Origin: Pseudomonas mosselii
GTDB taxonomy: Bacteria > Pseudomonadota > Gammaproteobacteria > Pseudomonadales > Pseudomonadaceae
Length of the DNA: 64,000 nt
NCBI RefSeq assembly: GCF_019823065.1
Contig: NZ_CP081966.1
Coordinates: forward strand, 2,697,501-2,761,500
Direction: 5' to 3'
The notes under the pieces were generated by a model. That model had not been told where the DNA came from. It did not search any database and saw nothing but the letters and a program-made list of their open reading frames with translations. A program made the position numbers and the translations under genes. This document shows, in pieces, positions 1-64,000 of this stretch (positions are counted from its first letter, which is position 1; each line of letters opens with the position of its first letter).

Positions 1-1
1 G

Positions 2-1768
2 CTGGCCGGTCCCCTGCAGCTGTACCAGGGCGGTCGGGCGTTGATCTACCGGCGCCCGGTGTTCGTCACCGGCAAGCGGGGTGTGCGGTTTTATTGGGGC
101 AATGTGTCGATCGTCGCCGATATCGACCGCCTGCTGCTGTCCGCGGGGCTGCGCCTGGACACCGAGTTCGAGCTGGCCGTGCGTGGCAGCGACGGCAAGG
201 GCGCCGAAGGTGCGCTGATCTGGGGCGATCCACGGTTGTTCGAGGCGCCGCAGGTGATGATGACCGTGGCGGTGCCGGGCGGCGCCTGGCAATTGGTGGC
301 CGTGCCTCGGGGCGGCTGGTCGGGGCTGGACCTGTTCGGCTCGCCGCTGTTCCTGTTCGCCCTGAGCTGCACGGGGCTGTTCAGCCTGTTCGTCGCCCAG
401 CTCAACCGCAAGCAGCGGTTGCTCGAACAGCGCAACCGCGAGCTGCAGCGCTACCAGGCCCAGCTCGAGCGCCTGGCCCACTACGACACCATCACCGGGC
501 TGCCTAACCGGATTTTGTTCCAGCAGCAGTTGGGTACGGCGATCCTGCAGGGGCATGGGCTGGCGGTGCTGATGCTCGATATCGACGGCTTCAAGCAGGT
601 CAATGACAGCCTCGGCCATCCGATGGGCGACCTGTTGCTGCAGCAGGCGACCGCGCGCTTCTTGCAGGAGCTGGACAGCCAGTACCGCCTCTGCCGTCTG
701 GGTGGTGACGAGTTCGTGTTCATGCTGCAAGGTGCCCAGGGCCAGGTGAACCACCAGGTCCGTGCCTTGCTGCGCTGCCTGCAGCGGCCGTTCGACCTGA
801 ACGGCAATGCCGCCCTGGTCACCGGCAGCATCGGCCTGGCCTGGTGTCCGCAGCATGGCGAGGACGCCGACAGCCTGTTGCGCCATGCCGACACCGCCAT
901 GTACGTGGCCAAGGAAGCCGGGCGCGATGCCTGGCGTCCCTATCACCCGGACATGACCGAGCGCCTGCAGCAGCGCCTGGAGCTGGAGCGCAACTTGCGC
1001 CGGGCCCTGGAACACAACGAATTCGAGCTGTGGTACCAGCCCAAGGTCGATCTGTTCAGCGGCCAACTGGAGGGCGTCGAGGCCCTGCTGCGCTGGCGTG
1101 ACCCTGAGCATGGCCTGGTCTCGCCAGGGGAATTCATACCCCTGGCCGAGCGCACCGGGCTGATCATTCCGCTCGGTGAGCGGGTGCTGGAGCTGGCCTG
1201 CGCGCAGCTGGCCGAATGGCGTGCCGGCGATGGCCTGCCCGGACCGTTGGCGATCAACGTCGCAGCCCTGCAGATCGAACGCAGCGACTATGTCACCAGC
1301 CTGGCCTCGGCACTGGAACGCCATGGCCTGCCGGCCAACCTGCTGGAGGTGGAGATCACCGAGAGCCTGCTGATGGAAAGCCAGCAGCAGGCCTGCGCGG
1401 TGCTGGCGCAGTTGCAGGCCATGGGCGTGGCCACGGCGGTGGACGACTTCGGCACGGGCTATTCGTCGCTGGCCTATCTGCGCGCGCTGCCGATCGATCA
1501 TCTGAAGATCGACCGTGCCTTCATCAAGGATCTGCCCGGGGACGACGACGCGGTGGCCATCGCCAGGGCGATCATCGACCTGGGCCATGCCCTGGGTTTT
1601 CGCATCACCGCCGAAGGCATCGAAACCCAGGAGCAATACGATTTCCTGCGCCATGCCGGTTGCGACCAGGGCCAGGGCTTCCTGCTCGGGCGGCCGATGC
1701 CGGCCGAGGCGCTGCGCCGCTGGCTGGCCGACAACCACGAACGGCGGCATCGCCCACCGGGGCGTTAG
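2..1768 (+). CDS. GGDEF/EAL c-di-GMP enzyme (5' end outside window)
   Basis: The frame is open from the first bases, so the N-terminus lies to the left; 588 residues are visible. They begin with the tail of what is probably an extracytoplasmic sensor domain. A hydrophobic helix follows at about nt 340–400, then a short coiled-coil linker, a GGDEF domain and an EAL domain. The cyclase signature GGDEF is intact (nt 701–715). The usual RxxD inhibitory site just upstream is not present, since the aligned position is Tyr. The phosphodiesterase motifs EALLRW (nt 1079–1096), ITES, DDFGTGYS, LKID and AEGIET are all kept, so both activities are possible. The stop codon overlaps the stop of the convergent last gene of the exopolysaccharide operon. 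That position suggests, but does not prove, a link to control of polysaccharide production. Confidence 0.93.
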   Translation: MAGPLQLYQGGRALIYRRPVFVTGKRGVRFYWGNVSIVADIDRLLLSAGLRLDTEFELAVRGSDGKGAEGALIWGDPRLFEAPQVMMTVAVPGGAWQLVAVPRGGWSGLDLFGSPLFLFALSCTGLFSLFVAQLNRKQRLLEQRNRELQRYQAQLERLAHYDTITGLPNRILFQQQLGTAILQGHGLAVLMLDIDGFKQVNDSLGHPMGDLLLQQATARFLQELDSQYRLCRLGGDEFVFMLQGAQGQVNHQVRALLRCLQRPFDLNGNAALVTGSIGLAWCPQHGEDADSLLRHADTAMYVAKEAGRDAWRPYHPDMTERLQQRLELERNLRRALEHNEFELWYQPKVDLFSGQLEGVEALLRWRDPEHGLVSPGEFIPLAERTGLIIPLGERVLELACAQLAEWRAGDGLPGPLAINVAALQIERSDYVTSLASALERHGLPANLLEVEITESLLMESQQQACAVLAQLQAMGVATAVDDFGTGYSSLAYLRALPIDHLKIDRAFIKDLPGDDDAVAIARAIIDLGHALGFRITAEGIETQEQYDFLRHAGCDQGQGFLLGRPMPAEALRRWLADNHERRHRPPGR

Positions 1769-2541
1769 CTTGCTTCGTCTACGCCCAGGCTCGCATACCC
1801 CACCCGTGGCACCTGCCCCAGGCGCTGCTCGACCAGTGCCAGCAGCGACTCGCCGCTGGCCAGGTAGGCATCGCCGAAGTCATGCCCGCCCAGCGCGCTG
1901 GGGTGGGCCACCAGCTCCAGCACGCCATGCGCGGGGGCCAGGCCGGCCTTGAGGTCGGCCGGGGTGCAGACGAAGTCGGCGGTGCTCCCGGCGAGCTGAC
2001 GCAGGCGCCAGTTGAGCAGGGTCTTGAACGCACGCTTGGCCGGTCCGATGTTGTGCCCGAGGTTGCGCGCCAAGCGTACCGGCACGCCCTGGTCGCGGGC
2101 GAAGCGGGCGACGACGGTGCCCACCGGCCAGATGTTGTGCACGTGCTGGTGCGAGTCCAGGTGACTGGGCATCAGGCCATGGTCCAGGCAGTGTTTCCAC
2201 TGGGCCTCGAGTTCCGCTTCCACCGCGGCACGTTCCCGGCGCGACAGACGCAGGGTGCGTTGCTTCAGGCGCAGGTCGAACTCGCCGTGGGGCGTGCAGA
2301 AGCGTGGCTCGGCAAGGATCGCCTGGCTCAGCGGCCGGCCGTAGGTGAGGTTGAAGTGCAGCCCGATACGCCCCTTGAGCAGTGGCTGCTGGGCCAGCGC
2401 GCAGGCGGCGGCAAAGGCTGGCATGTTGGCCATGGCCGTGGCCGAGCTGATCAGCCCGGCCTGGAAGGCGTGCAGGATGACCGCGTTGGTGTGGGCACTG
2501 AGGCCGAAATCGTCAGCGTTGACTATGACCTGGGATGGCAT
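1765..2541 (-). CDS. ChbG/HpnK-like (YdjC family) carbohydrate deacetylase
   Basis: A 258-residue protein starting VIVNADDFG after a Met-Pro-Ser-Gln lead, the metal-binding signature of the YdjC/ChbG/HpnK deacetylases. The SHLDSHQHVH motif supplies the metal-binding histidines and LVAHPS lies near the C-terminus. Family members remove N-acetyl groups from small oligosaccharides or lipid-linked sugars. The start at 2541 was chosen because the family signature follows immediately; the 12 residues available upstream are proline/arginine-rich and unlike the family. It overlaps the preceding acetyltransferase gene by 29 nt and is the last gene of the exopolysaccharide operon. A role in trimming acetyl groups from the polymer or its precursor is inferred from position only. 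Confidence 0.88.
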   Translation of the reverse strand: MPSQVIVNADDFGLSAHTNAVILHAFQAGLISSATAMANMPAFAAACALAQQPLLKGRIGLHFNLTYGRPLSQAILAEPRFCTPHGEFDLRLKQRTLRLSRRERAAVEAELEAQWKHCLDHGLMPSHLDSHQHVHNIWPVGTVVARFARDQGVPVRLARNLGHNIGPAKRAFKTLLNWRLRQLAGSTADFVCTPADLKAGLAPAHGVLELVAHPSALGGHDFGDAYLASGESLLALVEQRLGQVPRVGYASLGVDEAS

Positions 2542-3685
2542 CCGGGCGCTCCTGTGGCGGGGTGGGGGCGACAACATCGGCTTCGTAGCGCGGCGAGCGT
2601 CTGCGCAGGCGCGGCTTGAGCCAGCGCCAGCAGCGCTGCGCCAGGCCCAGCAGCACGCCGTCGGGCCGCCAGCTGTAGCTGCTCAGGCGCCACTGTTCGA
2701 GCTGGCCGGTCATGCGTTCGTGCAGCTGGTGGCTGGAGTTGTCCAGGCTGACCCGCGAGGCGTCGATCCATTTCCAGTCCGCGTCCAGGCCCCAGTGGAT
2801 CCACTCCTCCAGCAGCACGCGGCCGCTGCCCAAGTCACGGTGTTCGGGCATGAAAGCGAGGTTGTAGTCGTAGACCCGGCCGCGCTCCACCAGGCCCAGG
2901 CGGTAGCTGATGCAGCGCCCGTCCAGCTCCAGCAGCACCAGGCAAACCAGGCCTTCGCCAGCCAGCGCGGTGAAGGCTTGGTACATCCACTGGCGGCGCA
3001 GGGGGCCGGAGAAGATACCAACCTCGTCGTCGCCTTTCCAGCTTGCGGCCTCGACGGCGCTGATGGCGTCGAGCAGCTCACTCATGTTCTCGGCGCTGGC
3101 CGTGACCCGACGCACGCTGGCGCCACAGGCCTTGATCCGTTTGCGTGCGCGGCGCAGTTTGTAGCGCGGGTCGCCGCTGACCTCCTGGCGATCCTGTTCG
3201 TTGATGCGGTGCACCGGCACGCGGCAGGTCAGGCGCTGCTGCCAGGTGGAACTGGCACTGGCCCACTGGCGCAGCCAGCCTTCGTGCTCGGCGTTGTCGG
3301 GCACCTCGTTCAGTTGCAGCAGGGCATGGGGCAGGTGCTTGCGGATGGCCTGCAGGACTTGGTCGGCGTATAGCGCCGGCAGGTCGATGAGCAGGGCGAT
3401 ACGGTCGTTCAGCGGATAGCCCAGGTGGCGCACCACCGGGGCGAACAGCGGGCCGAAGGGCTCCCGGGCGCGGACCAGGGGCAGGCACAGGCACAGGCGT
3501 TGGTCCTGGTAGCCGAGCAGCACGCCGAGCTGCTGGCCGGGCAGCAGGGCGGCCTCGGCGGCGCACAGCCAGCCGAGGTGGTTGAACGGCGTGCTGCCGG
3601 GCAGGCGCCTGCGCAGCGCCTCGTAGTCGGCGGCGGGGAAGTCGTCGCTGCGCAGCGAGGCGCACCAGCTGAGCTGCAGGGTCAT
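2513..3685 (-). CDS. GNAT-fold acetyltransferase, BcsL/CelD type
   Basis: A 390-residue protein of the large two-lobed GNAT type seen in exopolysaccharide clusters (the CelD/BcsL 'Acetyltransf_6' group). The N-terminal half (about residues 30–150) resembles the substrate-side lobe. The C-terminal lobe (about 190–340) carries the acyl-CoA-binding region, including LVLLELDGRCISYRLG and YNLAFMPEHRDLGSGRVLLE, where the D-L-G-S-G-R segment looks like the pyrophosphate-binding loop. Cytoplasmic; no signal peptide is visible. It lies 4 nt downstream of a second, unrelated acetyltransferase and overlaps the ChbG-like gene. Likely acylates a precursor sugar of the polymer; the acyl donor and acceptor cannot be read from sequence. 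Confidence 0.82.
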   Translation of the reverse strand: MTLQLSWCASLRSDDFPAADYEALRRRLPGSTPFNHLGWLCAAEAALLPGQQLGVLLGYQDQRLCLCLPLVRAREPFGPLFAPVVRHLGYPLNDRIALLIDLPALYADQVLQAIRKHLPHALLQLNEVPDNAEHEGWLRQWASASSTWQQRLTCRVPVHRINEQDRQEVSGDPRYKLRRARKRIKACGASVRRVTASAENMSELLDAISAVEAASWKGDDEVGIFSGPLRRQWMYQAFTALAGEGLVCLVLLELDGRCISYRLGLVERGRVYDYNLAFMPEHRDLGSGRVLLEEWIHWGLDADWKWIDASRVSLDNSSHQLHERMTGQLEQWRLSSYSWRPDGVLLGLAQRCWRWLKPRLRRRSPRYEADVVAPTPPQERPDAIPGHSQR

Positions 3686-3689
3686 AAAT

Positions 3690-4379
3690 TCAGCCCGCCG
3701 AGGCCGATGAGGCCGGGACCTCAGGCTTGCGCAGCGGTTCCAGGCGCGAGGTGGTGTAGCGGCTCTCGCGGTAGAGCCTCCAGCGGCCGAACAGGCAGTA
3801 CACGTTCGTGATCCGTTTTTGTTCCTGGTAGCCCATGCGCAGGTGCAGCTTGAGCGCCGGGATGTTGTGCTGTTCGCACACGTCCACCACCTTGGTGCAG
3901 CCCTGGGCGGCCATGGCCTTCCACAATGCCAGCTGCAGGTCCACCGACAGTTCGGTGCCCCAGTACTTGCGGATCAGCTCGCCGCCGAACTCGAAGAACT
4001 CGCCTGGCCCGACCGGGAACCAGCACCCGTAGTAGTGGCGGTCGTGGTAGTGGCGGTTGCTGCCCCAGATGAACGCCACGGCGTCGTTTTCGTCGTCGAG
4101 GAACATCAACCCGGTGTGGCCCTCGGCGGCCAGTTCGCGCATGGTCTCGACCCGGTCGCCGAAATGGCGGGCGAAGGCCTGCACGTTATGCACGGTGATG
4201 CTTTCGACGCGCAAGGTGCCGTAGGGCTTGAGCCGGTGCGGCGGTACCGGGCTGTCCAGGTCGCGCTCCATCCACAGCAGTTCCCAATGGTAGAAGACGT
4301 AGTGCCGGAAGGCGCTACCGAGGGTGTCACGCAGTCCCTTGCGCTTGATGCGGTCCTGGATCTTGGTAAATGCAGTCAT
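3690..4379 (-). CDS. GNAT-family N-acetyltransferase
   Basis: A 229-residue protein. The segment around residues 95–190 has the GNAT pattern: strands GLMFLDDENDAVAFIWG and ELSVDLQLALWKAMAAQG, then CEQHNIPALKLHLRMGY, where the asparagine and the final arginine-methionine-glycine-tyrosine match the classic motif B 'N..A..LY...GF'. It sits 34 nt after the glycoside-hydrolase-like gene and 4 nt before the BcsL/CelD-like gene, so it is part of the exopolysaccharide operon. It probably acetylates an amino sugar or amino acid linked to polymer synthesis. The substrate is unknown. Confidence 0.8.
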   Translation of the reverse strand: MTAFTKIQDRIKRKGLRDTLGSAFRHYVFYHWELLWMERDLDSPVPPHRLKPYGTLRVESITVHNVQAFARHFGDRVETMRELAAEGHTGLMFLDDENDAVAFIWGSNRHYHDRHYYGCWFPVGPGEFFEFGGELIRKYWGTELSVDLQLALWKAMAAQGCTKVVDVCEQHNIPALKLHLRMGYQEQKRITNVYCLFGRWRLYRESRYTTSRLEPLRKPEVPASSASAG

Positions 4380-4413
4380 GGTGCCTCCTGGGCATGGCTG
4401 AGCGAGATGCGTC

Positions 4414-6324
4414 TCATGACGCGCTCCAGGTCAGGGCGAACACGGTCTGCCCTGGCAGTTGAAAACGGACCTGGCCATCGGCGCAGCTGAAGCTGGCGCG
4501 GCGGCTCTGGTTGTCGGGGCCGAACAGTTCGAGCTGGCCGGATGGGCAGTCGCCCAAGGTGAGCGCCACCTGTTGCAGGCGCTCGGCTTTGTTCACTCCC
4601 AACAGGCTGCGCTGGTGCTGACGGGCCATGGCCAGGGCGTCGACCTCGAAAGCGTCGTTGTCCAGGGCCAGCACCTGGTCCAGCCAGTGGCGTTGGATGA
4701 ACTGCTGGGCCAGGCCCACCGGCTTGAGTTCGTAGCGCTGGTCGCCGGCATCGCGCAGCATGCCCTTGGGCCATTCGGGCTCGTCGGCGACATGGAACCA
4801 GTTGAGCATGTCGAGCAAGCCATCACCGGCGGCATTGATCACCACCGACGTCCACCACAGGCCGGCGTAGTGGGTGTTCTGCTCGTAGGGGCTAAGGCTC
4901 GAGCCGCTGGACAGGTTGGTCTGGTCCAGCAGCAGCGCCTTGCGCGGCCGGCCCTGGCCGTCCAGGCCGACCAGCTCGGCGGCCTGGCGCACGCTGTCAC
5001 GGTAGCTGCGGGTGGCGAGCAGGTCGCGGACCATCCATTCGTGCCAGGCCAGGGCGTCGATCTGCGCGCCCTGTTCGGCGAGCAGGCGCCGTGCCCAGTC
5101 GATGCCACGGCGTTGCTTGCCATCGTCGGTGAAGGGGCCGCCGAGCAGGCGCGAGGAAGCCGGCATGGCGATGCGCACGCCGGCCTCGCGGGCGCCGGGG
5201 TATTCGCGCACGCGCCTGACCATGGCCTGGAAGAAGTCGCGGTAGCTGGCGTAGTCGCGATAGTTGAGGTTGGGCTCGTCGGCAAAGGCCAGGTAGTGGG
5301 TGCCTTTGCCGCCCAGGGCCTTGGTCGCCTCGAGCCAGGCGTCAAGGCCATCGCTGCTGGTGCGGTCGCTGCGCAGGTCGGCGACCCGGGCGCTGCCGGC
5401 CAGCAGGGTGATGTCCTGGAGGATGCCGAAACGTTCCTGGTAGAGCTTGCGCCAGGTGTTCTCGAAATCGGGTTGCCGTTGCAGCACGTCGACGAAGCTG
5501 TAGAAACCGGCGGCCTGGGGGCGCAGGGCATCCAGGGCGGCAAAGCTCGAGGCCGGCGGCAGCACATAAGGCAGGGCCACCCCTAGCCTCGGCGTGGGGC
5601 CGAGTACTTTGCTGCCCAGGGCCAGGCGCACCTGGCCTGGTTGCTGGGGCAGGTCGCCCAGGTCGTCAGTACGCTGGGCGAACAGATTGGTGGTGCCGTC
5701 GAGCCAGAATGCCGCCTTGCCGCTGCCCTGCAGGCCCAGGCGCCAGGTCTCGTCGCGGGTACTGACCGGCAGTGGCAACTGGTCGAAGCGCCAGTAGGCA
5801 CGGTAGGGCTTGAGCGGCAACTGCACGCGGCGGCCGTCGCCGAGGCGTTCGGCGAACAGCCCGTGGACGCCGCCATGGTGCTTGCCGGCCAGCACCGCCC
5901 GTTCGCCGGCCTTGACCCGGAAGTACAGCTCGACACCCGGCCCGACCTCGGCGCTGAAGTGCACCTTGGACGGAGCGAACAGTGCACGGGTGCTGGCGTC
6001 GTGCTGTATACGGTAGTCGCGAAAGCTGTAGCCGGGCACTTCCAGGCGATAGGCGCCGCCAGCCGGTGTCAGCGGCCAGCGCTGCTCGCCGCGCACCTGC
6101 GTGGCGTCAATGCGCCGCTCGCCGGCCAGCCGGCCCTGTCCATCCAGCAGGTACAGGCGCTCCGGGTTGGCGTCGGCCTGCCAGGCCGGACGCCACTGGA
6201 TGCGCAGCTCGTCGGCGCGGGCCGGCAGCAGGTACAGGCTGCCATCGCGGATCTCGCCCCATTGCACGGGCGCGGCGAGCGCTGTCTGCGCCAACAGCGT
6301 GGAGCACAGCAGCAGGGCTTTCAT
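4414..6324 (-). CDS. Exported glycoside-hydrolase-like protein of the EPS operon
   Basis: A 636-residue protein with a clear signal peptide (MKALLLCSTLLAQTALAA). The N-terminal 230 residues look like beta-sandwich modules. Residues about 270–560 have the character of a (beta/alpha)8 glycosidase: FADEPNLNYRDY, ALAWHEWMVRD, KALLLDQTNLSSG and LNWFHVADEPEW. A small beta domain closes the protein. The start at 6324 was chosen for the signal peptide and because its ATG overlaps the Wzx stop (ATGA). Families such as PslG show that EPS clusters often encode a periplasmic hydrolase that trims polymer, but I could not assign a GH family. Candidate catalytic acids are the glutamates in ADEPN and ADEPEW. 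Confidence 0.8.
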   Translation of the reverse strand: MKALLLCSTLLAQTALAAPVQWGEIRDGSLYLLPARADELRIQWRPAWQADANPERLYLLDGQGRLAGERRIDATQVRGEQRWPLTPAGGAYRLEVPGYSFRDYRIQHDASTRALFAPSKVHFSAEVGPGVELYFRVKAGERAVLAGKHHGGVHGLFAERLGDGRRVQLPLKPYRAYWRFDQLPLPVSTRDETWRLGLQGSGKAAFWLDGTTNLFAQRTDDLGDLPQQPGQVRLALGSKVLGPTPRLGVALPYVLPPASSFAALDALRPQAAGFYSFVDVLQRQPDFENTWRKLYQERFGILQDITLLAGSARVADLRSDRTSSDGLDAWLEATKALGGKGTHYLAFADEPNLNYRDYASYRDFFQAMVRRVREYPGAREAGVRIAMPASSRLLGGPFTDDGKQRRGIDWARRLLAEQGAQIDALAWHEWMVRDLLATRSYRDSVRQAAELVGLDGQGRPRKALLLDQTNLSSGSSLSPYEQNTHYAGLWWTSVVINAAGDGLLDMLNWFHVADEPEWPKGMLRDAGDQRYELKPVGLAQQFIQRHWLDQVLALDNDAFEVDALAMARQHQRSLLGVNKAERLQQVALTLGDCPSGQLELFGPDNQSRRASFSCADGQVRFQLPGQTVFALTWSAS

Positions 6325-7625
6325 GCCGCCCTCCGTTGCAGCATCTGGCGCAGCGGCGCCAGGTCGGCGGGCAGGATGATCAGGGTCTGGCCCAGCGGCA
6401 CGCCGCTGAGGCGGCAATACAGCACCAGCATGGCCACGGTGACTGCCAGGTAGGCAATGGATGAGGCCGCCGCCGCGCCGACGATCCCCCAGGTCGGAAT
6501 CAGCGCCACGTTGAGCACCAGGTTCAGCGCGGCGCCCGCGCCCATCAGCAGCGACACCGTGCCGGGACGGTTCTTGCCCAGCAGGTCCAGGCGCAGGATG
6601 CTGGCGTAGCACAGGCCGAGCAGGCCCGGCAGCAAGGCCAGCAGCGCCGGATAGGCCGGCGCATAGTCAGCGCCGAACAGGGTGACGATCAGCCACTGGC
6701 CGATCAGCGCCATGCTCAGGCAGGCGCCGAGCATCACCGTGGCCGTGAGGCGCAGCGCCAGGGGGGTCAGGCGCTCCATGCCGGCGTCCTGCTGCAGCAG
6801 GCGCTTCATCAGCGGCGTGGTCACCGCCTCGGGGACGATCAGCAGCAGTTCGGCGGCGGCGCTGGCCATGGCGTAGTGGCCCAGGGCGGTGCTGCCGAGC
6901 ATGGCGCCGATGAACAGGTAGTCCGAGCGCAGGATCACCTGCTGGAACAATAGGTCGGGGTGGCTCTTGGCGCTGTAGCTCAGCAGCTCGCGCTGCCCGC
7001 CGCGATCCCAGCGCAGGGCCAGCGGGTGCTGGCGGCGCAGCCACCACAGGCCCAGCACCAGCACCAGGGCGATGCCGCACAGCCAACTGATCAGCGCGGC
7101 TTCCAGGGCCTCGTCGCGCCACATCCAGAACAGCCCGAGAAACAGCAGCAGCGGCGCCAGCGATTCGGTCAGGCGCAGGGCGTTGAAGGCGCCGACACCG
7201 CCGCTGGCGTTGTGCAGGGTCAGCAGACCGCTCTTGAGCACGGTCATCGGCACCGCCAGCAGCAACAGCCAGGCCAGCAGGCCCAATTGCACGGTAATTT
7301 CCAGATTGGTGCCCAATTCGCGGACCAGGAACACGCAGACCAGGGTCAACAACCCGGCCAGCAGGCAACCGTAGACCAGCACCTGGGTCAGCAGCAGGCC
7401 CATGTCGCGCTGCTTGGCCGCCTGGTAGCCCACCGCGCTGTTCAGGCCGCCGCTGGTGGCGGCGCTGATCAGGTCGGGCAGGGTGCTGAGCAGGGCGAAC
7501 AGGCCGCGCTCGCTGGGCCCGAGGATGCGCGCCAGCAGCACGTTGCGCAGCAGGCGCAGAGCGATCATCGCAAGCTTGGTGCCCATGCTCAGCGCCAGGT
7601 GGCACAGGTAGCTGTTGCGGTTCAT
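6321..7625 (-). CDS. Wzx-type polysaccharide flippase (MOP/PST family)
   Basis: A 434-residue polytopic membrane protein with about 12–14 hydrophobic helices. It begins with a basic N-terminus and the segment GTKLAMIALRLLRNVLLARILGPSERGLFALL, typical of the polysaccharide transporter branch of the MOP superfamily. It should flip the undecaprenyl-diphosphate-linked repeat unit from the inner to the outer face of the inner membrane. Its start overlaps the deacetylase stop by 1 nt and its stop overlaps the next start by 4 nt, so translation is probably coupled. Conservation at sequence level in this family is low, so the call rests on topology, length and position next to a Wzy-like gene. Confidence 0.87.
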   Translation of the reverse strand: MNRNSYLCHLALSMGTKLAMIALRLLRNVLLARILGPSERGLFALLSTLPDLISAATSGGLNSAVGYQAAKQRDMGLLLTQVLVYGCLLAGLLTLVCVFLVRELGTNLEITVQLGLLAWLLLLAVPMTVLKSGLLTLHNASGGVGAFNALRLTESLAPLLLFLGLFWMWRDEALEAALISWLCGIALVLVLGLWWLRRQHPLALRWDRGGQRELLSYSAKSHPDLLFQQVILRSDYLFIGAMLGSTALGHYAMASAAAELLLIVPEAVTTPLMKRLLQQDAGMERLTPLALRLTATVMLGACLSMALIGQWLIVTLFGADYAPAYPALLALLPGLLGLCYASILRLDLLGKNRPGTVSLLMGAGAALNLVLNVALIPTWGIVGAAAASSIAYLAVTVAMLVLYCRLSGVPLGQTLIILPADLAPLRQMLQRRAA

Positions 7626-8632
7626 CAGCGTTCTCCGCGGCTGATGCGCCAGGCCAGCAGCGAAGGACGGCTGGCATTGCGCTGGCTCACGCCGATGCGC
7701 GGCAGCGCCAGCGGGTCGTCGTGGCCCTGGCAGATGCCCGGGCGGGTGCTCAGGGCGTAGGGGTAGCGGTGCGCGGCGACCCGCGCGCGCACGCGTTCGT
7801 CATGGTCGCCATTGGGGTAGCAGTACACCGGCAGCGGTTCGCGGCAGCCTTCGTTGAGCGCGGCGTGGCTGCGTTGCAGCTCTTCGTTGAGGCGGTGATC
7901 GTCCAGGTAGGGCAGCAGGGCATGGCTGGCGCCGTGGGGGCCGAAACGCACCAGGCCGGAGTCCTCCAGGGCGCGCACCTGCTGCCAGTCCATGGCCTGG
8001 GGCAGCGACTCCGGCGGGCAGGCGTCGGTCAGCACATGCAGGGCCTGGGGGCTGAGGCTCTTGAGGGTCTGCAGGTAGCGCGCCAGCACCAGGCTGCGGG
8101 CCTTGCTGTGTTCGTGCATGAAGTAGGCCGCCGGCAATGGCCGGCCAAGCTTGCGCAGGCGTTCGATCAGTTGCCGGCGGGCGTCCTCGCCATGGCTGCC
8201 CCAAAGGGTCTCGCCGACGCTCTCCCACCAGAAGCGCTGGCGGCTGCCGATGTAGTCGGTGGACAGGAAGATGCTCGCCGGCACCTGGTGGCGCTGCAGC
8301 AACGGGAAGGCGTTGACGGCATTGTCGCGCCAGCCGTCGTCGAAGGTCAGGGCCACCTTGGGGCGGGTATCGCCGCGGGGCTGCTCGTGGCTCTTGAGCA
8401 GGTCCATGAGGCTGACGCAGTCGAAATGGCGGTGCAGCCAGCGCAGCAGCCCTTCGAAGGCCCGGGGGCCAACGCACAGCTCGTTGCGATGGGGCAGGGC
8501 GGCGCTGGCGTCATCGGCCAGCACCCGGTGCAGCATGAGGATCACCCCGGCGCCGCGCAGCTCGGCGCGCCCGCGCGGCGACTTGAAATAGAACCAGCCA
8601 CTGGCCTGCTTGATTTGAGTCTTGATCGGCAT
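7625..8632 (-). CDS. NodB-domain polysaccharide deacetylase
   Basis: A 335-residue protein of carbohydrate-esterase-4 type. The first catalytic motif TFDDGWRDN lies near residue 95 and a histidine motif HGASHALL near residue 240, matching the metal-binding Asp and His-x-x-x-His elements of NodB-fold deacetylases. There is no signal peptide; a long lead (KTQIKQASGWFYFKS) precedes the domain, as in the deacetylases found in XrtA/EPS clusters. It likely removes N-acetyl groups from an amino sugar of the polymer or a lipid-linked intermediate. It lies between a GT2 gene and wzx in the same operon. Confidence 0.88.
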   Translation of the reverse strand: MPIKTQIKQASGWFYFKSPRGRAELRGAGVILMLHRVLADDASAALPHRNELCVGPRAFEGLLRWLHRHFDCVSLMDLLKSHEQPRGDTRPKVALTFDDGWRDNAVNAFPLLQRHQVPASIFLSTDYIGSRQRFWWESVGETLWGSHGEDARRQLIERLRKLGRPLPAAYFMHEHSKARSLVLARYLQTLKSLSPQALHVLTDACPPESLPQAMDWQQVRALEDSGLVRFGPHGASHALLPYLDDHRLNEELQRSHAALNEGCREPLPVYCYPNGDHDERVRARVAAHRYPYALSTRPGICQGHDDPLALPRIGVSQRNASRPSLLAWRISRGER

Positions 8633-8641
8633 GTCCGTCGC

Positions 8642-9778
8642 TCATCGATTCTGGTCGGGGTTCCATTGGCTGTAGCTGTGCCCGCGCAGGAACTGCCACA
8701 GGCCCACGCTCATGCCGGCGAGGGTGACCAGCACGAAGGCGGCCAGGCGGAACGGGCGTGGCAACCGGCGGCGGGCGTCGAGCAGGCCGGCGATGGCGGC
8801 GGCATAGCCGAGCAGCTGCAGGGCCAGGGTCAGGCGGTAGAAACCGGGTTCGATGGCCAGCCACAGGTTGGCCAAGAGCAGCGGCAACAGCAGTACCGGG
8901 GCCAGGCGGCGGACCAGCTTGTGGCTGATCAGCGCGATGGCGTACAGGCCGTGGCGAGCCGGATTGAGCAGTTCGCGGCGCGCGGCCAGGCTCAACAGGC
9001 CACCGACGGTGACCCGCTGGCGGCGACGGAACTGCTTGTCGGCCTCGTCCACGCCCTGGTCCAGTACCACCGCCTCGGGCACGTAGACGATGCGCAACCC
9101 CGCGGCCGGGGCGCAGGTGCTGATGAAAAAGTCGTCGTTGACCTGCTTGGGAATCGGTTGATACAGCGTCCGGCGCAAGGCCAGCAGGGCACCGTCGGCC
9201 GAGACCATGCAGCCGGTGCGGTTCTCCACCTTGCGCACCCAGGCTTCGTAGTGGCGGTACAGGCTGTCGCCGATGCTCAGGCCCTTGCCCGGGTCGGGGA
9301 TGATCATGTGCCCGGCGGTACCGCCGACCTGCGCGTCGGCGAACGGCGCCAGCAGCAGGCCGAGGGTGTCGGTCGACCATTGGTTGTCGGCGTCGGTGAA
9401 CACCAGCAGGTCGCCCGTGCACACCTGCACCGCACTGTTCAGCGCTCCGGCCTTGCCCAGCCGCGGCAGGTCCAGCACCTGCACCCGTGAGTCGCCCAGG
9501 GCCCGGGCCAGCGCCACGGTGCGGTCGCTGGAGCCGTCGCTGGCCACCACTACCTGCAGTTCGGCGGCCGGGTAGTCCTGGCCGAGCACGCTGGCGAGCT
9601 TGGCTTCGATATGCCGCTCTTCGTTGTGCGCGGCGATCACCACGCTCACCCGCTGCGCCGGCAACGGCGAATGCGTGCGCCGGGCGAAGAACGGCGCGGC
9701 CAGCGTCAGCAGCAACGGATAGCCGAACCAGGCATACAACGGCAGCAACAGGCATAGCCAGAAGATGAACTCAGCCAC
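8642..9778 (-). CDS. Membrane GT2 family glycosyltransferase
   Basis: A 378-residue protein: an N-terminal helix (FWLCLLLPLYAWFGYPLLLTL), a GT-A domain with VSVVIAAHNEE, VVASDGSSDRT, LLVFTDADNQW (the DxD metal site) and a QFRRRQRVTVGG segment matching the Q/RXXRW acceptor motif, then three or four C-terminal helices. This is the architecture of processive or membrane-bound GT2 enzymes. The GTG at 9778 is taken as start because a strong AAGGAGG lies 7 nt upstream and because longer versions read through the previous gene in the wrong frame. It overlaps the upstream GT2 gene by 8 nt. It adds one sugar to the lipid-linked repeat. Confidence 0.88.
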   Translation of the reverse strand: MAEFIFWLCLLLPLYAWFGYPLLLTLAAPFFARRTHSPLPAQRVSVVIAAHNEERHIEAKLASVLGQDYPAAELQVVVASDGSSDRTVALARALGDSRVQVLDLPRLGKAGALNSAVQVCTGDLLVFTDADNQWSTDTLGLLLAPFADAQVGGTAGHMIIPDPGKGLSIGDSLYRHYEAWVRKVENRTGCMVSADGALLALRRTLYQPIPKQVNDDFFISTCAPAAGLRIVYVPEAVVLDQGVDEADKQFRRRQRVTVGGLLSLAARRELLNPARHGLYAIALISHKLVRRLAPVLLLPLLLANLWLAIEPGFYRLTLALQLLGYAAAIAGLLDARRRLPRPFRLAAFVLVTLAGMSVGLWQFLRGHSYSQWNPDQNR

Positions 9779-10736
9779 GGGCGGGCCTCCTTGCGGTGCG
9801 GTTGAACAGGCTGAGGATGAACGCCGCGCCGGCCAGGTGCAGGCGCAGCCAGTGCAAGCCCCAGAGTTGCAAGGTGAGCAGCGGGTCATGGTGCCGGCGG
9901 CTCTGGCGCAGGCTCAGGAACAGCGCGGGCAGTGCGCTGACCAGCAGGAAGAACAGGGCCACATGGGGGAAACCGTCGAGCAGGGCCGACAGGGCTATGG
10001 CATCCAGTACCCAGGCCCCCACCGAAAGCAGCGGGAAGCGCAGCAGGCGCAGGCTGACGCCATGGCTGCGCAGCAGTTGCAGGTGGCTGCCCTGGCGCCA
10101 CATTTCCTTGCCCAGCCATTCACGCCAGTTGGCCTCGTAGCCCCAGTGCAGCACCGCGGGCTGGCGCAGTACGCGCAGGCGCGCGCCGGATTCATGCAGG
10201 CGCAGGGTGAAATCCTTGTCTTCGCCAGTGCGCAGGCGCTCGTCGAAACCGCCGACCTGGTCGAACCAGCTGCGGCGCATCAGCAGGTTGGGGGTGGGCA
10301 GCCAGGTGCAGTCCTGCACCGTCTGCCCGGTGCGCAGGGTACGCCGTTGCCAGGCCTGGGCGAACCACGGGGCTTGGCGCGGGGTGTCGCAGTCCAGGGC
10401 GAAGACATCGCCTTCGCCGCGGCGCTGCAGGTCCAGCAGCAGGTCGAGCCAGTGCTCGGGCACCTCGATGTCGGCGTCGAGGAAGGCCAGCCATTCGCCG
10501 TGGCTGGCGGCTACGCCGGCGTTGCGCAGGGCGCCGATGGCCACACCGGGCAGGCTCAGCACCTGGGCACCGTGCTCGCGGGCGATCCGCGGGCCGTCGT
10601 CACTGGAGCCGTTGTCCACCACGATCAGCTCGCAGGCCAGGCCCGCCGCGCTGGCCGAGCGCCGGGCGGCATCCAGGGTGCGGCCGATATGGCGGGCCTC
10701 GTTGAACATCGGGATGACGATGCTCACCCGGCTCAT
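9771..10736 (-). CDS. GT2 family glycosyltransferase
   Basis: A 321-residue protein beginning MSRVSIVIPMFNEARHIG, with VVDNGSSDDGP and the DxD site in WLAFLDADIEVP, the standard GT-A nucleotide-sugar-binding core. RRSWFDQVGGFDERLRTGED is the acceptor-side motif. One or two C-terminal hydrophobic helices probably hold it at the inner membrane. The start codon overlaps the wzy stop by 4 nt. It transfers one sugar of the exopolysaccharide repeat; donor and linkage are not predictable. Confidence 0.88.
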   Translation of the reverse strand: MSRVSIVIPMFNEARHIGRTLDAARRSASAAGLACELIVVDNGSSDDGPRIAREHGAQVLSLPGVAIGALRNAGVAASHGEWLAFLDADIEVPEHWLDLLLDLQRRGEGDVFALDCDTPRQAPWFAQAWQRRTLRTGQTVQDCTWLPTPNLLMRRSWFDQVGGFDERLRTGEDKDFTLRLHESGARLRVLRQPAVLHWGYEANWREWLGKEMWRQGSHLQLLRSHGVSLRLLRFPLLSVGAWVLDAIALSALLDGFPHVALFFLLVSALPALFLSLRQSRRHHDPLLTLQLWGLHWLRLHLAGAAFILSLFNRTARRPARG

Positions 10737-12103
10737 CGGGCCACCTCCACCGGCTGTTGTTCACGGGCCTGGCCCAGCAGCACGCTGGACAGCGCCAACA
10801 TCAGCCACAGGTACTTGTGGCTGGGGGCGCTGAGGAACATCAGGAACAGGCCGATGGCCAGCATGCTCATGGTCAGGTGGGTCATCAGGTCGGCGCGGTC
10901 TGGGTCGCCGGCGGCGCGGAAGGCGGCGCGGGCCCGCCAGAAGTTGCGCAAGGCCAGGGCGATCATGCCGACGAACAGCAGGCCCGCCGGCAGGCCGACC
11001 TCGCTGAACAGCTCCAGGTAGGTGTTGTGGGCGCGGCGGTAGAGGTCGGTGGTCTTGCTGTTGACCGGGGCGAAGGCCTTGGAGAAGCCGGTGTCGGCGT
11101 AATGCAGCGGGAAGGTGCCGGGCCCGGTGCCGAGCAGCGGGCTGTGGCTGATCATTTCCTTGCCCACCACCAGGTAGGAGGCGCGCCGACCCAGCGATTC
11201 GTCCTGGTGCGCGTTGACCCCCGACTTGAGCAGCATCAGCGACTGAATGCGGTCGGCGTAGCCTGCCGGCATCAGTGCCACGCCCAGGGGCAGGACGATG
11301 GCCAGGCCGAGCATGGCGAAGCCCAGGTGGCGCGGACGGATGCAGGTCAGTTGTTCACGGTAGTTGTACAGCATCATGCCCAGGCTGATCAGCAGCACCA
11401 CCAGCCCCGAGCGCGATTCGGTCTTGGTCATGCCCACCAGCAGCAACAGGCAGCAGCCGGCCCAGAACAGCTTGACCGGGATCTGCCGGGCCTTGATCGC
11501 CAGCCACAACCCCAGCGGCATGGCGATGGTGATCAGCAGGGCGAAGGCGTTGGGATCGAGCATGGCCGAGGCGCGGCCCTGCTCCTGGTACTTGGTGGAG
11601 AAGATCGCGAACAGGCAGGTCACGCACACGCTGACGGTGATCAGCCGGGCCAGCATCGGCAGGTTGAGGTCGCGGCCGACCAGCAGGGTGATGACGAACA
11701 CCACCAGGCCCACCAGCAGCTCGCGCAGGTGTCCGCCCGACAGGGCCAGGTCGTCGCTGGTCCACAGGCTCAGCAGGTACAGGGCCATGAACGGCAGCAG
11801 CAGGCGCCACTGGTTGCTGCGCAGGCGCTCGCCGGGCAACTGGCGCACCGCCAGTTGCAGGCTGAGGATCAGCACCAGGCCGATGCCCACCAGCTTGGCG
11901 CCGGACACCAGGCCGTCCTTGAGCAGGCCCTCCAGCGGCACCAGGGTGGCGATCACCAGCAGGCCCCAGGCGGGCTTGCGGTACAGCACCAGCACGCCGG
12001 CCAGGCCGATCACGCCGCCGGGGGCCAGGAACGGGTAGGGGCTGGCCAGCAGCCCCAGGCTCAGCAGGGCCACCAGGGCCACCAGCGACAGGGGAATGAT
12101 CAT
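10733..12103 (-). CDS. Wzy-type O-antigen polymerase/ligase-like membrane protein
   Basis: A 456-residue protein with at least ten hydrophobic helices and a large hydrophilic loop at about residues 290–370, containing LLGTGPGTFPLHYADTG and RRAHNTYLELFSEVG. The H-N-x-x-L-E/Y-x-x-x-E-x-G pattern is characteristic of the Wzy_C/O-antigen ligase family. The start at 12103 is used because it gives a hydrophobic first helix and an ATGA overlap with the GT4 stop; sequence further upstream is another frame of the GT4 gene. It should polymerise repeat units in the periplasm. Confidence 0.88.
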   Translation of the reverse strand: MIIPLSLVALVALLSLGLLASPYPFLAPGGVIGLAGVLVLYRKPAWGLLVIATLVPLEGLLKDGLVSGAKLVGIGLVLILSLQLAVRQLPGERLRSNQWRLLLPFMALYLLSLWTSDDLALSGGHLRELLVGLVVFVITLLVGRDLNLPMLARLITVSVCVTCLFAIFSTKYQEQGRASAMLDPNAFALLITIAMPLGLWLAIKARQIPVKLFWAGCCLLLLVGMTKTESRSGLVVLLISLGMMLYNYREQLTCIRPRHLGFAMLGLAIVLPLGVALMPAGYADRIQSLMLLKSGVNAHQDESLGRRASYLVVGKEMISHSPLLGTGPGTFPLHYADTGFSKAFAPVNSKTTDLYRRAHNTYLELFSEVGLPAGLLFVGMIALALRNFWRARAAFRAAGDPDRADLMTHLTMSMLAIGLFLMFLSAPSHKYLWLMLALSSVLLGQAREQQPVEVAR

Positions 12104-13296
12104 GCGACAACCTCCTCGGCCGTGCCCCGGTACACCAGGGCCCAGCGTTGTGCCAGGGTCGGCAGGTGGTAGCGTTCGCGTTGCGTGCGGCGGGCGCCGG
12201 CGACCAGCTCGGTGGCCTGCGCAGGATCCTGCAGCAGGGCCTCGAGGTGCGCGCCGAGCTCGGTGCTGGCCATGGGCGCGGCCAGCAGGCCGTTGCGACC
12301 GTGCTCGATGACATCGGGGATGCCGCCGACGCCGAAGGCCACCACCGGCACGCCATCCTGCATGGCCTCGAGCAGGATCATCGGCGTGCCTTCGGTGCGC
12401 GAGCTGATGACCAGGGCGTCCAGGCGCTTCATCCAGGCGCGCATGTCGCGCTGGAAGCCCGGCAGGGTGATGCGCGCGGTGAGGCCGGCGGCGTCGATGC
12501 GGGCCTGCAGGGTGTCGCGCTCGGGGCCTTCGCCGAGCATCACGGCATGGACCTGTGGGTGGCGCTGGCACACCGGGATCAGAGTGTCGAGGAACAGGTC
12601 GGGGCCTTTTTCGCTCGACAGGCGGCCGACATAGGCGGCGAGCCAGGGTTTTCTATCGCCTTGGCGAGGAGCAGACGTGGGAGCAGGCTTGCCCCGCGAT
12701 TCACTGTTGTGTTCGGCATCGCCATCGCGGGGCAAGCCCGCTCCCACGCCTGCGGTCAGGTCAACCTCCTGGTGCTCGGGCAACCCGTTGGGAATCACCC
12801 GCAACTTGGCCTCGGGTACGCCGGCATCGCGATGGATGCGGGCGATGCTCTCGGCCACGCACACCACCGTGTCCACCGTCGGCGTGCGGCACAGTTGCAG
12901 GCTTAGCCAGGTATAGAAGCGCTGCTTGCGGCTGCGCGGGGTGAAACCATGCTGGGTACTGACCATCGGCAGGCGCCACAGGGTGGCGCCGATCCAGCCG
13001 AACAGCTGGCCCTTGAAGTTGTGGCTGTTCACCAACGGACGTTGCCCGCGCTGCGCGCCGAGTACCTTGAGCACCGCCCCCAGCCCCTGGCAGGTGTCGC
13101 ACTCGACACCGGCTTCGCGAAAGCGCGCCACCAGCTCTGCCGGGGCATCGAGAAACAGCACCCGATGCTGGCCGGGAGTGGCCTGGCAGTGGTCCAGGAG
13201 CATGCGCTCGGCGCCGTAGAATCCGCCACTGCCGAGCAGGTGCAGGATCGGCCGGCCGGCGTGCAGCGCGGCGTTCAATTGCGCACCCAGTGCCAC
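12100..13296 (-). CDS. GT4 family glycosyltransferase carrying an in-frame REP-encoded insert
   Basis: A 398-residue GT-B enzyme. The N-terminal domain starts with PILHLLGSGGFYGAERMLLD; the C-terminal domain has YVGRLSSEKGPDLFLD, VISSRTEGTPMILLEAMQDG and VVAFGVGGIPDVIEHG, including the E-x7-E signature. The start is a GTG. Residues about 183–207, between IPNGLPEHQEVDLT and the second Rossmann domain, are encoded by a REP pair at 12676–12748 read in frame, giving a Gly/Pro/Ser-rich stretch unlike the family. The insert falls in the interdomain linker, so activity may survive. It overlaps the wzz gene by 22 nt and wzy by 4 nt. Confidence 0.9.
   Translation of the reverse strand: MALGAQLNAALHAGRPILHLLGSGGFYGAERMLLDHCQATPGQHRVLFLDAPAELVARFREAGVECDTCQGLGAVLKVLGAQRGQRPLVNSHNFKGQLFGWIGATLWRLPMVSTQHGFTPRSRKQRFYTWLSLQLCRTPTVDTVVCVAESIARIHRDAGVPEAKLRVIPNGLPEHQEVDLTAGVGAGLPRDGDAEHNSESRGKPAPTSAPRQGDRKPWLAAYVGRLSSEKGPDLFLDTLIPVCQRHPQVHAVMLGEGPERDTLQARIDAAGLTARITLPGFQRDMRAWMKRLDALVISSRTEGTPMILLEAMQDGVPVVAFGVGGIPDVIEHGRNGLLAAPMASTELGAHLEALLQDPAQATELVAGARRTQRERYHLPTLAQRWALVYRGTAEEVVA
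12676..12748. repeat. REP pair (BIME) inside the GT4 coding sequence
   Basis: Two 25-nt arms, 12676–12700 and 12724–12748, are inverted copies of each other with 24 of 25 positions matching, separated by 23 nt. The arm contains GGCTTGCCCCGCGAT, the core of P. putida REP elements. The element has no stop codon in the host gene's frame and is translated as part of the glycosyltransferase. Confidence 0.9.
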
Positions 13297-14849
13297 AGGC
13301 GTGGCAGCGACCAGCTTTTGTGCGGGTTGGGCAGCGCCGGGGCCTGGTCGTTGATCACCAGCAGCACCGGCAGGCCCAGCTCGTGGCTGATCTGCGCCGG
13401 ATGCTTGAAGCGGTGGTCGAAGAACTCCCTGACGTAGACCACGGCGATCGCCAGCAGCAGGCCGGTGATCAGGCCGAACGGAATGATCAGGCCAGGTTTC
13501 GGGAAGCTTGCCGCGGTAGGTTCATAGGGGGCGCTGAGGATCCGCGCGTTGGACTGGCTGCCGTCGAGCAGGCCCTGGCCACGGCTTTCCTCGTAACGCT
13601 GGGCGTAGGTGGAGAAGGCCTTGTGCAGGGCATCGATCTCGGTATCCAGCTGGCGGGTCTTGCTCTGGGTCTCGCGCAGCTGGAGGATGCGCTTGCTGTA
13701 GTCGGCGATGCGCTGGGTCTTCTGCTCGATCACCTGCTGGGTCACCGCCAGGTCCTGCTGGCGCTCACGGATGCGGTTCTCGACGATCTTGAGGAACTGC
13801 GCGCGCAACTGGGCGATCTGCTGGCGGGCCATGACCATCTGGTCGGAGCCCGGCTGGAACACCGTGGCGTCGCCGTTGTAGCGGGCCAACTGAGTGGTCA
13901 GTTGCTCACCGAGTTGCTTGATCTCGCGGTCCTCGAAGGCGATGTTGTCGACCGTGGTGGTGAAGGTGTAGGGGAAGGCGTAGTCGGCCATCTTCGCCTT
14001 GTTGGCCGCGGCCAGGCTGCTTTGCAGGTAGTCGAGCCACTTCTGGTTCTGCAACTGGCGGTCACGTTGCAGGTTGAGCGCCTGCTCCTCGGTGTTGATG
14101 GCATTGAGGCGGAAGGTGATCTCTTCCTTGGGGTCCGACGAGCCGATGGCGGTCAGCAGCCCCAGGCGCTGGCTTTCCAGGTCGCCCAGCCGTGCCTGGT
14201 AGTGCAGTTTCTTCTGCTCGTAGAACGCTTCGGGCAATTCGTTGGACTGCAGGTCCTGGCGGTTGGTCAGGAAGTTTTCCAGCAGGCGGCTGACGAACAG
14301 CGTGCCCAGCTTCGGATCGTTGGCGCCGTAGGTGATGGAGATCACGTTGGAGCCGGGCAGGGTCTCGACCTTGAGGTCCTTGACCGCCTGGTCGGTGAGG
14401 GTGTCGAGCTGGGTGTCGCGGTCATCGGCGACGGTGTTGCCGAACAGCCGGTGCAGCGGGTCGAGCACCGCGTGGCGCAGCGGGTCGAGCACGGTACGGC
14501 GCAGCAGGCCGGGCTCGTCCGGGTAATGGCCTTCCTTGCGCAGCTCGCCGATGGTCTGGCGGATCAGGGTCGGCGAGCGCAGGATGTTGCTCTCGGTCTC
14601 CATGTCGGCCAGCGACGGCGGGATGAACTGATCGGCCTGCTGGCTGAGCGCCGAGGTGGTGTCGCTCTGCGAAAGCTTCTTGGACTGCACGATGACTTCG
14701 GCGGTGATGTCGTAGCTCTGCTTGAGCACCAGCGGCAACAGCACGGCGATCACCGCGAACACCAGGAACACCCGTTTCACCAACTGGCGGTTGGCAAAGA
14801 AGATGCGGAAGAACTCATGCACATAGTTTTCTTTGGGTTGCGTGGTCAT
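13275..14849 (-). CDS. Wzz/GumC-type chain-length determinant without kinase domain
   Basis: A 524-residue inner-membrane protein. It has a transmembrane helix at about residues 27–45 (VFLVFAVIAVLLPLVL), a long periplasmic coiled-coil region of about 400 residues with the 'PGSNVISITYGANDPKLGTLFVSRLLENF' type segment seen in EPS Wzz proteins, and a second helix at about 455–475 (PFGLITGLLLAIAVVYV). A short cytoplasmic tail ends PRLWHWVRN with no Walker motifs. The ATPase/kinase half is encoded separately three genes upstream in the operon order. It controls polymer length and contacts Wza. Confidence 0.9.
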   Translation of the reverse strand: MTTQPKENYVHEFFRIFFANRQLVKRVFLVFAVIAVLLPLVLKQSYDITAEVIVQSKKLSQSDTTSALSQQADQFIPPSLADMETESNILRSPTLIRQTIGELRKEGHYPDEPGLLRRTVLDPLRHAVLDPLHRLFGNTVADDRDTQLDTLTDQAVKDLKVETLPGSNVISITYGANDPKLGTLFVSRLLENFLTNRQDLQSNELPEAFYEQKKLHYQARLGDLESQRLGLLTAIGSSDPKEEITFRLNAINTEEQALNLQRDRQLQNQKWLDYLQSSLAAANKAKMADYAFPYTFTTTVDNIAFEDREIKQLGEQLTTQLARYNGDATVFQPGSDQMVMARQQIAQLRAQFLKIVENRIRERQQDLAVTQQVIEQKTQRIADYSKRILQLRETQSKTRQLDTEIDALHKAFSTYAQRYEESRGQGLLDGSQSNARILSAPYEPTAASFPKPGLIIPFGLITGLLLAIAVVYVREFFDHRFKHPAQISHELGLPVLLVINDQAPALPNPHKSWSLPRLWHWVRN

Positions 14850-14863
14850 GGTCCGTCCCCCGG

Positions 14864-15892
14864 TCAGTCGTTGCTTTCTTTGTTGTCGACGCGGTAGCTG
14901 AAGCTGAAACCGAAGCCCTGGAACAGCACCACGTCGGCCAGTTGCCGGGACAGCTCGGCGGCGCTGGCCAGCTTGGTCTTGGGCACGTAGAGCATGTCCT
15001 CTGGCTGCAGGTAGGCGAGCTTCTGGCTGCCGCCGGACAGCGCCTGGTCGACGTCGTAGTTGACCGCGTGCACGGTGTTGCCTTCACGGCGCATGATCAC
15101 CACCGAACCGAGCTTGGCCTTGAGGGTCGGGCCGCGGGCCAGGGTCAGGGCCTCGAGCACCGATACCGGGCGGCGGATCTGGAAGGCGCCGGGTTGGCCG
15201 ACTTCACCGAGTACGTAGATCTCGTTGGCGGCGGTGGACTTGAGCAGTACGTCCACGCTCATGCGCCCGGGCAGTGTGGCGTAGCGCTCGTTGAGGTAGT
15301 CACGCAGCTGGTTGACGGTCATGCCCTGCAGCGGCACCGAGCCAATTTCCGGGAAAGTGGCGCGGCCGTCGTTGCCCACGGTGATGTCGCGGCTCATGCC
15401 GGTGCCGGGGTGGTTGAGGGCGTTCTTCAGGTTGACCTCGTCGGTCATCGGGCTGATCACCCGCACGGTGACCTGGTCACGGTTGGGCTTGAACACCCGC
15501 TTGTCCTGATAGGCCTGGCGGATGGCGCTCTCGGCCTCGCCGGGGGTCATGCCCTCGACGCGCACCGCGGCGTTGGTGCTGGGCAGGGTGATGGTGCCGT
15601 CAGGCTGCACCAGTTGGTTGCCGTTCAGACCGCTGGCGGCCATGAAGTTGAGGTCCAGGGTGTCACCGGACTGGATGCGGTAGACCCCGGCCGAGCGGTT
15701 GCTGACATGGAAGATCACCTCCAGCACGTCCTGCGGACGCAATACCTGTTCGCGGCGGGCGACCTCGGTGGCCTGGCTCTCGGCCGGTGGCGCGGTGAGG
15801 ATCTGCACCGGCATCTGGCGGTCTTCCTGGCTGGCGCAGCCGGCCAGGGCCAGCACGCACAGGGCTATCGATGGGTATCTCATGGCGTTCAT
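14864..15892 (-). CDS. Wza-like outer-membrane polysaccharide export lipoprotein
   Basis: A 342-residue protein with a lipoprotein signal and lipobox (VLALAGC near residue 19). It is followed by a polysaccharide-export domain (LRPQDVLEVIFHVSNRSAGVYRIQSGDTL) and SLBB-type repeats (GTGMSRDITVGNDGRATFPEIG; IYVLGEVGQPGAFQIRRPVSVLEAL). It should form the outer-membrane channel for polymer export. It lies 14 nt upstream of wzz and 13 nt downstream of the ATPase gene, and depends on both for function in this family. Confidence 0.92.
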   Translation of the reverse strand: MNAMRYPSIALCVLALAGCASQEDRQMPVQILTAPPAESQATEVARREQVLRPQDVLEVIFHVSNRSAGVYRIQSGDTLDLNFMAASGLNGNQLVQPDGTITLPSTNAAVRVEGMTPGEAESAIRQAYQDKRVFKPNRDQVTVRVISPMTDEVNLKNALNHPGTGMSRDITVGNDGRATFPEIGSVPLQGMTVNQLRDYLNERYATLPGRMSVDVLLKSTAANEIYVLGEVGQPGAFQIRRPVSVLEALTLARGPTLKAKLGSVVIMRREGNTVHAVNYDVDQALSGGSQKLAYLQPEDMLYVPKTKLASAAELSRQLADVVLFQGFGFSFSYRVDNKESND

Positions 15893-15905
15893 CCTGTGCG
15901 GCCTC

Positions 15906-16553
15906 TCAGAGATTTTCGTACAGCCACTTGGGCATGTAGTACTTGCGTTTGTTGAACACGCTGCCGATCAATCGCGCGCCGGCCTGGGTCAGGCGCTGGC
16001 TGGCCGCCTGGGCGACCTCCCAGCGGGTCTCCTCGGCGCATACCACCAGGATCACGCCGTCGACCAGGGTGCCGATTACCAGGCTGTCGGCACTGGCGTA
16101 GATGGCTTCGCCGTCGATCACCACGAAGCGGTACTGGTTGCTCAGCTGGTGCAGCAGTACGCGCAACTGCTCGTGGTCGAGGCGGTCGCGGCCGCGTTTC
16201 CAGGTGCCCACCGGCAGCACGTCGAACGGCTGGTCGGACAGGCGCACGATGCAGTCCTGGGCCAGCGGCGGGGTGTCCTGGTTGAACAGCAGGTCGCTGT
16301 AGCCGCGCAGCTTGCCCAGGCCCAGTTGCTGGCTGAGGCCGCCGGGGCTGAGGCTGGCGTCGATCAGCAGCACGTTGCCCGCGCTCATCAATGCCAGCTG
16401 GCTGGCGAAGGCCAGGGCGCTGGTGCTGGTGCCGCTGCCGGTGTTGGCCGCGGTCAGCAGCAGGGTGCGCTGGTCGAGGTCGAGCACGGTGGCGGTCAGG
16501 TTGGTCTCGCTTGGGGTAGCGATCGTCAGGCTTCTCGAGGATGAACCGTCCAT
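15906..16553 (-). CDS. CpsD/CapB-like chain-length ATPase with degenerate P-loop
   Basis: A 215-residue protein with the fold pattern of the MinD/CpsD bacterial tyrosine-kinase half: strand TLLLTAANTGSGTSTSALAFASQ (residues 31–53), Walker-A' like VLLIDASLSPGGLSQQLG and Walker-B like FVVIDGEAIYASADS. The expected P-loop G-x-G-K-[ST] reads NTGSGTST, so the lysine is absent. The C-terminus KRKYYMPKWLYENL holds three tyrosines but not the long Tyr-rich tail of true BY-kinases. Its place between the priming transferase and wza argues that it partners the Wzz protein. Whether it binds ATP is doubtful. Confidence 0.82.
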   Translation of the reverse strand: MDGSSSRSLTIATPSETNLTATVLDLDQRTLLLTAANTGSGTSTSALAFASQLALMSAGNVLLIDASLSPGGLSQQLGLGKLRGYSDLLFNQDTPPLAQDCIVRLSDQPFDVLPVGTWKRGRDRLDHEQLRVLLHQLSNQYRFVVIDGEAIYASADSLVIGTLVDGVILVVCAEETRWEVAQAASQRLTQAGARLIGSVFNKRKYYMPKWLYENL

Positions 16554-16554
16554 C

Positions 16555-17301
16555 TCAGCTTGCTCCGTGGCCAGTGAAGACTTTGAACGGGGTCTTGAGC
16601 AGGATCTTCAGGTCCAGCATCAGGCTCTGTTCGTTGATGTAGCTCAGGTCCAGCTCTACGCGTTGGTCGAAGTCGATGTTGCTGCGCCCGGAGATCTGCC
16701 ACAGGCCGGTCATGCCCGGGTAGATCGACAGCCGCGCCAGGTGGTTGTCGTGGTAGCGGTAGGCGTTGAATGACGTGGGGCGCGGGCCGACCAGGCGCAT
16801 GTCACCGGTGACCACGTTGATCAGGTTGGGCAGCTCGTCCAGGCTGCTGCGCCGCAGCCAGCCGCCCACCGAGGTGATGCGCGGGTCCTTGTCGATCTTG
16901 AAATCGATGGATTCGGCGCCGTGCTTGTTCAGGTGGCGCAGCGAGTCCTTGAGCGCCTCGGCGTTGGCCACCATGGTGCGGAACTTGTACATGCCGAAGG
17001 CGCGGCCACGGTAGCCGGTGCGTTTCTGCACGAAGAACACCGGACCCTTGCTGGATAGCTTGATCAGCAGCGCCAGCACCAGGAACACCGGCGACAGCAG
17101 CAGCAGCAGGGTCAGCGCGGCCAGGCACGACAGCACGCGGTTGGTGCGCGACAGCGTCCAGGGCCGGCCTCCGGCGCGACCGGTGATCCAGCCACGACCC
17201 TGCATGTGGATGGCGGCATCGATGCGCTGGCGGTGCGCCGGATCCATGCGTTTGTCCTGATACAGCGCCTGCAGTTGCGCGCTCTTGGGTTGCCCTGTCA
17301 T
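16555..17301 (-). CDS. Priming undecaprenyl-phosphate sugar-phosphate transferase (WcaJ/EpsE type)
   Basis: A 248-residue protein with one hydrophobic hairpin (VLSCLAALTLLLLLSPVFLVLALLIKL) followed by the catalytic block of the bacterial sugar-transferase family: GPVFFVQKRTGYRGRAFGMYKFRTM, SLDELPNLINVVTGDMRLVGPRP and PGMTGLWQISGRSNIDFDQRVELDLSYI. It starts polymer synthesis by moving a sugar-1-phosphate onto undecaprenyl phosphate at the inner membrane. The short N-terminus, lacking the four-helix bundle, is the small monotopic form. The start overlaps the epimerase stop by 4 nt. Confidence 0.93.
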   Translation of the reverse strand: MTGQPKSAQLQALYQDKRMDPAHRQRIDAAIHMQGRGWITGRAGGRPWTLSRTNRVLSCLAALTLLLLLSPVFLVLALLIKLSSKGPVFFVQKRTGYRGRAFGMYKFRTMVANAEALKDSLRHLNKHGAESIDFKIDKDPRITSVGGWLRRSSLDELPNLINVVTGDMRLVGPRPTSFNAYRYHDNHLARLSIYPGMTGLWQISGRSNIDFDQRVELDLSYINEQSLMLDLKILLKTPFKVFTGHGAS

Positions 17302-18362
17302 ACCGCCCTCCGTTTATCTGGCTGCTCGCCCAGGGGCGCCGCTTCGCTGGCGGCGGGCGAGTGGTAGCTCTTGAACCAGGCGACAAAGCGCCCGAGCCCT
17401 TCATCAAGGCCTATCTGTGGGGTGAAACCGGTGACCCTGGCCAGCGCGCTGGCGTCGGCGCAGGTGGCCAGCACATCGCCTGGCTGCAGCGGCAGCAGCT
17501 CGATCACCGCGTTGCGCTGCAGGTGTTTTTCCAGCAGGGCCAGGTAGTCGAGCAGCTCCACCGGGCGCTGCCCGCCGATGTTGTACAGGCGCCAGGGCGC
17601 GTGGCTGCTGGCCGGGTCCGGGGCGAACGCGTCCCACTGCGGGTCGGCGACCGGGGGCAGGGGGATCAGCCGCACCAGGCTTTCGACGATGTCGTCGATG
17701 TAGGTGAAGTCGCGCTGGTGACGGCCATGGTTGAACAGCTGGATCGGCCGACCTTCGCTGATCGCCTTGGCGAACTGCATCGGCGACATGTCCGGGCGGC
17801 CCCAGGGGCCGTACACGGTGAAGAAGCGCAGGCCGCTGCAGGGAATGCCATAAAGGTGGCTGTAGCTGTGGGCCATGGCCTCGTTGGCCTTCTTGGTGGC
17901 GGCATACAGCGACAGCGGGTGGTCCACTGGGTCCTCCACCCGATAGGGCGTCTGCTGGTTGGCCCCATAGACCGAGCTGGAGGAGGCGTACAGCAGGTGC
18001 TTGACCGGGTGGCGGCGGCAACCTTCGAGAATGTTGAGAAAACCGGCCAGGTTGCTGTCCAGGTAGGCCTGAGGGTTCTGCAGCGAGTAGCGCACGCCGG
18101 CCTGGGCCGCCAGGTGCACCACCACCTCCGGGCGCTCGCTGGCGAACAGCCGGGCCATGCCGTCGCGGTCGCCCAGGTCCAGGCAGTGCAGCGGAAAGTC
18201 GCCGACAGTCTGCCGTACCCAGTGCACGCGGGCGTGTTTGAGCGCCGGCTCGTAGTAGTCGTTGAAGTTGTCCAGGCCCACCACCTGGTGCCCCTCGAGC
18301 AGCAGCTGGCGGCAGGTGTGGGCGCCGATGAAACCGGCCGCGCCGGTCACCAGCACCTTCAT
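17298..18362 (-). CDS. NAD-dependent epimerase, probable UDP-glucuronate 4-epimerase
   Basis: A 354-residue extended short-chain dehydrogenase. It has the Rossmann motif VTGAAGFIGAH, the NFNDYY segment typical of UDP-glucuronate 4-epimerases, YASSSSVYG and the YAATK active-site tyrosine/lysine (SLYAATKKANE), and the GRPDMSPM segment typical of UDP-glucuronate 4-epimerases. It would convert UDP-glucuronate to UDP-galacturonate. The start at 18362 gives the Rossmann motif at the N-terminus and an ATGA overlap with ugd. Pairing with ugd predicts glucuronate and/or galacturonate in the polymer. Confidence 0.9.
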   Translation of the reverse strand: MKVLVTGAAGFIGAHTCRQLLLEGHQVVGLDNFNDYYEPALKHARVHWVRQTVGDFPLHCLDLGDRDGMARLFASERPEVVVHLAAQAGVRYSLQNPQAYLDSNLAGFLNILEGCRRHPVKHLLYASSSSVYGANQQTPYRVEDPVDHPLSLYAATKKANEAMAHSYSHLYGIPCSGLRFFTVYGPWGRPDMSPMQFAKAISEGRPIQLFNHGRHQRDFTYIDDIVESLVRLIPLPPVADPQWDAFAPDPASSHAPWRLYNIGGQRPVELLDYLALLEKHLQRNAVIELLPLQPGDVLATCADASALARVTGFTPQIGLDEGLGRFVAWFKSYHSPAASEAAPLGEQPDKRRAV

Positions 18363-19708
18363 GGCGCGTCCGCCTGCGGGGCGATTTGGCGCAGGCCGAT
18401 GCCGCTGTAGTGCAGGCCGTGGGCGGCGACCTGCTCGGGGTTGTACAGGTTGCGGCCATCGACGATCACCCGCTCGCGCAGCTTGCTGGCCAGCATCGAA
18501 AAATCGACCACGCGGAAGTTCTTCCACTCGGTGCAGATCACCAGGGCGTCGGCGTCCTGCAAGGTGTCGTCGCGGGTGGCGCACAGTTGCAGGTCGTCCC
18601 GGTAGCCGTACAGGCGCCGGCATTCATCCATGGCCTCGGGGTCGTAGGCGCGCACCGTGGCGCCTTCGGCCCACAGGGCTTCCATCAGGTAACGGCTGGG
18701 GGCCTCGCGCATGTCGTCGGTGTTGGGCTTGAAGGCCAGGCCCCACAGGGCAATGGATTTACCGGCCAGACCAGCCAGGCGCTGCTTGAGCTTGGCGAAC
18801 AGGATGCGCCGCTGTTGATCGTTGACCTCGTGGACGCTTTGCAGCAGACGCAACGGCATGCCGCTGTGGGCAGCGGTGTGTAGCAGGGCCTTGATGTCCT
18901 TGGGGAAGCATGAACCGCCGAAACCGCAGCCCGGATAGATGAAGTGGTAGCCGATGCGCGGGTCGGAGCCGATGCCGCGCCGCACCGCCTCGATATCGGC
19001 GCCCAGGTGTTCGCTGAGGTTGGCCAGCTCGTTCATGAAGCTGATGCGGGTGGCGAGCATGGCGTTGGCGGCGTACTTGGTCAGCTCGGCGCTACGGTTG
19101 TCCATGAACATCAGTTTTTCGTGGTTGCGGCAGAACGGCGCGTACAGTTCCGCCAGCTGCTCATGGGCCACTTCGTCGAGGGTGCCGACGATGATCCGGT
19201 CCGGGCGCATGCAGTCGGCCAGGGCGCTGCCTTCCTTGAGGAACTCGGGGTTGGACACCACGCGCGCGTGCAACTGGCTTTTGCCCAGGCGCTGCAGTTC
19301 GTCGCGGGCCAGGGCCATGACCTGATCGGCGGTGCCCACCGGCACGGTGGACTTGATGATCAGGGTATGGTCGGTCTCCATCAGCGCGGCGATCTGCCGG
19401 GTGACGTTGAGCACGTGGCTGAGGTCGGCCGAGCCGTCCTCGTCGGGCGGCGTGCCGACGGCGATGAAGATCAGCTCGGCGTGGCTGACCGCGTCGCTGG
19501 CCTGGGTGCTGAACAGCAGGCGGCCTTCCCTGATGTTGTCCTCGAGCAGGTCCGACAGACCCGGCTCGCTGATCGGCGGCACGCCCTGGCGCAACTGGTT
19601 GATCTTGTGGGTATCGACATCCACGCACAGGACCCTGTGACCGACGTCCGCCAGGGCTGCTGCCTGTACCAGTCCGACATAACCGGTGCCAAAAACGCTC
19701 ACGTCCAT
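18359..19708 (-). CDS. ugd: UDP-glucose 6-dehydrogenase
   Basis: A 449-residue enzyme with FGTGYVGLVQAAALADVGH at the N-terminus (NAD binding), STVPVGTADQV, NPEFLKEGSA, and GCGFGGSCFPKDIKAL with the catalytic cysteine. It also has LWGLAFKPNTDDMREAPS. It oxidises UDP-glucose to UDP-glucuronate with two NAD+. It is the first gene of the exopolysaccharide operon, so the promoter should lie in 19709–20092. Confidence 0.96.
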   Translation of the reverse strand: MDVSVFGTGYVGLVQAAALADVGHRVLCVDVDTHKINQLRQGVPPISEPGLSDLLEDNIREGRLLFSTQASDAVSHAELIFIAVGTPPDEDGSADLSHVLNVTRQIAALMETDHTLIIKSTVPVGTADQVMALARDELQRLGKSQLHARVVSNPEFLKEGSALADCMRPDRIIVGTLDEVAHEQLAELYAPFCRNHEKLMFMDNRSAELTKYAANAMLATRISFMNELANLSEHLGADIEAVRRGIGSDPRIGYHFIYPGCGFGGSCFPKDIKALLHTAAHSGMPLRLLQSVHEVNDQQRRILFAKLKQRLAGLAGKSIALWGLAFKPNTDDMREAPSRYLMEALWAEGATVRAYDPEAMDECRRLYGYRDDLQLCATRDDTLQDADALVICTEWKNFRVVDFSMLASKLRERVIVDGRNLYNPEQVAAHGLHYSGIGLRQIAPQADAP

Positions 19709-20092
19709 GCGCGGTGCCTCGTATGGATGAGTAAGGGAGATGAAACAGTGGTGTGAATTGGGTATAGCTCAGCCCGGTGGAATTGCGTCAAAGCAATGGC
19801 ATGTTTCGTCGAATTTACAGACCCTGGTGAAACGGGCGATCTGCCACCAACCCGTTGCCAATCCGTGTGTTAGCGCGCATAGCTAGTGGCAATTGGCCGT
19901 TCGATGAACCGATGAACGGTTCAATGTAGCGGAATAAGCGGGTTTCAGGCGATAGAGAGAATCAACAGCAACTTGCGTTAGGTGCCAGATTCCGGTGTCG
20001 GTATGTCGTCGGAATTTTGACTTTTTTGCGTTGTGGTTTGTTTCACAGCTGCTACGGTTTGAGAAGATTTCCATGACTGGAGTGGCCGAAAC
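19709..20092. promoter_or_regulatory. Divergent promoter region between EPS operon and sulfatase-fold gene
   Basis: 384 bp without a gene and more AT-rich than its surroundings. It must hold the promoter of the minus-strand EPS operon and of the plus-strand gene at 20093. A GAACCG…CGGTTC inverted repeat lies at 19906–19922 and a TTGACT hexamer at 20017–20022 without a convincing partner. No ops/JUMPstart GGCGGTAG was found on either strand. No RNA gene was recognised. Confidence 0.5.
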
Positions 20093-21802
20093 ATGCGCGG
20101 ATGGATCAAGCTCTTGCTGTTGCTCGTCTATCTGGCCAGCTTTCATGCCTATTACCGCGAACGCATAGAAGCGCTGGGTATTGGCCTGCCCCTTGTGCTG
20201 TACCTGGGGGTGTTCGCGCTGTTGGCGCTGGCCCTGCTGCTGACGGCGTTCACCCGCCCCGGCTGGTTGCGCTGGGCGCTGGCGCTGGCGTTTACAATCA
20301 GCGCGATCTTTCTCGACGCTTATAACCGCATCACCGACGCCTATCTGACCTATAGCGCATTCGTGTCCATGGTCTATGCCGGCGCTTTCGTCCAGGAGGC
20401 CCTGCAGCAATACCACTACGCAATTACCCTGGCCGCGGCGCGAGCGCTGTTGCTGCTGTTTGGCCTTGGCTTGCGTCCGGGGCCGACCCCGTGGTTGCCA
20501 AGGTTGTTGCCACCCGTGGCGCCGGTGCTGGGCCTGCTGGTACTGATCGCCATCCTGTTCGTGCGCGCCGGCGAGGGCGCACGGGGTCTGCCGGTGATGT
20601 ACACGCCGCTGGCCTACCTGAGCCTGTTCGGCTACGAGACCCTGCACGACCATGTCGGGCCGCGCCAGCCAGTGAGTCTGGCCCAGTCGGGGCCGGCGAT
20701 GGCGCGGGATATCGTGCTGCTGATCGACGAGAGCATCTCGGGTAACTACCTGGACCTGAACACTCCGGCCGGGGTCACCAGCCACCTGGCCCAGGCCCAG
20801 CCGGGCGTTTCCATCGTCAACTTCGGCTATGCCGCGTCCATCGCCAACTGCAGCGCCGACACCAACGTCACCCTGCGCTACGGTGGCACCCGCGGTGATT
20901 ACCTGCGCATCAACTCGACCCAGCCGTCGATCTGGCAGTACGCCAAACGCGCGGGCCTGGGAACGGTGTACATCGATGGCCAGCGCACGGGCGGCAACCT
21001 GCAGAACCTGATGACCGAGACCGAGAAGCGCGATATCGACCAGTTCATCCAGTTTGACGACACCCCCGTGGTGCAACGCGACATGGCGGCGCTGGAGCGG
21101 CTGGTGGCGCTGCTCAAGGACGGCAAGCCGCAGCTGATCGTGGTGAACAAGGTCGGCGCCCACTTCCCGGTGCACGACAAGTACCCGGACGACTTCCTCA
21201 AGTATCAGCCGGCCTTGCCACGGGGGCGCTACGTCGATATCGCCGACACCGGCACCCGCGATGGCTTCGATGGCCGGGCCCAGGACTGGGTGCTGTACCG
21301 CAATGCCTACCAGAACACCGTGTTGTGGAATGTCGGCGAGTTCTTCCGCCGGCTGTTCGCCGAGGGCGACCTCAGCCAGGCCGTGGTGCTCTATACCTCA
21401 GATCACGGCCAGGATTTGCATGAGCGCGGCAACCCCGGCCTGAACACCCATTGCGACAGCGATCCGGTACCCGAAGAAGGCCTGGTGCCGTTGGTGGTGA
21501 TCCAGGGCGAGGGCCTGCGCACGCTGGACTGGCAGGCTCACCTGCCGGCCAACCGCAACGCCTCCAGCCATTACAACCTGTTCCCCACGCTGCTCAAGCT
21601 GATGGGCTATGACGGCACGGCCGTGAGCGCGCTCTACGGCCGTTCGCTGGACATGCCGACGGATGACCCGTTTACCTTCAACGTGCGCTTCAATGCGCGG
21701 TTGGGGGCCAAGCCGGACTTTCGCCATATCGACCTCGGGCAGGTGGTCACGCCCGCCAGTGTCCTGGCGGGGCAGCCGATGCCGGTGGGCAAGGCTGACT
21801 AG
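20093..21802 (+). CDS. Inner-membrane sulfatase/phosphoethanolamine-transferase-fold protein
   Basis: A 569-residue protein with about five N-terminal transmembrane helices (to roughly residue 170) and a periplasmic alkaline-phosphatase-like domain. Motifs are DIVLLIDESISGNYLDL (metal site), a nucleophile region IANCSADTNVTLRYGG and YTSDHGQDLHERG (metal site), as in the EptA/OpgE/sulfatase superfamily. These enzymes usually transfer phosphoethanolamine or phosphoglycerol to lipid A or glycans. It is divergent from the EPS operon across 384 bp, so it may modify the polymer or envelope, but that is inference. Confidence 0.8.
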   Translation: MRGWIKLLLLLVYLASFHAYYRERIEALGIGLPLVLYLGVFALLALALLLTAFTRPGWLRWALALAFTISAIFLDAYNRITDAYLTYSAFVSMVYAGAFVQEALQQYHYAITLAAARALLLLFGLGLRPGPTPWLPRLLPPVAPVLGLLVLIAILFVRAGEGARGLPVMYTPLAYLSLFGYETLHDHVGPRQPVSLAQSGPAMARDIVLLIDESISGNYLDLNTPAGVTSHLAQAQPGVSIVNFGYAASIANCSADTNVTLRYGGTRGDYLRINSTQPSIWQYAKRAGLGTVYIDGQRTGGNLQNLMTETEKRDIDQFIQFDDTPVVQRDMAALERLVALLKDGKPQLIVVNKVGAHFPVHDKYPDDFLKYQPALPRGRYVDIADTGTRDGFDGRAQDWVLYRNAYQNTVLWNVGEFFRRLFAEGDLSQAVVLYTSDHGQDLHERGNPGLNTHCDSDPVPEEGLVPLVVIQGEGLRTLDWQAHLPANRNASSHYNLFPTLLKLMGYDGTAVSALYGRSLDMPTDDPFTFNVRFNARLGAKPDFRHIDLGQVVTPASVLAGQPMPVGKAD

Positions 21803-21804
21803 GA

Positions 21805-24051
21805 TCAGAAGTCGATGCTGGCGGAGACCTGCACCGTGCGTGGCGCCCCCAGCCCCAGGCTGGTGAGCAGCGGCATGCCCCAGTAGGCCTTGTTGGTCAC
21901 GTTCTCCACCGTGCCACGGAAGGTCACAGGATGGTCGGCCACCTGCAACCGGTAGCGGGCACCGACGTCATATATCGTGTAGCCGGGGATCGACTGGCTG
22001 TTATCGTCGCTGATGTACTGCTTCGATACGGCGGTGGCATTGGCGGTCAGGGTCAGACCATCGAGCAGCGGGGTGTCCCATTCCACACCCAGCTTGCCCT
22101 GCAGTTTCGGCTGGCCGGTGGCGGTCTTGCCTTCCTCGGCGGGATTCTCGGCCTTGGTCACCTTGGGGTCCAGGCGAGCCACGCCGCCCATCAGGCGGAC
22201 ATCGGTCAGCGGGGTACCGAAGAAGCTCCATTCGAGGCCGCGATTACGTTGTTCGCCACCGAAGGAGAACACTTTGGTCACCGGGTCAGTGAAGCTGCTG
22301 GGGCGTTCGATCTGGTAAAGGCTCAGGGTGTGGGCGAAGTCGCCGAGGTCGAGCTTGATGCCGACTTCCCTCTGCTTGGACTTGTAGGGGGCGAACACCT
22401 GGCCTGCGTTGGGCGCGGTAATCGGGGCGATGGCACCCTTGCTCAGGCCTTCGATGTAGTTGGCATACAGCGACACTTCGTCAGCGACCTTGACCAGCAC
22501 TGCCGCCGCTGGCGTCGTGGCGCTTTCGTTGTAGCGTGTGGTGTGCGCGCCGGTGCTGACGTTGAAACTGTCGCTCAGCACCTGCTGGCGGCGCACGCCC
22601 AGGGTCAGCTGCAGGCGTTCGTCGAGGAACGACAGGGTGTCGGCCACTCCGTAGCTGCTCAGGCGCGACTCGGTATGGGCGATGGCCGGGTAGCTCCTGG
22701 CGGCCTCCGGTCCCCAGACCGGGTGGTAGATATTGTTGATCCACTCGGCCCCCGGGACGTTGCGCCGGCCATAGTCGCGTTGCTTGTCGGAGTAGTGCGT
22801 GGCGTTGAGCGACCACTGATGGCCCACGCCGAAGGTGTCGAAATGGCCGCGCACGCCGGCTTCTCCCGAGGTCTTCTTCAGGTCGATCTTCAACTGGCCC
22901 ATGTTCGTCTCCATATCCCCGGCGGTGTTGAACACTTCGGCGAGCATGGTGCCGCTGTAGGCATAGTCGGTCTTGCTGGTGCCGGCCGCGGCATAGGCCG
23001 TGAGGTTGTCGTTGAGGTCATATTCGCCGCGCACGATCACGCCCTTGTCGCGGGTCTGGACGAAGCCCCAGTTCGGGTTGAGCAGGGTCTCGGACTTAGG
23101 CGGCCTGGGCACCGGCACGCCCGCGGCCAGGCCGATGCCGCGGTTCTGGCCCCTGACCCGGTCCTCGCTTTCGTACAGGTCGGCGGACAGGCGCGCCCGC
23201 TCGCCGCGCCAGTCGAGGCCCAGGGCATTGAGCTCGGCCTTCATCCGCTGATGGTCGGTTGCTGTATCACCGTCGCGATAGACGCTGTTGAAGCGCACGC
23301 CGAACTGCTGCTGCTCACCGAAGCGGCGGCCGACGTCGAGGTGACCGCCGAACTGTGCGTCGGACATGTAGGTGGTGGTGATCCGCGTCAAAGATTCGGC
23401 ACCCGCGCGCTTGGGCACCAGGTTGATGCTGCCGGCCACCGAGCCGCCCGGCGGCATGCCGTTGAGCAGGGCGGAGGGCCCTTTGAGCACTTCGATGCGC
23501 TCGTACATCTCCGGCGAGATCCGGTAGTAGGGCGCCATGCCGTACAGGCCGCCGATGCTCACATCGCTGATGTTGGAGTTGAAGCCACGGATCGAGTAGT
23601 TCTCGCTGTAGGTACCCTTCAGGCCGTTGCTGAACACGGCGGGATCGGTCGCGGCAATCACGTCGGTGATGGTCTGCGCCTGGGTGTCCTGGATGTATTG
23701 GTCGGTGTAGCTGATGGTGCTGAACGGCGTCTCCATGAAGTCCTTGTTGCCCAACAGGCCGACCCGTCCGCCCGAGGCCACCTGGCCGCCGGCATAGGCG
23801 GGGGGCAATGCGCTCGGGGCGTCGAGGTTGCCCTCGACCCGGGTCTCGGTCAGCTCCAGGCTGCCATTGGTCTGGCCCTGTCGGGTCTTTTCCACTGCCT
23901 CGGCCTGCTCCACGGTCTGCGCCGCGGTCACGCCCATGGACACGCCGCCCAAGCCGAGGAGCAAGGCCATGTGCACGGCGGTGAAGGTGCGATTGAGGTC
24001 GAAGTGGGGCACAGCCGGCTGCTGCACCGGGCTGACACGCTGTTGCGACAT
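21805..24051 (-). CDS. TonB-dependent siderophore receptor
   Basis: A 748-residue outer-membrane receptor. It has an atypically long N-terminal region with a hydrophobic stretch (MALLLGLGGVSMGVTAA), a plug domain (TITDVIAATDPAVFSNG, YSIRGFNSNISDVSIGG, IEVLKGPSALLNGMPPGGSVAG) and a barrel ending in the terminal phenylalanine (VSASIDF). There is no FecA-type signalling extension. The plug matches hydroxamate-type (FhuA/FoxA-like) receptors, though the ligand cannot be fixed. A Fur-like box lies 73 nt upstream of the start. No sigma/anti-sigma pair is nearby. Confidence 0.92.
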   Translation of the reverse strand: MSQQRVSPVQQPAVPHFDLNRTFTAVHMALLLGLGGVSMGVTAAQTVEQAEAVEKTRQGQTNGSLELTETRVEGNLDAPSALPPAYAGGQVASGGRVGLLGNKDFMETPFSTISYTDQYIQDTQAQTITDVIAATDPAVFSNGLKGTYSENYSIRGFNSNISDVSIGGLYGMAPYYRISPEMYERIEVLKGPSALLNGMPPGGSVAGSINLVPKRAGAESLTRITTTYMSDAQFGGHLDVGRRFGEQQQFGVRFNSVYRDGDTATDHQRMKAELNALGLDWRGERARLSADLYESEDRVRGQNRGIGLAAGVPVPRPPKSETLLNPNWGFVQTRDKGVIVRGEYDLNDNLTAYAAAGTSKTDYAYSGTMLAEVFNTAGDMETNMGQLKIDLKKTSGEAGVRGHFDTFGVGHQWSLNATHYSDKQRDYGRRNVPGAEWINNIYHPVWGPEAARSYPAIAHTESRLSSYGVADTLSFLDERLQLTLGVRRQQVLSDSFNVSTGAHTTRYNESATTPAAAVLVKVADEVSLYANYIEGLSKGAIAPITAPNAGQVFAPYKSKQREVGIKLDLGDFAHTLSLYQIERPSSFTDPVTKVFSFGGEQRNRGLEWSFFGTPLTDVRLMGGVARLDPKVTKAENPAEEGKTATGQPKLQGKLGVEWDTPLLDGLTLTANATAVSKQYISDDNSQSIPGYTIYDVGARYRLQVADHPVTFRGTVENVTNKAYWGMPLLTSLGLGAPRTVQVSASIDF

Positions 24052-24123
24052 GCTGGAGTCCTTTCGATTCGCAAGTGAGTGAAGGCATTCACTAGGGATT
24101 CCGAATCAGAAGGGAAAAACCTC

Positions 24124-24142
24124 AATGAAAATCATTGGCATT
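24124..24142. promoter_or_regulatory. Probable Fur box upstream of the TonB receptor
   Basis: AATGAAAATCATTGGCATT resembles the Fur consensus of repeated AATNATNATT half-sites, with the core GAAAATCATT. It sits between the receptor start (24051) and the LysR gene stop (24159), a sensible place for iron-dependent repression of the receptor. Confidence 0.65.
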
Positions 24143-24158
24143 TGTCGCGTGTCGACGA

Positions 24159-25103
24159 TTACCCCGGGAGTGCCAAGGGATGCAGGGCGCGGAATCCCAA
24201 CGCTTCTTCCACCAACCAGTCATGCACCGCCCGCGCGCCAGGCTGGCTCAGCCCGCCCGGCGGATACAGCAGTACATAGCGCTTGTGGTTGGCGATCGGC
24301 ACCCCGAACGGCACGATCAGCGCGCCGCGCTCCAGCTCGTCGTTGAGCAGGGTGCGTCGGGCGATGGCCACGCCGACACCGGCAATGGCCGCTTCGATGG
24401 TCAGGTGGTTGCGGTTGAAGGTGTGCCCACGACGCACATCCAGCCCGCCAGCGCCGATACCGTCAAGGTAGAACTCCCATTCGGCGTACTCCGAGCTGCC
24501 ACGCCAGGCGGTGATGTCGTGCAGCAGCGGGTAGTGAGCCAGGTCCGCCGGCCCGTGCAGGGGCGGGCGGCCGCGCAGCAGGGCAGGCGAGCAGACCGGA
24601 AAGATCTGCTCGTCCAGCAGCGGGGTGGAGAGCATGCCCGGGTAGCTGCCGTCGTTGAGGTCGATGGCCAGGTCGAAGTCTTCCGGGTGCAACGCCTGGT
24701 TGCTGTCCTCGGCCACCAGGCGCAGTTCGATATCCGGGTAGCGCTGCTGGAAGCGCGGCAGGCGCGGTGTCAGCCACTTGGCCAGGAACGACGGGATCGA
24801 GCGCAGGCGCAGGGTGCCGCGGATTTCGCCGGCATCCAGGCGCAGCAGCTCGGCCTCGATGCTGCCGTAGGCCTCGGCCACGGTCTGCGCCAGGCGCTGG
24901 CCTTCGGCCGACAGCTCGACGCCGCGGGCGCGGCGCAGGAACAGGCGAAAGCCCAGGCGCTCCTCGAGCTGGCGCATCTGCTGGCTGACCGCGCCGGGGG
25001 TGATGTGCAGCTCCTCGGCGCAGCGGGTGAACGACAGGTGCCGCGCCGCACAGGAGAACACGTGCAGCCAGACGAACACCTGGCCGTTGAGCGGGCCTTT
25101 CAT
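24159..25103 (-). CDS. LysR-family regulator (GcvA/DsdC-like), likely serine-responsive
   Basis: A 314-residue LysR protein. The HTH is at about residues 20–40 (LSFTRCAEELHITPGAVSQQMRQLEERLG), followed by a substrate-binding domain with the GcvA-group segment AEDSNQALHPEDFDLAIDL and VGVAIARRTLLNDELERG. It is divergent from the L-serine ammonia-lyase gene over 146 bp, the usual arrangement for a LysR activator, so serine or a related amino acid is the likely inducer. The downstream neighbour, the TonB receptor, is unrelated. Confidence 0.88.
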   Translation of the reverse strand: MKGPLNGQVFVWLHVFSCAARHLSFTRCAEELHITPGAVSQQMRQLEERLGFRLFLRRARGVELSAEGQRLAQTVAEAYGSIEAELLRLDAGEIRGTLRLRSIPSFLAKWLTPRLPRFQQRYPDIELRLVAEDSNQALHPEDFDLAIDLNDGSYPGMLSTPLLDEQIFPVCSPALLRGRPPLHGPADLAHYPLLHDITAWRGSSEYAEWEFYLDGIGAGGLDVRRGHTFNRNHLTIEAAIAGVGVAIARRTLLNDELERGALIVPFGVPIANHKRYVLLYPPGGLSQPGARAVHDWLVEEALGFRALHPLALPG

Positions 25104-25249
25104 TGTTTAGTCCTGCTAAAGGCTTATGTAGGAAGTTTCGTTGGTCAAGCTGGCCTGAGCGCGGCAGTATCGCGCAACTTGGCAATACCGCTCAAATTTT
25201 CCAGAGAGCCGTGGCACATCGTAAACGGTTGTCACGGCCAGGCATTAGC

Positions 25250-26626
25250 ATGGCTATCAGTGTTTTCGACCTTTTCAAGATTGGCATCGGCCCATCCAGC
25301 TCCCACACCGTCGGCCCCATGCGCGCGGCGGCGACCTTCGCCCAGGCCTTGCGTGAGCGCGGCCTGCTGGTCCAGGTGCGGCGGGTCGAGGTGCGTCTCT
25401 ACGGCTCGCTGTCGGCCACCGGTGTTGGTCACGCCACGGACCGTGCCTGCCTGCTGGGGTTGATGGGCCAGTGGCCGGACCGCATCGACCCGCACAGTAT
25501 CGAGCCACGCATCGACCAACTGATGCAGGAGCAGTGCCTGATGCTCGATGGCAGCCAGCCGATCGAGTTCCAGTACAGCCGTGACATGCGCCTGCTCGAC
25601 GAGAGCCTGGCCTATCACCCCAACGCGATGACCCTGGAGAGCTTCGACGGGCAGGGCAGCCAGTTCAGCCAGACCTACTTTTCCGTGGGTGGCGGCTTCA
25701 TTGTCGAGGCAAGCGAGATCGACGCCCCGCAGGACGGAGCCAGCCAGGTCGCCTTGCCTTACGAATTCTCCAGCGGCGCCGAGTTGCTGGCCCTGTGCAA
25801 GGCCCACAACCTGAGTGTCAGCCAGTTGATGCTGGCCAACGAATGCGCCTGGCGTCCGCAAAGCGAGGTGCGCGAAGGCCTGCTGAAGATCTGGGCGGCC
25901 ATGGGCGAGTGCGTCGACAACGGTCTGCGCAACGAAGGCATCCTCCCGGGCGGGCTGAAGGTCAAGCGCCGGGCGGCGCGCCTGCACCGCAGCTTGCAGG
26001 AGGTCGGCAAGCCCAACGTGATCGGTTCGACCCTCAGCGCCATGGAGTGGGTCAACCTGTTCGCCCTGGCGGTCAACGAAGAGAACGCCGCCGGCGGGCG
26101 CATGGTCACCGCGCCCACCAACGGCGCGGCTGGGATCATTCCGGCGGTGTTGCACTACTACATGAAGTTCAATCCCGGCGCCTGTGACGACGACGTGGTG
26201 GCGTTCCTCCTGGCCGCCGCCGCGGTGGGCATCCTGTGCAAGAAGAACGCCTCGATTTCCGGTGCCGAAGTGGGCTGCCAGGGCGAGGTGGGCTCGGCCT
26301 GTTCGATGGCCGCCGCAGGCCTGGCCGAGGTACTTGGTGCCACGCCGCCGCAGTTGGAGAACGCCGCCGAGATCGCCCTTGAACACAACCTCGGACTGAC
26401 CTGCGACCCGGTTGGCGGGCTGGTACAGATCCCCTGCATCGAGCGCAACGCGATCGCCGCGGTGAAGGCAATCAACGCCGTGCAGATGGCCCTGCGCGGT
26501 GACGGCGAGCATTTCATCTCCCTCGATCGGGTGATTCGCACCATGCGTGACACTGGCGCGGACATGCACGCCAACTACAAGGAAACCTCCCGCGGCGGCC
26601 TGGCCGTCGCGTTCGTCGAGTGCTGA
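25250..26626 (+). CDS. sdaA: L-serine ammonia-lyase (iron–sulfur, single chain)
   Basis: A 458-residue enzyme that turns L-serine into pyruvate and ammonia. The N-terminus [20 protein letters not shown] is the family hallmark. Cysteines suitable for the [4Fe-4S] cluster occur in [15 protein letters not shown] and [19 protein letters not shown]. The start at 25250 matches the conserved N-terminus; the frame is open further upstream but that part overlaps the divergent promoter. A permease follows after 117 bp, forming a serine uptake-and-use unit. Confidence 0.95.
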
Positions 26627-26743
26627 CACACAAGCGCTTTCCTGGGCGGGACGGCTTCGTGAGAGTGGGCTGTTCCCACAATCCTGATTGAACCTGCAAC
26701 ACCCGCTGTACCTGCGACAAAAACAACTACAAGGCGATACCCA

Positions 26744-28051
26744 ATGACTGATGTACAAAGCACCGCGAGCGTTCGTGCGGATTCGGCTGCCCTGGCTTCG
26801 ACCAGCGGCTCGACCACCTGGAACCGCCACGACACCACCTGGGCCCTGGGCCTGTATGGCACGGCGATCGGCGCCGGCACCCTGTTCCTGCCGATCAATG
26901 CCGGGGTCGGCGGTTTCTGGCCGCTGCTGATCCTGGCGCTGCTGGCGTTCCCCATGACCTTCTTCGCCCACCGGGCGCTGACCCGCTTCGTGCTGTCCGG
27001 GCGCAAGGGCGGCAACGAGGACATCACCGAGGTGGTGGAGGAGCACTTCGGCGTCGGTGCCGGCAAGCTCATCACCTTGCTGTACTTCTTCGCGATCTTC
27101 CCGATCCTGCTGGTCTACAGCGTGGCGCTGACCAACACCCTGACCAGCTTCTTCGAACACCAGCTGCACATCGGCGCGCCGCCACGGGCGCTGCTGGCCT
27201 TGCTGCTGATCTGCGGGCTGATGATCGTGGTGCGCTGCGGTCAGCAGATCATCGTCAAGGCCATGAGCCTGCTGGTGTATCCCTTCGTCGCCTCGTTGCT
27301 GTTGCTGGCCCTGAGCCTGATTCCCAACTGGAACGGCGCATTCTTCGCCCAGGCCAACGAAGGCATCAGCGCCTCCAAGCTACTGCTGACCCTGTGGCTG
27401 GCGATCCCGGTGATGGTGTTCTCGTTCAACCACTCGCCGATCATCTCGGCGTTCGCCGTCGACCAGAAGCACCGTTATGGTGTTGACGCCGACCGCAAGA
27501 GCGGCCGCACCCTGGCCACCGCTCACGTGATGATGGTGCTGACGGTGATGTTCTTCTGCTTCAGCTGCGTGCTGGCGCTGAGCCCGGGCGACCTGGCCGC
27601 GGCCAAGGCGCAGAACATTTCGATCCTGTCGTACCTGGCCAACCACTTCCAGACCCCGGTGATTGCCTTCGTCGCGCCGCTGATCGCGCTGGTGGCGATC
27701 ACCAAGTCGTTCCTAGGCCACTACATCGGCGCCAGCGAGGGCTTCCAGGGCATGATCGTCAAGAGCCTGCGCGGACGCGGCAAGACCTGGCCGGCCAAGC
27801 GTCTGGAGCGCGTCACGGCGTTGTTCATGCTGCTGACCTGCTGGGCGGTGGCGACCCTGAACCCGAGCATCCTCGGGCTGATCGAGAGCCTGGGTGGGCC
27901 GGTGATCGCCTGCTTGCTGTTCCTGATGCCGATGTATGCGGTGCAGAAGGTACCGGCGTTGCGCCAGCACTCGGGCAAGCTGTCGAATGTGTTCGTGGTC
28001 GTGATCGGGCTGATCACGCTGTCGGCGATCGTCTACAGCTTCATGGCCTGA
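26744..28051 (+). CDS. Serine/threonine-type amino-acid permease (HAAAP family, SdaC-like)
   Basis: A 435-residue protein with about 11 transmembrane helices after a 30-residue hydrophilic lead. It has the HAAAP signature GTAIGAGTLFLPINAGVGG in helix 1 and GRKGGNEDITEVVEEHFG after helix 2, and a segment MVFSFNHSPIISAFAVDQ typical of SdaC/TdcC carriers. It probably imports L-serine with a proton or sodium ion to feed the adjacent serine deaminase. A large inverted repeat directly after the stop acts as terminator. Confidence 0.9.
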   Translation: MTDVQSTASVRADSAALASTSGSTTWNRHDTTWALGLYGTAIGAGTLFLPINAGVGGFWPLLILALLAFPMTFFAHRALTRFVLSGRKGGNEDITEVVEEHFGVGAGKLITLLYFFAIFPILLVYSVALTNTLTSFFEHQLHIGAPPRALLALLLICGLMIVVRCGQQIIVKAMSLLVYPFVASLLLLALSLIPNWNGAFFAQANEGISASKLLLTLWLAIPVMVFSFNHSPIISAFAVDQKHRYGVDADRKSGRTLATAHVMMVLTVMFFCFSCVLALSPGDLAAAKAQNISILSYLANHFQTPVIAFVAPLIALVAITKSFLGHYIGASEGFQGMIVKSLRGRGKTWPAKRLERVTALFMLLTCWAVATLNPSILGLIESLGGPVIACLLFLMPMYAVQKVPALRQHSGKLSNVFVVVIGLITLSAIVYSFMA

Positions 28052-28054
28052 CCG

Positions 28055-28117
28055 ATGATCGCGGGGCCAGCCCGCACTCACGTATCCTGTGAGTGTTGGG
28101 CCTGGCCCCGTGATCAT
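28055..28117. terminator. Bidirectional hairpin terminator
   Basis: Two arms, 28055–28081 and 28089–28117, form a long imperfect stem closed by GTGAGT/ACTCAC around a 7-nt loop. The element lies between convergent genes (stop 28051 and stop 28123), so it can end transcription from both sides. The GGGGCCAG-rich arms are related in style to Pseudomonas REP-derived hairpins. Confidence 0.75.
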
Positions 28118-28122
28118 TCAGG

Positions 28123-28578
28123 TCAGACGCTTTCCAGGTGCTTGATCGCAGCCTTCAGGCGCTCCGCGGGTTGCGGCTGGTCCTGGTGGGTGATGTCCGG
28201 CGCCTTGCGCACGCGACCATGCTGGTCGACCCAGTGGCCGTTGATGAAGTAACGGTAGCTGGCGGTGCCGGCGTTCCAGCCCTGGTCAAGCAGGCCCTGC
28301 AGATGGAAGGTCTGGGCGATCTGGCTGAGCGGGCCGCTTGGGCTGCCATCCAGGTGCAGGACGATCGACGGGCTACCAGCGGGCGCGAACGGCAGCTCGC
28401 TGTAGCCGCCCCACACTTTGGCCTGGAACACCTGGACCGGGTGCGTGGTCTGGATGATGGAGGCCCTGCCGGTGACCTTCTTCTGCACGGTATTCACCAG
28501 CAGGTCGAGGGTCAGGATAGGGGCGCCGAGCAGCCCGTTGCTGACATTCAGGCGGGTATGAAAAAGTCCGAAGGACAT
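28123..28578 (-). CDS. DUF1842-like protein, downstream paralogue
   Basis: A 151-residue protein of unknown function resembling the DUF1842 family. It is a paralogue of the gene immediately upstream. Both share an N-terminal G-L-F segment, an L-D-L-L-V-x-T pattern (APILTLDLLVNTVQKKVTG), a T-x-x-x-x-P segment, a YSELPF/YSYLTV segment, and the most distinctive block GTASYRYFINGHWVD versus GTASYRYYNGQRWIE. No signal peptide or membrane segment is visible. The ATG at 28578 fits the paralogue alignment. It is 19 nt behind the upstream copy, so they are co-transcribed. Confidence 0.75.
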   Translation of the reverse strand: MSFGLFHTRLNVSNGLLGAPILTLDLLVNTVQKKVTGRASIIQTTHPVQVFQAKVWGGYSELPFAPAGSPSIVLHLDGSPSGPLSQIAQTFHLQGLLDQGWNAGTASYRYFINGHWVDQHGRVRKAPDITHQDQPQPAERLKAAIKHLESV

Positions 28579-28597
28579 GCTGATTCTCCTTGTCTGC

Positions 28598-29191
28598 TCA
28601 GGCTTTCTTGGCGGCTTTGGTGGCCGGGCTCTTGGTCGAGGCGAGGGCTTGGTCCAGGGCTTTGCCCACGGCGCCGCTGGCCAGTTGCTTGAGTTGCGCG
28701 ACGTCACCGGTGGCGATCACTGCCTCCAGGGTGGCGTTGTGCAGTTCGGTCGTGAGGTCGACGTTCGCCAGTGTCTGGATGCGTTTGAGTTCAAGCACGA
28801 CGGGTACGTTGTCCACTTCGATCCAACGCTGGCCGTTGTAGTAACGGTAGCTGGCCGTGCCTTTCTGCCAGTCCAGGTCGAGCAATGCGCGCAGTTCGAA
28901 CTGCTCCGGCGAATTGGCGTGCGGGCCGCCCTGGTTGCCACGCACCGTCAGCAGGATCTTGCCTTCGCTGGGCGGTTGCACGGTGAGGTAGCTGTAGGTG
29001 CCCCAGGCATCCAGCGCCAGCTCCAGCGGTGGGTTGGTGGTCTGGGTGATCAGCGCGTGGCCGTTGACGCTGCGATCTGGCGTGTAGACCAACAGGTCGA
29101 GCTGCAGGCGCGGGGCGCCAGGAGCATTGGTTCCAATGAGGTAGGACACCGGGAACAGGCCTTCCGACGGTGCGGTCAGCGATACAGACAT
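28598..29191 (-). CDS. DUF1842-like protein, upstream paralogue with helical tail
   Basis: A 197-residue protein sharing the DUF1842-like core with its neighbour (LQLDLLVYTPDRSVNGHALITQTTNPP, GTYSYLTV, GTASYRYYNGQRWIEV). It carries about 55 extra C-terminal residues rich in Ala/Lys that end KSPATKAAKKA, a basic tail of the kind seen in surface- or nucleic-acid-binding proteins. The start at 29191 has GGAGG 6 nt upstream. Function unknown; the duplicated genes may form a hetero-oligomer. Confidence 0.75.
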   Translation of the reverse strand: MSVSLTAPSEGLFPVSYLIGTNAPGAPRLQLDLLVYTPDRSVNGHALITQTTNPPLELALDAWGTYSYLTVQPPSEGKILLTVRGNQGGPHANSPEQFELRALLDLDWQKGTASYRYYNGQRWIEVDNVPVVLELKRIQTLANVDLTTELHNATLEAVIATGDVAQLKQLASGAVGKALDQALASTKSPATKAAKKA

Positions 29192-29510
29192 GATTGCCTC
29201 CGTTGCATTCAATGAATGAAATACCGTAACCAACGCTTGCGCAGGCGGGCGGAGGAAAAGGGGAGAGGCAGGTAGACGGGCGGATGTACTGGCGTGCCCG
29301 GTGCGAGCGGCTGTTGGCAGCCGGCTTGTGCAGCCATCCCTGAAGTGCGGTGCCGCCTGCCTGGCAGCCCGCTTGAGTTAAGCAGGCAAAAGATGCCGTG
29401 ATGGCCTTTTTGCATTATGTCCGACGAGTGGTGACATCAAGGTCTGCAAGCCGGCTCCCGCCCCGTGAGAACCGGCTTGTCCCGCGATGAGCTCTACAGG
29501 GCGGACCGCC
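29192..29510. repeat. Gene-free stretch with a degenerate REP hairpin
   Basis: 319 bp between a lipoprotein stop and the DUF1842 operon. A REP-like inverted pair lies at 29446–29490 (AAGCCGGCTC…GAGAACCGGCTT followed by GTCCCGCGAT). The promoter of the DUF1842 pair should be in 29192–29400, but no clear boxes were seen. No RNA gene was recognised. Confidence 0.55.
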
Positions 29511-30188
29511 TCACTTCGACTTCTGCTGCAACGCCACGAAGCTGCGGCGCATGTCGCTGGCCCAGCCATCAAGCACCGGCTTGACGTCGTTCAGGGTCAG
29601 TTGCGTGCTGTCGTTCTCCAGCGCCTTGCCGCTGCCCTTGCGCACCACCTGGGCCAGCACGTTCTGGCTGCCGCCATCGAGGAAAGCGGCCTCCACGGCG
29701 ATGTCCACGGCCTGGTCGCGACCGCCGGCGGCGGTGTTGACCGCCGCGGCCACCAGGGCGATCGGGATCACCTCGTAGGGCTTGAGGCCTTCGGTGCTGG
29801 TGGATACCGCGGTGATCGCCGGGCGCACCACGATGGTGTTCGGGCCAGGCTCCTTGACCAGGGTGAGCACGCTGCCCAGTTCGCGGCGCATGGCTTCGTT
29901 GAAGTAGCGGGTGATCGCCTGCAGGGTCTGCGCCGAGATCACATTGGTCGGCTGTGGCTTGGGATAGAACTGGCTCGGCTCGATGAACACCTGGGTGTAC
30001 TGGCTGGCCTTCACGTCCGGGTCGATCCAGCGCATCACTGGCGCGCCGGAGACGCTCTCGGCGGGCTTCAGGCGACTGTAGTCCTTCAGGAAACCGGAAT
30101 AGTCCTTGGGATCGACACGGTTGCTGGAGCAGGCAACCAAGGCCAGCAGAGCAGCGCACAGCAGGGTGGTGCGAGGCAGGTGCTTCAT
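29511..30188 (-). CDS. DUF3313-like lipoprotein
   Basis: A 225-residue protein with a lipoprotein signal: MKHLPRTTLLCAALLALVAC, with the lipobox LVAC and Ser-Ser-Asn following. The mature part starts with KDYSGFLKDYSRLKP, a pattern found in DUF3313 lipoproteins, and contains VEAAFLDGGSQNVLAQVVRKGSG, also typical. The Met used is 5 codons downstream of an alternative Met so that the signal peptide begins at the N-terminus. Function unknown; it is expected in the periplasm-facing leaflet of a membrane. Confidence 0.82.
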   Translation of the reverse strand: MKHLPRTTLLCAALLALVACSSNRVDPKDYSGFLKDYSRLKPAESVSGAPVMRWIDPDVKASQYTQVFIEPSQFYPKPQPTNVISAQTLQAITRYFNEAMRRELGSVLTLVKEPGPNTIVVRPAITAVSTSTEGLKPYEVIPIALVAAAVNTAAGGRDQAVDIAVEAAFLDGGSQNVLAQVVRKGSGKALENDSTQLTLNDVKPVLDGWASDMRRSFVALQQKSK

Positions 30189-30332
30189 GATGACGAGGTC
30201 CATGAGGGAAGTGGCCAGAACAACGCTAGCAGGTGGTTGGCCGAAGGCCAGCGGTCAGGTGTTGACGGTTGCCGTTTCCTACGGCGCTGTCTGAGTGCGC
30301 CGACTATCCATTGGTCTTTGAAGCTGGAAAAG

Positions 30333-30350
30333 TATGCCCTTTACGGGTAT
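30333..30350. promoter_or_regulatory. Palindromic operator of the toxin–antitoxin pair
   Basis: TATGCCCTTTACGGGTAT is a near-perfect inverted repeat (TATGCCC against GGGTAT with one mismatch) placed 17 bp before the toxin start. Such ACCCGTAAAGGGT-like palindromes are usual binding sites for the XRE antitoxin in toxin-first HigBA/NadS-type loci. Confidence 0.6.
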
Positions 30351-30367
30351 GTTTAGGAGTGCCGGCC

Positions 30368-30751
30368 ATGGATGTCTACAAGCGAAGGGAGTTTGCCCGC
30401 TGGCAACTCAAGGAGTGCGTACCAGACCACCTGCGCTGCCGCGCTGTCCTGGAAATGCAGAGTGGGCTGGTTGACGCGAGCCTTGGTTGCTTGCTGTTCA
30501 AGAAACGTGTTGCGGGCCTGTGCAGCGGCAAGCGGGGAGGCTACCGAACACTGCTGTCGGCTCGCATCGGCAGTCGCTACGTGTTCCTTCATGGGTTCGC
30601 CAAGAGCGACATGGCCAATGTCACGCCGGCCGAGCAGAAAGCGCTTCAGTTCGCCGGCAGGGTCTTTCTGAAATTGTCACCCCACGCCCTGGCCAAGGCA
30701 TTGGGTTGTGGCGTATTGATGGAGGTCCACTGTGACCAGCAAGCTCATTGA
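30368..30751 (+). CDS. RelE/HigB-type toxin
   Basis: A 127-residue protein of the RelE/ParE superfamily branch with the pattern FKKRVAGLCSGKRGGYRTLLSARIGSRYVFLHGFAKSD, where the G-K-x-G-G-x-R-x-L core and 'FLHGFAKSD' are characteristic of the PF06296-type toxins. These are ribosome-dependent mRNA interferases. The start at 30368 places the operator directly upstream. It overlaps the downstream antitoxin by 20 nt; the toxin-first order is the HigBA arrangement. Confidence 0.82.
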   Translation: MDVYKRREFARWQLKECVPDHLRCRAVLEMQSGLVDASLGCLLFKKRVAGLCSGKRGGYRTLLSARIGSRYVFLHGFAKSDMANVTPAEQKALQFAGRVFLKLSPHALAKALGCGVLMEVHCDQQAH

Positions 30752-31037
30752 ATCACTACGCGTCGACCTCTCGGACCTCGAGCAGGCAGGTGCCGTCGGC
30801 AAGGTCACGTTGCGCGACTTCGAGGCGATCTGTCCGGCCCCGGTGCGGGCATTCAGCGCCCAGGACATCCGCCACCTGCGCGAAGCGCTGAACTTCAGCC
30901 AACCGGTGTTCGCCCTCCACCTGCACACCAGCGCATCGACGGTACGCAAGTGGGAGCAGGGCGAAACACGCCCGGCAGGGCCCGCCTTGAAGCTACTGAA
31001 CATCATTGCCGACAAGGGGCTGCAGGCCATCCTCTGA
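30732..31037 (+). CDS. XRE-family antitoxin (NadS/HigA2-like)
   Basis: A 101-residue protein with a C-terminal helix-turn-helix: IRHLREALNFSQPVFALHLHTSASTVRKWEQGETRPAGPALKLLNII, the usual XRE domain with the W-E-Q-G-x-x-x-P signature. It should bind the RelE-like toxin and repress the operon via the palindrome at 30333–30350. Reading frames overlap, so translation of the two is linked. Confidence 0.88.
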   Translation: MTSKLIESLRVDLSDLEQAGAVGKVTLRDFEAICPAPVRAFSAQDIRHLREALNFSQPVFALHLHTSASTVRKWEQGETRPAGPALKLLNIIADKGLQAIL

Positions 31038-31047
31038 AGCAGGGTTG

Positions 31048-32343
31048 TCAGCCCAGCGCCTCGCGCAACCGGTACCACAGCATGCCCAGCGCCAGCAGAG
31101 GCGAGCGCAGTGCCTTGCCGCCGGGGAAGGTCAGGTGCGGCACCGCGCTGAACACGTCGAACCCCTGGCTGTGCTCGGTGGCGATGGCCTCGGCGAGCAG
31201 CTTCGCGGTCCAGTGGGTGACGTTCAGGCCATGCCCGGAATAGCCCTGGGCATAGAACACGTTGGGGTGCTGGCCGAGGCGGCCGACCTGGGGGAAACGG
31301 TTGGCGGTGATGCCGATCATGCCGCCCCACTGGTAGTCCAGGCGCACCTCGGCCAGTTGCGGGAACACCTTGAGCACCTTGGGCCGCATGTAGGCGCCGA
31401 TGTCCTTGGGGTCGCGCCCGGAGTAGTGACAGGCGCCGCCAAACAGCAGGCGGCGATCGGCAGTCAGCCGGTAATAGTCCAGCCCCACCTTCTGGTCGCA
31501 CAGCGCCATGTTCCTTGGGATCAGCGTACGCGCCAGGGCCTCGGGCAAGGGCTCGGTGGCCACCACGTAGCTGCCGGCCGGCAGCACCTTGCCGCACAGG
31601 CGCGGTTCCAGTTCGTCGAGATGGGCGTTGCAACCCAGGATCAGGCTCTGGGCGCGCACCTTGCCCCGGGCAGTGTGCAGCGTCACCGTTCGGCCATGCT
31701 CGATGCGCAGCACCGGGCTTTGCTCGAAGATTCGTACGCCAAGGCCGAGGGCGGCGCGGGCCTCGCCCTGGACCAGGTCGAGCGGGTGCAGGTGGCCCGA
31801 GCCCATGTCCACCAGGCCGCCGGCGTACAGGTCGCTGGCGACGATCTCGTGCATGCGATCGGGGTTGACCAGGCGGGTTTCGTGGCGATAACCCAGTTCG
31901 GCCAGGTCGCGCTGCTCGTCTTCGAAGGCGGCGAACTGGGCGGGGGTGTTGGCCAGCTCGCAGAAGCCCCAGCGCAGGTCGCATTCGATACCGTACTGCT
32001 CGATGCGATTGGCCACCAGGGCCACCGAATCGATGCCGGCCTGCTGGAGGTAGCGCACGCCGTCCTGGCCGACGTGGCGGGCGAAACCGGAGACGTCATG
32101 GCCGATGCCGCGGATCAGTTGGCCGCCGTTGCGCCCGCTGGCGCCCCAGCCGATGCGGCGCGCTTCCAGCAGGATCACCGAGAGGCCGCGCTCGGCCAGT
32201 TCCAGGGCGGCGTTGACCCCAGTCAGGCCACCGCCGACCACGCAGACATCGGCCTGCAGGTCCTGGTCGAGCGCCGGGTAGGTGGCCGTCTGGCGCGCCG
32301 AGGCGGCGTAATAGGAGGCGGTGTGTTCGTTCATCTGTGGCAT
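31048..32343 (-). CDS. puuB: Gamma-glutamylputrescine oxidase-type FAD oxidoreductase
   Basis: A 431-residue DAO-family flavoprotein. The dinucleotide motif VCVVGGGLTGVNAALELAERG and the flavin segment RIGWGASGRNGGQLIRGIG identify the PuuB/OrdL group. WGGMIGITANRFPQVGRL and AQGYSGHGLNVTHW are the C-terminal FAD and active-site motifs. It oxidises gamma-glutamylputrescine to an aldehyde with hydrogen peroxide and ammonia release. The first ATG is used; a second three codons later is equally possible, since no strong ribosome site decides. It lies 13 nt after a polyamine-binding protein gene. Confidence 0.9.
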   Translation of the reverse strand: MPQMNEHTASYYAASARQTATYPALDQDLQADVCVVGGGLTGVNAALELAERGLSVILLEARRIGWGASGRNGGQLIRGIGHDVSGFARHVGQDGVRYLQQAGIDSVALVANRIEQYGIECDLRWGFCELANTPAQFAAFEDEQRDLAELGYRHETRLVNPDRMHEIVASDLYAGGLVDMGSGHLHPLDLVQGEARAALGLGVRIFEQSPVLRIEHGRTVTLHTARGKVRAQSLILGCNAHLDELEPRLCGKVLPAGSYVVATEPLPEALARTLIPRNMALCDQKVGLDYYRLTADRRLLFGGACHYSGRDPKDIGAYMRPKVLKVFPQLAEVRLDYQWGGMIGITANRFPQVGRLGQHPNVFYAQGYSGHGLNVTHWTAKLLAEAIATEHSQGFDVFSAVPHLTFPGGKALRSPLLALGMLWYRLREALG

Positions 32344-32356
32344 GGGTGGGCTCGGC

Positions 32357-33595
<1,239 letters not shown>

Positions 33596-34954
33596 TCACA
33601 CGCTGAGCAGCAGGAACTCCCGCTCCCACGAGCTGATGACGCGCTTGAAGTTCTCATGCTCGGCACGCTTGACCGCAACATAGCCCTGGACGAACTGCTG
33701 CCCCAGGTACTGCTGGACCTTTTCGCAGTCTTCCATGTGCTGCAGCGCATCTTCGATGGTGATCGGCAGGCGCAGATTGCGTCGCTCGTAGGCGCGGCCC
33801 TGCACCGGGGCGCTGGGCTCGAGTTTTTCGACCATGCCGATATAGCCGCACAACAGGCTCGCGGCGATGGCCAGGTAGGGGTTGGCGTCGGCGCCCGGCA
33901 GGCGGTTCTCCACGCGCATCGCTTCGGGGCTGGAGGTCGGCACGCGCAGCCCGGCGGTGCGGTTTTCCTCGCCCCACTCGACGTTCACCGGCGCCGAGGT
34001 GTCGGGCAGGAAACGACGGAACGAGTTGACGTTCGGCGCGAACATCGGCAGCAGCTTGGGAATGTATTTTTGCAGGCCGCCGATATGGTGCAGGAACAGC
34101 TCGCTCATGCTGCCGTCGTCATTGGCGAAGATCGGCTTGCCGGTGGCGATGTCGACCACGCTCTGGTGCAGGTGCATGGCGCTGCCCGGCTCGTCGGTGA
34201 TCGGCTTGGCCATGAAGGTGGCGGTGACGTTGTGCTTGAGCGCCGCCTCGCGCATCGTGCGTTTGAACACGGTGATCTGGTCGGCCAGGTCCAGGGCGTC
34301 GCCGTGTCGGAAGTTGATCTCCATTTGCGCCGGGCCGTCCTCGTGGATCAGCGTGTCCAGGTCCAGGCCCTGGATTTCGCACCAGTCGTAGACGTCCTCG
34401 AACAACGGGTCGAATTCGTTGGCGGCATCGATGGAGAATGACTGGCGGCCACTCTCGGCGCGACCCGAGCGGCCCAGCGGCACCTGCAAAGGCAAGTCCG
34501 GGTCTTCGCAGCGCTGGGTCAGGTAGAACTCCATCTCCGGCGCGACGATCGGTTGCCAGCCCTTGTCGGCATACAGCTTGAGGACCTTCTTCAGCACGTT
34601 GCGCGGCGACAGCTCGATGGGGTTTCCCTGCTTGTCGAAGGTGTCGTGGATGACGATCGCGGTCGGTTCGATGGCCCACGGGATCTGGTACACCGCCGTG
34701 GGATCGGGGCGGCAGACCATGTCGATGTCGGCGGCGTCGAGCAGGCTGTAATAGATGTCGTCGTCGACGTAGTCGCCGGTGACGGTCTGCAGCAGCACGC
34801 TCTCCGGCAGGCGCATGCCGCGCTCGTGGAGGAACTTGGCGGTCGGGGCGATCTTGCCGCGGGCGATGCCGGTCAGGTCGCTGATCACGCATTCGACTTC
34901 GGTGATCCGGTGTTCTTTCAGCCAGGTGGACAGCTGATCGAAGGGGGCGTTCAT
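33596..34954 (-). CDS. puuA: Gamma-glutamylputrescine synthetase (glutamine-synthetase fold)
   Basis: A 452-residue GS-family enzyme. Motifs include DLTGIARGKIAPTAKF (typical of the PuuA/GlnA3 branch), PEMEFYLTQR and GPAQMEINFRHGDALDLAD (metal-binding glutamates), and MAKPITDEPGSAMHLHQSV (the ATP/His loop). It also has PVNVEWGEENRTAGLRVP, with the arginine site, and ENRLPGADANPYLAIA. It ligates glutamate to putrescine at the expense of ATP, the first step of the Puu pathway completed here by PuuB. Transcribed before the binding protein and puuB, with a REP pair between. Confidence 0.93.
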   Translation of the reverse strand: MNAPFDQLSTWLKEHRITEVECVISDLTGIARGKIAPTAKFLHERGMRLPESVLLQTVTGDYVDDDIYYSLLDAADIDMVCRPDPTAVYQIPWAIEPTAIVIHDTFDKQGNPIELSPRNVLKKVLKLYADKGWQPIVAPEMEFYLTQRCEDPDLPLQVPLGRSGRAESGRQSFSIDAANEFDPLFEDVYDWCEIQGLDLDTLIHEDGPAQMEINFRHGDALDLADQITVFKRTMREAALKHNVTATFMAKPITDEPGSAMHLHQSVVDIATGKPIFANDDGSMSELFLHHIGGLQKYIPKLLPMFAPNVNSFRRFLPDTSAPVNVEWGEENRTAGLRVPTSSPEAMRVENRLPGADANPYLAIAASLLCGYIGMVEKLEPSAPVQGRAYERRNLRLPITIEDALQHMEDCEKVQQYLGQQFVQGYVAVKRAEHENFKRVISSWEREFLLLSV

Positions 34955-35117
34955 ACAAACCTCTTGGTTGGGTAGTTGTGGTGGGACGCAAGGCGTTCAT
35001 CGCCGCAGGGCACTTCCCACAGGTGACGCTGAGGACTATCTTGGTCGCAGCCTACGCGGCGATCTATCCACTTTTTTCGACAAGCAATGCACCAAAAGAG
35101 TGCATCTAGGACAGCGC

Positions 35118-36014
35118 GTGACAACGCCAACCGCCTTGCAGGTCCAGGATTACCGCACCACCGATGTGACCGAACAGACCCGCGCCACCCCTGGCTGGCA
35201 GCAGCAATACCGGCAGATGTCCCCCGGGCATTTCAACGGTCAGTTGCGCTGGCTTGGCCTCGATGGCGTGGAGGTGTACGAGGAGCGCCTGAATACCCGG
35301 GTCGAGCAGTTCTTTCGCGCGCCCAGCGGCGCCCTGGCGTTCTGCTTCGACCGCAGCGAAAACAGCCTCTATCTACTCAACGAAGACAGCCGCAATATCT
35401 GGATCACCCCGGAGAACTACCAGGAGGTGGCGGTGGTGTTCGAGCAGCCGTTTTTGGCCAGCCATGGCCTCGACCTGGAACGCCTGCGCGGCTTGTTCAT
35501 GGTGCCACTGAGCTGCCAGCAAAATGCTTTGTTCGGCAACTGGCTGAGCGCCACGCTGACCCGCTTGGGCCAGGCCGATTGCCCGCTGGAAGGCGGGGCG
35601 TTGGGCGAGCAGTTGCTGGAGGACTGCCTGTTCATCCTCGACAACGCCGGGCAGCATCTGCAGGGGGATGCGTTGGGGCGGCGCGACGAGGAACGGGCGA
35701 TCATGCGTCGGGTCAGCGAGTGGGCCGCCGACTGCCCCGACGAAACCCTCAATCTGCTGCAGTTGGCCAAGGTTGCCGGTGTTTCCGTGCGTCAGTTGCA
35801 GCAAGCCTTCAAGGGTTTCACCAACCTGCCACCGGCGCAGTGGTTGCGCCTGCGTCGTCTGAACGGCGCGCGGCGTGACCTGCTGGTGGGGGACGCGACC
35901 GTTGCCGAGGTGGCGATGCGTTGGTCGTTCTGGCACCTGGGGCGGTTTTCCGAAAGCTACCGGCAGCTGTTTCACGAACTGCCCAGTGAGACGCTTCGGC
36001 GCGGCAGGGGTTGA
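35118..36014 (+). CDS. AraC-family regulator of the putrescine block
   Basis: A 298-residue protein with a C-terminal AraC HTH: LLQLAKVAGVSVRQLQQAFKG and PAQWLRLRRLNGARRDLLVGD…VAEVAMRWSFWHLGRFSESYRQLF. The N-terminal part resembles the EutR-like sensor half. The GTG at 35118 was chosen because AGGA lies 6 nt upstream; the frame is open further upstream but would run into the shared promoter. It is divergent from puuA, so it is the likely regulator of putrescine use. Confidence 0.87.
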   Translation: MTTPTALQVQDYRTTDVTEQTRATPGWQQQYRQMSPGHFNGQLRWLGLDGVEVYEERLNTRVEQFFRAPSGALAFCFDRSENSLYLLNEDSRNIWITPENYQEVAVVFEQPFLASHGLDLERLRGLFMVPLSCQQNALFGNWLSATLTRLGQADCPLEGGALGEQLLEDCLFILDNAGQHLQGDALGRRDEERAIMRRVSEWAADCPDETLNLLQLAKVAGVSVRQLQQAFKGFTNLPPAQWLRLRRLNGARRDLLVGDATVAEVAMRWSFWHLGRFSESYRQLFHELPSETLRRGRG

Positions 36015-36047
36015 CCGGCCGGCAGCGCGCTCGCGGTTTCGAAGTTT

Positions 36048-36075
36048 CTTGCCCCCGCTCGGCAGCGGGGGCAAG
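36048..36075. terminator. Bidirectional terminator hairpin
   Basis: CTTGCCCCCGCT and AGCGGGGGCAAG form a perfect 12-bp stem with a 4-nt loop between the convergent AraC-family and aldehyde dehydrogenase genes. A short T-rich run precedes it on the plus strand (TTTC), so ρ-independent strength is moderate. Confidence 0.75.
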
Positions 36076-36083
36076 CCGCCAGA

Positions 36084-37469
36084 TCAGTTGCGATCCAGCC
36101 ACACCGTCTGGGCATTGGTGAACTCGCGCACGCCGAAGTGCGACAGCTCGCGGCCAAAGCCACTTTTCTTCACGCCACCGAACGCCACACGGGGGTCGGA
36201 TGCGCAGTAGCCGTTGATGAACACGCCGCCGGTGTCCAGCGTAGCGGTCATGCGCTCGGCCAAGGCGTAGTCGGCGGTGTAGATGGTCGCGGCCAGGCCG
36301 AACTCGCTGTCGTTGGCCAGCGCCACCGCGTGCTCGGCGTCACGAGCGCTGATGATCGCCGCCACCGGGCCGAACAGTTCCTGTTTGAACGCGGTCATGT
36401 CCGGAGTGACGTTGGCGAACACGGTCGGCTCGTAGAAGTTGGCCGCGCCTTCGACCTTCTTGCCCCCCAGCAGCAGGGTGGCGCCTTCGGCAAGGGTTGC
36501 CTGGACCTGGCCATCGAGTTCATCGCGCAAGTCGTAGCGTGCCATCGGGCCGATGTAGGTGGCGTCGTCCAGCGGATTGCCGATGGTCAGCGCACGGGTG
36601 GCCTCGACGAACTTGTGGGTGAACGCCTCGACAATGCTTTCTTCGACGATCAGGCGCTTGGCGGCGGCGCAGACCTGGCCGGTGTTCTGGTAGCGGCCAA
36701 TCACGGCGGCCTTCACGGCAGCATCGAGGTCGGCATCGGCCAGTACGATGAACGGATCGGAGCCGCCCAGCTCCAGCACGCACTTCTTAAGCGCCGCACC
36801 GGCCTGCGCGCCAATGGCCATGCCGGCGCGCACGCTACCGGTGAGGGTGATAGCGGCGATGCGCGGGTCGTTGATGGCGCGGGTGACGCCTTCGGGGGTG
36901 ACATTGATCACCTCGAATACGCCTTCAGGCAGGCCGGCGCGCTTGAACAGGTCGGCCAGCAGGTAGGCGCTGCCCATTACGTTGGGCGCGTGTTTGAGCA
37001 CATAGGTATTGCCCGCCAGCAGCGCCGGTACCGCGCCGCGCAGCACCTGCCAGACCGGGAAGTTCCATGGCATCACGGCGAGGATCGGGCCCAGCGGGCG
37101 GTATTCGATGCGGGCTTTTTCGATCTGGGTCGGCTCCGGCGCCAGCATGGCCGGACCGTGCTCGGCGTACCACTGGCACAGGCCGACACATTTGCTGACT
37201 TCGCCACGTGCCTGGCTGATCGGCTTGCCGATCTCGCGGGCGATCATCTGGGCGAAGACTTCGGCGTTGGCCTGCAGGGCCCGCCCGAGCTCGACCAGGT
37301 ACTCGCTGCGCTGACCCAGCGACACGTTGCGCCACTGGTTGTAGCCGGCCTTGGCGCGTTGCAGCGCCGCGTCAAGTGCGGCGTCGGTGTCGAAGGCGTA
37401 GTGGCCGATCCGTTCGCCGCTATAGGGGTCGACGGAGATGGCGTGGGTCAGGCTGCTGATCTCGCTCAT
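36084..37469 (-). CDS. NAD(P)-dependent aldehyde dehydrogenase, succinate-semialdehyde type
   Basis: A 461-residue ALDH lacking the long N-terminal lead, the length of the Sad/GabD-like short forms. Motifs: MPWNFPVWQVLRGAVPALLAGN, ITLTGSVRAG, CVLELGGSDPFIV (general-base Glu), NTGQVCAAAKR (nucleophile Cys) and ELFGPVAAI. It likely oxidises succinate semialdehyde, the end product of putrescine and GABA breakdown, matching the puuA/puuB genes nearby. It is divergent from a LysR gene over 105 bp. The ATG at 37469 begins the conserved region; longer frames run into the LysR gene. Confidence 0.9.
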   Translation of the reverse strand: MSEISSLTHAISVDPYSGERIGHYAFDTDAALDAALQRAKAGYNQWRNVSLGQRSEYLVELGRALQANAEVFAQMIAREIGKPISQARGEVSKCVGLCQWYAEHGPAMLAPEPTQIEKARIEYRPLGPILAVMPWNFPVWQVLRGAVPALLAGNTYVLKHAPNVMGSAYLLADLFKRAGLPEGVFEVINVTPEGVTRAINDPRIAAITLTGSVRAGMAIGAQAGAALKKCVLELGGSDPFIVLADADLDAAVKAAVIGRYQNTGQVCAAAKRLIVEESIVEAFTHKFVEATRALTIGNPLDDATYIGPMARYDLRDELDGQVQATLAEGATLLLGGKKVEGAANFYEPTVFANVTPDMTAFKQELFGPVAAIISARDAEHAVALANDSEFGLAATIYTADYALAERMTATLDTGGVFINGYCASDPRVAFGGVKKSGFGRELSHFGVREFTNAQTVWLDRN

Positions 37470-37574
37470 GGCAGGACTCTCGTTGTTTTGATCGGATGAG
37501 CCCAGACTAGGGGTGGCGCGCTTTAATGAAAACTGAATAATAATGAGCGAAACATTCACGTTTGGAGAATGATC

Positions 37575-38450
37575 GTGGACCTGGTGCAACTCGAGATGTT
37601 CAAGGCCGTGGCCGAGCACGGCAGCATCAGCGCCGCCGCCCAGCAGATCCATCGGGTACCGTCGAACCTGACCACCCGCATCAAGCAGTTGGAGGAAGAC
37701 CTGGGCGTCGAGCTGTTCATTCGCGAGAAAAGCCGCCTGCGCCTGTCGCCGGCCGGCTGGAACTTCCTTGAATACACCCGGCGCATCCTCGACCTGGTGC
37801 ACGAGGCGCGGTTGACCGTGGCGGGCGAGGATCCCCAGGGCACCTTCGCCCTGGGTTCGCTGGAGAGCACCGCGGCGGTGCGCATCCCGGCCTTGCTGGC
37901 GGCGTACAACCAGCGCTACCCCAAGGTCGACCTGGACCTGTCCACCGGCCCGTCGGGGACCATGCTCGAAGGCGTGCTGTCCGGACGCCTGGTGGCGGCC
38001 TTCGTCGATGGCCCGGTGCTGCACCCGACGCTCGAGGGCATGCCGGTGTTCGAGGAAGAGATGATGGTCATCGCGCCGCTGAACCACCCGCCGGTCAGCC
38101 GCGCCCGTGATGTCAACGGGTCGAGCATCTACGCGTTCCGCGCCAACTGCTCGTACCGCCACCATTTCGAGAGCTGGTTCGTCCACGACCAGGCGGTGCC
38201 GGGCAAGATCCACGAAATGGAGTCGTACCACGGCATGCTCGCCTGCGTCAGTGCCGGCGCGGGTCTGGCGATGATGCCGCGCAGCATGCTTGACAGCATG
38301 CCGGGGTGCAGCACGGTTAGCGCCTGGCCGATGGCCGAGGACTTCCGCTACCTGAAGACCTGGCTGGTGTGGCGGCGGGGCACGGTGTCGCGCAGTTTGA
38401 GCATGTTCATCAAGCTGCTCGAAGAGCGTCGTGAGCTGCCCGCGCCCTGA
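37575..38450 (+). CDS. LysR-family regulator next to the aldehyde dehydrogenase
   Basis: A 291-residue LysR protein: N-terminal [44 protein letters not shown] and a substrate domain with [21 protein letters not shown] and [14 protein letters not shown], the CbbR/IlvY-like group pattern. The GTG at 37575 is preferred to the ATG at 37569 because GGAG lies 7 nt before it; only 2 residues differ. It is divergent from the aldehyde dehydrogenase gene and likely regulates it. Confidence 0.88.
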
Positions 38451-38501
38451 TGGACTAACGGTGCGCGGCGATGCGAATCCCTGCCTCGGAAGCAACCCCA
38501 G

Positions 38502-38819
38502 AAGCAGAACGGCATCCGCTACCTACAAGGCGGTATTGGCCAGGACGAGGCCAATGCCCTGCGCCGCACGCCCGGCTATGACCTGCATATCACCCTCTCG
38601 ACGGGAGCGGACGGCAAGTTCCAGAGCGGTGCTGCGCTGGATATCCAGTCGGCCCAGGGGCAATCGGTGCTGGCGCTACAGGACGTGGGGCCGCTGATCT
38701 TCGTACAGTTGCCTGCGGGGCACTACCGGGTGATCGGCAATGCCGATGGCCGGACCGTGCAGCAGCAGGTGACGGTGGACGGCAAGGCGCCGGCGCGGGT
38801 TGATCTGAACTGGCGCTGA
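38502..38819 (+). pseudogene. Beheaded remnant of a carboxypeptidase-regulatory-like exported protein
   Basis: About 105 codons without any start. The translated remnant begins QNGIRYLQGGIGQDEANAL and runs to VDGKAPARVDLNWR, with YDLHITLSTGADGKFQSGA and PLIFVQLPAGHYRVIG in between. That pattern belongs to small exported Pseudomonas proteins with a beta-sandwich domain, which normally have an N-terminal signal peptide. Here the frame continues back into the stop of the LysR gene with no ATG, GTG or TTG in frame and no signal sequence. A deletion that removed the 5' end, with a junction at about 38455–38500, explains this best. Confidence 0.75.
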
Positions 38820-39205
38820 AAGCTAGCCCTTTCAAGGTGTTTTGGGCGCTAGGCGATTGACCGAGTGAGGGCTACCACGTATCCGCCGTCAGGCTTGCAC
38901 CGCCTATCAGATCGAGCGCCGCGCGGGCGGCGCTCGATCTGATAGGCGCAGGAGGCTTCGCGGCGAACAAGAAGAGGCAAAATACGAATGAACCCTTGAA
39001 TGGAACGCAGTGTCCTTAGCCAATAGTGGCAAATTACTTTCCACTTTCTGTTCATTCGGACAATAATCGAAGAAGTATTACCACTTGTAACCCGGTTGGA
39101 TGTACCGGGTCGCCGGTGCACAACGAGGGGCGCAGCCCCCACTTGCCCGCAGGTACGCGCAATATCGCGGGCCTGCCCGTGAAGACCATCAGGAGAAGTC
39201 ATTTA
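38820..39205. repeat. Gene-free stretch with a perfect 22-bp hairpin upstream of pagL
   Basis: 386 bp holding a perfect inverted repeat with arms 38901–38922 and 38927–38948 and a 4-nt loop, containing GATCGAGCGCCGC and its complement. It may be a terminator or a dispersed Pseudomonas hairpin. The remaining 250 bp should contain the pagL promoter; no clear boxes were identified. Confidence 0.6.
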
Positions 39206-39727
39206 ATGAAGACCCGTCTCGCCACAGCGTTGGTTGTCGCCGTATTGGCATGCGCTGGCGCCAATCTGGCCCAGGCCGCCCAAGTATCCGGTGCCGTGGG
39301 CGCCACTAGCCAGGGTGACATGACCTACCGTATCGGGTTGTCGTTCGACTGGGATAAGAAATGGCTGGAAAGCAGCACTGGTCACCTGACCGGTTACTGG
39401 GACGCGGCCTACACCTACTGGGAAGGCGGGGAGGCCAGCGGCGCCCACTCGCTGTCGTTCAGCCCGGTGTTCGTCTATGAATTCAGTGGCTTTACCTATA
39501 CCCCGTTCATCGAGGCCGGTATCGGTCTGGCGGCATTCTCCAAGACCGACGTGGGGGACCAGCGCCTGGGGTCGTCGGTGAACTTCGAGGACCGGATCGG
39601 TTTCGGCCTGAAGCTGCCGGCGGAGCAGAAGATCGGCATTCGCGCCATGCATTATTCCAACGCCGGGTTGAAGCAGCCTAACGATGGGATCGAGTCGTAC
39701 TCGCTGTTCTACAGCAAAGCCTTCTGA
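39206..39727 (+). CDS. pagL: PagL-type lipid A 3-O-deacylase
   Basis: A 173-residue outer-membrane protein with signal peptide MKTRLATALVVAVLACAGANLAQA. It is followed by an eight-strand barrel with alternating aromatic strands (YRIGLSFDWDKKWL, GYWDAAYTYWEGG, FTYTPFIEAGIGLAAFS) and the active-site segment AMHYSNAGLKQPNDG, containing the His-Tyr-Ser-Asn-Ala-Gly of PagL, ending in phenylalanine. It removes the 3-position acyl chain of lipid A in the outer membrane. AGGAGA lies upstream of the ATG at 39206. Confidence 0.88.
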   Translation: MKTRLATALVVAVLACAGANLAQAAQVSGAVGATSQGDMTYRIGLSFDWDKKWLESSTGHLTGYWDAAYTYWEGGEASGAHSLSFSPVFVYEFSGFTYTPFIEAGIGLAAFSKTDVGDQRLGSSVNFEDRIGFGLKLPAEQKIGIRAMHYSNAGLKQPNDGIESYSLFYSKAF

Positions 39728-39734
39728 ACCGGGC

Positions 39735-39765
39735 AAGCCCGCTCCTGCCGCGAGGGAGCGGGCTT
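39735..39765. terminator. REP-like bidirectional terminator
   Basis: AAGCCCGCTCC (39735–39745) and GGAGCGGGCTT (39755–39765) form a perfect 11-bp stem with a 9-nt loop between the convergent pagL and universal stress protein genes. Confidence 0.75.
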
Positions 39766-39771
39766 TAGTCG

Positions 39772-40662
39772 TTAACGCACGGCCTTGATCGCCAGCACAT
39801 TGCACAGCGGGTGCTCCAGCACATGCGCCGTGGTGCCGCCGAGAAATGCCTGCAAGGCATCGTGCCGATGGTTGCCCATGACGATCACATCCACCCGGTG
39901 GTCGGCGATGTACTGGGTGATCGCCTTGACCGCCGGTCCTTCGAGGAAGTGGCGGCGCTCCAGGTCGATCTGGTAGTGGTCGCCCAGGCGGTTGAACGCC
40001 GTGCGCTGGGCCGTGCGCACGCTGGTGTCGAAACCTGGCATGGTCACGGTCCCGGCGCCGAAATCGGCGATATGGGTCCTGGCCGCATCGCATACGTGCA
40101 ACAGGTGCAGCTCGGCGTCGCACTGCAGGGCCAGGGCGTGGGCGCTACGGATCACCTGGTCGTCCAGGTGTTCGCCCGTGCCATGGCTGTTGAGGTCGAC
40201 CGCCGCGGCGATCTGTCGGGGCAGGGGCAAGCGGATATCGCTGACCAGGTGCACCGCCACCGGGCTGTCCTTGAGCAGTTGCCAGTCCAGCGGTGTCACC
40301 AGCAGGCGCTTGAGGATGGGTTCATGCTGCACGTCCTTGACCAGCAGGTCGCAGCCCAGGCGCTCGACCTGCTCCAGCAGGCTGCCCAACGGGTCGCGGG
40401 TCAACAGCAGTTCGGTGGAGACATCCAGGCCGGCATTGCGCAGTTGCTCGGCCTCGTCAGCCAGCCACTGGCGGTTGTCCTCGAGCAAGCGTTCGCGTTC
40501 GCGGCCGTCGCTCATCAGGCCGAAGGTGTCGACATCGTCGACGAAGACGTTGAGATCCAGCAGGGCCCCGCTGGATTCGGCCAGCGCCGCGGCGCGCTGC
40601 AGGGCAGGCGTATGGCGCATCTGCGGGCCGAGCATGACCAACAATCGCTTGAACTGGCTCAT
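39772..40662 (-). CDS. Tandem-domain universal stress protein (UspE-like)
   Basis: A 296-residue protein with two Usp domains. The second ends HRVDVIVMGNHRHDALQAFLGGTTAHVLEHPLCNVLAIKA, the Usp ATP-loop region in which the canonical G-x-x-G-x9-G-S/T is only partly kept (MGNHRHDA…GGTT). The first domain has SSGALLDLNVFVDDVD. It is cytoplasmic and usually induced in stationary phase or by stress. Stands alone; convergent with pagL. Confidence 0.88.
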   Translation of the reverse strand: MSQFKRLLVMLGPQMRHTPALQRAAALAESSGALLDLNVFVDDVDTFGLMSDGRERERLLEDNRQWLADEAEQLRNAGLDVSTELLLTRDPLGSLLEQVERLGCDLLVKDVQHEPILKRLLVTPLDWQLLKDSPVAVHLVSDIRLPLPRQIAAAVDLNSHGTGEHLDDQVIRSAHALALQCDAELHLLHVCDAARTHIADFGAGTVTMPGFDTSVRTAQRTAFNRLGDHYQIDLERRHFLEGPAVKAITQYIADHRVDVIVMGNHRHDALQAFLGGTTAHVLEHPLCNVLAIKAVR

Positions 40663-40745
40663 CTCACACCTCCACGTGTGGCAGCCCCCTGTTCAGTCTA
40701 GACCCGCCGCCGATGAAATCCCGTGGAGCGACGGCGGGTCGTCTT

Positions 40746-42746
40746 TCAGTGCGGCGCGCGTGGGATGGTCTTGAGCAGGTCTTCCGGGCTGATGTGCCCA
40801 ACCACCTGGGCCACTGCGCTGCCCGGGGTCGGCAGGTCGATGATGTGGCTCTTCATCTTGCCGATCACATGCATCTCGCAGGGTTTGCAGTCGAACTTCA
40901 GGGTCAGCACCTCGTCACCCTGGATCAGCTGCATCGGCGCCACCTTGGTGCGTACGCCGGTCACGCCCTTGGCCTGCTTGGGGCACAGGTTGAAGGAGAA
41001 GCGCAGGCAGTGCTTGGTGATCATCACCGGCACTTCGCCGTGCTCTTCATGGGCCTCGTAGGCCGCGTCGATCAGCTGCACGCCGTGGCGGTGGTAGAAG
41101 TCGCGGGCCTTCTGGTTGTAGACGTTGGCCAGGAACGACAGGTGCGACTCCGGATACACCGGCGGTGGCGTGGTCTCGGCCTTGCGTCCGCCACGCGGGT
41201 GCGCCTTGACCCGGGCTTCGGTCAGCGCCTCGATGGCTTCGCGGCGCAGGGCCTTGAGCTGCGAGTTGGGGATGAAGTAAGCCTGCGGGGCATCGAGCTC
41301 GATGGCCGTGGCGTGGTACATCGTGGTCCCCAGCTGGCCGAGCAGGTCGTGCAGTTGGTCCAGGGCCTGCTGTGGCTTGTTGGCTGCACCGAACGGCCCG
41401 TCCAGGGCCACTTGCACACTGACACCCTCTTCACTGCTGAGGGTGAGCATCAGGCGCTGTTCGCGCAGTACCGCATGCCACTCGACACCCACCCGACGCT
41501 CGGCGGAGGTGCGCTGCAGCGCCTGCTGCCAGTTGTGGTCGAGGTTGCGCGACAGCGGGTGGTTGGGGCGTAGCTTGTACAGGCCCTCGGGCATCTCGTT
41601 GGGCTCGACACGGTAGCGGTAGCGCTTCTGGCCGTCTTCCTCGGATTCGCTCTTGAGTTCGGCGATGTTGGCGCGAAAGCCCACGACTTCACGCTTGACC
41701 AGCACATTGAGGCCGTCGCCGTTTGTCAGCGGCACATCGGTGGCCACCAGCAGGTCGCGTTTGCCGACTTTCTCCACCACGCCGACCGGCAGGCCGGTGA
41801 AGGTCGGCGAGTCGAAGGCGCCGATGTCGATCTTGCGATCACTGACGAAGTAGTCGGTGCTGCCGCGGTGGAAGGTCTTGTCCGGGTCCGGCACGAAGAA
41901 GTGTTCGGTACGCCCACTCGAGGCGCGGGCCAGCTCGGGGCGGTCCTCGAGGATGGCGTCGAGCTCCTTGCGGTAGTGGGCGGTGATGTTCTTCACGTAG
42001 GCCACGTCCTTGTAGCGGCCCTCGATCTTGAACGAGCGCACGCCGGCATCGACCAGGTCGCGCAGGTTGGCGGTCTGGTTGTTGTCCTTCATCGACAGCA
42101 GGTGCTTCTCGAAGGCCACCACGCGGCCCTGGTCGTCCTTGAGGGTATACGGCAGGCGGCAGGCCTGGGAGCAGTCGCCACGGTTGGCGCTGCGACCGGT
42201 CTGGGCGTGGGAGATGTTGCACTGGCCGGAGAAGGCCACGCACAGCGCGCCGTGGATGAAGAACTCGATGGCCGCGTCTGTCTCGGCGGCGATGGCGCGG
42301 ATCTGCTGCAGGTTCAGCTCGCGGGCCAGCACCAGCTGGGAGAAACCGGCCTGGTCGAGGAACTTGGCCCGCTCCAGGGTGCGGATGTCGGTCTGGGTGC
42401 TGGCGTGCAGCTCGATCGGCGGGATATCCAGCTCCATCACCCCCAGGTCCTGCACGATCAGCGCATCGACACCGGCGTCGTACAGCTGATGGATCAGCTT
42501 GCGCGCAGGCTCCAGCTCGTTGTCGTGGAGGATGGTGTTGATGGTGGTAAATACGCGGGCATGGTAGCGCCGGGCGAACTCCACCAGTTCGGCGATATCA
42601 CTGACCTCGTTGCAGGCGTTGTGGCGCGCGCCGAAGCTCGGGCCGCCGATGTAGATGGCGTCGGCGCCGTGCAGGATCGCTTCGCGGGCGATGCTCACGT
42701 CACGGGCAGGGCTGAGCAGTTCCAGGTGGTGCTTTGGAAGGGACAT
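40746..42746 (-). CDS. rlhA: U32-family 23S rRNA hydroxylase (RlhA-like)
   Basis: A 666-residue member of the peptidase-U32 family with the RlhA architecture and length. Start MSLPKHHLELLSPARDVSIA; U32 core ELHASTQTDIRTLERAKFL and FIHGALCVAFSGQCNISH. The cysteine cluster SANRGDCSQACRLPY is expected to bind an iron–sulfur cluster, with further cysteines near the C-terminus (LCPKQAKGV and KFDCKPCEMHV). In E. coli the homologue hydroxylates C2501 of 23S rRNA. The ATG at 42746 matches the conserved N-terminus; a longer frame exists upstream but is unsupported. Confidence 0.9.
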   Translation of the reverse strand: MSLPKHHLELLSPARDVSIAREAILHGADAIYIGGPSFGARHNACNEVSDIAELVEFARRYHARVFTTINTILHDNELEPARKLIHQLYDAGVDALIVQDLGVMELDIPPIELHASTQTDIRTLERAKFLDQAGFSQLVLARELNLQQIRAIAAETDAAIEFFIHGALCVAFSGQCNISHAQTGRSANRGDCSQACRLPYTLKDDQGRVVAFEKHLLSMKDNNQTANLRDLVDAGVRSFKIEGRYKDVAYVKNITAHYRKELDAILEDRPELARASSGRTEHFFVPDPDKTFHRGSTDYFVSDRKIDIGAFDSPTFTGLPVGVVEKVGKRDLLVATDVPLTNGDGLNVLVKREVVGFRANIAELKSESEEDGQKRYRYRVEPNEMPEGLYKLRPNHPLSRNLDHNWQQALQRTSAERRVGVEWHAVLREQRLMLTLSSEEGVSVQVALDGPFGAANKPQQALDQLHDLLGQLGTTMYHATAIELDAPQAYFIPNSQLKALRREAIEALTEARVKAHPRGGRKAETTPPPVYPESHLSFLANVYNQKARDFYHRHGVQLIDAAYEAHEEHGEVPVMITKHCLRFSFNLCPKQAKGVTGVRTKVAPMQLIQGDEVLTLKFDCKPCEMHVIGKMKSHIIDLPTPGSAVAQVVGHISPEDLLKTIPRAPH

Positions 42747-42927
42747 GTCGTTATAGGTTCGGGCTGTCACGGTAAGGCGGGCATTGTAACGGTGAATCGG
42801 GGCGGGGGCATCCATAACTGATGAACTTGCCCAAACGGTGGTAGTGGGCCTGGCATTTTTGTCAGTGATGCGTGCGGCGCGGTGGTGATAGCGTTGGGCC
42901 CAAAATCTTTCTGCGAAAGGTTATGCG

Positions 42928-43767
42928 ATGACTTCCAACCGTTTGGCTGTGATCGACCAGCAGCGATCAGTGTTGGGGAGCTCCAGCCTGCCTAGGGCTT
43001 ACACGCCGTATGGGGCGGTTTCTGATAAGCGTGGAGCAGTTTTGGCCTATTGCGGCCAGGCCCGTGATTCACTGACAGGCCATTACCACCTGGGCAATGG
43101 GCATCGGACCTTTAATCCTTTGCTGATGCGGTTTAACTCGCCCGATCGATTGAGTCCGTTTGCGGTGGGGGGCTTGAATGTCTACGCGTACTGCATGGGT
43201 GACCCTGTTAACCGGAACGATCCAACGGGGCGTGTCGCGACGTTGAACGTGGCGTTGTACACGGCTGGCGGGTATGCGTCAGGGAAGTTGCATGAGCACT
43301 TGCTGACCCTTTGGAACATGTTCAGTTACAACGTGGACAGAGCAAAGGCACTGACGCTAGATCCAGCAGCGGCCAGGGATCTACCGGCGCTTTCCAAAAG
43401 GGATGTAGGACAAGCTGTACTCGGCGCTGTGACCAGTACTGTTGCATTTGCTGTTGCGGCAGGCGGTACGTACAACGAGCTTCAGATGAGTGCCAAGGCT
43501 GTCGACATCATTCCAGCTGCCCCTGGCGTATCTGATCCAGTTGGGGAAATCGTTCTACCGGTGCTCAATCTTCTGACCGCTGGTGCCTCCAAAATGAGCG
43601 ATGCCATGGCTGGGGACTTGAGTGGGAAGTATAAAGAACTTGCTCGCAAGGGGTCAGAGAAAGTCCAGGAGTTGAACGCCAGAGGGGCGTCTATAAGACA
43701 ACCTGATGGTGCCTCACAAGGAAGACGAGCTAGTCGGACGAGCACCCTGACTACTAATTCGGTTTGA
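42928..43767 (+). CDS. Orphan RHS-core protein with variable C-terminal domain
   Basis: A 279-residue protein. Residues 1–105 are the RHS-repeat-associated core: YTPYGAVSDKRG, GQARDSLTGHYHLGNGHRTF, FNSPDRLSPFAVGGLNVYAYCMGDPVNRNDPTGRV. The remaining 175 residues are variable, with a hydrophobic stretch (VLGAVTSTVAFAVAAG) and no recognised catalytic motif. There is no signal peptide and no upstream RHS repeats, VgrG or PAAR gene. Base composition is clearly lower in GC than its neighbours, pointing to transfer. RHS cores of this kind precede toxin tips, so this may be a detached effector tip, but activity is unknown. Confidence 0.78.
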   Translation: MTSNRLAVIDQQRSVLGSSSLPRAYTPYGAVSDKRGAVLAYCGQARDSLTGHYHLGNGHRTFNPLLMRFNSPDRLSPFAVGGLNVYAYCMGDPVNRNDPTGRVATLNVALYTAGGYASGKLHEHLLTLWNMFSYNVDRAKALTLDPAAARDLPALSKRDVGQAVLGAVTSTVAFAVAAGGTYNELQMSAKAVDIIPAAPGVSDPVGEIVLPVLNLLTAGASKMSDAMAGDLSGKYKELARKGSEKVQELNARGASIRQPDGASQGRRASRTSTLTTNSV

Positions 43768-43770
43768 GGG

Positions 43771-43815
43771 GCACGCCGCCTGACAGGCAGATGCAGTTGG
43801 CAGGCGGCGTAGTGC
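43771..43815. terminator. Convergent terminator hairpin
   Basis: GCACGCCGCCTG (43771–43782) pairs with CAGGCGGCGTAGTGC (43801–43815) with one bulge, between the RHS orphan and the convergent RidA-like gene. Confidence 0.65.
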
Positions 43816-43837
43816 AAGAAAAGTCGACTTGAGGCGA

Positions 43838-44218
43838 TCAGCCCTTGGCCGCCATCGCCGTCACTTCCACACGCATCCCCTCGAACGCCAGCGCAGCCAC
43901 GCCCACCGCCGCGCGCACCGGCCATGGCTTCTTGAAGAACCGCTGGTACACCTCGTTGAACGCCGCCCGGTCGGCCATGTCGGTCAGGTAGATGGTCAGG
44001 TGCAGTACCCGGTCCATCGAGCTGCCGGCGCGCTCCAGGGCGACCTTGAGCGCCTGCAGGGTGCATTCGCACTGGGTGGTGATATCGCCCAGCTCTAGGC
44101 TGCCGTCGGCCTGCACGGGGATCTGGGTGCTGACCAGGATGCCGTTGTACTCGGCAACGTCCGAGGAGATCGAGTCGGCGTCCGGGTCGGGGGTGTAGAT
44201 AATGTCGGTGTTTGCCAT
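43838..44218 (-). CDS. RidA/YjgF-family protein
   Basis: A 126-residue protein of the RidA superfamily: ILVSTQIPVQADGSLELGDITTQCECTLQALKVALERAGSSMDRVLHLTIYLTDMADRAAFNEVYQRFF, and the C-terminal MRVEVTAMAAKG that usually reads R-V-E-I-E. RidA proteins are trimers that hydrolyse reactive enamine/imine intermediates. The expected arginine is in PVRAAVGVAAL. It is divergent from trmK and not in an obvious pathway operon. Confidence 0.87.
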   Translation of the reverse strand: MANTDIIYTPDPDADSISSDVAEYNGILVSTQIPVQADGSLELGDITTQCECTLQALKVALERAGSSMDRVLHLTIYLTDMADRAAFNEVYQRFFKKPWPVRAAVGVAALAFEGMRVEVTAMAAKG

Positions 44219-44387
44219 GGGGGTTCGCCTTGCAACGGAAGGAAACCGCCAAGCCTACGCGAGCGGGTCGGGCTGGTCGAGGCGTGGCGGCCGGTCGCGG
44301 GTATTTGAAATGCGTGCCGCGGGCGGTCAGAATCGCGCCCCGCCCCGGCCACTGGCGCCGGGCCCAGGTTGTCAGAAGAGGCTTGCG

Positions 44388-45083
44388 TTGAACGAACACA
44401 CATTGTCCATGCGTCTGGAACGGGTGGCCGCCCATGTGCCGGCCGGGGCGCGCCTGGCCGATATCGGCTCGGACCATGGCTACCTGCCGGTGGCGCTGGC
44501 GCGCCGCGCTGCGATTGTCGCGGCGGTGGCCGGCGAGGTGGCGCTCACGCCCTACGAGGCTGCACGACGCACCGTGCGCGAGAACGGCCTGGAGGATCGC
44601 ATCACCGTGCGTCATGCCAACGGCCTTGCGGCCATCGAACCGGGTGACGGCATCACCGCGATCACCCTCTGCGGCATGGGCGGCGAGACCATTCGCGATA
44701 TTCTCGAGGCCGGCAAACAGCACTTGGGCGGGCACGAGCGCCTGGTCCTGCAACCCAACGGCGGCGAGCCGGCGTTGCGCCAGTGGCTGATGGACAACGA
44801 CTACCGGATCGTCGGTGAGGAAGTGCTGCGGGAAAACCGTTTCGACTACGAGATCATCGTCGCCGAACGTGCCGACGCGGTCACCTACACGGCTGAGGAG
44901 CTGTATTTTGGTCCGCTGCTGATGCAGGCGCGTAGCCCGGCCTTCCTGTTCAAATGGCAGCGTATGCTGCGTCAGAAGCAACAGACCCTGGCCAACTTCG
45001 CCCGGGCACGTCAACCGGTGCCCGAGGACAAGCTGCGGGAGATGACCCGCCAGGCACGCTGGATCAGCGACCTGCTGGCTTGA
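44388..45083 (+). CDS. trmK: tRNA (adenine22-N1)-methyltransferase TrmK-like
   Basis: A 231-residue class I methyltransferase with SAM motifs RLADIGSDHGYLPVALA and AVAGEVALTPYEAA, and the TrmK pattern AITLCGMGGETIRDIL and LQPNGGEPALRQWL, followed by a C-terminal helical domain (MLRQKQQTLANFA). It is predicted to methylate tRNA at A22. TTG at 44388 is chosen as start because AAGAGG lies 6 nt upstream; an in-frame ATG lies 7 codons later. Convergent with an MFS gene, 6 nt between stops. Confidence 0.85.
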   Translation: MNEHTLSMRLERVAAHVPAGARLADIGSDHGYLPVALARRAAIVAAVAGEVALTPYEAARRTVRENGLEDRITVRHANGLAAIEPGDGITAITLCGMGGETIRDILEAGKQHLGGHERLVLQPNGGEPALRQWLMDNDYRIVGEEVLRENRFDYEIIVAERADAVTYTAEELYFGPLLMQARSPAFLFKWQRMLRQKQQTLANFARARQPVPEDKLREMTRQARWISDLLA

Positions 45084-45089
45084 GGCCTC

Positions 45090-46394
45090 TTACTTGGGGT
45101 TGACCACGCTGGCTGGCACCTTAAGCACCAGCACACCCCCAAGCACGATGGCCACGGCCAGTACCTGCAGGGCCAGGCCCGGGTTGGCGGTGCTGTCGCG
45201 CATCCAGCCGATCAGGTAGGGCGCGGCGAACGATGCGATGCTGCCGAACGAGCTGATCATGGCGATACCGGCGGCCTGGGCGCCACCTGCCAGGAACGCC
45301 GGCGGCAGTTGCCAGAACATCGGCAGGGCGGCGCTGGCGCCCATGCCGGCAACCACCAGCCCGGTCATCACCAGCAAGGCATTGCCCGGTGCCGAGCCGG
45401 CCAGGGCGATACCGGCGGCGGCCATCAGCAGCGGCGCGCACAGGTGCCAGCGGCGTTCGCGCCGGCGGTCCGAGGAGCGCCCGCAACCGAGCATGAACAG
45501 GCACCCGGCCAGGTAGGGGATGGCGCTGAGCAGGCCGACCTGGCCGTCGCTGCCGATGCCGGCGCCGTGGATCAAGCTGGGCATCCAGAAGGCCAGGGTG
45601 TTGACCGCCAACATCACCGCGAAATACACCGTCACCAGTAACCAGACCTGCGCGTTGCCGAACAGGCCGCGCAGCGAACTGATGGGTTTGTGCCGCTCCT
45701 CGCCGGTCATTTCTTCGCGTAATGCGCGCTTTTGCCCGGCATCGAGCCAAGCGACCTGCTCGAAGCTGTCCGGCAGGCACTTGAGCACCACCAGTCCGAG
45801 CAGCACCACCGGCAGGCCCTCGATCAGGAACATCCATTGCCAGCCGCGCAGGCCGCCCTGGTCGTGAAAGGCCTGGAGGATACCGCCGGACAACGGCCCC
45901 CCGACCACCCCGGCGAGGGGCACGGCAATGGCGAACAACGCGGTGACTTGCGCGCGCCGCCGCGCAGGGTACCAGCGGTTGAGCACCACGAGGATGCCAG
46001 GGAAAAAGCCCGCTTCGGCCACCCCCAGCAGAAACCGCAAGGTATAGAAGCCGGCAGCGTCCTGCACCCACATCATGCCGGTGGACAACAGGCCCCAGAC
46101 CACCATCAGGGTGGCGATCCAGCGCCGCGGCCCGATTCGCTCCAGGGCCAGGTTGCTGGGCACGCCGAACAGCGCGTAGGCGATGAAGAACAGGCCGGCG
46201 CCCAGGCCGTAGACCGTGTCGGAAAAGCCCAGGTCGGCGCTCATCTGCATCTTGGCGAAGCCGATATTGATGCGATCCAGATGGGCGAACAGGTAGCACA
46301 CCAGCAGCAGCGGCATCAGCCGCCAGGTGATGCGGGCATGGGTGGCGTCGCAGGCGCGCACGGGCGTGGCCGTGGAGGTATCGATCGTATTCAT
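45090..46394 (-). CDS. MFS transporter, anion:cation symporter (phthalate-permease) type
   Basis: A 434-residue protein with 12 predicted helices. LDRINIGFAKMQMSADLGFSDTVYGLGAGLFFIAYALFGVPSN is the ACS-subfamily signature seen in aromatic-acid and sugar-acid carriers; FFPGILVVLNRWYPARRRAQ follows helix 4. No catabolic genes are adjacent, so the substrate cannot be deduced. It overlaps no gene and lies 6 nt from the convergent trmK stop. Confidence 0.88.
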   Translation of the reverse strand: MNTIDTSTATPVRACDATHARITWRLMPLLLVCYLFAHLDRINIGFAKMQMSADLGFSDTVYGLGAGLFFIAYALFGVPSNLALERIGPRRWIATLMVVWGLLSTGMMWVQDAAGFYTLRFLLGVAEAGFFPGILVVLNRWYPARRRAQVTALFAIAVPLAGVVGGPLSGGILQAFHDQGGLRGWQWMFLIEGLPVVLLGLVVLKCLPDSFEQVAWLDAGQKRALREEMTGEERHKPISSLRGLFGNAQVWLLVTVYFAVMLAVNTLAFWMPSLIHGAGIGSDGQVGLLSAIPYLAGCLFMLGCGRSSDRRRERRWHLCAPLLMAAAGIALAGSAPGNALLVMTGLVVAGMGASAALPMFWQLPPAFLAGGAQAAGIAMISSFGSIASFAAPYLIGWMRDSTANPGLALQVLAVAIVLGGVLVLKVPASVVNPK

Positions 46395-46493
46395 GGTCCG
46401 GGACGTTCTTGTTGTTGTCCCGGCAGATCATGCGGCGGTGTCGCGGGCGGGCAAATGCACTTTCAGCAAGATGGCTGGTATTTTTCCCTGGGC

Positions 46494-46739
46494 TTAGAGC
46501 TGCGAGCAGTTGCCCATCTGCCGGTAGTCGACTTCGCGGGTCTGGCCCTGGTGGTCGACGTAGACCATGTGCGCGGTGCCCACCTGGCAGTCGGCGTCGT
46601 TGCTGGCCGGGGTGATCGAGATGACTTTGGCGATGTCCAGCGGCATGCCGTATTCGTAGGTGCTGGCGGTGGTGTCGGCCAATGCGCCAAACGAGGCGAG
46701 GGTGGCGCTCAGGGCGAGCAGGGCGATGGAACGGTTCAT
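46494..46739 (-). CDS. Small exported DUF2790-like protein
   Basis: An 81-residue protein with signal peptide MNRSIALLALSATLASFGALA. The mature part YEYGMPLDIAKVISITPASNDADCQVGTAHMVYVDHQGQTREVDYRQMGNC has two cysteines and the DUF2790 pattern common in Pseudomonas. Function unknown; it is divergent from a LysR gene over 116 bp. Confidence 0.82.
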   Translation of the reverse strand: MNRSIALLALSATLASFGALADTTASTYEYGMPLDIAKVISITPASNDADCQVGTAHMVYVDHQGQTREVDYRQMGNCSQL

Positions 46740-46855
46740 GACAGGCTCCTCATTCAGTGCGGATAACCTAATGATCCATTCATTTGTGTTTCACAATAAA
46801 TGGGCTATCCCGTGATAGATTGTTGCCTTTCATGTATGAATGAGGGTGTCGGCCC

Positions 46856-47788
46856 ATGGACATGCTGCATGCGATGCGAACCTTCGCCCGGGTAGTTGAA
46901 TGCGGCAGCTTCGCCGCGGCGGCCCAGGCCCTGGACATTTCGGCGGCGCAGGTGTCGCGGATCGTCGCGGAGCTTGAGAATCAGCTGCAGACCCGCCTGC
47001 TGCACCGCACCACCCGGCGCTTGCGCATGAGCGAGGCGGGGGAGCGGTTTCTGGAGCGTACCCGACAGATCATGCTGCTCACCGAGGAGGCGGTGGACGA
47101 GGCCCGTGGCGCCCACCTCACGCCTCGCGGCCACTTGCGTTTTCATTGCACCCATGGCCTGGGCTTGCTGATGATGCCGCTGGTGGCGCGCTACAACGCC
47201 ACTTGCCCGGAAGTGGTGATGGAACTGACGCTGTCGCAGCGCAACCCCGACCCGCTGGCCGAGGGGCATGATGTGGTGATCACCATCGGACAGGGGCTGC
47301 CGGATTCGCAACTGATCGCCATCCCGCTGGGCAGCATCCACAGCATTCTCTGCGCCTCCCCCGAGTACCTGGCCCGCCACGGCGTGCCCGAGCGGCCTGA
47401 GGACCTGCATGAGCATGTCTGCCTGCGCACGGTCGACCCGCTGTTCGAGGAGGACTGGTCGTTCGAGGGGCATTCCGACAGCTGTGTGATCGTGCCCCAG
47501 GACACCTTCCTCACCAACGTCGCCGACGCCATGCTCAAGGCCACCGAGCTGGGCATGGGGGTGGGTCTGTTGCCTTACTATTCGGCCAGCCAGGCCATGG
47601 AGGAGGGGCGCCTGTGCCGGTTGCTGGCGCCGCATCGGCTGCGCCAACGGGAGATCTACGCGATCTACCCGTCGCGGCATTTTCTGGACGCCAAGGTGCG
47701 CACCTGGCTGGATTTTCTCAAGGAACAACTGCCGCTGCTGTTTGCCGAGCATCAGCGAGTGGCGGATGAGCCCCGCTACTGGCGTTGA
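46856..47788 (+). CDS. LysR-family transcriptional regulator
   Basis: A 310-residue LysR protein: MRTFARVVECGSFAAAAQALDISAAQVSRIVAELENQLQ (HTH) and a substrate domain with the CrgA-group segment HDVVITIGQGLPDSQLIAIPLGSIHSILCASPEYLARHG and LRQREIYAIYPSRHFLDAKVRTWLDFL. It is divergent from the DUF2790-like gene. Target unknown; control of its divergent neighbour is the default guess. Confidence 0.9.
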   Translation: MDMLHAMRTFARVVECGSFAAAAQALDISAAQVSRIVAELENQLQTRLLHRTTRRLRMSEAGERFLERTRQIMLLTEEAVDEARGAHLTPRGHLRFHCTHGLGLLMMPLVARYNATCPEVVMELTLSQRNPDPLAEGHDVVITIGQGLPDSQLIAIPLGSIHSILCASPEYLARHGVPERPEDLHEHVCLRTVDPLFEEDWSFEGHSDSCVIVPQDTFLTNVADAMLKATELGMGVGLLPYYSASQAMEEGRLCRLLAPHRLRQREIYAIYPSRHFLDAKVRTWLDFLKEQLPLLFAEHQRVADEPRYWR

Positions 47789-47800
47789 CAGACAGTCGGG

Positions 47801-48112
47801 TCAACGGCTGTCCTGATCCTCGGCGCTGCCGCCCGACGCTCCAGCCCCGGAGCCTGTGGCTTCACCGGTGCTGTTGGAGCCACCGGCAGCGCCGTCGGCA
47901 GCATCGGAATCGGTGCCGGTGTCACTGCTGTCGTTGTCCTTGCTGCCACCGGGGCTGTTGACGCTACTGCCGTCACCGGCAGTCTTGCCCTGGTCGGTTG
48001 AGCGTTCGGTGTGGCTGCCGCCACCGTTCATGTCGGTTGCCGCAAGGCTCAGGGTGGCGCCGCTACCAAGCAGCAGAGCCAGCAACAAGGCGAGGGGACG
48101 TGGATTGGCCAT
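47801..48112 (-). CDS. Ser/Gly/Asp-rich exported low-complexity protein
   Basis: A 103-residue protein with signal peptide MANPRPLALLLALLLGSGATLSLAA and a mature part of about 78 residues made almost wholly of Ser, Gly, Asp, Thr, Ala and Glu (for example SDTGTDSDAADGAAGGSN). AGGAG lies upstream of the ATG at 48112. It is strongly acidic and probably disordered; short tails of this kind occur in Pseudomonas periplasmic proteins of unknown role. Confidence 0.72.
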   Translation of the reverse strand: MANPRPLALLLALLLGSGATLSLAATDMNGGGSHTERSTDQGKTAGDGSSVNSPGGSKDNDSSDTGTDSDAADGAAGGSNSTGEATGSGAGASGGSAEDQDSR

Positions 48113-48205
48113 GATGAATCTCCTGTCGGATGACGTGTCATGGTTGGGCCGCCACAGCCGCGCCAAGGTGCCCGTCAAGCGACGGGCGGTCCTTGGTATG
48201 AGCGG

Positions 48206-49510
48206 TCAGTGCGCCTCGGGACGCGGCGCCTGCTGGCCATGCGTGGTGTCCATCGCCTCCAGCGTCGGGTGCTCCTGGGCCGCGTGCATCAGGTCCTCGG
48301 TCACCCGCAGCTCCGCGCCGGTCGGCGAGAAGGTCGCGGTCGGCGCGAAGGGCGCCGGGTGCTCCGGTGCCGGGCGCTTGCCACGGCGCCAGAGGAAGAA
48401 ACCGACCATTGTCAGGTTGATGGCAGCAAAGGCCCAGAACAAACCGGCCTCGCCGTAGGCGGTCATCATCGGTGAAATGGCCAGCGGCGCCATGGCCGAG
48501 CCCAGCGAGTTGATCAACAGCAGCCCCTGGATCATCGGCACCAGCGCGTCGGCCGGGGCACGGTCGGCGGCGCTGCTGACGGCCACTGGATACAGCGCGA
48601 ACACACCGCCGCCGAGCAGGAACAGCAGTGCTGGCAGCAGCACGGTGTCGGCCGGCAGCAGCACGATCAGCACCGACAGCACGGTGCACAGGGCGGCCAG
48701 GGCGATCAGCACGTCCTGGCGGTCCTTGCGATCCGACCAGCGCCCGACCGGGTACTGCAGCAGCATGGCGCCAAGGATCACCCAGGCCATCATGTCGCCG
48801 ACCTTGCCCACATCCAGGCCGATGCGTTGCAGGTACAGCGGCAGCAGGGCGTAGATCCCGGCGATGGCGACCCCCGAGCCGAAGCAGCCGACCAGCCCGG
48901 TCGGCGCCACACCCAGCAATTGCCGTGGCTTGAGCGGCTCCACCTGGTCCAGCAGCGGCGATACCCGTGGCAGGATCACGATCGGCAGCACCGACAGCGT
49001 GGCGAGCATGCCGGCAACCATGAACGGCGCGGTCTCGCCCCAGCCGGTGACTTCGCCCAGGCCAGCCTGGGCGATAACCCCGGCGCCATAGAAGGCGATC
49101 ATGTACAGCGCCAGGAGGCGCCCACGGATCTTGGCGTCGCCGGCCAGCAGCAGCCAGCTCTCGATCACCAGGAACACCCCGACCGCGGCCCAGCCGTTGA
49201 TCAGGCGCAGGGCGAACCACCAGGTGGTGTCGTAGAACAGGCCCTGCAGCAGGATGGTCGCGCCGATCAGGGCGGCGAAGCTGCTGTAGGCGCGGATGTG
49301 GCCGATGCGCAGGATCAGGCGGTCGTTGAAGATCGCCCCCAGGGTCAGGCCGATAAAGTAGGCCGAGGAGACTACGCCGATAGTGGTCGCCGATTCGCCG
49401 GCGGCGCCCAGGCGCAGGGTGGTCAGGGAAGACAGCACGCCATTGCCCAGGGCAATGATGAACAGGCCGAGCAGGGGTGCCAGCGCCATCGCCAGCAAAC
49501 GCACAGACAT
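48206..49510 (-). CDS. MFS transporter, YcaD-like
   Basis: A 434-residue protein with 12 helices. The N-terminal half (SSAYFIGLTLGAIFNDRLILRIGHIRAYSSFAAL; RLINGWAAVGVFLVIESWLL) matches the YcaD/UMF branch. The C-terminal 60 residues are hydrophilic, rich in Pro/Glu/His, and extend past the last helix. Substrate unknown. It lies 94 nt after the small exported gene on the same strand. Confidence 0.86.
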   Translation of the reverse strand: MSVRLLAMALAPLLGLFIIALGNGVLSSLTTLRLGAAGESATTIGVVSSAYFIGLTLGAIFNDRLILRIGHIRAYSSFAALIGATILLQGLFYDTTWWFALRLINGWAAVGVFLVIESWLLLAGDAKIRGRLLALYMIAFYGAGVIAQAGLGEVTGWGETAPFMVAGMLATLSVLPIVILPRVSPLLDQVEPLKPRQLLGVAPTGLVGCFGSGVAIAGIYALLPLYLQRIGLDVGKVGDMMAWVILGAMLLQYPVGRWSDRKDRQDVLIALAALCTVLSVLIVLLPADTVLLPALLFLLGGGVFALYPVAVSSAADRAPADALVPMIQGLLLINSLGSAMAPLAISPMMTAYGEAGLFWAFAAINLTMVGFFLWRRGKRPAPEHPAPFAPTATFSPTGAELRVTEDLMHAAQEHPTLEAMDTTHGQQAPRPEAH

Positions 49511-49813
49511 AGTTACCTCAAGGTTGAAAAGAGCTCAGATGCGCCTTTTCGGCTGCACGGGCCGGGTCGTGGCGCGGTGCAGTGCGACCTGGGCGGGCTG
49601 CGACCTTGGCAAGATTCAACCGCAGACCTGATAGAGGCAGGCCAGGCGGGGGCGGTTGAGCCTGTTGCACATGCGCGATGTGATGAGGCGTGAACGCTGT
49701 CTTTGCGGGCGGTTGCCACCGGCTGGGGCGACGGGCGAAAAGGAGGCGGGATTTTAAGGCCTGTGCAGGATTTGCCAAGTAGGAAAAGGCTGCGACGAGT
49801 AGCCGCAGGTGCG
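49511..49813. other. Gene-free stretch upstream of the MFS gene
   Basis: 303 bp between the methyltransferase stop and the MFS start. It should carry the promoter of the MFS gene. No hairpin, repeat or RNA gene was recognised. Confidence 0.4.
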
Positions 49814-50485
49814 TCAGCCCAGCCGCTTCGCCGTCAACAGCAGGGATTGCGGTACCTGGCTCTGCGGATGCTGCGGTTCCTGCAACGCCAGCAGGTCGAA
49901 CCCGGCCAGTTCCAGCGCTTTGAGCCAGCTGCCCAAGGTGCGGAAGTACCAGGGCATGGGGCGCCAGTCACCGGCAAAACCGGCGAACGACTCCTCGCGC
50001 CAGCCATCCTGGTAGTGGCCGGCGGCGGCCGTCCACGGGTGCAGGGTCTGGATCAGCAGCGTGCCGCCGGGCAGCAGCAAGGCCCGTATGGCGCAGAGCA
50101 GGGGGATGATGTCCTGTTGCAGGAGGGCGAAATTGGCGCACACCAGGTCATAGCCGTGGCCGATGTCCACCGTGCCTTCGGCCAGTTGCCGGTAGCTGGC
50201 CAGGTGAACCTGCGGTGAGCCCGCCGAGTGCGCGGCGGCAACCAGCGTCCCATCGCCATCCACACCGACCGCGTCGATGCCTCTCGCCGCCAGGGCCCGC
50301 AGCAACCAGCCCTCGCCGCAGCCCAGGTCGAGCACCCGGGCAGGCTGACGTGCGAGCACGGCGAGCAGTATCGCCTGGTCGGTGACCTCGCGGCGGGAGG
50401 CGATGGTGCCGGAGCGTACGGCCTCGACCCAGGCCTGGGCGTTGTGCCGCCAGCTGTCCAGCAGGGGATCGGTGGTGGTGGGCAT
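49814..50485 (-). CDS. Class I SAM-dependent methyltransferase
   Basis: A 223-residue protein with the SAM-binding motif VLDLGCGEGWLLRALAARG, the acidic second strand VGVDGD, and LVCANFALLQQDI. A motif such as IQTLHPWTAAAGHYQDGWREE follows. The substrate is unknown. It is divergent from a second, unrelated methyltransferase across 97 bp. Confidence 0.86.
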   Translation of the reverse strand: MPTTTDPLLDSWRHNAQAWVEAVRSGTIASRREVTDQAILLAVLARQPARVLDLGCGEGWLLRALAARGIDAVGVDGDGTLVAAAHSAGSPQVHLASYRQLAEGTVDIGHGYDLVCANFALLQQDIIPLLCAIRALLLPGGTLLIQTLHPWTAAAGHYQDGWREESFAGFAGDWRPMPWYFRTLGSWLKALELAGFDLLALQEPQHPQSQVPQSLLLTAKRLG

Positions 50486-50582
50486 GGTCAGGTTCGATGA
50501 AGGTGGGTGGCTTCAGCATAGGACAGCCTTGTATCCGAGGCCCTTTGCTCTGCACACTGGCGCACCTGCGAAGGAGCATGGC

Positions 50583-51335
50583 ATGGCACTTGCGAAAGCG
50601 GATTTCACCACGCGCCTGCTGGTCGATGCCGGTATCGGCCCTGGCATGCGCGTGCTCGACGTTGGATGCGGCAGCGGCGATGTGAGCTGGCTGCTGGCTC
50701 ACCTGGTGGACGGAGATGGAGCGGTGGTCGGCGTTGACCAGGCGGTGGGCGCCCTGGAAATCGCACGCCAGCGCGAGACACCCAAGGGCGCGGCGGTACC
50801 TGAGTTCGTGCAGGCTGACCTGCAGGCACTGCCCGAGTCCCTGGGGTTGTTCGACGCCATCGTCGGGCGTCGGGTGCTGATGTACCAGGCGGAGCCGGTC
50901 AAGGCCCTGCGCCTGTTGGCCCGGCACCTGCTGCCCGGTGGTCTGATGGTGTTCCAGGAGCATGACGGCAGTCTCACCCCGGCCAGCCTGGAGCCCTTCC
51001 CGTTGCATCACAAGGCCCAGCAATGGCTGCAACGGATGCTGGCCCACGAGGGGGCGGACCTGCATATCGGTTTCAACCTGCATCGGCTGTTCAGCGAGGC
51101 GGGGCTGGCGGTCGAGGACCTGCGCGCCGAGTGCCTGGTGCAGACACCCGACAGTGCCTACCCCTTGGCCGATATCGTTCGCGCCTGCCTGCCGCGGATC
51201 ATCGCCCATGGCGTGGCTACGGCCAGGCAGGTCGGGATCGATACGCTGCACGCGCGACTGGAGGCCGAGCGACTTCAGTCGAGGGGCATCTACATAGGCG
51301 ACATGGCCTTTGGCATCTGTGCGCGCAAGCGCTGA
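50583..51335 (+). CDS. Class I SAM-dependent methyltransferase (UbiE-like)
   Basis: A 250-residue protein with motif I VLDVGCGSGDVSWLLAHLV, VVGVDQAVGALEIAR and VQADLQALPESLGLFDAIVGRRVLMY. The start at 50583 has AAGGAG 6 nt upstream. The C-terminal half (PLADIVRACLPRIIAHGVATARQVG) is a helical substrate lid. It is followed after 32 nt by an OsmC gene on the same strand, so the two may be co-transcribed. Confidence 0.87.
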   Translation: MALAKADFTTRLLVDAGIGPGMRVLDVGCGSGDVSWLLAHLVDGDGAVVGVDQAVGALEIARQRETPKGAAVPEFVQADLQALPESLGLFDAIVGRRVLMYQAEPVKALRLLARHLLPGGLMVFQEHDGSLTPASLEPFPLHHKAQQWLQRMLAHEGADLHIGFNLHRLFSEAGLAVEDLRAECLVQTPDSAYPLADIVRACLPRIIAHGVATARQVGIDTLHARLEAERLQSRGIYIGDMAFGICARKR

Positions 51336-51367
51336 ACAATGTGTTTATTTGATCAAGGAGATATCGG

Positions 51368-51838
51368 ATGGCGCAGTACACCGCACAAGTGACCTGGAAC
51401 CGTGACGGGCAGGATTTTCTCGGTAACCACTACAGCCGGCGGCATGTATGGCGTTTCGATGGTGGGGTGGAAGTGCCGGGCTCTTCCTCGCCCCATGTGG
51501 TGCCGTTGCCGATGTCGGATGCCTCGGCGGTGGATCCTGAGGAGGCGTTTGTCGCGGCGTTGTCGAGTTGCCACATGCTGTGGTTCCTGTCCCTGGCGGC
51601 CAAGCGGCGGTTTTGTGTCGAGCGGTATGTTGATGATGCCTTGGGGGTGATGGGGGTCGACGAGGCAGGGCGCATGGCCATGACCGTGGTGACCTTGCGG
51701 CCGGTGGTCGAATTTTCCGGGGAGCGGCGGCCTGGGGTTGATGAGTTGGAGCGGTTGCATCATATGGCGCATGAGGCGTGTTTTATTGCCAACTCGGTGA
51801 AGACTGAGGTTCGGTGTGAGCCGGTGGTTTCTGGGTGA
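51368..51838 (+). CDS. OsmC/Ohr-family peroxiredoxin-like protein
   Basis: A 156-residue protein with both redox cysteines of the OsmC family: SSCHMLWFLSLA and HEACFIANS. The N-terminal beta domain starts QYTAQVTWNRDGQDFLGNHYSR, a form found in the YhfA-less OsmC group. It reduces organic hydroperoxides. Directly after its stop comes a short TTGATTG tandem repeat that marks the start of the mobile-DNA patch. Confidence 0.87.
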   Translation: MAQYTAQVTWNRDGQDFLGNHYSRRHVWRFDGGVEVPGSSSPHVVPLPMSDASAVDPEEAFVAALSSCHMLWFLSLAAKRRFCVERYVDDALGVMGVDEAGRMAMTVVTLRPVVEFSGERRPGVDELERLHHMAHEACFIANSVKTEVRCEPVVSG

Positions 51839-51842
51839 GATA

Positions 51843-51870
51843 TTGATTGTTGATTGTTGATTGTTGATTG
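51843..51870. repeat. Four exact tandem copies of TTGATTG
   Basis: Four back-to-back heptamers follow the OsmC stop codon by 4 nt. Such AT-rich heptamer tracts are unusual in this high-GC background and mark the left edge of the mobile segment. Confidence 0.85.
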
Positions 51871-51905
51871 TTTAGAAAGTTGTATGCGCATTCATTTGCG
51901 ATGTC

Positions 51906-51946
51906 GACGCTTAATCACCTTTCCGCCCTTACGGCGGGTTACTTAA
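51906..51946. repeat. Left outer piece of the left repeat copy, cut off by IS110
   Basis: The 23-nt segment 51915–51937 (TCACCTTTCCGCCCTTACGG plus 3) recurs exactly, reverse-complemented, at 53925–53947. It is followed by GTTACTT, which would pair with AAAGTAAC at 53325–53332. The IS110 element sits between these halves. Confidence 0.8.
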
Positions 51947-52017
51947 TGAGATGGTCACCCCGGCACCCTGCGAGGCGTACGCTTTCGCAGGGTGCTTTTA
52001 CTTCGGAGACCGTCATC

Positions 52018-53044
52018 ATGAGCAGCGTGACCCTGATCGGCATCGACATTGGTAAACATACCTTCCACCTGCACGCCCAGGACAAGTTCGGCAAAGAGGT
52101 AATGCGCAAGAAGTGCTCAAGGCAGCAGATGATGCGGTTTCTGGCCAATCATCCCCCTTGCACGGTAGTGATGGAGGCCTGTGCCGGTTCACACTGCCTG
52201 GCGCGAGAAATCAAAGCGATGGATCATGAGGCCAAGCTGATCTCGCCGCAGTTCGTTAAACCTTTCGTCAAGAGCAACAAGAATGACTTCGTCGATGCGC
52301 AAGCCATCTGCGAAGCCGCTTCCCGACCCTCCATGCGCTTTGTGACGCCAAAATCGCCTGAGCAGCAAACGCTCTCTGTTTCTCATCGGATGCGTGAATC
52401 ATTGATCCGCGACCGAACCAAGACGGTGAACCAGATGCATGGGTTCCTGCTCGAATTCGGTGTCAGCCTGCCGACCGGATTGGCAGTGGTCAAACGCCTT
52501 GCTTCGGTGCTTGAAGAGCACGACCTGCCAATACGGCTCGTCGCATTACTGCAGCGCCTGCATGATCATTTCGTCTACTTGAGCGAGCAGATCAAGGTGT
52601 TGGACAAAGAGCTGGAGAGCCAACTGGCTGACGATGATCTAGGCAGTCGTTTGCTGAGCATGCCGTGTGTTGGGCCGATCACCGCCAGCCTGCTGGCTGT
52701 AGAAATGGGAGATGCTCGGCAGTACGGCAGTAGCCGGGACTTTGCGGCCTCTGTAGGTCTGGTGCCCCGCCAGTACAGCACTGGTGGTAGGCCAGCTTTG
52801 CTGGGGATCAGCAAGCGTGGCGACAAGAACCTTCGGCATTTGCTGGTGCTGTGCGCACGGGTCTACATGCTTCGCCTGAAGTATCAGAAAGGCCCATTGG
52901 CCGATTGGGTGCGTTCATTGCTCGCGCGACGTCACTCCAATGTGGTGGCCTGCGCGTTTGGCCAACAAACTGGCACGCATTGCGTGGGCCATTGCCACTC
53001 GGCACACGCAATATAAAACGGAGCCAGACGCGATAAACGCCTGA
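52018..53044 (+). pseudogene. IS110-family transposase, frameshifted near its C-terminus
   Basis: An IS110/IS1111-type DEDD recombinase. The N-terminal domain has IGIDIGKHTFHLH, VVMEACAGSHCLAR and KNDFVDAQAICEAASRPSMRF; the C-terminal Tnp_20 domain has PCVGPITASLLAVEMGD and VPRQYSTGG followed by LGISKRGDKNLRHLLV. An extra T in the run at 52957–52959 shifts the frame so that the uninterrupted frame ends early at 53016 with GQQTGTHCVGHC. The restored frame reads NVVACALANKLARIAWAIATR and stops at 53044, as in intact relatives. The start at 52018 has GGAGA just upstream. Mobility is probably lost or reduced. Composition is near 54% GC, lower than the chromosome. Confidence 0.85.
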
Positions 53045-53320
53045 CCCCGTTGTGCTGCACCGAGTTTCACCATCAGGTTTTGCGATAGCTGAACAACAGA
53101 TGAAATAAACGGCCGATCGGCCTGGCGATGATCCTGAACGACCAATTGGCTCTTGGAAGCCGCCTACTTTGTTAGGATCGCCAGGTGCGAATGCTCATCG
53201 TGGCGCGGGATGCGAGCCCAATAGACGCCGGATAGATTGAAGCAAGCCATCCATTCCATCTGATGAACAGTATTGCAAAAAATGGGGTGACCATAGATTG
53301 GTCTTAACTCGCCGTCCGCG
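53045..53320. mobile_element. Right-hand non-coding region of the IS110 element
   Basis: 276 bp between the transposase stop and the left copy of the repeat. In IS1111-group elements this side carries the subterminal inverted repeats and encodes the bridge RNA. A GGCCGATCGGCC palindrome at 53112–53123 is the only structured site I can point to. The exact right end is not defined by sequence alone. Confidence 0.5.
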
Positions 53321-53535
53321 GCCAAAGTAACCAAAGCCGCTGCGCTCCATTCATCCGGCCCCTGCGCTTCGCTCCGGGGTTCCCTCACTCCGGCCTTGCT
53401 CCCGGGAGGACCGCGCTGCAGGGCCCATCCTGGGCCCCAGCGCTTGACGGGCATCCATGCCCGTCACCTCCCTCCGCAAGTCCTGCGTTCGGCCTCCTGA
53501 AGTCGCGCAAGTTACGGGCGGCGCCTGAACTAACG
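53321..53535. repeat. Left copy of a Pseudomonas repeat unit (inverted relative to 53700–53947)
   Basis: This copy runs in the opposite sense to 53700–53925, with about 85–90% identity by eye over about 190 bp (core 53321–53506 against 53724–53910). Shared landmarks are CCCCGGAGCGAAGCGCAGG, CGGTCCTCCCGGGAGCAAG and GGGCATGGATGCCCGTCAAG. The frames that can be read through it are probably not genes. Confidence 0.8.
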
Positions 53536-53601
53536 CAGCTGTCGCTAGTTGAAAGTTTAATTAATCTCTCGAATATCGCCAGTCGCGGTTATATACAGCC
53601 C

Positions 53602-53632
53602 TGTAGGGGCGGGTTTGCCCCGCGAAGAGGTC
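53602..53632. repeat. REP-like element between the two inverted repeat copies
   Basis: TGTAGGGGCGGGTTTGCCCC followed by GCGAAGAGGTC is the standard core of a P. putida REP. It lies in the centre of the roughly 160-bp spacer separating the inverted copies. Three tandem CTCTTG hexamers (53671–53688) follow it. Confidence 0.75.
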
Positions 53633-53699
53633 GAAACATTCAAGGAATAACAAACTACAGAACAAATGATCTCTTGCTCTTGCTCTTGCTTCTAAGCGC

Positions 53700-53947
53700 G
53701 CGATAGTTCAGGCAACGCCAATTGCGACTTCAGGAGGCCGAGCGGAGTTCTTGCGGAGGGAGGTGGCGGGCATGGATGCCCGTCAAGCGCTGCGCCCCAG
53801 GATGGGGCGTTCAGCGCGGTCCTCCCGGGAGCAAGAACGGAGCGAGGGAACCCCGGAGCGAAGCGCAGGGGCCGGATGAACGGAGCGGGACGGTTTTGCC
53901 TACTTTTCCCACGAGAAAAGTAGGCCGCCGTAAGGGCGGAAAGGTGA
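53700..53947. repeat. Right copy of the repeat unit, intact hairpin
   Basis: This is the uninterrupted copy. It includes the hairpin GCCTACTTTTC (53898–53908) and GAAAAGTAGGC (53915–53925), then the 23-nt segment shared with 51915–51937. The IS256 element begins 53 bp further right. Confidence 0.8.
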
Positions 53948-53967
53948 CTAAATGTCGTTATCTTCTA

Positions 53968-54000
53968 CGAATGCGCATAAAAATATCAAAACAGTAATCC
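53968..54000. repeat. 33-bp direct repeat, left of IS256
   Basis: Identical to 55363–55395. It begins CGAATGCGCATAAAAATATC and ends AGTAATCC. It abuts the left inverted repeat of IS256 with no gap. Confidence 0.9.
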
Positions 54001-55362
54001 GAGGGTGTCAGAAATTTTGTGTTCGGGCATAACATGAGTAAGAGGTGCATGTATGCCAACCAAAAAGAAACCCTTGCGTGACCTGCCCAAAATCCCCAAA
54101 GAGCTGCTGGAGCAGTTCGGTGAGGGCCTGATGACCGCAGAGGCTATCGAGGATGCCTCTGCGGCGTTCAAGAAGGCCTTGATCGAACGCGCTCTGCACG
54201 CCGAACTTGGCCACCACCTGGGTTATCCGCCGGGCGCGCAGCGCCCAGAGGATGAAACCAACCAGCGTAACGGCAAGAGTGGCAAGACGGTTTTGACCGG
54301 CGATGGCCCGCTGCGGCTGGAAATTCCTCGTGACCGAGACGGCAGTTTTGCGCCCATTCTCATCCCCAAGCATGAGCGGCGGTACACCGGTTTCGATGAC
54401 AAGATCATCGCCATGTACGCCCGTGGCATGACGGTCAGAGAGATCCGAGCCTTTCTGTCCGAGCAGTATGGAACAGAGGTCTCACCCGACTTCATCAGCT
54501 CTGTGACAGACGAGGTCATGGAAGAAATTGGCGCGTGGCAGCAGCGGCCACTGGAGCCCATGTACCCGGTCATTTTCTTCGATGCACTGCGGGTGAAGAT
54601 CCGCGAAGAAGGCTTGGTGCGCAACAAGGCCATTTACTTGGCGCTGGGCGTTCTACCCGACGGGACGCGCGATATCTTGGGCATCTGGATCGAGAACACC
54701 GAGGGTGCGAAGTTCTGGATGAAGGTCTTTAACGATCTCAAGACACGTGGTGTCGAGGATGTGCTGATTGCCGTGACCGATGGCCTCAAAGGCATGCCAG
54801 AGGCTCTCAGCGCCGTGTTTCCAGAGACGACGCTGCAGACGTGCATCGTGCACCTGATCCGCAACAGCCTGGACTTTGCAGCCTGGGACAAGCGGCGGGC
54901 ACTGGCCAAGGCGCTCAAGCCGATCTACCAGGCCATCAACGCCGAAGCGGCTGAGCAGGCACTCGATGAGTTTGAAAACGGGCCCTGGGGCAAGCAGTAT
55001 CCAACGGTCGTTGCGGCCTGGAGACGCGCCTGGGATCGAGTGATTCCCTTCTTTGTCTTCCCACCAGCCATCCGGAAAGTGATCTACACCACCAACGCCA
55101 TCGAGAGTATCAATGCCCAGCTGCGCAAGATCATCAAGACCCGAGGCCATTTCCCGAACGATGATGCAGCTACCAAGCTGATCTGGTTGGGGCTGCGAAA
55201 CATCACGGCGAACTGGGGCTCAGCGGCGCATGATTGGAAAAGTGCGATGAATCAATTCGCGATTTTGTACGGAGATCGGTTCATCAGGCCGACCTGGTGA
55301 AAGTCAGGGCCTGCCTGACGGCAGGCCGTTACCGGCCCGCACACAAAAAATCTGACGCTTCC
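54001..55362 (+). mobile_element. IS256-family insertion sequence
   Basis: 1362 bp. Ends GAGGGTGTCAGAAATTTTGT (left) and GGAAGCGTCAGATTTTTTGT (right, read inwards) form imperfect terminal inverted repeats, about 16 of 22 positions equal. One transposase gene fills it. A short hairpin (GCCTGCCTGACGGCAGGC) lies after the gene. Both ends touch the 33-bp direct repeats. Confidence 0.88.
54053..55300 (+). CDS. IS256-family transposase
   Basis: A 415-residue full-length Transposase_mut protein. The catalytic DDE triad is visible: FFDALRVKI (first Asp), AVTDGLKGMPEAL (second Asp) and TTNAIESINAQLRK (Glu). The C/H motif is TLQTCIVHLIRNSLDF. No stop or frameshift is seen, so it is potentially active. 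Composition is near 57% GC. Confidence 0.93.
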   Translation: MPTKKKPLRDLPKIPKELLEQFGEGLMTAEAIEDASAAFKKALIERALHAELGHHLGYPPGAQRPEDETNQRNGKSGKTVLTGDGPLRLEIPRDRDGSFAPILIPKHERRYTGFDDKIIAMYARGMTVREIRAFLSEQYGTEVSPDFISSVTDEVMEEIGAWQQRPLEPMYPVIFFDALRVKIREEGLVRNKAIYLALGVLPDGTRDILGIWIENTEGAKFWMKVFNDLKTRGVEDVLIAVTDGLKGMPEALSAVFPETTLQTCIVHLIRNSLDFAAWDKRRALAKALKPIYQAINAEAAEQALDEFENGPWGKQYPTVVAAWRRAWDRVIPFFVFPPAIRKVIYTTNAIESINAQLRKIIKTRGHFPNDDAATKLIWLGLRNITANWGSAAHDWKSAMNQFAILYGDRFIRPTW

Positions 55363-55395
55363 CGAATGCGCATAAAAATATCAAAACAGTAATCC
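55363..55395. repeat. 33-bp direct repeat, right of IS256
   Basis: Exact copy of 53968–54000, starting on the base after the right end of IS256. Four tandem AGAAC pentamers follow at 55403–55422. Confidence 0.9.
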
Positions 55396-55430
55396 CATAA
55401 CCAGAACAGAACAGAACAGAACCAAACCTT

Positions 55431-55724
55431 TCAGGCAATAAACTCCGACTCCCCAACCTTCCGCCCCTCACCCTCATCCTGCCGAACACTGAGCACCACA
55501 GCCCTCCCACACAACCCGACCAACCCCAAACTGGCCACCACGATATCCCCCATCCCCATACCAGCAAGCATCAAAAATAGACTGATCCGAAACAGTGCGG
55601 TCATGGCCATCTCCAAGGCAGGGTTAACGAACTCCAGAAAACCACCATAACCCTGAAGCCCCCCATCGACACCGGCAGGACAAGCCTTTGGCACTGAATC
55701 CCCCCGCTTTGGCAGAAAGCCCAT
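55431..55724 (-). CDS. Possible small membrane protein (doubtful)
   Basis: A 97-codon frame with a hydrophobic stretch (MAMTALFRISLFLMLAGMGMGDIVVASLGLVGLCG) and a charged tail (RQDEGEGRKVGESEFIA). It lies between IS256 and ptxS on the opposite strand to both. No family is recognised and no clear ribosome site precedes the Met used. It may be non-coding. Confidence 0.22.
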   Translation of the reverse strand: MGFLPKRGDSVPKACPAGVDGGLQGYGGFLEFVNPALEMAMTALFRISLFLMLAGMGMGDIVVASLGLVGLCGRAVVLSVRQDEGEGRKVGESEFIA

Positions 55725-55756
55725 CACTTGACGCCACCCCCCATCCCTGATTTGAT

Positions 55757-55770
55757 TGAAACCGTTTTCA
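55757..55770. promoter_or_regulatory. PtxS operator upstream of ptxS
   Basis: TGAAACCGTTTTCA differs at one position from the perfect palindrome at 56864. It lies 37 bp before the ptxS start, which fits the known autorepression of PtxS in P. putida. Confidence 0.8.
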
Positions 55771-55806
55771 TCAACCCTGCAAAAGCGCAAACAAGAAGGA
55801 AACAGG

Positions 55807-56829
55807 GTGAACAAAGAGCCAGCTCCCGTCCGCGGGCGGGTCACCATCAGCGAGGTCGCCAAGGCCGCCGGCGTTTCCAAGGCGACGGTCTCGCGCTACA
55901 TGGGCGAAGACAGGCAACTGCTCGCCGAAGCCACCGCGCAACGCATCGAGGCCGTCGTCGAGCGCCTCGGCTACCGCCCCAACCGCATGGCCAGCGCCCT
56001 CAAGCGCGGCCGCACCGGGCTGATCGGCATGCTCCTGGCGGATATCCGCAACCCCTACTCGGTGGCGGTGATGCACGGCGTCGAGACAGCCTGCCGCCAG
56101 CACGGCTACAGCCTGGTGGTGTGCAACACAGACTACGATGACGACCAGGAACGCAATCACCTGCAGGCCCTGCAGTCGTACAACGTCGACGGCCTGATCG
56201 TGAACACCCTCGGCCACCGCGCCGATGAATTGGCGAAGCTGGCCCGTGACTTGCCGATGGTGTTGGTCGACCGGCAACTGGCCGGCCTGGCGGTCGACCT
56301 GGTAGGGCTGGACAACAGCGACGCCGTCGAACAGGCCCTCGATCACCTGCAACGCTGCGGTTATCGCGACATCCTCGCCGTGACCGAGCCGCTCGACGGC
56401 ACCAGCTCCCGCCAGGAGCGGGTCGATGCCTTCCAGGCTTCCATCGCCCGGCGCCCTGGCCTGCGTGGGCAGGTGCTGGAGGTGGGCGTGGACCTGCCGG
56501 AGCAACTGGGCAGCTTCATGGCCGGGGCAGGGCACGGCCCGCAGGCGCTGTTCACCTGCAACGGCGTTGCCACCCTGGAAGTGGTAAGCGTGCTGCACGC
56601 CCGCGGCGGGACGCTGTTCCAGGATGTGGGCCTGCTGGCGCTGGACGAACTGGACTGGTACCCGCTGGTAGGCAGCGGCATCACCGCCCTGGCCCAGCCC
56701 ACCGGGCGGATCGGTGCCGCAGCGTTCCAGTGCCTGCTGGAGCGCCTGCAAGGCAGCGGTTCGCCGGCACGGCGCCTGGATTTGCAAGCCGAACTGATCC
56801 CGCGAGGCTCCACCCGATCACAAGCATGA
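55807..56829 (+). CDS. ptxS: LacI-family repressor PtxS
   Basis: A 340-residue LacI protein. HTH: VTISEVAKAAGVSKATVSRYMG, hinge MASALKRG, and the periplasmic-binding fold LIGMLLADIRNPYSVAVMHG. GTG at 55807 is the start, with AAGGA 6 nt upstream. In P. putida and P. aeruginosa PtxS binds 2-ketogluconate and represses itself and the kgu genes. Two matching palindromes flank this gene and the kgu operon follows, so the assignment is firm. Confidence 0.94.
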   Translation: MNKEPAPVRGRVTISEVAKAAGVSKATVSRYMGEDRQLLAEATAQRIEAVVERLGYRPNRMASALKRGRTGLIGMLLADIRNPYSVAVMHGVETACRQHGYSLVVCNTDYDDDQERNHLQALQSYNVDGLIVNTLGHRADELAKLARDLPMVLVDRQLAGLAVDLVGLDNSDAVEQALDHLQRCGYRDILAVTEPLDGTSSRQERVDAFQASIARRPGLRGQVLEVGVDLPEQLGSFMAGAGHGPQALFTCNGVATLEVVSVLHARGGTLFQDVGLLALDELDWYPLVGSGITALAQPTGRIGAAAFQCLLERLQGSGSPARRLDLQAELIPRGSTRSQA

Positions 56830-56863
56830 CGGCGTCCTTGACGCCGTTGCTGCTGACGAAAAA

Positions 56864-56877
56864 TGAAACCGGTTTCA
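56864..56877. promoter_or_regulatory. PtxS operator upstream of kguE
   Basis: TGAAACCGGTTTCA is a perfect 14-bp palindrome, equal to the published PtxS site in P. putida. It lies 24 bp before the kguE start and would block transcription of the kgu operon until 2-ketogluconate binds PtxS. Confidence 0.9.
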
Positions 56878-56901
56878 TCCACAAGAACAAGGACCACACA
56901 C

Positions 56902-57672
56902 ATGCAAACGCCCATTGTCTCCATCAGCTTGTCGAGTTTCGGTGCCGATGTCGTGCGGCGCCTGGGCCAGGCCAGCTATCTGCCGCTGCTGGCCGCCGCC
57001 GGTGCGCGGCGGGTGGAATGGCGCGAGGAACTGTTCGATGCCGCGCCCGATGCCGCTACCCTGGCCAACCTGGCCGCCGAGCATGGCCTGCAGAGCCTTT
57101 ACTCCACGCCACTGGAGCTATGGCGCGAGGATGGCAGTCTGGAGCCGGCCATCGCCCAACGTTTGCAACGGGCAAGCGAGATCGGCGCGGTGGCGCTTAA
57201 GGTATCGCTGGGGCATTACCAGACGGGTTGCGACCTGCAGGCCCTGGCGCCATTACTGGGGCACAAGACGGCGCTGTACGTGGAAAACGACCAGACGCCC
57301 TACGGCGGACGGCTGCAAACCCTGGAAAGATTCTTCCGCGAAGCGCAGGCGCAGGGCGTGGCGCCGGGCATGACCTTCGATATCGGCAACTGGTACTGGC
57401 ACGACGAATCGCCGCTGCTGGCGGCGCAACTGCTGGGCCGCTGGGTGCGTTACGTACACTGCAAGGCTGTCGCCCGGCGAGCCGACGGGCGCCTGGTCGC
57501 GGTCGTGCCCCAGGCGCTCGACCTGGTGCAGTGGCGCGAACTGATGACGCATTTCGCCCCAGACCTGCCGCGGGCCATCGAGTACCCCCTGGCCGGCGAC
57601 GACCTGTTGGCGCTGACCGCGCGGCAGGTCGCGCAACTGGCGCAGCTGGAAGGGCAGGTGTGCCATGGCTGA
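56902..57672 (+). CDS. kguE: KguE, sugar-phosphate isomerase/epimerase-like
   Basis: A 256-residue TIM-barrel protein of the AP-endonuclease-2-like epimerase type (YVENDQTPYGGRLQTLERFF; MTFDIGNWYWHDESP; RYVHCKAVARR). First gene of the kgu operon; its exact reaction is not established. It overlaps kguK by 8 nt. Confidence 0.9.
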   Translation: MQTPIVSISLSSFGADVVRRLGQASYLPLLAAAGARRVEWREELFDAAPDAATLANLAAEHGLQSLYSTPLELWREDGSLEPAIAQRLQRASEIGAVALKVSLGHYQTGCDLQALAPLLGHKTALYVENDQTPYGGRLQTLERFFREAQAQGVAPGMTFDIGNWYWHDESPLLAAQLLGRWVRYVHCKAVARRADGRLVAVVPQALDLVQWRELMTHFAPDLPRAIEYPLAGDDLLALTARQVAQLAQLEGQVCHG

Positions 57673-58624
57673 GCACGACGTCCTGTGTTTCGGTGAAACC
57701 ATGGCCATGTTCGTGGCCGCGCAGCCTGGAGAGCTGGCCCAAGTCGAGGGGTTCGGCAAGCGCATCGCCGGTGCCGACAGCAACGTGGCCATCGGCCTGG
57801 CACGTCTGGGTCTGGGGGTGCGCTGGCTGAGCCGGGTCGGCAATGATTCGCTCGGTGCCTTCGTGCTCGACACCCTGCGCCAGGAAGGGCTGGACTGCTC
57901 GAGCGTCGAGATCGATGACGAGCACCCCACCGGGTTCCAGCTCAAGGAACGCTGCGACGATGGCAGCGATCCGAAAGTCGAGTATTTCCGCCGTGGCTCG
58001 GCGGCCAGCCGGCTGTCGCCTACCCAGCTGCAACCGGCGTTGCTGGAGGCCCGACACCTGCATGCCACCGGCATCCCGCCGGCCCTGTCCGGCAGCTGCC
58101 GCGCGCTCTGCCACCAGTTGTTGGACGACATGCGCGCCCATGGCCGCAGCATTTCCTTCGACCCCAACCTGCGCCCCTCGCTGTGGCCGGACCGCCAGAC
58201 CATGGTGCGCGAGATAAATGCACTTGCGTTCAAGGCCGACTGGGTCCTGCCGGGGCTTGAGGAGGGGCGCCTGCTGAGCGGCCGCCAGTCGCCGCAGGGC
58301 ATCGCCGAGTTCTACCTGGAGCAAGGCGTGCAATGCGTGGCCATCAAGCTCGGTGCCGAAGGTGCCTACTGGCGCGACGCCAAGGGTGAACATGGGGTGG
58401 TCCCGGGTTTTCCGGTGGCCCGGGTGGTCGACACCGTGGGCGCGGGCGACGCCTTCGCCGTTGGCGTGATCAGCGCCTTGCTCGAGGGCCTGCCGTTGCG
58501 CCGGGCCGTGGCCCGGGGCAATTGGTGCGGCAGCCGGGCGGTGCAGAGCCGAGGCGACATGGAAGGCCTGCCGCAACGCCACGAACTGGACCTGCACGAA
58601 AACGCTTCGATCCAACCACGCTGA
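57665..58624 (+). CDS. kguK: 2-ketogluconate kinase
   Basis: A 319-residue PfkB-family sugar kinase: N-terminal GETMAMFVAAQPG, G-x-x-NVAIGLARLGL, and C-terminal VVDTVGAGDAFAVGVISALLEG with the catalytic Asp and anion hole. It phosphorylates 2-ketogluconate to the 6-phosphate. The start overlaps kguE. Confidence 0.94.
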   Translation: MAEHDVLCFGETMAMFVAAQPGELAQVEGFGKRIAGADSNVAIGLARLGLGVRWLSRVGNDSLGAFVLDTLRQEGLDCSSVEIDDEHPTGFQLKERCDDGSDPKVEYFRRGSAASRLSPTQLQPALLEARHLHATGIPPALSGSCRALCHQLLDDMRAHGRSISFDPNLRPSLWPDRQTMVREINALAFKADWVLPGLEEGRLLSGRQSPQGIAEFYLEQGVQCVAIKLGAEGAYWRDAKGEHGVVPGFPVARVVDTVGAGDAFAVGVISALLEGLPLRRAVARGNWCGSRAVQSRGDMEGLPQRHELDLHENASIQPR

Positions 58625-58682
58625 ATCGCCGGACCGTCCGGCACCTGATGTGACAAGAACAACAAGACCAGGAGAATTCCCC

Positions 58683-59960
58683 ATGCAGCTTGATCGACTC
58701 GCTCCCAGACGCTGGTGGTACATCATGCCCATCGTCTTCATCACCTACAGCCTGGCCTACCTCGACCGGGCCAACTATGGCTTTGCCGCGGCCTCGGGCA
58801 TGGCCGACGACCTGAAGATCACCCCGGCGCTGTCGTCGCTGCTCGGCGCGCTGTTCTTCCTTGGCTACTTCTTCTTCCAGGTGCCGGGCGCCCTTTACGC
58901 GCAAAAACGCAGCGTGAAGAAGCTGATCTTCGCCAGCCTGATCCTCTGGGGCGGCCTGGCGACCCTGACCGGCGTGGTCCACGACGTCTATTTGCTGATC
59001 GTCATCCGCTTCCTGCTGGGCGTGGTGGAGGCGGCGGTGATGCCGGCCATGCTCATTTACCTTTGCCACTGGTTCACCCGCGCCGAACGCTCGCGGGCCA
59101 ACACTTTCCTGATCCTCGGCAACCCGGTGACCATCCTGTGGATGTCGGTGGTCTCGGGCTACCTGGTGCAGCAGTTCGACTGGCGTTGGATGTTCATCAT
59201 CGAAGGCGCGCCGGCGATTCTCTGGGCCTTCATCTGGTGGCGCCTGGTGGATGACCGCCCGGAGCAGGCCAAGTGGCTGGACGCCCGCGAGAAGGCGGCG
59301 CTGCGCCAGGCGCTGGACGCCGAGCAGCAGGGCATCAAGCCGGTGAAGAACTACCGCGAGGCGTTTCGCTCGCCCACGGTGCTGATCCTGTCGCTGCAGT
59401 ACTTCTGCTGGAGCATCGGCGTATACGGTTTCGTCCTCTGGCTGCCGTCGATCCTCAAGCAGGCGGCGGCGCTGGACATCGTCACCGCCGGCTGGCTGTC
59501 GGCGGTGCCGTACCTGGGGGCGGTGGTTGCCATGCTCGGTGTGTCCTGGGCCTCGGACCGCCTGCAGAAGCGCAAGCGCTTTGTCTGGCCGCCGCTGCTG
59601 ATCGCCGCCCTGGCATTCTATGGCTCGTACAGCCTGGGCACTGAACATTTCTGGTGGTCCTACGCCTTGCTGGTGATCGCCGGGGCCTGCATGTATGCGC
59701 CGTACGGGCCGTTCTTCGCCATCGTGCCCGAGCTGCTGCCGGCCAACGTCGCCGGGGGCGCCATGGCGCTGATCAACAGCATGGGCGCGCTGGGCTCGTT
59801 TTCCGGTTCGTGGCTGGTGGGCTACCTCAATGGCGCCACCGGCGGCCCCGGCGCCTCCTACCTGTTCATGTGCGTGGCGCTGCTGCTGGCCGTGGCCCTG
59901 ACCGCCGTTCTCAATCCCTTGCAACAGACACGCCGGCAAAGCCTGGCGCCCAGCCGATAG
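58683..59960 (+). CDS. kguT: 2-ketogluconate transporter (MFS)
   Basis: A 425-residue protein with 12 helices. IVFITYSLAYLDRANYGFAAASGMADDLKITPALSSLLGALFFLGYFFFQVPG is the sugar-acid ACS signature. It imports 2-ketogluconate from the periplasm for KguK. It is 58 nt after kguK. Confidence 0.93.
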   Translation: MQLDRLAPRRWWYIMPIVFITYSLAYLDRANYGFAAASGMADDLKITPALSSLLGALFFLGYFFFQVPGALYAQKRSVKKLIFASLILWGGLATLTGVVHDVYLLIVIRFLLGVVEAAVMPAMLIYLCHWFTRAERSRANTFLILGNPVTILWMSVVSGYLVQQFDWRWMFIIEGAPAILWAFIWWRLVDDRPEQAKWLDAREKAALRQALDAEQQGIKPVKNYREAFRSPTVLILSLQYFCWSIGVYGFVLWLPSILKQAAALDIVTAGWLSAVPYLGAVVAMLGVSWASDRLQKRKRFVWPPLLIAALAFYGSYSLGTEHFWWSYALLVIAGACMYAPYGPFFAIVPELLPANVAGGAMALINSMGALGSFSGSWLVGYLNGATGGPGASYLFMCVALLLAVALTAVLNPLQQTRRQSLAPSR

Positions 59961-59970
59961 GTACCGTGCA

Positions 59971-60957
59971 ATGAAGAAACGCATCGTCCTCTACAAACGC
60001 CTGTCCGACGCGCTCATGGCCCGTCTGCAGGCGCACGCCGAGGTCACCCTGGTCGAATCGCCCAGTGCTGACGGCCTCGCCCGGTTGCGTGCGGCGCTGC
60101 CGGGCGCCCACGGGCTGCTTGGCGCCAGTTTGCGCCTGGACGCCCCCTTGCTTGATCTGGCGCCGCAGCTGGAGGTGGTCTCCAGCGTCTCGGTCGGCGT
60201 CGACAACTACGACATCGACGCTTTCAATCAGCGCGGCGTGCTGCTGACCAACACCCCCGATGTGCTCACCGAAACTACCGCCGACACCGGCTTCGCCCTG
60301 ATCCTGGCCTGTGCCCGGCGGGTCGTCGAACTCGACGGCTGGATCCGCGCCGGTCACTGGCAGGCGGGCATCGGGTCGGCGCAGTTCGGTTGCGACGTGC
60401 AGGGCAAGACCCTGGGCATCGTCGGCATGGGCCGCATCGGCGAAGCCCTGGCCCGCCGCGCGCATGCCGGTTTTGGCATGCGCGTGCTGTACCACACCCG
60501 CCAGCCGCGGCCCGAGGTGGAGGCGCGGTTCGCCGCCGCGCATCGCAGCCTGGAGGCATTGCTGGCCGAGTCCGATTTCGTCTGCCTGTGCCTGCCGTTG
60601 ACCGCCGCGACCGAGAACCTGATTGGCGCGCCACAGCTGGCGCTGATGAAACCGTCGGCGATCCTGGTGAACATCTCCCGTGGCCGGGTGCTCGACGAGG
60701 CTGCGTTGCTCCAGGCCTTGGCCGAGCGACGCATTCGCGGCGCCGGCCTGGATGTGTTCGTGCGCGAACCGTTGCCGGCTGATTCACCGTTGCTGCAACT
60801 GGACAACCTGGTGGTGACGCCGCACATCGGCTCGGCCACCGAGGAGACCCGCGAGGCCATGGCCCGCTGCGCGGTGGACAACCTGCTGGCCGCCCTGGCC
60901 GGCGAGCGGCCGCAGAACCTGGTCAACCCGCTTGCCTGGTCGCGGCGAAACCCATGA
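59971..60957 (+). CDS. kguD: 2-ketogluconate-6-phosphate reductase
   Basis: A 328-residue D-2-hydroxyacid dehydrogenase: NAD(P) motif LGIVGMGRIGEALARRAH, catalytic arginine in VNISRGRVLDE, and TPHIGSATEETREAMA with the active-site His. It reduces 2-keto-6-phosphogluconate to 6-phosphogluconate. It starts 10 nt after kguT and ends just before a terminator. Confidence 0.94.
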   Translation: MKKRIVLYKRLSDALMARLQAHAEVTLVESPSADGLARLRAALPGAHGLLGASLRLDAPLLDLAPQLEVVSSVSVGVDNYDIDAFNQRGVLLTNTPDVLTETTADTGFALILACARRVVELDGWIRAGHWQAGIGSAQFGCDVQGKTLGIVGMGRIGEALARRAHAGFGMRVLYHTRQPRPEVEARFAAAHRSLEALLAESDFVCLCLPLTAATENLIGAPQLALMKPSAILVNISRGRVLDEAALLQALAERRIRGAGLDVFVREPLPADSPLLQLDNLVVTPHIGSATEETREAMARCAVDNLLAALAGERPQNLVNPLAWSRRNP

Positions 60958-60958
60958 G

Positions 60959-60988
60959 CGGGGCGAGCACTGCGCTCGCCCCGTTTTT
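60959..60988 (+). terminator. Strong rho-independent terminator after kguD
   Basis: CGGGGCGAGC and GCTCGCCCCG form a 10-bp stem with a 5-nt loop, followed by TTTTT. It begins 2 nt after the kguD stop codon and separates the kgu operon from the dehydrogenase operon. Confidence 0.93.
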
Positions 60989-61066
60989 GCCATAACAACA
61001 GCCCTTGCCCGATTCGATATCCCGGGGTCGCGCCGCGGCCCTTTTGGCAAAACAAGGCCGCTTAGC

Positions 61067-61084
61067 CGAGACAGCGCTGTCTCG
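61067..61084. promoter_or_regulatory. Perfect 18-bp palindrome upstream of the gluconate dehydrogenase operon
   Basis: CGAGACAGCGCTGTCTCG lies 76 bp before the start of the gamma subunit gene and 79 bp after the kgu terminator. It is not the PtxS site. A dimeric regulator could bind here; there is no T-run, so a terminator role is unlikely. Confidence 0.55.
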
Positions 61085-61160
61085 ATCTGCGGCCCTGGGA
61101 ACTTCATCGGTGAAAAGGGCGACGATTTCCGTATGACCTGATCAACAGAGAGACATCCTC

Positions 61161-61907
61161 ATGTCCAAGGACCAACCCGCCTCCGTGCAACCGGCGCGCC
61201 GGGCGTTCCTGCGCCAATCCCTGACCCTGATCCCGGTGGCGACCCTCGCCGGCACGGGACTGGGCGGCGCAGTGCTCGCCGACAGCGCCACCCCGGCACC
61301 CGTCGAACCGACCCGACCGGCCCCGGCGCGTGCCTACCGGCCGAGCTTCTTCACCCAGCAAGAGTGGGCCTTCGTCAGCGCCGCCGTGGCGGTGCTCATC
61401 CCCACCGACGCCCTTGGCCCCGGTGCGGCCGATGCCGGCGTGCCCGAGTTCATCGACCGTCAGCTCAACACCCGCTATGGCAGCGGCGGGCTGTGGTACA
61501 TGCAGGGGCCATTCCGCCCCGACGCGCCCAGCGAATTGGGCTACCAGCTCAAGCTCAGCCCCCAGGAGATCTACCGGCTGGGCATCGCCGAAACCGACGC
61601 CTGGTGCCAGGCACAGTTCGGCAAGGCGTTCGCCCAGCTTGGCCCTGAACAACAGCAGCAGGTGCTCGAGGCCCTGGACGGCGGCAAGCCGGCCTTTGCC
61701 TCGGTGCCGGCGGCCACCTTCCTCGGCATGCTCTGGCTCAACACCCGCGAGGGCTTTTTCAGCGACCCCCTGCACGGCGGCAACCAGGGTCTGGCCGGCT
61801 GGAAGCTGGTCGGCTTCCCCGGCGCCCGCGCCGACTTCATGGACTGGGTGGAGCGCGACGAGCGCTATCCCTTCCCGTCAGTGTCCATCAGCGGCGAGCG
61901 AGGTTGA
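61161..61907 (+). CDS. Gluconate 2-dehydrogenase subunit 3 (gamma)
   Basis: A 248-residue protein with a twin-arginine signal (RRAFLRQSLTLIPVATLAG). The rest matches the gluconate 2-dehydrogenase subunit 3 family (FFTQQEWAFVSAAVAVLIPTDALGPGAADAGVPEFIDRQL; TFLGMLWLNTREGFFSDPLHGGN). It helps export and assemble the flavoprotein subunit, which has no signal of its own. It is 3 nt upstream of the flavoprotein gene. Confidence 0.93.
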   Translation: MSKDQPASVQPARRAFLRQSLTLIPVATLAGTGLGGAVLADSATPAPVEPTRPAPARAYRPSFFTQQEWAFVSAAVAVLIPTDALGPGAADAGVPEFIDRQLNTRYGSGGLWYMQGPFRPDAPSELGYQLKLSPQEIYRLGIAETDAWCQAQFGKAFAQLGPEQQQQVLEALDGGKPAFASVPAATFLGMLWLNTREGFFSDPLHGGNQGLAGWKLVGFPGARADFMDWVERDERYPFPSVSISGERG

Positions 61908-61910
61908 GCC

Positions 61911-63698
61911 ATGAGCCAAGTGATGAAGAGCGTCGATGTTGTCATCGTCGGGTTCGGCTGGGCCGGGGCGATCATGGCCAAGGAACTGACCGAGGCCGGC
62001 CTGCAGGTGCTGGCGCTGGAGCGTGGTCCGGCCCGGGATACCTACCCGGACGGCGTCTATCCGCAGACCATGGACGAGTTGACCTACAATTCGCGCAAGA
62101 AGCTGTTCATGGACATCTCCCGTGAGACCGTGACCCTGCGCCACAGCGTCAACGACGTGGCCGTGCCGTACCGCCAGTTCGGCGCCTTCCTGCCCGGCAC
62201 CGGCACCGGCGGAGCCGGGCTGCACTGGTCCGGCGTGCATTTTCGCGTCGACCCGGTGGAGCTGCGCCTGCGCAGCCACTATGAGGAGCGCTACGGCAAG
62301 CGGTTCATTCCCGAAGGAATGACCATCCAGGACTTCGGCGTGAGCTACGAAGAGCTGGAGCCGTACTTCGATTTTGCCGAGAAGGTGTTCGGGACCTCCG
62401 GCACCGCCTGGTCGATCAAAGGTCAGGTGGTGGGCCGCGACAAGGGTGGCAACCCGTTCGCCGCCGACCGCTCCAGCGATTTTCCGCTGGCAGCGCAGAA
62501 GAACACTGTGTCGGCGCAGTTGTTCGAGAAGGCCGCCCGCGAGATCGGCTACCACCCCTACAACCTGCCGTCGGCCAACACTTCCGGGCCGTACACCAAC
62601 CCCTACGGCGCGCAGATGGGACCGTGCAACTTCTGCGGTTACTGCAGCGGCTATGCCTGCTACATGTACTCCAAGGCCTCGCCCAACGTGAACATCCTCC
62701 CGGCCCTGCGCCAGGTGCCGAACTTCGAGCTGCGCAACAACGCCCATGTGCTGCGGGTCAACCTGACCGCCGACAAGCGCCTGGCCACCGGTGTGACCTA
62801 CGTCGACAGCCAGGGTCGCGAGGTGGAGCAACCCGCCGACCTGGTGATCCTCGGCGCGTTCCAGTACAACAACGTACGCCTGATGCTGCTCTCGGGCATC
62901 GGCAAACCCTATGATCCGGTGAGCAATGAGGGGGTGGTCGGGCGCAACTTCGCCTGCCAGAACATCTCCACCGTGACCGCGTTCTTCGACCGCGACAGCC
63001 ACCACACCAACCCCTTCATCGGCGCCGGCGGCAACGGCGTGGCGGTGGATGACTACAACGCCGACAACTTTGACCATGGCCCGCACGGCTTCGTCGGCGG
63101 TTCTCCGTTCTGGGTCAACCAGGCCGGCGCCAAGCCGATCTCTGGCACCAAGGTGCCGCCGGGCACGCCGAAGTGGGGCAGTGCCTGGAAGGCCGCGGTG
63201 GCCGACAGCTACCGGCACATGCTGTCGATGGACGCCCATGGCGCGCACCAGTCCTACCGCGACAACTACCTTGACCTGGACCCGGTGTACAAGGATGCCT
63301 ACGGCTTGCCTCTGCTGCGCATGACCTTCGACTGGAAGGACAACGACGTGAAGATGAACCGCTTCATGGTCGAACGCATGGGCAAGATCGCCGAGGCGAT
63401 GGGGCCCAAGGCAATCAGCGCGGGCAAGAAAGCGTTCGGCCAGCACTTCGACGCCTCCACCTACCAGACCACCCACCTCAACGGTGGCGCGATCATGGGC
63501 ACCGATCCCAAGACCAGCGCGCTCAATCGCTACCTGCAGTGCTGGGACGTGCACAACGTGTTCGTGCCCGGCGCCTCGGCCTTCCCCCAGGGCCTGGGCT
63601 ACAACCCCACCGGCCTGGTGGCGGCGCTGACCTACTGGTCGGCGCGGGCGATCCGCGAGCGCTACCTGAAGAACCCCGGTCCATTGGTGCAGGCGTGA
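61911..63698 (+). CDS. Gluconate 2-dehydrogenase flavoprotein subunit
   Basis: A 595-residue GMC oxidoreductase: FAD motif VVIVGFGWAGAIMAKELTEAGLQVLALERG, PGTGTGGAGLHWSGVHFRVDP, and C-terminal GAIMGTDPKTSALN and NVFVPGASAFPQGLGYNPTG. A Cys-rich motif GPCNFCGYCSGYACYMYSKA probably holds an iron–sulfur cluster, as in related membrane dehydrogenases. It oxidises gluconate to 2-ketogluconate in the periplasm and passes electrons to the cytochrome subunit. Confidence 0.95.
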   Translation: MSQVMKSVDVVIVGFGWAGAIMAKELTEAGLQVLALERGPARDTYPDGVYPQTMDELTYNSRKKLFMDISRETVTLRHSVNDVAVPYRQFGAFLPGTGTGGAGLHWSGVHFRVDPVELRLRSHYEERYGKRFIPEGMTIQDFGVSYEELEPYFDFAEKVFGTSGTAWSIKGQVVGRDKGGNPFAADRSSDFPLAAQKNTVSAQLFEKAAREIGYHPYNLPSANTSGPYTNPYGAQMGPCNFCGYCSGYACYMYSKASPNVNILPALRQVPNFELRNNAHVLRVNLTADKRLATGVTYVDSQGREVEQPADLVILGAFQYNNVRLMLLSGIGKPYDPVSNEGVVGRNFACQNISTVTAFFDRDSHHTNPFIGAGGNGVAVDDYNADNFDHGPHGFVGGSPFWVNQAGAKPISGTKVPPGTPKWGSAWKAAVADSYRHMLSMDAHGAHQSYRDNYLDLDPVYKDAYGLPLLRMTFDWKDNDVKMNRFMVERMGKIAEAMGPKAISAGKKAFGQHFDASTYQTTHLNGGAIMGTDPKTSALNRYLQCWDVHNVFVPGASAFPQGLGYNPTGLVAALTYWSARAIRERYLKNPGPLVQA

Positions 63699-63709
63699 GG
63701 AAGGCCAAT

Positions 63710-64000
63710 ATGAAGACATTGTTCATCGCCATGCTGGGCCTGGGCGCCAGTACCTTGCTGCAGGCCGCCGACGCGGTGGACCCGGCGCAGGTCAGGCAAG
63801 GCGAATACCTGGCCCGCGCTGGCGACTGCGTGGCTTGCCACACCGCCAAGGGCGGCAAGCCGTTCGCCGGCGGGCTGCCCATGGAAACGCCCATCGGTAC
63901 CCTGTACTCGACCAATATCACACCCCACGCCAGCGGTATTGGCCAGTACAGCTACGAGGACTTCGAACGCGCCGTGCGCCAGGGCATCGGCAAGGACGGC
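63710..64000 (+). CDS. Gluconate 2-dehydrogenase cytochrome c subunit (3' end outside window)
   Basis: The first 97 residues are visible. Signal peptide MKTLFIAMLGLGASTLLQAA is followed by a heme-binding motif CVACH at residues 40–44 and the cytochrome segment GGKPFAGGLPMETPIGTLYSTNITP. The family normally has three CxxCH motifs over about 400 residues. It completes the dehydrogenase and passes electrons to the respiratory chain. AGGAAGG-like sequence lies before the ATG at 63710. Confidence 0.94.
   Translation, partial: MKTLFIAMLGLGASTLLQAADAVDPAQVRQGEYLARAGDCVACHTAKGGKPFAGGLPMETPIGTLYSTNITPHASGIGQYSYEDFERAVRQGIGKDG

Follow-up and report, generated by a model that had tools for sequence, protein, structure and literature searches.

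In-frame REP sequences in the interdomain linker of a predicted GT4 glycosyltransferase of Pseudomonas mosselii and its relatives

A translated REPIN in the GT4 gene of an EPS-like operon

The window analysed here, 64,000 nucleotides of Pseudomonas mosselii contig NZ_CP081966.1, encodes a GT4 glycosyltransferase of 398 aa on the minus strand (positions 12100..13296). Its upstream neighbour encodes a Wzz/GNVR chain-length determinant (13275..14849, minus strand), and its downstream neighbour, which overlaps the end of the GT4 gene, encodes an O-antigen ligase/polymerase-like protein with a Wzy_C domain (10733..12103, minus strand). Polysaccharide export, bacterial sugar transferase, epimerase, two GT2 and polysaccharide deacetylase proteins are encoded in the same operon, and one of the nine neighbour proteins examined is without a Pfam match. 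As these neighbours are of the polysaccharide type, the operon looks like an EPS locus, and by sequence the GT4 protein looks like a glycosyltransferase of that operon. Pfam GT4 domains are found at residues 87-172 and 215-370, with PF00534/PF13692 and PF13439 over the cut-off, and residues TEGTPMILLEAM (301-312) fit the EX7E pattern.

The two domains are joined by a linker of 44 aa (residues 174-217; 12646..12777, minus strand), within which lies a pair of inverted arms of 30 nt each (12671-12700 and 12724-12753), 93% complementary (28/30) and spaced by 23 nt. Both arms match the REP sequence GTGGGAGCNGGCTTGCCCCGCGAT exactly, and the 25-nt arms of the original prediction are the core of these 30-nt arms. 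In the sense of the mRNA, arm 1 (12724..12753, minus strand) encodes AGVGAGLPRD and the inverted arm 2 (12671..12700, minus strand) encodes SRGKPAPTSA; between them is the 23-nt loop (12701..12723, minus strand), identical at 18 of 23 positions to the loop found in P. peradeniyensis BW13M1. The minus-strand ORF (13296-12100) stays open across the whole element, which encodes residues 182-209 of the linker, so the original reading of the element as a stop-free insert between the GT-B domains is borne out. A misread ORF was ruled out by the domains on both sides, the alignment of relatives and coding codon composition on both sides. The linker is 13-14 aa long in 117 of 172 homologues (lengths that include the W), giving a net gain of about 30 aa here, 28 of them from the REPIN.

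We used AlphaFold2 with an alignment of 40 proteins, hand-picked from the 120 then in hand, to model the protein (mean pLDDT 77.4). Residues 174-210 and 212-214 fall under pLDDT 50 and form a loop between the last strand of the N-domain (165-167) and the first strand of the C-domain (218-223), which predicts that the REPIN-encoded segment is disordered and connects the two GT-B domains. Among solved structures, the nearest folds are those of GT-B enzymes, the first of them Anabaena HepE (4xso, Foldseek E 6.7e-17), which shares the fold, whereas the GT4 protein described here has a long, low-confidence, REP-derived interdomain loop.

The element belongs to a family repeated throughout the host genome. 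Allowing up to 3 mismatches, GTGGGAGCNGGCTTGCCCCGCGAT has 4 matches in the window and none in 100 shuffles, and at up to 1 mismatch there are 306 matches (146+160) in the 6.35-Mb genome, as against none for the reversed control. The claim that protein sequence has here been derived from REP DNA is upheld. In the mRNA, the two arm mismatches become G-U pairs, judging by the arm letters, and the REPIN is predicted to fold into a hairpin of -72.6 kcal/mol (z -10.2), a stability reached by 0 of 200 shuffles; this agrees with the strong hairpin proposed for an EPS mRNA. A chance GC-rich palindrome is ruled out by the genome-wide family and by the window and hairpin shuffles, and an intrinsic terminator by the absence, by eye, of a U-run after the stem. 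We dropped an apparent strand bias of the REP matches, because the matches listed omit known exact ones such as the second arm in the window itself. Degenerate single REP-like copies are also present at 28058-28081, 29465-29488 and 53603-53626 of the window, the first two between likely genes. Two genomic REPIN spacers of 27 nt (L129 and L131) differ at one base, suggesting recent copying or duplication in this genome.

REPINs have been described as inverted REP pairs that form a hairpin and belong to a highly repeated family (Bertels & Rainey 2011, PMC3116915). The element in the GT4 gene is likewise an inverted pair that forms one hairpin, with arms from a REP family enriched in the host genome. 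The REPINs of that study are mostly extragenic, REP 16-mers occurring 1,067 times in strain SBW25 with only 14 overlapping genes, whereas the GT4 REPIN is coding. For intragenic REPs, Di Nocera et al. (2013, PMC3733652) considered ORFs of known proteins and excluded hypothetical proteins of less than 120 aa; the REP sequence described here lies wholly inside a 398-aa ORF, is read through and has Pfam GT domains on both sides. Its position inside an intact GT4 ORF departs from a strictly extragenic REP, and it is therefore classed as an intragenic REPIN only.

In order to determine how rare coding REPs are in the host genome, we examined 80 other REP sites, picked from 100 places among the matches listed. 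None of the 80 passes a strict composition test (GC3 highest and GC2 lowest on both sides, with 30 open codons on each side), and the GT4 site does. With GC3 alone and 50 open codons per side, two of the 80 first looked coding; both were rejected, as they have no Pfam match at E 0.1 and run antisense to better coding frames. Both tests need an open frame on each side, so that REPs near gene ends escape the count. The outcome of the strict test supports the original view that the location is unusual for a REP.

Linker types and REP families across Pseudomonas

Homologue searches each returned the best 120 of about 8,000 scored candidates, and the last search added no new protein. Of the 174 homologues obtained, P0068 and P0092 did not parse and the linker is readable in 172; P0042 was also left out of the comparison of linker sequences. 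Eight of the 73 homologue loci (L005, L046, L051, L057-L060 and L070) are without a parsed linker. Among the 172 proteins, a REP peptide signature is present in 35 (4 of type A, 5 of type B, 25 of type C and 1 of a fluorescens type). The others lack it: 120 of them have short linkers and 17 longer ones, 10 of which resemble the soli-group linker EICEAQAKDGVGAAQPGGAP. We further surveyed 398 sampled species of the genus and found the GT4 gene at E <= 1e-60 in 121. The main match lies within 9 aa of the query length in 112 of these, including the soli-group genomes G275 and G404 (+7); this comparison leaves out the additional copy of G452 (+9 aa) and includes a partial match from G034. In 110 species the match is open and carries no large insertion. 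Long linkers occur in eight, with REP sequences in seven (G000, G102, G104, G110, G245, G249, G438) and a non-REP insert in G332, while two species carry a possible scar. The insert of G332 (L055, G332:C1:188953-189099, 49 aa) was rejected as a REP, being single-copy in its genome with a best secondary match of 19 nt.

The relatives differ in what occupies the linker. In P. peradeniyensis (L002/L031) a REPIN with a similar 23-nt loop and a different arm subtype is present in the same linker, and Pseudomonas sp. CAM1A (P0002) has a similar REPIN peptide at the protein level. Other members of the mosselii group carry another REP type, putida/parafulva linkers contain one to five REP arms, linkers of the soli group are 20 aa long and possibly deletion scars, and in one fluorescens-type lineage the position is taken by an unrelated REP family of that lineage. 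In P0020 the linker peptide joins a type-C-like REPIN to a type-B-like REP in one protein. The orthologue L156 (G391:C113) has a frameshift right at the linker; its genome is 78% complete, and the gene may be either a pseudogene or misassembled.

The resident REPs belong to families of their own genomes in several lineages. For the type-B REP, we counted 529 matches in G249, 402 in G245, 396 in G104, 210 in G110, 206 in G000 and 148 in G102, and the A/C pattern has 310 in G000, 698 in G102, 180 in G473 (home of L037), 118 in G474 (home of L039) and 355 in G249. A genome can thus harbour several REP types at once, and it does not dictate which type resides at the linker. Matches to the fluorescens-type REP number 212 in G438, whereas G000, G084, G332 and G473 have none, and G438 in turn has no match to a REP of type A, B or C. 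For this locus (L056), REP identity rests on the linker sequence and the genome-wide family, and no inverted repeat of at least 20 nt was found among its arms.

We reconstructed a tree from the flanks for 95 of 182 rows, comprising 59 of 66 long-linker rows (7 duplicates removed) and 36 of 116 short-linker rows picked by hand, with SH-aLRT as the only support measure. Type C forms one clade (99), and a 25-row clade (100) mixes types A, B and soli-group linkers; the wider putida-group node, which includes short linkers, reaches only 86. The G438 lineage is placed among short-linker relatives. Its different REP family and its short-linker relatives make it the best evidence for independent colonisation of the linker. 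L037 and L039 have 37-nt loops that agree at 28 of 37 positions, where the best of 10,000 shuffles reaches 23, so a single event may underlie both.

The distribution runs against the original prediction that the insertion is recent and missing from relatives, since REPIN or REP linkers are present in P. peradeniyensis, CAM1A, putida-group proteins and the fluorescens-type lineage. The prediction had itself named many genomes with an in-frame element at the linker as an argument against recency, and such genomes exist. It also expected EVDLT to stand directly next to WLAAYVGR in homologues; none of the homologues compared shows this arrangement, and EVDLT is not conserved.

Probable turnover and observed conservation at the linker

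Between the REPIN of the window and that of P. peradeniyensis BW13M1, 18 of the 23 loop positions are identical, and none of 10,000 shuffles gave more than 16. A merged loop pattern searched in 8 genomes is found exactly only at these two loci, with 2 further matches at 2 mismatches, 8 at 3 mismatches and 1 control match. The arms of BW13M1 are 41 nt long, 100% complementary and of an extended subtype (type A-extended), whose core is found 49 times in the BW13M1 genome when up to 3 mismatches are allowed. If the loop marks one inherited insertion shared by the two loci, then both arms have changed together while loop and frame were kept, possibly by gene conversion or arm-to-arm templating. 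The flanks of BW13M1 are nearest to those of the type-B carrier P. mosselii LB-090624 (41 differences in 1014, against 59 to the window), indicating that REP type and flank history disagree.

Copy number has also varied. In clade C (n=25), linkers of 26, 32, 64, 70, 78 and 116 aa are found in 6, 5, 1, 3, 9 and 1 rows, respectively. The lengths 26-64, 32-70 and 78-116 are each 38 aa (114 nt) apart, with smaller steps at 26-32 and 70-78. The soli-group DNA of L061 reads GTGGGAGCG-CTACAG, resembling what an internal deletion would leave of a REPIN, its two outer ends. Derivation of this putative scar from type B is unsupported, as its genome (G275) has 94 A/C matches and no type-B match. The GT4 gene of Pseudomonas sp. 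RIT623 (L036) is a mosaic, its 5' half grouping with L004 (96/92) and its 3' half with the soli group (100/98), the junction lying about 60-110 nt upstream of the linker.

In the type-B loci (n=5), the insert has a pN/pS of 0.74 and the flanks one of 0.16, based on pooled pairs that are not independent. Within the insert, the arms and adjoining stems vary at 3 of 58 first and second codon positions, against 26 of 66 in the rest (p 4e-6), and at 5 of 29 third positions, against 18 of 33 (p 0.004); third positions vary at 122 of 339 in the flanks (p 0.043 against the arms). Conservation of the type-B arms over the rest of the insert is not predicted by neutrality of the whole insert, unless other REPs homogenise the arms, and the arms could be held either by selection or by such homogenisation. 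In a windowed control, 2340 of 40265 flank window pairs are equally conserved. Covariation gave no proof of a selected stem: only one of 57 predicted stem pairs is compensated, and 14 are only broken.

A probably permissive landing place for REPs

We consider it likely that the REPIN sits in a permissive interdomain linker, a site that REPs have colonised on more than one occasion in Pseudomonas, with residents that have been turned over in frame, largely neutrally. REPINs would most likely enter by RAYT-type single-strand transposition, the model for REPIN entry, under which no target duplication is expected. None is visible by eye at the edges of the element, whose exact limits are uncertain, and we found no counterpart of this allele that lacks it; the duplication that the original prediction suggested checking for is thus not apparent, consistent with that model. 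The host genome has two neighbouring RAYT-like genes (G000:C1:4395824-4397813) over the Pfam Y1_Tnp cut-off. They score 78 and 70.6 bits against the NCBIfam REP-transposase cut-off of 80, which no gene of the genome reaches; one has an internal TGA, and the nearest 1.5 kb or so around them is free of type-A and type-B REPs. Once inserted, REPINs would survive only where the protein tolerates extra residues. The type-A core is free of stops in all six frames, and the type-B REP has a stop in one of six, so that a type-A REPIN with an open loop and a frame-keeping length simply lengthens the linker. The resident would then be mostly neutral GC-rich filler that is changed, duplicated or trimmed, by exchange of the arm type with the loop kept, gain or loss of the 38-aa unit, or internal deletion, the frame staying open.

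A recent, strain-specific insertion would fit the in-frame REP and the short linkers of most homologues, but we regard it as extremely improbable, given the similar-loop REPIN of P. peradeniyensis, the similar peptide of CAM1A and the other REPs across the clade; the 18/23 loop match already points to one inherited insertion. The disagreement between REP type and flank phylogeny would be explained if the REP-bearing linker were a recombination joint at which N- and C-terminal domains are exchanged among alleles of the EPS enzyme. BW13M1 is nearest to LB-090624 in its flanks, the 3' halves of the two group with support of 100/97, and L036 is a mosaic. The break in L036, however, lies upstream of the linker and not inside it, 5' halves are poorly resolved and the loci are few, and exchange at the linker thus seems very unlikely to us.

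The REPIN might instead be kept for a role of the nucleic acid, its hairpin slowing ribosomes while the N-domain folds or tuning RNA decay or transcription in the EPS operon. The stability of the predicted mRNA hairpin favours this, as do the long hairpins predicted, without shuffle control, in type A-extended, type-B, type-C and entomophila inserts and the type-B arms that stay conserved while the rest of the insert drifts, with third positions slightly below flank variability. On the other side, stem pairs are mostly broken rather than compensated where they change, the windowed control is weak, soli-group alleles lack the hairpin and most sampled species lack a large insertion; ribosomes would moreover open the hairpin, and without a U-run it is no intrinsic terminator. 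We therefore judge such a role unlikely. A broader version, in which the linker is a genus-wide hotspot capturing unrelated REP families, kept as a copy-number-variable coding element because a hairpin in RNA or DNA tunes the making or recombination of the EPS enzyme, with the arms rather than the peptide maintained, is possible as a selected role but appears rather unlikely as a whole. The permissive linker with largely neutral residents is the reading we prefer, under which REPs seem to have landed in this linker repeatedly and to be tolerated there, in contrast to a single recent insertion.

In-frame intragenic REPs are already known. ORFs that enclose entire GTAG/CGTC REPs, single or as dimers, have been reported, and more than half of these intragenic REPs are dimers or groups that encode 20-30 aa; the authors suggest that such insertions are neutral where they fall in flexible linkers or loops, and in two Xanthomonas species recB has different REPs at roughly the same position (PMC3733652). 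In contrast to those elements, several REP types and an unrelated family are found across a genus in one linker of a polysaccharide gene here, where arms and unit copy number have changed and possible scars occur. Rickettsia palindromic elements are palindromic mobile DNA translated inside proteins, in many unrelated genes (PMC10969869, PMC3733652). The likeness to the GT4 REPIN, also a translated palindrome, is by description only, and the spread over unrelated genes is not seen here, as none of the 80 sampled other copies looks coding. In the open-access literature, setting aside the supplement of PMC3733652, which may list this gene, our searches brought up no publication that deals with this gene or with interdomain linkers carrying REPs, and none, in the same literature, that reports the occupation of one linker by unrelated REP families.

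The linker thus offers a natural series at one protein position, from no insert through one REP, a REPIN and three or five arms to a possible scar and an unrelated REP family. Such a series makes it directly testable whether REPs are merely tolerated or contribute to proteins or mRNAs, and the paired change of arms around a similar loop is a useful record of REPIN evolution in place.
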